Assembly: GCA_023264755.1 (NCBI GenBank)
Contig: JAHFVB010000095.1
Span: forward strand, 1-11,667
From: Mycobacterium sp.
GTDB taxonomy: Bacteria; Actinomycetota; Actinomycetes; Mycobacteriales; Mycobacteriaceae
DNA length: 11,667 nt
Direction: 5' to 3'
The notes beneath the pieces are model-generated. The model had not been told where the DNA came from and searched no databases. It saw only the letters and a program-made list of their open reading frames with translations. Positions 1 through 11,667 of the stretch are shown here, piece after piece; the first letter of the stretch is position 1; each line of letters opens with the position of its first letter. Both the position numbers and the translations under genes were made by a program.

Positions 1-646
1 CAACATCTGGACGGCGGGGGCCGGCCCCGTCAGCGAATCGTTCCACCGCATCGAGGCCGCCTACCCCGGCCGCTTCCTGCTCGGCATCGGCGTAGGCCAT
101 CCCGAGGCGCATCAGGAGTACAAGAAGCCCTACGACGCCCTCACGGAGTACCTCGACCGGCTGGACGAGTACGGCGTCCCGAAGGACCGCCGAGTGGTGG
201 CCGCACTGGGCCCGCAGGTGCTGAAGCTCTCGGCCCGCCGCAGCGCCGGCGCGCACCCCTACTTGACGACGCCCGAGCACACGGCGCAGGCGCGTGAGCT
301 CATCGGACCCGACGCCTTCCTGGCCCCCGAACACAAGGTGGTGCTGACCACGGATGCGGATCAGGCCCGCGCGGTCGGCCGCAAGGCGCTGGAGATCTAC
401 CTCAACCTGGCGAACTACTTGAACAACTGGAAGCGGCTCGGCTTCACCGACGAGGACATCGCCAAGCCGGGCAGCGACGCCCTGGTGGATGCGTTCGTCG
501 CATACGGCACGGTCGACGCCATTGCTGGCCGGTTGCAGCAACACCTGGCCGCCGGCGCGGACCACGTGCCCGTCCAGGTGCTGACCGGACCTGACAAGCT
601 GGTACCGGCACTAGCCGAGCTCGCAGGACCGCTCGGCCTGTCCTGA
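1..646 (+). CDS. LLM-class F420-dependent oxidoreductase, C-terminal part (5' end outside window)
   Basis: The reading frame is open from base 2 to the TGA at 644–646 and gives about 214 residues; the N-terminal quarter lies before the window. The protein belongs to the luciferase-like monooxygenase (TIM-barrel) fold. It matches the downstream neighbour over its whole length at roughly 70% identity by hand alignment, including the stretches PGRFLLGIG, SAGAHPYLTTPEHT, LAPEHKVVLT and NYLNNWKRLGF. That family uses the deazaflavin cofactor F420 for hydride transfer; the substrate is unknown. A GTG at 194 could be taken for a start, but homology continues upstream of it, so it is internal. The gene lies 29 bases before its paralogue on the same strand, probably in one transcript. 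Family assignment is solid; enzymatic role is not known. Confidence 0.9.
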   Translation, partial: NIWTAGAGPVSESFHRIEAAYPGRFLLGIGVGHPEAHQEYKKPYDALTEYLDRLDEYGVPKDRRVVAALGPQVLKLSARRSAGAHPYLTTPEHTAQARELIGPDAFLAPEHKVVLTTDADQARAVGRKALEIYLNLANYLNNWKRLGFTDEDIAKPGSDALVDAFVAYGTVDAIAGRLQQHLAAGADHVPVQVLTGPDKLVPALAELAGPLGLS

Positions 647-675
647 CCTGACTTACCACCGAGAAGCGGAGTGCA

Positions 676-1527
676 ATGACTGAGGCGACCGACCTGATGC
701 CCAACCTCGGCCGATTCGGAGTGTGGACCTTTGGCGCGCCGAAACCCGAGCAGGCCGCGGAAATCGAGCAGCTGGGCTACGGCGCGGTATGGATCGGCGG
801 CTCGCCCGCCGGCGATCTGAACTACGTCGAGCCGCTCCTCGAAGCCACCGAGTCGCTACAAGTGGCCACCGGCATCATCAACGTCTGGAAGGACAAGGCC
901 GAGGACGTCGCGGAGTCCTACCACCGCGTCGAAGCGGCTTATCCCGGACGGTTCCTGCTCGGCATCGGGATCGGTCATCCCGAACACACCGAGGAGTACC
1001 GCAAACCCTACGACGTGCTGGTCGAATACCTGGACGTCCTGGATGCCGCGAAGGTGCCCACCAGCAGGCGGGTCATCGCGGCGCTGGGACCCAAGGTGCT
1101 CCAGTTGGCGGCCCAACGCAGTGCGGGAGCACATCCGTACCTCACCACGCCCGAGCACACCGGGCAGGCCCGCAACCTGATCGGCAACACGGTGTACCTC
1201 GCCCCCGAGCACAAGGTGGTGTTGACCGAGGATGCCGAAGAGGCCCGCGCGGTCGGTCGCGAGGCCGTCGGCTTCTACCTCAATCTCAGTAACTACCTGA
1301 ACAATTGGAAGCGGCTGGGGTTCAGCGACGAGGACATCGCCAAGCCGGGCAGCGACAAGCTGATCGACGCGGTGGTGGCGCACGGCACGCCCGAGGCCAT
1401 CGCGGCCCGGCTGAACGAACACCTCGACGCGGGCGCCGATCACGTGGCGATTCAGGTACTCGGCGGCTGGGACAAGCTCATCCCGACGTTGACCGCACTG
1501 GCCGAGCCGTTGCGACTGAAGGGTTAG
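676..1527 (+). CDS. LLM-class F420-dependent oxidoreductase (Rv3463-like), complete
   Basis: A complete 283-residue protein of the luciferase-like F420-dependent oxidoreductase superfamily, of the usual length for the compact actinobacterial members (about 280 residues). The N-terminus (NLGRFGVWTFG, residues 10–20) forms the first barrel strand. The conserved PGRFLLGIGIGHPE and SAGAHPYLTTPEHT segments follow in the middle. The ATG at 676 has GGAG at 668–671, four bases upstream; a second ATG at codon 8 lacks such a site. It follows a paralogue by 29 bases and precedes rmlB by 16, so co-transcription is likely. In M. tuberculosis I recall one such gene, Rv3463, in front of rmlB, which supports orthology. 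Co-location with rhamnose synthesis does not show a role in it; the substrate is unknown. Confidence 0.92.
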   Translation: MTEATDLMPNLGRFGVWTFGAPKPEQAAEIEQLGYGAVWIGGSPAGDLNYVEPLLEATESLQVATGIINVWKDKAEDVAESYHRVEAAYPGRFLLGIGIGHPEHTEEYRKPYDVLVEYLDVLDAAKVPTSRRVIAALGPKVLQLAAQRSAGAHPYLTTPEHTGQARNLIGNTVYLAPEHKVVLTEDAEEARAVGREAVGFYLNLSNYLNNWKRLGFSDEDIAKPGSDKLIDAVVAHGTPEAIAARLNEHLDAGADHVAIQVLGGWDKLIPTLTALAEPLRLKG

Positions 1528-1534
1528 CCGCTAG

Positions 1535-3138
<1,604 letters not shown>

Positions 3139-3144
<6 letters not shown>

Positions 3145-4068
3145 CAACGTCCGCTCCTTGAGCGCCAGTGCCTGCTGTCCCCGCTGGTAGCTGACCTCCC
3201 GGATTCCCAGGGCGTCCCGCAACTTGCCCGCGGGCAGGGTCAACGGCTTTGGCGCCGGACCGACACCGGGCTGGGGCAGGGGGTACGCGGTCGTGGTGCC
3301 GCTGAAGAACTTCACGTTGCCCTCGGTCTTGGAGAAGACTTGGTGCACGTGACCGTTCAGACACGTCACCGAGGCGAACCGTTTCAGATGTGACAGCGCT
3401 TGGACGGAATCGTCGGTGCTCCAACCCCAGTCGGGGTACATCGCGAACAGCGGGATATGGCTGAAGACGATGATCGGGGTGTCGCTGGACAGGGGCGCCA
3501 CGTCCTTCTCGACGAACTCGAGCTGGTCGACGCCGAGGTGCCCCAACTTGGTCATGTGCAGCGTGTTCACCAAGGCGATGACGTGGACCCCGGCGATGTC
3601 GAAGCTGTACCAGCCGTCTCCGCGGGTACCCGCACCAAATGCCTGGCGATACTTCTGCCCGGCGTCGTCGACCGAGTCGTGTTCCCCTGGCACGGTGAAC
3701 ACGTGCGGCGTGTTCACCCCGGACAGCATCTGCTTGACCTGGTCGAACTGTCCGGGCGTGGCCAGGTGCGTGAGATCGCCGGTGTGGATGACGAAGTCGG
3801 GCTGGTAGCCCAGGTTGTTGAGCTGGTCGACGGCCCGTCCGAACGATCCGGTCACGTCGGTGTTGGCCGGACCGGTGAAGCCGATGTGACTGTCGCTGAC
3901 CTGTGCGAAGCGCAGCGTGGGCCGAGTCTCGGTGGCGGTGCCGGCCCCCGCGACGTGGGAGATCACCTCTCCGCCGACGACGGCGAGTCCAACGGCCGCG
4001 CCGAACCAGGCGCTGTGCCTGATGAGTTGGCGCCGGCTCATCGTTTTGGGGGCTTCGGACTCGCTCAT
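3139..4068 (-). CDS. Tat-exported calcineurin-like metallophosphoesterase
   Basis: A 309-residue protein with a twin-arginine signal at the N-terminus (S11-R-R-Q-L-I, then a hydrophobic stretch at residues 21–38 ending near AGA). A calcineurin-like phosphoesterase domain follows. The metal-ligand motifs appear in order: D59-S-H61, G97-D98, G128-E-H130-D131, H204 in FSHIP, and G239-H-V-H242. In the common form the third motif is GNH(D/E); here the asparagine is a glutamate. The domain should act outside the membrane on a phosphoester of unknown identity. The start is the ATG at 4068, which forms an ATGA overlap with the upstream cupredoxin stop; an earlier in-frame start at 4113 would lie inside that gene and displace the Tat signal. 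It is last in the leftward sigma–Rieske–cupredoxin cluster. Confidence 0.9.
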
Positions 4069-4541
4069 GCCGTCACCACCACGGTGCCGTGCATGAACGG
4101 ATGGATCGAGCACACGTAGTCGAACGTGCCCGCCGTCGGAAAGGTGAACGAGTACGTGGCACCGGCGCCAAGCGCCTGCGAGCGGAAGGCTCCTCCCCCG
4201 TCGACCACGGTGTGCGGATCCTCGTCCTTGTTGGTCCAGGTGACGGTGGTGCCCGCTTTCACCGTCAGAGTTGCTGGGGCAAAGGCGAATCCATCGATGT
4301 TCACCTCGTTGGGGCCAGCCGGCGCGGCCGCGGCGGTCGGTGTCGAACCGGCCGACCCCGACGGGGTCATGGGTATCCCGCCCATACCGGGCATGCCAGG
4401 GGTCGAGGCGACGTCGCTGCTGAACGTCGGGGTCGGTTGGTGCGCCGCCTGATCGGTGGCCGTGCAGGCGGCCAGTAGCAGCGTGGCCGCGGTCAGGGGG
4501 ACGCTGGCCGCGACGGCCACGCGCTGGGTTCGTCGGAACAC
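4065..4541 (-). CDS. Cupredoxin-domain lipoprotein (amicyanin/plastocyanin-like)
   Basis: A 158-residue exported blue-copper protein. The N-terminus is a lipoprotein signal with lipobox L-A-A-C26, so the mature protein should be lipid-anchored on the outer face of the membrane. Residues 27–77 form a Pro/Ser/Thr/Ala-rich tether containing three methionines in GMPGMGGIPM (M50, M53, M58). A single cupredoxin domain follows (residues 78–158) with the complete type 1 copper set: H110, C144, H147 and M150. The C-x2-H-x2-M spacing is the short ligand loop of amicyanin. It probably shuttles electrons or binds copper; the partner is not known, but the neighbouring Rieske protein is a candidate. The GTG start at 4541 is firmly set by GGAGGT at 4549–4554, seven bases upstream. 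The stop overlaps the next gene's start. Confidence 0.93.
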   Translation of the reverse strand: MFRRTQRVAVAASVPLTAATLLLAACTATDQAAHQPTPTFSSDVASTPGMPGMGGIPMTPSGSAGSTPTAAAAPAGPNEVNIDGFAFAPATLTVKAGTTVTWTNKDEDPHTVVDGGGAFRSQALGAGATYSFTFPTAGTFDYVCSIHPFMHGTVVVTA

Positions 4542-4548
4542 GACGGGT

Positions 4549-4554
4549 ACCTCC
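4549..4554 (-). promoter_or_regulatory. Strong Shine-Dalgarno site of the cupredoxin gene
   Basis: On the minus strand these bases read GGAGGT, a near-perfect Shine-Dalgarno sequence seven bases before the GTG at 4541. It fixes the start of the cupredoxin lipoprotein and is the strongest ribosome site in this cluster, which suggests high expression of that gene relative to its neighbours. Confidence 0.85.
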
Positions 4555-4569
4555 GTTGTCGGTGTGACG

Positions 4570-4588
4570 GTCCCGCGGGCTGCGGGAC
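4570..4588 (-). other. GC-rich hairpin between Rieske and cupredoxin genes
   Basis: A perfect 7-bp stem, GTCCCGC (4570–4576) against GCGGGAC (4582–4588), with a five-base loop. It lies immediately downstream of the proposed sigma-dependent promoter and ahead of the cupredoxin ribosome site. There is no T-tract on the minus strand. It could weaken read-through from the Rieske gene, protect an mRNA end, or be a protein-binding site. The structure is visible; the role is inferred. Confidence 0.4.
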
Positions 4589-4616
4589 GCTCACCAACAG
4601 ATAGGGAAGCGGGTTA
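4589..4616 (-). promoter_or_regulatory. Predicted ECF-type promoter upstream of the cupredoxin gene
   Basis: On the minus strand TAACCCG (4616–4610) is followed after 12 bases by TTGGTG (4597–4592) and then by N-GC. The same arrangement with the same spacing precedes the sigma factor gene at 5920–5947; 20 of 28 positions agree. An AAC-containing -35 box with a GC-containing -10 box is the usual form of ECF sigma promoters. The element begins seven bases after the Rieske stop codon, so it would give the cupredoxin–phosphoesterase pair its own transcript. Recognition by the local sigma factor is inferred. Confidence 0.6.
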
Positions 4617-4622
4617 CTCGAG

Positions 4623-5348
4623 TCAGGTCTGCTCGGTGCTGCTTGGAGGTGCGAACACCTCGATGACGCCGTCGCGCTCCCGAACCTCCAACTTGGGCAA
4701 GGGTTTCGGGGCGGTCGGCAGCTGGTGGCCGAGCACCTGACCGGCCTTGGAGAACGACGTCGAGTGGCATGGGCAGCGCAGGCGATCGTCGGGTCCGTCG
4801 AACCACAGTCGGCAACCCTGGTGCGTGCAGATGCCGGAGATGCCCTCGGCGCGGCCGTCGACCCGCTGGACGAATCCGACGACGGAGCCCAGGTCGAACG
4901 GACGCATGACCCCCTCGGCCACATCCGAGCTCGCGGCCACGCGTTGCCAGGAGCCGTCGGTGGGTACCAACTCCTGCGCGACCGATGCGTCGTCGCCCTG
5001 CTGAGCGCCGATCAGCCGGTCGACGGCGACCGCCGCAACGGCGGCGGTCGCGGCGGCCGACGTGCCCACGATCAGTTGGCGCCGGTTGGCGCGCAACCAC
5101 GAAGGCGCCGGGGCGGCTTCGGTTCCTGGCGTTCCGGTGTCCGGCTCGGCCCCGTCGAACTGCGCTGCGAGCCTGGCGTGCAAGTCGGCCAGGAACTCTG
5201 GACGCGGTTCGCCGGCGCCGGGACGGGCCGCCTGCATGTCTATCGCGGTGCGCATCTGCGCGGCCTCGAACTCATCCGGGGTGAAGCCCTTGGGCTTGCG
5301 GTTGCGCTGCAGGTCGTCGAGATAGCGGCGGAGCCCTCGCTCGTTCAT
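4623..5348 (-). CDS. Rieske [2Fe-2S] protein with long cytoplasmic N-terminus and Tat/membrane segment
   Basis: A 241-residue protein. Residues 1–85 are hydrophilic and charged. A Tat-like N-R-R-Q-L-I motif (88–93) is followed by an Ala/Val-rich hydrophobic segment (94–109). The C-terminal part (about 125–236) is a Rieske domain with box I C174-T-H176-x2-C179 and box II C192-P-C194-H195. Cluster ligands should be C174, H176, C192 and H195, with a C179–C194 disulfide. The Rieske domain would lie outside the membrane and the N-terminus inside. The ATG at 5348 has GAAGGG four bases upstream and overlaps the sigma-factor stop as ATGA; the frame continues upstream but only inside the sigma gene. 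No cytochrome b or c gene is nearby, so this is not an ordinary bc1 subunit. Coupling to an ECF sigma factor suggests a redox-sensing or anti-sigma role, which is unproven. Confidence 0.88.
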   Translation of the reverse strand: MNERGLRRYLDDLQRNRKPKGFTPDEFEAAQMRTAIDMQAARPGAGEPRPEFLADLHARLAAQFDGAEPDTGTPGTEAAPAPSWLRANRRQLIVGTSAAATAAVAAVAVDRLIGAQQGDDASVAQELVPTDGSWQRVAASSDVAEGVMRPFDLGSVVGFVQRVDGRAEGISGICTHQGCRLWFDGPDDRLRCPCHSTSFSKAGQVLGHQLPTAPKPLPKLEVRERDGVIEVFAPPSSTEQT

Positions 5349-5890
5349 GGCGTGCCCTTCTCGTTGACCTGCGCCGCCAACCGCAGCGCCCGGTGCTGGA
5401 GCACTTTGGCGTTGGCGACGCTGACCCCCATGTCCGCGGCCGATTCCTTGATCGATCGGTTCTGGAGGAAGCGCAGTTCCAGTATGCGGCGATAGTTGTC
5501 GGGCAATGCTTCCAGCACCGAGGCAACGCGTTCGGGTGCCGCGCTGCTCGCCTCCTCGCTGTGCGGCGGGGCGGCGATGTCTGCTTCGATCTCCGTGATC
5601 TCCCGGCCCATCGTCTGACGCCAATGCGCGGCCAACACGGTGCGGGCGGTGTTGCGCAGGTATGTCCGCACCTCGGCGGCGCTGGCGCTCAGGCGCAGCG
5701 GCCGCAAGGCCGCCAGGAAGACCTCAGCGGTGAGATCCTCGGCGTCGGCCTGGTTTCCGACCCTGGCGTAGATCATTCGGTACACCCAGGTCGCGTTGTC
5801 CTGATAAACGGCCTCCCAGTTGGGATAGCGGTCGTCGGACGACACCACCCGCAGGGGGCGCGGGTGTGCAGGGTCTCGTCGTGCCGTCAC
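5345..5890 (-). CDS. ECF-subfamily RNA polymerase sigma factor
   Basis: A sigma-70 family protein of 181 residues from the start chosen here, of ECF type with only regions 2 and 4. Region 2 covers about residues 25–66 and contains the polymerase-contacting DAEDLTAEVFLAAL (49–62). Region 4 covers about 123–175 (LEALPDNYRRILELRFLQNRSIKESAADMG and onward, ending RALRLAAQ) and holds the helix-turn-helix. The start is uncertain. A GTG at 5941 would fall inside the predicted promoter and lacks a ribosome site. The GTG at 5890 lies downstream of that promoter with a weak AGG site six bases upstream; GTGs at 5848 and 5845 are also possible. No recognisable zinc-finger or RskA-type anti-sigma gene follows; the Rieske gene overlaps its stop. 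I cannot assign it to a named M. tuberculosis sigma factor. Confidence 0.9.
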   Translation of the reverse strand: MTARRDPAHPRPLRVVSSDDRYPNWEAVYQDNATWVYRMIYARVGNQADAEDLTAEVFLAALRPLRLSASAAEVRTYLRNTARTVLAAHWRQTMGREITEIEADIAAPPHSEEASSAAPERVASVLEALPDNYRRILELRFLQNRSIKESAADMGVSVANAKVLQHRALRLAAQVNEKGTP

Positions 5891-5919
5891 GTGTCGCCTG
5901 TCTACGTCGGGGAGGCCGT

Positions 5920-5947
5920 GCACACCAAGAACTAGCGGCACGGGTTA
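5920..5947 (-). promoter_or_regulatory. Predicted autoregulatory ECF promoter of the sigma factor gene
   Basis: On the minus strand TAACCCG (5947–5941), 12 bases, TTGGTG (5928–5923), then N-GC: the same bipartite element as at 4589–4616. Transcription would begin around 5910–5915, which rules out the GTG at 5941 as a start and favours 5890. The -35 half lies inside a perfect dyad, CGGGTT-AC-AACCCG (5941–5954), which may be coincidental or may let a second regulator bind. Autoregulation is typical of ECF sigma factors; here it is inferred from the duplicate site. Confidence 0.6.
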
Positions 5948-5981
5948 CAACCCGATTGGGGTCAAGCAGATCAAAGTCGCC

Positions 5982-6010
5982 GAGTTCGGACCGCTCGTCG
6001 AGCGGAACTC
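5982..6010. repeat. Bulged inverted repeat in the sigma–mmsA intergenic region
   Basis: GAGTT (5982–5986) pairs with AACTC (6006–6010), and CCGCTC (5991–5996) pairs with GAGCGG (6000–6005). Together they give 11 base pairs with a four-base bulge and a three-base loop. It sits upstream of both divergent genes and inside no predicted transcript of either, so a binding site or an unannotated transcript is more plausible than a terminator. No function can be assigned. Confidence 0.4.
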
Positions 6011-6074
6011 CCAGCACGTTCCCAGGAAACGGGGTGCGCCGACGCGCACGTGCCACCGGCGGACTGGGACCTCC

Positions 6075-6104
6075 TTGCGCGCACTCGCGAACCGTTACTA
6101 GGAT
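6075..6104 (+). promoter_or_regulatory. Candidate housekeeping promoter of the mmsA operon
   Basis: TTGCGC (6075–6080) could serve as -35 and TAGGAT (6099–6104) as -10, with an 18-base spacer. TAGGAT fits the mycobacterial TANNNT consensus. Transcription would start near 6111, leaving a leader of about 40 bases with its own ribosome site. The -10 lies inside the palindrome at 6094–6115, the arrangement expected for repression. Prediction from sequence only. Confidence 0.5.
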
Positions 6105-6115
6105 GTCCTAGTAAC
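6094..6115. promoter_or_regulatory. Perfect palindromic operator over the mmsA -10 region
   Basis: The half-sites GTTACTAGGA (6094–6103) and TCCTAGTAAC (6106–6115) are exact reverse complements separated by TG. Ten-base arms without mismatch are far beyond chance for this short intergenic region and are typical of sites for dimeric TetR- or GntR-type repressors. It lies 36 bases before the mmsA ATG and covers the candidate -10 box. The cognate regulator is not in the window. Confidence 0.7.
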
Positions 6116-6151
6116 TTCCGGTAACCGGCGCCGCATTTCGAGGGACATCTC

Positions 6152-7672
6152 ATGACCACACTCATTCCGCACTTCATCGACGGCCAGCGCACCGCGGGCA
6201 CGTCGACCCGAACCGCCGACGTACTCAACCCCAGCACGGGCGAGGTTCAGGCCCAGGTGCCGATGGCATCCGCCGCAGAGGTCGACTCCGCCGTCGCGAT
6301 CGCGGTCGAGGCGCAGAAGGGGTGGGCCGCCTGGAACCCCCAACGCCGCGCCCGAGTCATGATGAAGTTCGTCGAGTTGGTCAACAAGAACGCCAACGAA
6401 CTCGCCGAACGGCTCTCCCTGGAACATGGCAAGACCCACGCCGACTCCCTCGGCGACATTCAGCGCGGTGTCGAGGTCATCGAGTTCGCCATCGGCATCC
6501 CCCACCTGCTCAAGGGTGAGTACACCGAAGGGGCGGGCGGCGGCATCGACGTCTACTCGCTGCGTCAGCCCCTGGGCGTGGTGGCCGGCATCACGCCGTT
6601 CAACTTCCCCGCGATGATCCCGCTGTGGAAGGCCGGCCCCGCACTGGCCTGCGGAAACGCCTTCATCCTCAAGCCCAGCGAGCGCGACCCGTCCGTGCCG
6701 GTCCGGCTCGCCGAACTCTTCGAGGAGGCCGGGCTGCCCAAGGGCGTGTTCCAGGTCGTGCACGGCGACAAGGAAGCCGTCGACGCGATCTTGAACAACG
6801 ACGACATCAAGGCCGTCGGCTTCGTCGGCAGCTCCGACATCGCCCAGTACATCTACTCGACCGCGGCGGCCAACGGTAAGCGCGCACAGTGCTTCGGCGG
6901 CGCCAAGAACCACATGATCGTGATGCCGGACGCCGATCTGGACCAGGCCGTCGATGCCCTGATCGGGGCGGGCTACGGCAGCGCCGGCGAACGCTGCATG
7001 GCCATCAGCGTCGCAGTCCCCGTCGGTGAAGAGACTGCGAATCGGTTGCGCGCCAGGCTCGTCGAACGGGTCAACCAGTTGCGCGTGGGCCACAGCCTGG
7101 ACCCCAAGGCCGACTACGGCCCACTGGTCACCTCGGCTGCGCTGGCCAGGGTCAAGGACTACATCAAGCAGGGCATCGAGGCGGGCGCCGAGGCCGTCGT
7201 GGACGGTCGCGAACGCGGTAGCGACGACCTGACCTTCGGTGACGCCAGCCTCGAGGGTGGCTACTTCATCGGACCCACCCTGTTCGACCACGTCACCACA
7301 GACATGTCGATCTACCGGGACGAGATCTTCGGACCGGTGCTGTGCATCGTCCGGGCGGACACCTACGAAGAAGCGTTGGCGCTGCCATCGGAGCACGAGT
7401 ACGGCAACGGCGTGGCGATCTTCACCCGCGACGGCGACACCGCCCGCGACTTCGTCTCACGCGTGCAGGTCGGCATGGTCGGCGTCAACGTGCCGATCCC
7501 GGTTCCGGTGGCGTACCACACCTTTGGTGGCTGGAAGCGGTCCGGTTTCGGCGACCTGAATCAGCATGGGCCGGCCTCGATCGTCTTCTACACCAAGGTC
7601 AAGACGGTCACTCAGCGCTGGCCCTCGGGCATCAAGGATGGCGCCGAGTTCTCCATCCCCACCATGAAGTAA
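6152..7672 (+). CDS. mmsA: Methylmalonate-semialdehyde dehydrogenase (CoA-acylating) MmsA
   Basis: A 506-residue aldehyde dehydrogenase that oxidises methylmalonate semialdehyde, with CoA and NAD, to propionyl-CoA and CO2 at the end of valine breakdown. The catalytic cysteine is C282 in GSAGERCMA; the oxyanion asparagine is N151 in TPFNFP; the cofactor lysine is K174 in LKPSE. Where ordinary aldehyde dehydrogenases carry ELGGK with a general-base glutamate, this protein has CFGGAKNH, the form of the CoA-dependent MMSDH family. Length is typical. The ATG at 6152 has AGGGA six bases upstream. It is the first gene of an operon with fadE9 and mmsB, the order I recall from M. tuberculosis Rv0753c–Rv0751c. 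The palindrome over its promoter suggests repression lifted by a pathway metabolite. Confidence 0.95.
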   Translation: MTTLIPHFIDGQRTAGTSTRTADVLNPSTGEVQAQVPMASAAEVDSAVAIAVEAQKGWAAWNPQRRARVMMKFVELVNKNANELAERLSLEHGKTHADSLGDIQRGVEVIEFAIGIPHLLKGEYTEGAGGGIDVYSLRQPLGVVAGITPFNFPAMIPLWKAGPALACGNAFILKPSERDPSVPVRLAELFEEAGLPKGVFQVVHGDKEAVDAILNNDDIKAVGFVGSSDIAQYIYSTAAANGKRAQCFGGAKNHMIVMPDADLDQAVDALIGAGYGSAGERCMAISVAVPVGEETANRLRARLVERVNQLRVGHSLDPKADYGPLVTSAALARVKDYIKQGIEAGAEAVVDGRERGSDDLTFGDASLEGGYFIGPTLFDHVTTDMSIYRDEIFGPVLCIVRADTYEEALALPSEHEYGNGVAIFTRDGDTARDFVSRVQVGMVGVNVPIPVPVAYHTFGGWKRSGFGDLNQHGPASIVFYTKVKTVTQRWPSGIKDGAEFSIPTMK

Positions 7673-7689
7673 GAGCGGGAAACTCCGAC

Positions 7690-8865
7690 ATGGACTACTT
7701 TGCGCTCGACGACGACGAGCGCGTGATCGCCGAGACGGCAGCAGAATTCGCCGACAAGCGCATCGCGCCGTACGCGTTGGAGTGGGATGCGACGAAGCAC
7801 TTCCCCACCGACGTATTGCGAGCGGCCGCGGAGCTGGGGATGGCGGCGATCTACTGTCGGGAAGACGTGGGCGGCAGCGGCCTGCGCCGCCTGGACGGCG
7901 TGCGGATCTTCGAACAACTGGCCGTCGCCGACCCGACGACCGCGGCGTTCCTGTCGATCCACAACATGTGTGCCTGGATGGTCGATACGTACGGCACCGA
8001 CGAACAGCGCAAGCAGTTGATGCCGCGCCTGGCCTCGATGGAGCTGATCGCCAGCTACTGCCTGACCGAGCCGGGCGCCGGATCCGATGCAGCGGCGTTG
8101 CGCACCAAGGCCGTTCGGGACGGTGAACACTGGGTGCTCGACGGCGTCAAGCAGTTCATCTCCGGAGCGGGTACCTCGGACGTGTACATCGTGATGGCGC
8201 GCACCGGCGACCCGCAGACCAAGCCCGGACCGCGCGGGATCTCCGCCTTCGTCGTCGAGAAGGACACTCCAGGGGTCAGCTTCGGCGCCGACGAGTACAA
8301 GATGGGCTGGAACGCCCAACCCACCGCACAGGTGGTGTTCGAGGGCGCCCGCATTCCGCTCGATGCCATGCTGGGCGGCGTCGACGGCGAGGGCACCGGG
8401 TTTGGCATCGCGATGAATGGGCTCAACGGCGGTCGGCTCAACATCGCCGCGTGCTCGCTCGGTGGAGCGCAGGCCGCCTACGACAAGGCGGTGGCCTACC
8501 TCGCCGACCGCGAGGCCTTCGGCATGCGCCTGCTCGACGAGCCCACCATCCGCTTCGCGCTCGCCGACATGGCTACCGCCCTGGAGGCCTCGCGAACCCT
8601 GTTGTGGCGGGCCGCCACCGCCCTCGACGACGACCACCCGAACAAGGTCGAGCTGTGCGCGATGGCCAAACGCTATGTCACCGACTCCTGTTACGACGTG
8701 GCCGACCAGGCCTTGCAACTGCATGGCGGGTACGGCTATCTGCGTGAGTACGGACTGGAGAAGATCGTCCGCGATCTCCGCGTGCATCGGATTCTCGAGG
8801 GCACCAACGAAATCATGCGCGTGGTCATCGGCCGGGCGGCCGCCGCCCGGGCGCGCGCGTCGTAG
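7690..8865 (+). CDS. fadE9: Acyl-CoA dehydrogenase, probable isobutyryl-CoA dehydrogenase FadE9
   Basis: A 391-residue FAD-dependent acyl-CoA dehydrogenase; in this operon it most likely oxidises isobutyryl-CoA to methacrylyl-CoA in valine catabolism. Visible family features are the flavin-contacting YCLTEPGAGSD (123–133), KQFISGAG (154–161), the C-terminal LHGGYGYLREY (344–354) and the catalytic base E370 in RILEGTNEIMR. The start is the ATG at 7690, where homology begins (MDYFALDDDERVI); the frame is open much further upstream but only through mmsA. It follows mmsA by 17 bases with a modest GCGGGA ribosome site and precedes mmsB by 31. The substrate is inferred from context and from the M. 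tuberculosis gene order; short branched-chain alternatives such as 2-methylbutyryl-CoA cannot be excluded. Confidence 0.92.
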   Translation: MDYFALDDDERVIAETAAEFADKRIAPYALEWDATKHFPTDVLRAAAELGMAAIYCREDVGGSGLRRLDGVRIFEQLAVADPTTAAFLSIHNMCAWMVDTYGTDEQRKQLMPRLASMELIASYCLTEPGAGSDAAALRTKAVRDGEHWVLDGVKQFISGAGTSDVYIVMARTGDPQTKPGPRGISAFVVEKDTPGVSFGADEYKMGWNAQPTAQVVFEGARIPLDAMLGGVDGEGTGFGIAMNGLNGGRLNIAACSLGGAQAAYDKAVAYLADREAFGMRLLDEPTIRFALADMATALEASRTLLWRAATALDDDHPNKVELCAMAKRYVTDSCYDVADQALQLHGGYGYLREYGLEKIVRDLRVHRILEGTNEIMRVVIGRAAAARARAS

Positions 8866-8896
8866 TCGAACAGTCATAGTCGAAAGGGAGCCGTAC

Positions 8897-9772
8897 ATGG
8901 CGACGATCGCGTTCTTGGGGCTGGGCCACATGGGTGGTCCGATGGCGTCCAACCTGGTCGCGGCAGGACACACCGTGCGGGGCTTCGACCCGGTCGCCGC
9001 CCTCAGGGAGGCCGCCGAGGCCAAGGGCGCCAGCGTGTTCGACAGCGGTGCCGAAGCCGTCGCCGAGGCCGACGTGGTGATCACCTCACTGCCCAACGGC
9101 GACATCGTCAAGCGGTGCTACGCCGAGGTGCTGCCCGCCGCCAAGGCCGGTGCGCTCTTCATCGACACGTCGACCATCTCCGTCGACGACGCCAGGGCCA
9201 TTCACGGAGCTGCCGTCGCCGCAGGTTTCGCCCAACTCGACGCGCCGGTCTCCGGAGGCATCAAGGGGGCCACCGCGGGCACGTTGGCATTCATGGTCGG
9301 CGGTGAGGAAGCGGCCGTCGAACGCGCCAGGCCGATCCTGGAACCCATGGCGGGCAAGATCATTCACTGCGGAGTGTCCGGTGCCGGTCAGGCCGCCAAG
9401 TTGTGCAACAACATGGTGCTGGCCGTGCAGCAGATCGCCATCGGCGAGGCGTTCGTACTGGCCGAGAAACTCGGTTTGCCCGCCCAGTCGCTATTCGACG
9501 TCATCACCGGTGCCACCGGAAACTGCTGGGCAGTGCACACCAATTGCCCCGTCCCAGGACCAGTTCCGACGTCCCCGGCCAACAACGACTTCCAGCCCGG
9601 TTTCGCGACGGCACTGATGAACAAGGACCTCGGGCTGGCGATGGACGCCGTGACCTCCACCGGATCGGCGGCGCCGCTGGGCACCCATGCCGCCGAGCTC
9701 TACGCGAAGTTCGCCGCCGACCACGCCGACAAGGACTTCAGCGCGATCATCGAGACCTTGCGCCAGTCCTGA
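8897..9772 (+). CDS. mmsB: 3-hydroxyisobutyrate dehydrogenase MmsB
   Basis: A 291-residue NAD-dependent beta-hydroxyacid dehydrogenase that oxidises 3-hydroxyisobutyrate to methylmalonate semialdehyde, the substrate of MmsA. The Rossmann motif G8-L-G-H-M-G13 opens the protein. The substrate-binding DAPVSGG lies at 115–121. The catalytic lysine K168 and N171/N172 fall in SGAGQAAKLCNNM (161–173), and the C-terminal FATALMNKDLGLA (236–248) is characteristic of the HIBADH branch. The ATG at 8897 has AAAGGGAG six bases upstream; the frame runs back into fadE9 but carries no homology there. It closes the operon and is followed by a large hairpin at 9793–9852. The intermediate enoyl-CoA hydratase and hydroxyisobutyryl-CoA hydrolase steps are not encoded here. 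Confidence 0.95.
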   Translation: MATIAFLGLGHMGGPMASNLVAAGHTVRGFDPVAALREAAEAKGASVFDSGAEAVAEADVVITSLPNGDIVKRCYAEVLPAAKAGALFIDTSTISVDDARAIHGAAVAAGFAQLDAPVSGGIKGATAGTLAFMVGGEEAAVERARPILEPMAGKIIHCGVSGAGQAAKLCNNMVLAVQQIAIGEAFVLAEKLGLPAQSLFDVITGATGNCWAVHTNCPVPGPVPTSPANNDFQPGFATALMNKDLGLAMDAVTSTGSAAPLGTHAAELYAKFAADHADKDFSAIIETLRQS

Positions 9773-9792
9773 CCTTTCCCATGGGAGGCCGC

Positions 9793-9852
9793 CGAGCGAC
9801 GACAACTGCCACGATCCGACCGAAGCCAGACCGTGGCAGCCGCCGTCGCTCG
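9793..9852. terminator. Large two-part hairpin, probable bidirectional terminator
   Basis: CGAGCGACG (9793–9801) pairs with CGTCGCTCG (9844–9852). Inside it CTGCCACG (9806–9813) pairs with CGTGGCAG (9832–9839). The result is 17 base pairs interrupted by a 4x4 internal loop, with an 18-base apical loop. It lies between the stops of two convergent genes. There is no T-tract, but mycobacterial terminators often lack one. A run of eight C (9853–9860) follows on the plus strand. Confidence 0.7.
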
Positions 9853-9862
9853 CCCCCCCCGG

Positions 9863-10741
9863 CTACCAGAGCAGCGACGTCTGGACGTGACCCAACTCCG
9901 CCTTCTGCTTGCCGCTGGCATCGTGGCACGACAACGTCACGTTGTAGGTGGTGACGGTCGGTGCGCCATTGAAGGTCTCGGTGTGAGTTCCATTCGCAGG
10001 CACGTTGAACTGTCGGGTCGTCTTCTTGGGCACCAACGGGTTCAGCGAATTCGCCGTGGCGGTGTAATTGCACGTCGCCGTGAGGTTCGACGTGTTCGTC
10101 ACGTTGAAGTCGACGCTGGTGAGCCCCGGATCCCCGAACGATGCCTGGATCGCGTTGGTCACATCTGGAATCGGGGCACAGGTCTGACCGGCCGGAACCG
10201 TCGGGGTCGGTGACCCGGCCGGGCACGTGATATCCGGTTTCGGCGCCGCTACCGGGCATTGCTGGCCAGCCGGAACGGTCGATCCATCGCTGCAATTCAC
10301 GGGCGGCGGGGCAGCCGGCGCCGGTGGCTTGCCGAACACGATCGTCGTCGTGCTGACCTCGTTGGCCTCGTCTCGGAAGAAGCCGACGCCGAAGTCCTTG
10401 TAGGCGCAGTCGTTGATGGTGGCCGAAGCCGAACCCACCAGTGCACCCGTGGCTGCTGGATCCGCCCGTTGGATGTACTTCTTCTCGGCGCCCTTGTATC
10501 GACCGGAGGGCGGGACTCCCTTCAGGTTGTTACCCGCGTACGCTTGCGCGTCGCCCTCCAACTCGATGCTGTAGTTCAGTGGCGGACAGGTTGATTGACC
10601 TCGGGCACCATTGACCGCGCCCCTGATGTCACCCAGCGGGTCAGCACTGGCGACCGGCGCCAGCGTCATGACCACCCCGGCCCAGGCGAGACAGGCCACC
10701 GCGGCCGCGGTGGCAAGTCGCTTCGGAATACGTACTCTCAT
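9863..10741 (-). CDS. Secreted cysteine-rich protein, CAP-like N-terminal region and beta-rich C-terminal region
   Basis: A 292-residue exported protein. A Sec signal peptide (basic RVRIPKR, hydrophobic core, AxA at 31–33) should be cleaved before D34. Residues 38–138 (VNGARG...CPPLNY..., then DCAYKDFGVGFF) faintly recall the CAP/SCP-like secreted proteins of mycobacteria, but I see no catalytic histidines. Residues 139–190 are a Pro-rich linker holding two cysteine loops that share TVPAGQ. Residues 191–292 look like a beta-sandwich. Mature cysteines fall into neat pairs: C52–C112, C150–C162, C173–C188 and C224–C272. The ATG at 10741 has GAGGGG six bases upstream; an in-frame start at 10780 would put 13 residues before the signal peptide. 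The gene is monocistronic, convergent with mmsB, and its function is unknown. Confidence 0.85.
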   Translation of the reverse strand: MRVRIPKRLATAAAVACLAWAGVVMTLAPVASADPLGDIRGAVNGARGQSTCPPLNYSIELEGDAQAYAGNNLKGVPPSGRYKGAEKKYIQRADPAATGALVGSASATINDCAYKDFGVGFFRDEANEVSTTTIVFGKPPAPAAPPPVNCSDGSTVPAGQQCPVAAPKPDITCPAGSPTPTVPAGQTCAPIPDVTNAIQASFGDPGLTSVDFNVTNTSNLTATCNYTATANSLNPLVPKKTTRQFNVPANGTHTETFNGAPTVTTYNVTLSCHDASGKQKAELGHVQTSLLW

Positions 10742-11138
10742 AATCGTCCCCTCGATAGTGTTCGTCGTGATACCGCCCAACTAGCCAGACGAGTCCCCGA
10801 ACACACCCGGCGCGCCACGGAAGCGTATGGCTGAGAGCGGGGTCGAGTAATCAGGTGTTTCCCTATGATTTGCGGTTCAACGCAAACGCGTGTGTTCATG
10901 CCCGGCTCTCGTCCTCCCCCGATCCGACTGGGTCGGACGGCATTCGCGACATCCTCCTGTTGCTGGATGCGCGCCGTTGACGGTATTTCCCCAGCCGGAG
11001 TGGGCGAGTGAGTAGCGCACTACGCGATTCGGCGTGACGGGCCCGCACACCTACCGGGTCGGCGCCGAGCGAACCGAGGCGCGCTTGGGTGGGCGCTGCG
11101 AAAGCCCTATTGGTACAACGTCGGGAGCGAAGCCGACG
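10742..11138. other. Intergenic region without a recognised gene
   Basis: About 400 bases between two minus-strand genes. It must carry the promoter of the secreted protein, but I find no convincing -35/-10 pair; TTACTC and TACGCT with 17 bases between them are the best weak candidate on the minus strand. Small perfect dyads are present: TTTGCG-N6-CGCAAA (10869–10886) and TCCGAC-N3-GTCGGA (10923–10937). No tRNA, CRISPR array or transposon end is visible. A non-coding RNA cannot be excluded. Confidence 0.6.
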
Positions 11139-11139
11139 T
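11118..11139 (-). terminator. Hairpin at the stop codon of the HAD-like gene
   Basis: ACGTCGG (11118–11124) pairs with CCGACGT (11133–11139) around an eight-base loop. On the minus strand the stem begins within the TGA stop of the HAD-like gene and is followed by TGTACC, with only a weak T content. The position suggests termination or 3'-end protection of that transcript. Confidence 0.45.
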
Positions 11140-11667
11140 CAACGCCCCGTCTGCCACCGCCGGTGGAGGCGTTCACAACCGCCGGCCAGTAGCCCGTCGT
11201 AGCCGCGCCGCACCTCGACGGCCCCGGTGAAGTCGGCCCCGACGGTATATCCCGTGGTCACCACCAGCGTCGCCAGCTTGGCCGCCCGGGCGGCGCGCAG
11301 CCCTCGCGGCGTGCCCGCGACGGCAAGCGCGCGCTCCGGGCCCAGCCCGAGCTCCCACAGTGCATGACCGTGCAGGTCGGGGTCGCGCCCGGGTCGCATC
11401 AGGTCGTCCGGGGTGACGATGGTTTCGGCGATGCCGTCGCCGATCAGCTGCCGAACCAACGGGTCCACCCACTTGCGGACGCCGGTGCTGACCACGGCGA
11501 CCGGAATCCCGGCGAAGTACAAACTGTTGACCAGGTCGTCGAGGCCGGCGCGCGGCGTGACGTCGCCGTCGAGCACGCGCTCCTCGAACAGGTCGTTCTT
11601 CGTCCTGGAGACGTGCGCTGCGATTTCCGCGCTGACCCGGCCGAAGCCTCGCCTACGCAGGGCGGAC
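11139..11667 (-). CDS. HAD-superfamily hydrolase-like protein, C-terminal part (5' end outside window), altered catalytic motifs
   Basis: The frame is open from the right edge of the window to the TGA at 11139–11141, giving about 175 residues. An internal GTG at 11576 is not the start, because a coherent protein continues upstream of it (HVSRTKNDLFEERV). The order of elements is that of the beta-phosphoglucomutase/CbbY branch of HAD proteins: motif II VAVVSTG with serine at 11487–11489, an IVTPDDLMRPGRDPD segment where motif III should be, then ALAVAGTPRGLRAARAAKLATLVV in place of motif IV. The usual catalytic lysine of KPxPD is an arginine context here, and the acidic E-D-S of motif IV has become A-G-T. 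Motif I lies outside the window. It may therefore be a non-catalytic or divergent member. The substrate is unknown. Confidence 0.75.
   Translation of the reverse strand, partial: SALRRRGFGRVSAEIAAHVSRTKNDLFEERVLDGDVTPRAGLDDLVNSLYFAGIPVAVVSTGVRKWVDPLVRQLIGDGIAETIVTPDDLMRPGRDPDLHGHALWELGLGPERALAVAGTPRGLRAARAAKLATLVVTTGYTVGADFTGAVEVRRGYDGLLAGGCERLHRRWQTGR

Follow-up and report, generated by a model that had tools for sequence, protein, structure and literature searches.

A TGTAACC-N7-CTAT element conserved with a mycobacterial ECF sigma factor gene that adjoins a gene for a Rieske protein, its probable anti-sigma factor

Background

Membrane anti-sigma factors of the SigK-RskA type have a cytoplasmic N-terminus, one membrane segment and an outer domain. 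Two further ECF systems are of interest here. According to the available parts of the respective reports, BldN has the motif CGTAAC-N16-CGTTGA (PMC2375139), its gene is adjoined in Streptomyces by that of the anti-sigma factor RsbN (PMC4255298), and in the BldN-RsbN complex a class III anti-sigma domain places helices 1 and 2 on sigma4 and helix 3 on sigma2 (PMC7406223, where the partner names are swapped). For Caulobacter SigF the accessible portion of the report (PMC3511200) gives the motif GTAACC-N16-CGAA and states that SigF is not strongly autoregulated under metal stress and that NrsF depends on two cysteines.

We report that an ECF sigma factor gene of Mycobacterium sp. (assembly GCA_023264755.1, contig JAHFVB010000095.1; the window, i.e. 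the whole stretch of DNA analysed, is 11,667 bases long) adjoins a Rieske protein gene and shares an element of the form TGTAACC-N7-CTAT with a neighbouring cupredoxin gene. Its resemblance to SigK-RskA lies in the topology outlined above and in a sub-threshold RskA_C match in one relative (E 0.012, the Pfam cut-off not being reached), whereas the outer domain is here a Rieske cluster domain. With BldN-RsbN it has in common the GTAAC core, an adjacent candidate anti-sigma gene and three helices (here modelled); the differences are a profile score far below the cut-off, an N7 instead of an N16 spacing, the putative Rieske sensor domain, and the Rieske N-terminus of the window, for which PDB sequence searches returned no solved anti-sigma chain. 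Like SigF-NrsF it combines a GTAACC upstream element, a small regulon and a (here putative) negative regulator second in the operon, in contrast to an N16-CGAA second element and weak autoregulation under metal stress for SigF, and the part of that report available to us does not mention a Rieske domain in NrsF (PMC3511200). Moreover, approximately residues 133-231 resemble in sequence and fold the Rieske subunits of cytochrome b6f/bc1 and arsenite oxidase, from which the protein differs in its extra cytoplasmic N-terminal module and its sigma neighbour; among the identified window genes no cytochrome or oxidase partner was found. A literature search, judged mostly by titles and the first lines of abstracts, found no Rieske-linked ECF sigma/anti-sigma system.

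Methods

The genome assembly that contains the window is 4.75 Mb and 70% complete. Orthologous loci came from two sources, 148 genomes of the genus (58 sigma-positive; 30 loci used, one of them from the own genome) and 34 named loci (L033-L066). The 64 sigma upstream regions comprise the window and 63 loci. Three named loci (L033, L036 and L043) belong to the same genomes as L004, L005 and L006, so that each of these genomes contributes two entries to the sets of 64 sigma and 56 cupredoxin regions and one to the sets of 61 and 53 distinct regions. The loci are related and the counts are therefore not independent. Distant ECF matches (L067-L112) were not used.

The first matrix left out a second, far-upstream GTAACC match in L014. 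Near-identical sites were collapsed from 63 to 47 and from 52 to 38 for the matrix, and from 37 to 24 and from 166 to 121 for the start analysis. Additional candidate targets were named by eye from their translations and one member per type was subjected to Pfam. In the hhalign comparison the second family consisted of 20 proteins (the L193 protein and its relatives).

Results

Gene organisation and the two elements of the window

The features of the locus are listed in Table 1. The sigma gene would have 181 codons if GTG at 5890 is its start, which was picked by eye via N-terminal similarity to orthologues. In a 166-residue query the Pfam matches covered residues 14-77 and 106-155 and there was no other domain, i.e. 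sigma2 and sigma4 only with a short linker, as in ECF (group IV) factors. The nearest ECF profile is that of the BldN family (TIGR02952), with 75.4 bits against a cut-off of 206.45 and thus below membership, and the nearest solved chain is 6dxo_A, which we take to be BldN. The ATG of the Rieske gene overlaps the stop codon of the sigma gene, the metallophosphoesterase start overlaps the cupredoxin stop codon, and the Rieske and cupredoxin genes are separated by 81 bases (4542-4622).

Table 1 Features of the locus (window coordinates)
Feature	Position	Strand	Basis or remarks
Sigma promoter element	5923..5949	-	TGTAACC 5949-5943, CTAG 5935-5932; predicted transcription start near 5923
ECF sigma factor gene (sigma2 + sigma4)	5345..5890	-	Pfam Sigma70_r2, r4 and r4_2 above cut-off
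Rieske protein gene, proposed anti-sigma factor	4623..5348	-	Pfam Rieske, structure model, alignment, hhalign
Cupredoxin promoter element	4592..4617	-	GTAACC 4617-4612, CTAT 4604-4601; predicted transcription start near 4592
Cupredoxin lipoprotein gene (amicyanin/plastocyanin-like)	4065..4541	-	Pfam Copper-bind and Cupredoxin_1 above cut-off; lipoprotein signal by eye
Calcineurin-like metallophosphoesterase gene	3139..4068	-	Pfam Metallophos above cut-off

The preliminary description of this DNA had pointed to TAACCCG-N12-TTGGTG-N-GC on the minus strand at 4589-4616, in the 81-base gap, and at 5920-5947, between the sigma gene and a divergent aldehyde dehydrogenase gene, and had seen the combination nowhere else. 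Both copies were recovered with zero mismatches and with the coordinates, strand, spacing, gap length and identity (20 of 28 positions) as described, and they are the only exact matches genome-wide (none for the reversed control). Allowing up to three mismatches gave four places in the window, the two extra ones with three mismatches each, compared to 0.30 expected. The motif as it had been written did not stand in its TTGGTG half, for the element starts at GTAACC (4617 and 5948), and the other part of it that is strongly conserved is CTAT.

Each window copy is one base off the family consensus: the sigma site has CTAG where most relatives have CTAT, and the cupredoxin site has A for T before GTAACC. 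A search with the 27-base consensus and at most three mismatches gave no match in the own genome because its own sites are variants. A looser pattern recovered the cupredoxin site and one other place, missed the sigma site and had three control matches; the other place (on C338) is antisense to longer open frames and was discounted as a target. Only the two sites appear credible in this incomplete genome.

Conservation upstream of orthologous genes

GTAACC-N7..9-TA[CTG] is present in 63 of the 64 sigma and 52 of the 56 cupredoxin upstream regions, compared to 0.05 and 0.1 after dinucleotide shuffling (distinct regions, 60/61 and 49/53). The four remaining cupredoxin regions (L010, L017, L018 and L026) carry GTAACG in an identical layout, and all 53 distinct cupredoxin regions match if GTAACG is allowed. 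The narrower GTAACC-N8-TA[TC] was found in 62/64 and 48/56 regions (shuffles 0 and 0.05; distinct, 59/61 and 45/53), and where TGTAACC is present TA[TC] follows eight bases on in 59 of 60 sigma and 47 of 51 cupredoxin regions, the other four cupredoxin regions having seven. Since TTGGTG is rarely kept (1/64 sigma and 11/56 cupredoxin regions; distinct, 1/61 and 10/53), the invariant parts are TGTAACC and CTAT. A weaker GTAACC-N15..17-GGTGA occurs in 14/64 and 21/56 regions, the most conserved pair being eight bases apart (GTAACC to TA[TC]). The sole sigma region without the element is that of Solihabitans (L064), where none was found upstream of the sigma gene and one is present after the Rieske gene instead. 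Near the phosphoesterase start in relatives there are only two GTAAC words, neither of the element form.

The cupredoxin-phosphoesterase pair is colinear in 15 and divergent in 16 of the 34 named loci (not found in three), and the element precedes all 31 copies. On the level of sequence, this gene rearrangement is a natural experiment in which the element moves with the cupredoxin gene when the latter is inverted or relocated. In three loci with a divergent cupredoxin gene (L129, L130 and L181) GTAACC elements stand back to back as a palindrome-like pair with 11-14 bases between them.

Co-occurrence with the sigma gene

A sigma gene of this type was detected in 164 of 396 sampled genomes of the genus, and the strict pattern TGTAACCNNNNNNNSTATCNNNNGG in 105 of the 396 (reversed control, one genome). 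Specifically, the strict motif is present in 101 of the 164 sigma-positive compared to 4 of the 232 sigma-negative genomes (Fisher p 1.6e-44, uncorrected for kinship). The 63 sigma-positive genomes without it, the own genome included, presumably carry variant bases. As to the four sigma-negative genomes, G090 has a decayed locus, G274 (80% complete) has a shortened cupredoxin-like frame, the match in G300 looks like chance, and that in G358 is a PPE site. An earlier, different pattern had matched 37 of 148 genomes (control, 1). At the level of the order a related pattern matched 7 of 249 genomes (control, 2), all seven belonging to the 20 sigma-positive ones, 13 of which do not match. Among ten orthologues outside the genus, from five families, nine have the element upstream of the sigma gene; in the remaining one it precedes a neighbouring DoxX gene. 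Moreover, the phosphoesterase is found in 51 of 58 sigma-positive compared to 1 of 90 sigma-negative genomes.

Two genomes without a detected sigma gene (G090 and G056) still carry the element. In these decayed loci (L125 and L210, respectively) the Rieske gene is broken or truncated and the element before the cupredoxin gene is retained; in L210 a glycine-rich stretch, presumably PE_PGRS-like, apparently fills the gap. G056 was set aside as independent proof of a link between the domains, given that the sigma gene and approximately the first 87 Rieske codons were apparently lost in one rearrangement.

Predicted regulon

Conservation in orthologues, persistence through rearrangement and co-occurrence with the sigma gene together lend good support to the prediction that the sigma factor controls its own gene and, separately, the cupredoxin-phosphoesterase pair. 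An element shared by the sigma gene and its putative targets, as expected for autoregulation, is likewise seen when the DNA alone is considered. In these respects the preliminary description is borne out: both sites are kept far above chance in the orthologous clusters of related mycobacteria and survive rearrangement. Its view of a self-contained regulon is not supported, as in relatives further genes, some of them distant from the sigma gene, are preceded by the element. They comprise a PPE gene located outside the sigma locus in ten genomes (L163-L172; nine sigma-positive), a gene for a small secreted protein (approximately 74-108 residues) in ten, DoxX in four and TatA in one. Pfam confirmed PPE, DoxX and TatA (one member each); the small secreted protein had no Pfam or NCBIfam match. 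The twin arginines R89 and R90 of the Rieske protein are invariant in 33/33 sequences and twin arginines are also present in the phosphoesterase, and both proteins look like Tat substrates; TatA as a candidate target fits the twin arginines of both.

Start codons and promoter geometry

Counting from the G of GTAACC, 37 of 203 distinct sites have an ATG at +25, all 37 opening frames of at least 70 codons, compared to eight or fewer at other offsets. As far as translations were examined, these genes encode the cupredoxin, DoxX and the secreted protein, and the +25 ATG is also seen outside the genus (L188, L190, L191 and L194). For the cupredoxin this ATG must be the start, because the lipoprotein signal begins there and the length differences correspond to whole codons (judged by eye). 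The base before the leaderless ATG (position 24) is a pyrimidine in 24/24 deduplicated sites. Words for ribosome binding peak at +26 to +29, and many sigma genes then start at +35 to +42.

With start codons at precisely this distance of 25 bases from the G of GTAACC, transcription probably starts there, which would place GTAACC near -25 and not, as the -35/-10 layout implied in the preliminary description requires, at -35. On the simplest reading, transcription probably starts at +25 and the mRNAs are leaderless where the ATG sits at this position. CTAT would then cover -12 to -9 and TGTAACC -26 to -20. This layout would be shorter than that of a normal ECF promoter by about one turn; to our knowledge, TGTAACC and CTAT are approximately one helical turn closer than the elements of any ECF promoter. 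Going by holoenzyme structures and their geometry, GTAACC and CTAT at N7 should not both be reached by an ECF factor whose linker has the normal length. SigA -10 elements follow the rule TANNNT, and a SigA-type -10 for the predicted start was rejected, the last T missing in most sites. An RNA hairpin or riboswitch was set aside on inspection by eye.

The Rieske protein

In the structure model the N-terminal 64 residues form helices at 3-14, 26-41 and 50-64 (block pLDDT 67-86), so that three cytoplasmic N-terminal helices, as in RsbN (class III), are predicted. They are followed by a twin-arginine membrane segment at approximately 87-112 (by eye; low model confidence) and the Rieske domain (Pfam Rieske, 47.8 bits; cut-off, 20.3). 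The C-x-H ... C-x-x-H ligands and the disulfide cysteines (C174, H176, C179, C192, C194 and H195) are invariant in 33/33 sequences, and in 63/63 loci the sigma match is followed, 0-21 bases on, by the start of the Rieske-protein match. In two genomes of another family (L192 and L193) the product of the gene after the sigma gene shares the N-terminal module, likewise has a membrane segment and differs in its outer domain, and hhalign of both families aligned columns 1-99 only (probability 99.3, E 5e-20). An exchanged outer domain with the sigma factor and module kept is what an anti-sigma factor would show, and from this comparison the Rieske protein is probably the anti-sigma factor of the adjoining sigma factor.

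The module had no detectable match to a known anti-sigma domain, and PDB sequence searches with the N-terminal module up to E 10 returned one unrelated chain each and no solved anti-sigma homologue. Among the matches listed by Foldseek for the full model all were Rieske proteins or oxygenases with a Rieske domain; comparison of the full model hence did not probe the anti-sigma part.

Discussion

From the conservation of the element, its co-occurrence with the sigma gene, its movement with the target gene and the exchange of the outer domain, we infer the following course of events. The ECF sigma factor would read TGTAACC-N7-CTAT, with CTAT as the -10 element, GTAACC near -25 and transcription starting approximately 25 bases after the G of GTAACC, and would positively control its own operon (sigma factor and Rieske protein). 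The second copy of the element would bring the cupredoxin-phosphoesterase pair under the sigma factor, which in relatives may also control small secreted proteins, DoxX, TatA and a PPE gene. The three-helix cytoplasmic N-terminus of the Rieske protein is proposed to hold the sigma factor, anchored by the twin-arginine membrane segment, and the outer [2Fe-2S] domain to sense the redox or metal state of the envelope and release it. Taken jointly, the sigma factor as reader, the start at +25 and the Rieske protein as membrane anti-sigma factor with envelope sensing form a reading that we consider likely.

The main rival to this promoter geometry is an ordinary ECF promoter, with GTAACC as the -35 element, [CT]GGTGA approximately 16 bases on as the -10 element, a start roughly 33-36 bases after the G and CTAT as an unexplained feature of the spacer. 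It draws on the motifs given in the available parts of the SigF (GTAACC-N16-CGAA; PMC3511200) and BldN (CGTAAC-N16-CGTTGA; PMC2375139) reports: BldN is the closest ECF family by profile, its motif resembles the family GTAAC-N16-[CT]GGTGA, and there is moderate conservation of GG at 22-23 and of TGA at 24-26. Yet the GGTGA spacing is far less frequent than that to CTAT in the upstream regions (14 compared to 62 of 64, and 21 compared to 48 of 56), nearly all leaderless sites have GG[CT]ATG in place of GGTGA, and the +25 start codons, which occur in three unrelated gene families, and the ribosome-binding words at +26 to +29 would both lie upstream of such a start; we regard an ordinary promoter as unlikely. 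Alternatively, the element could be an operator, bound by another transcription factor and overlapping promoters that a different sigma factor uses, the ECF factor not being its reader. That the element is not at -35 of the predicted start would agree with this, and an accessory DNA-binding protein would account for the invariant bases from -26 to -20. Against an operator, the element is asymmetric, keeps a set distance to the predicted start where start codons fix it, and tracks the sigma gene across 396 genomes; the sigma factor is the sole DNA-binding protein among the five window proteins followed through the loci, and the aldehyde dehydrogenase gene adjoins in only part of them, which makes such an operator very improbable.

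With regard to the Rieske protein, it might serve as electron-transfer partner of the cupredoxin and not as anti-sigma factor, the sigma factor being controlled otherwise. Rieske and cupredoxin domains are classic redox partners, and the invariance of the cluster ligands and of two further cysteines in 33/33 sequences is in keeping with such a role. Nevertheless, the Rieske gene overlaps the sigma stop codon in the window, it is beside the sigma gene in all 63 loci even with the cupredoxin gene elsewhere or not found, and in L192 and L193 the same type of sigma factor is accompanied by the N-terminal module and membrane segment but no Rieske domain. Electron transfer in place of an anti-sigma role thus seems distinctly unlikely, and both roles could be true.

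Returning to the reading with the sigma factor as reader and the Rieske protein as anti-sigma factor, these data yield both a sharp motif and the candidate regulon of an ECF sigma factor that occurs in the 164 genomes of the genus and in ten genomes sampled from five further families of the order, and they lead us to propose an iron-sulfur anti-sigma factor. Should the predicted start be correct, the spacing would contradict the accepted view of how ECF holoenzyme contacts the promoter. That the promoter has no -35 element at all (TGTAACC at approximately -26 to -20, CTAT at approximately -12 to -9) and that, in addition, the anti-sigma factor uses its Rieske cluster as a redox sensor of the envelope is a tentative suggestion, to which we give somewhat less than an even chance; if true, such a promoter would require sigma4 off its usual seat or a second DNA-binding part.

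Other features of the window

Positions 1-1527 hold genes for two adjacent, similar-looking F420-dependent oxidoreductases, the second being TIGR03620 above cut-off, and a 305-residue protein with a signal-like start (9863-10780) had no NCBIfam match at E 1e-10. The dTDP-rhamnose genes rmlB and rmlC (1538-3144) converge with the phosphoesterase gene. Valine catabolism genes are located at 6152-9772, with methylmalonate-semialdehyde dehydrogenase and 3-hydroxyisobutyrate dehydrogenase above cut-off and an acyl-CoA dehydrogenase between them. Finally, a perfect inverted repeat, GTTACTAGGA-TG-TCCTAGTAAC, at 6094-6115 between the sigma and methylmalonate-semialdehyde dehydrogenase genes is possibly an operator of the valine catabolism genes, and ATCCTAGTAAC was found upstream also in L004, L032, L033 and L046.
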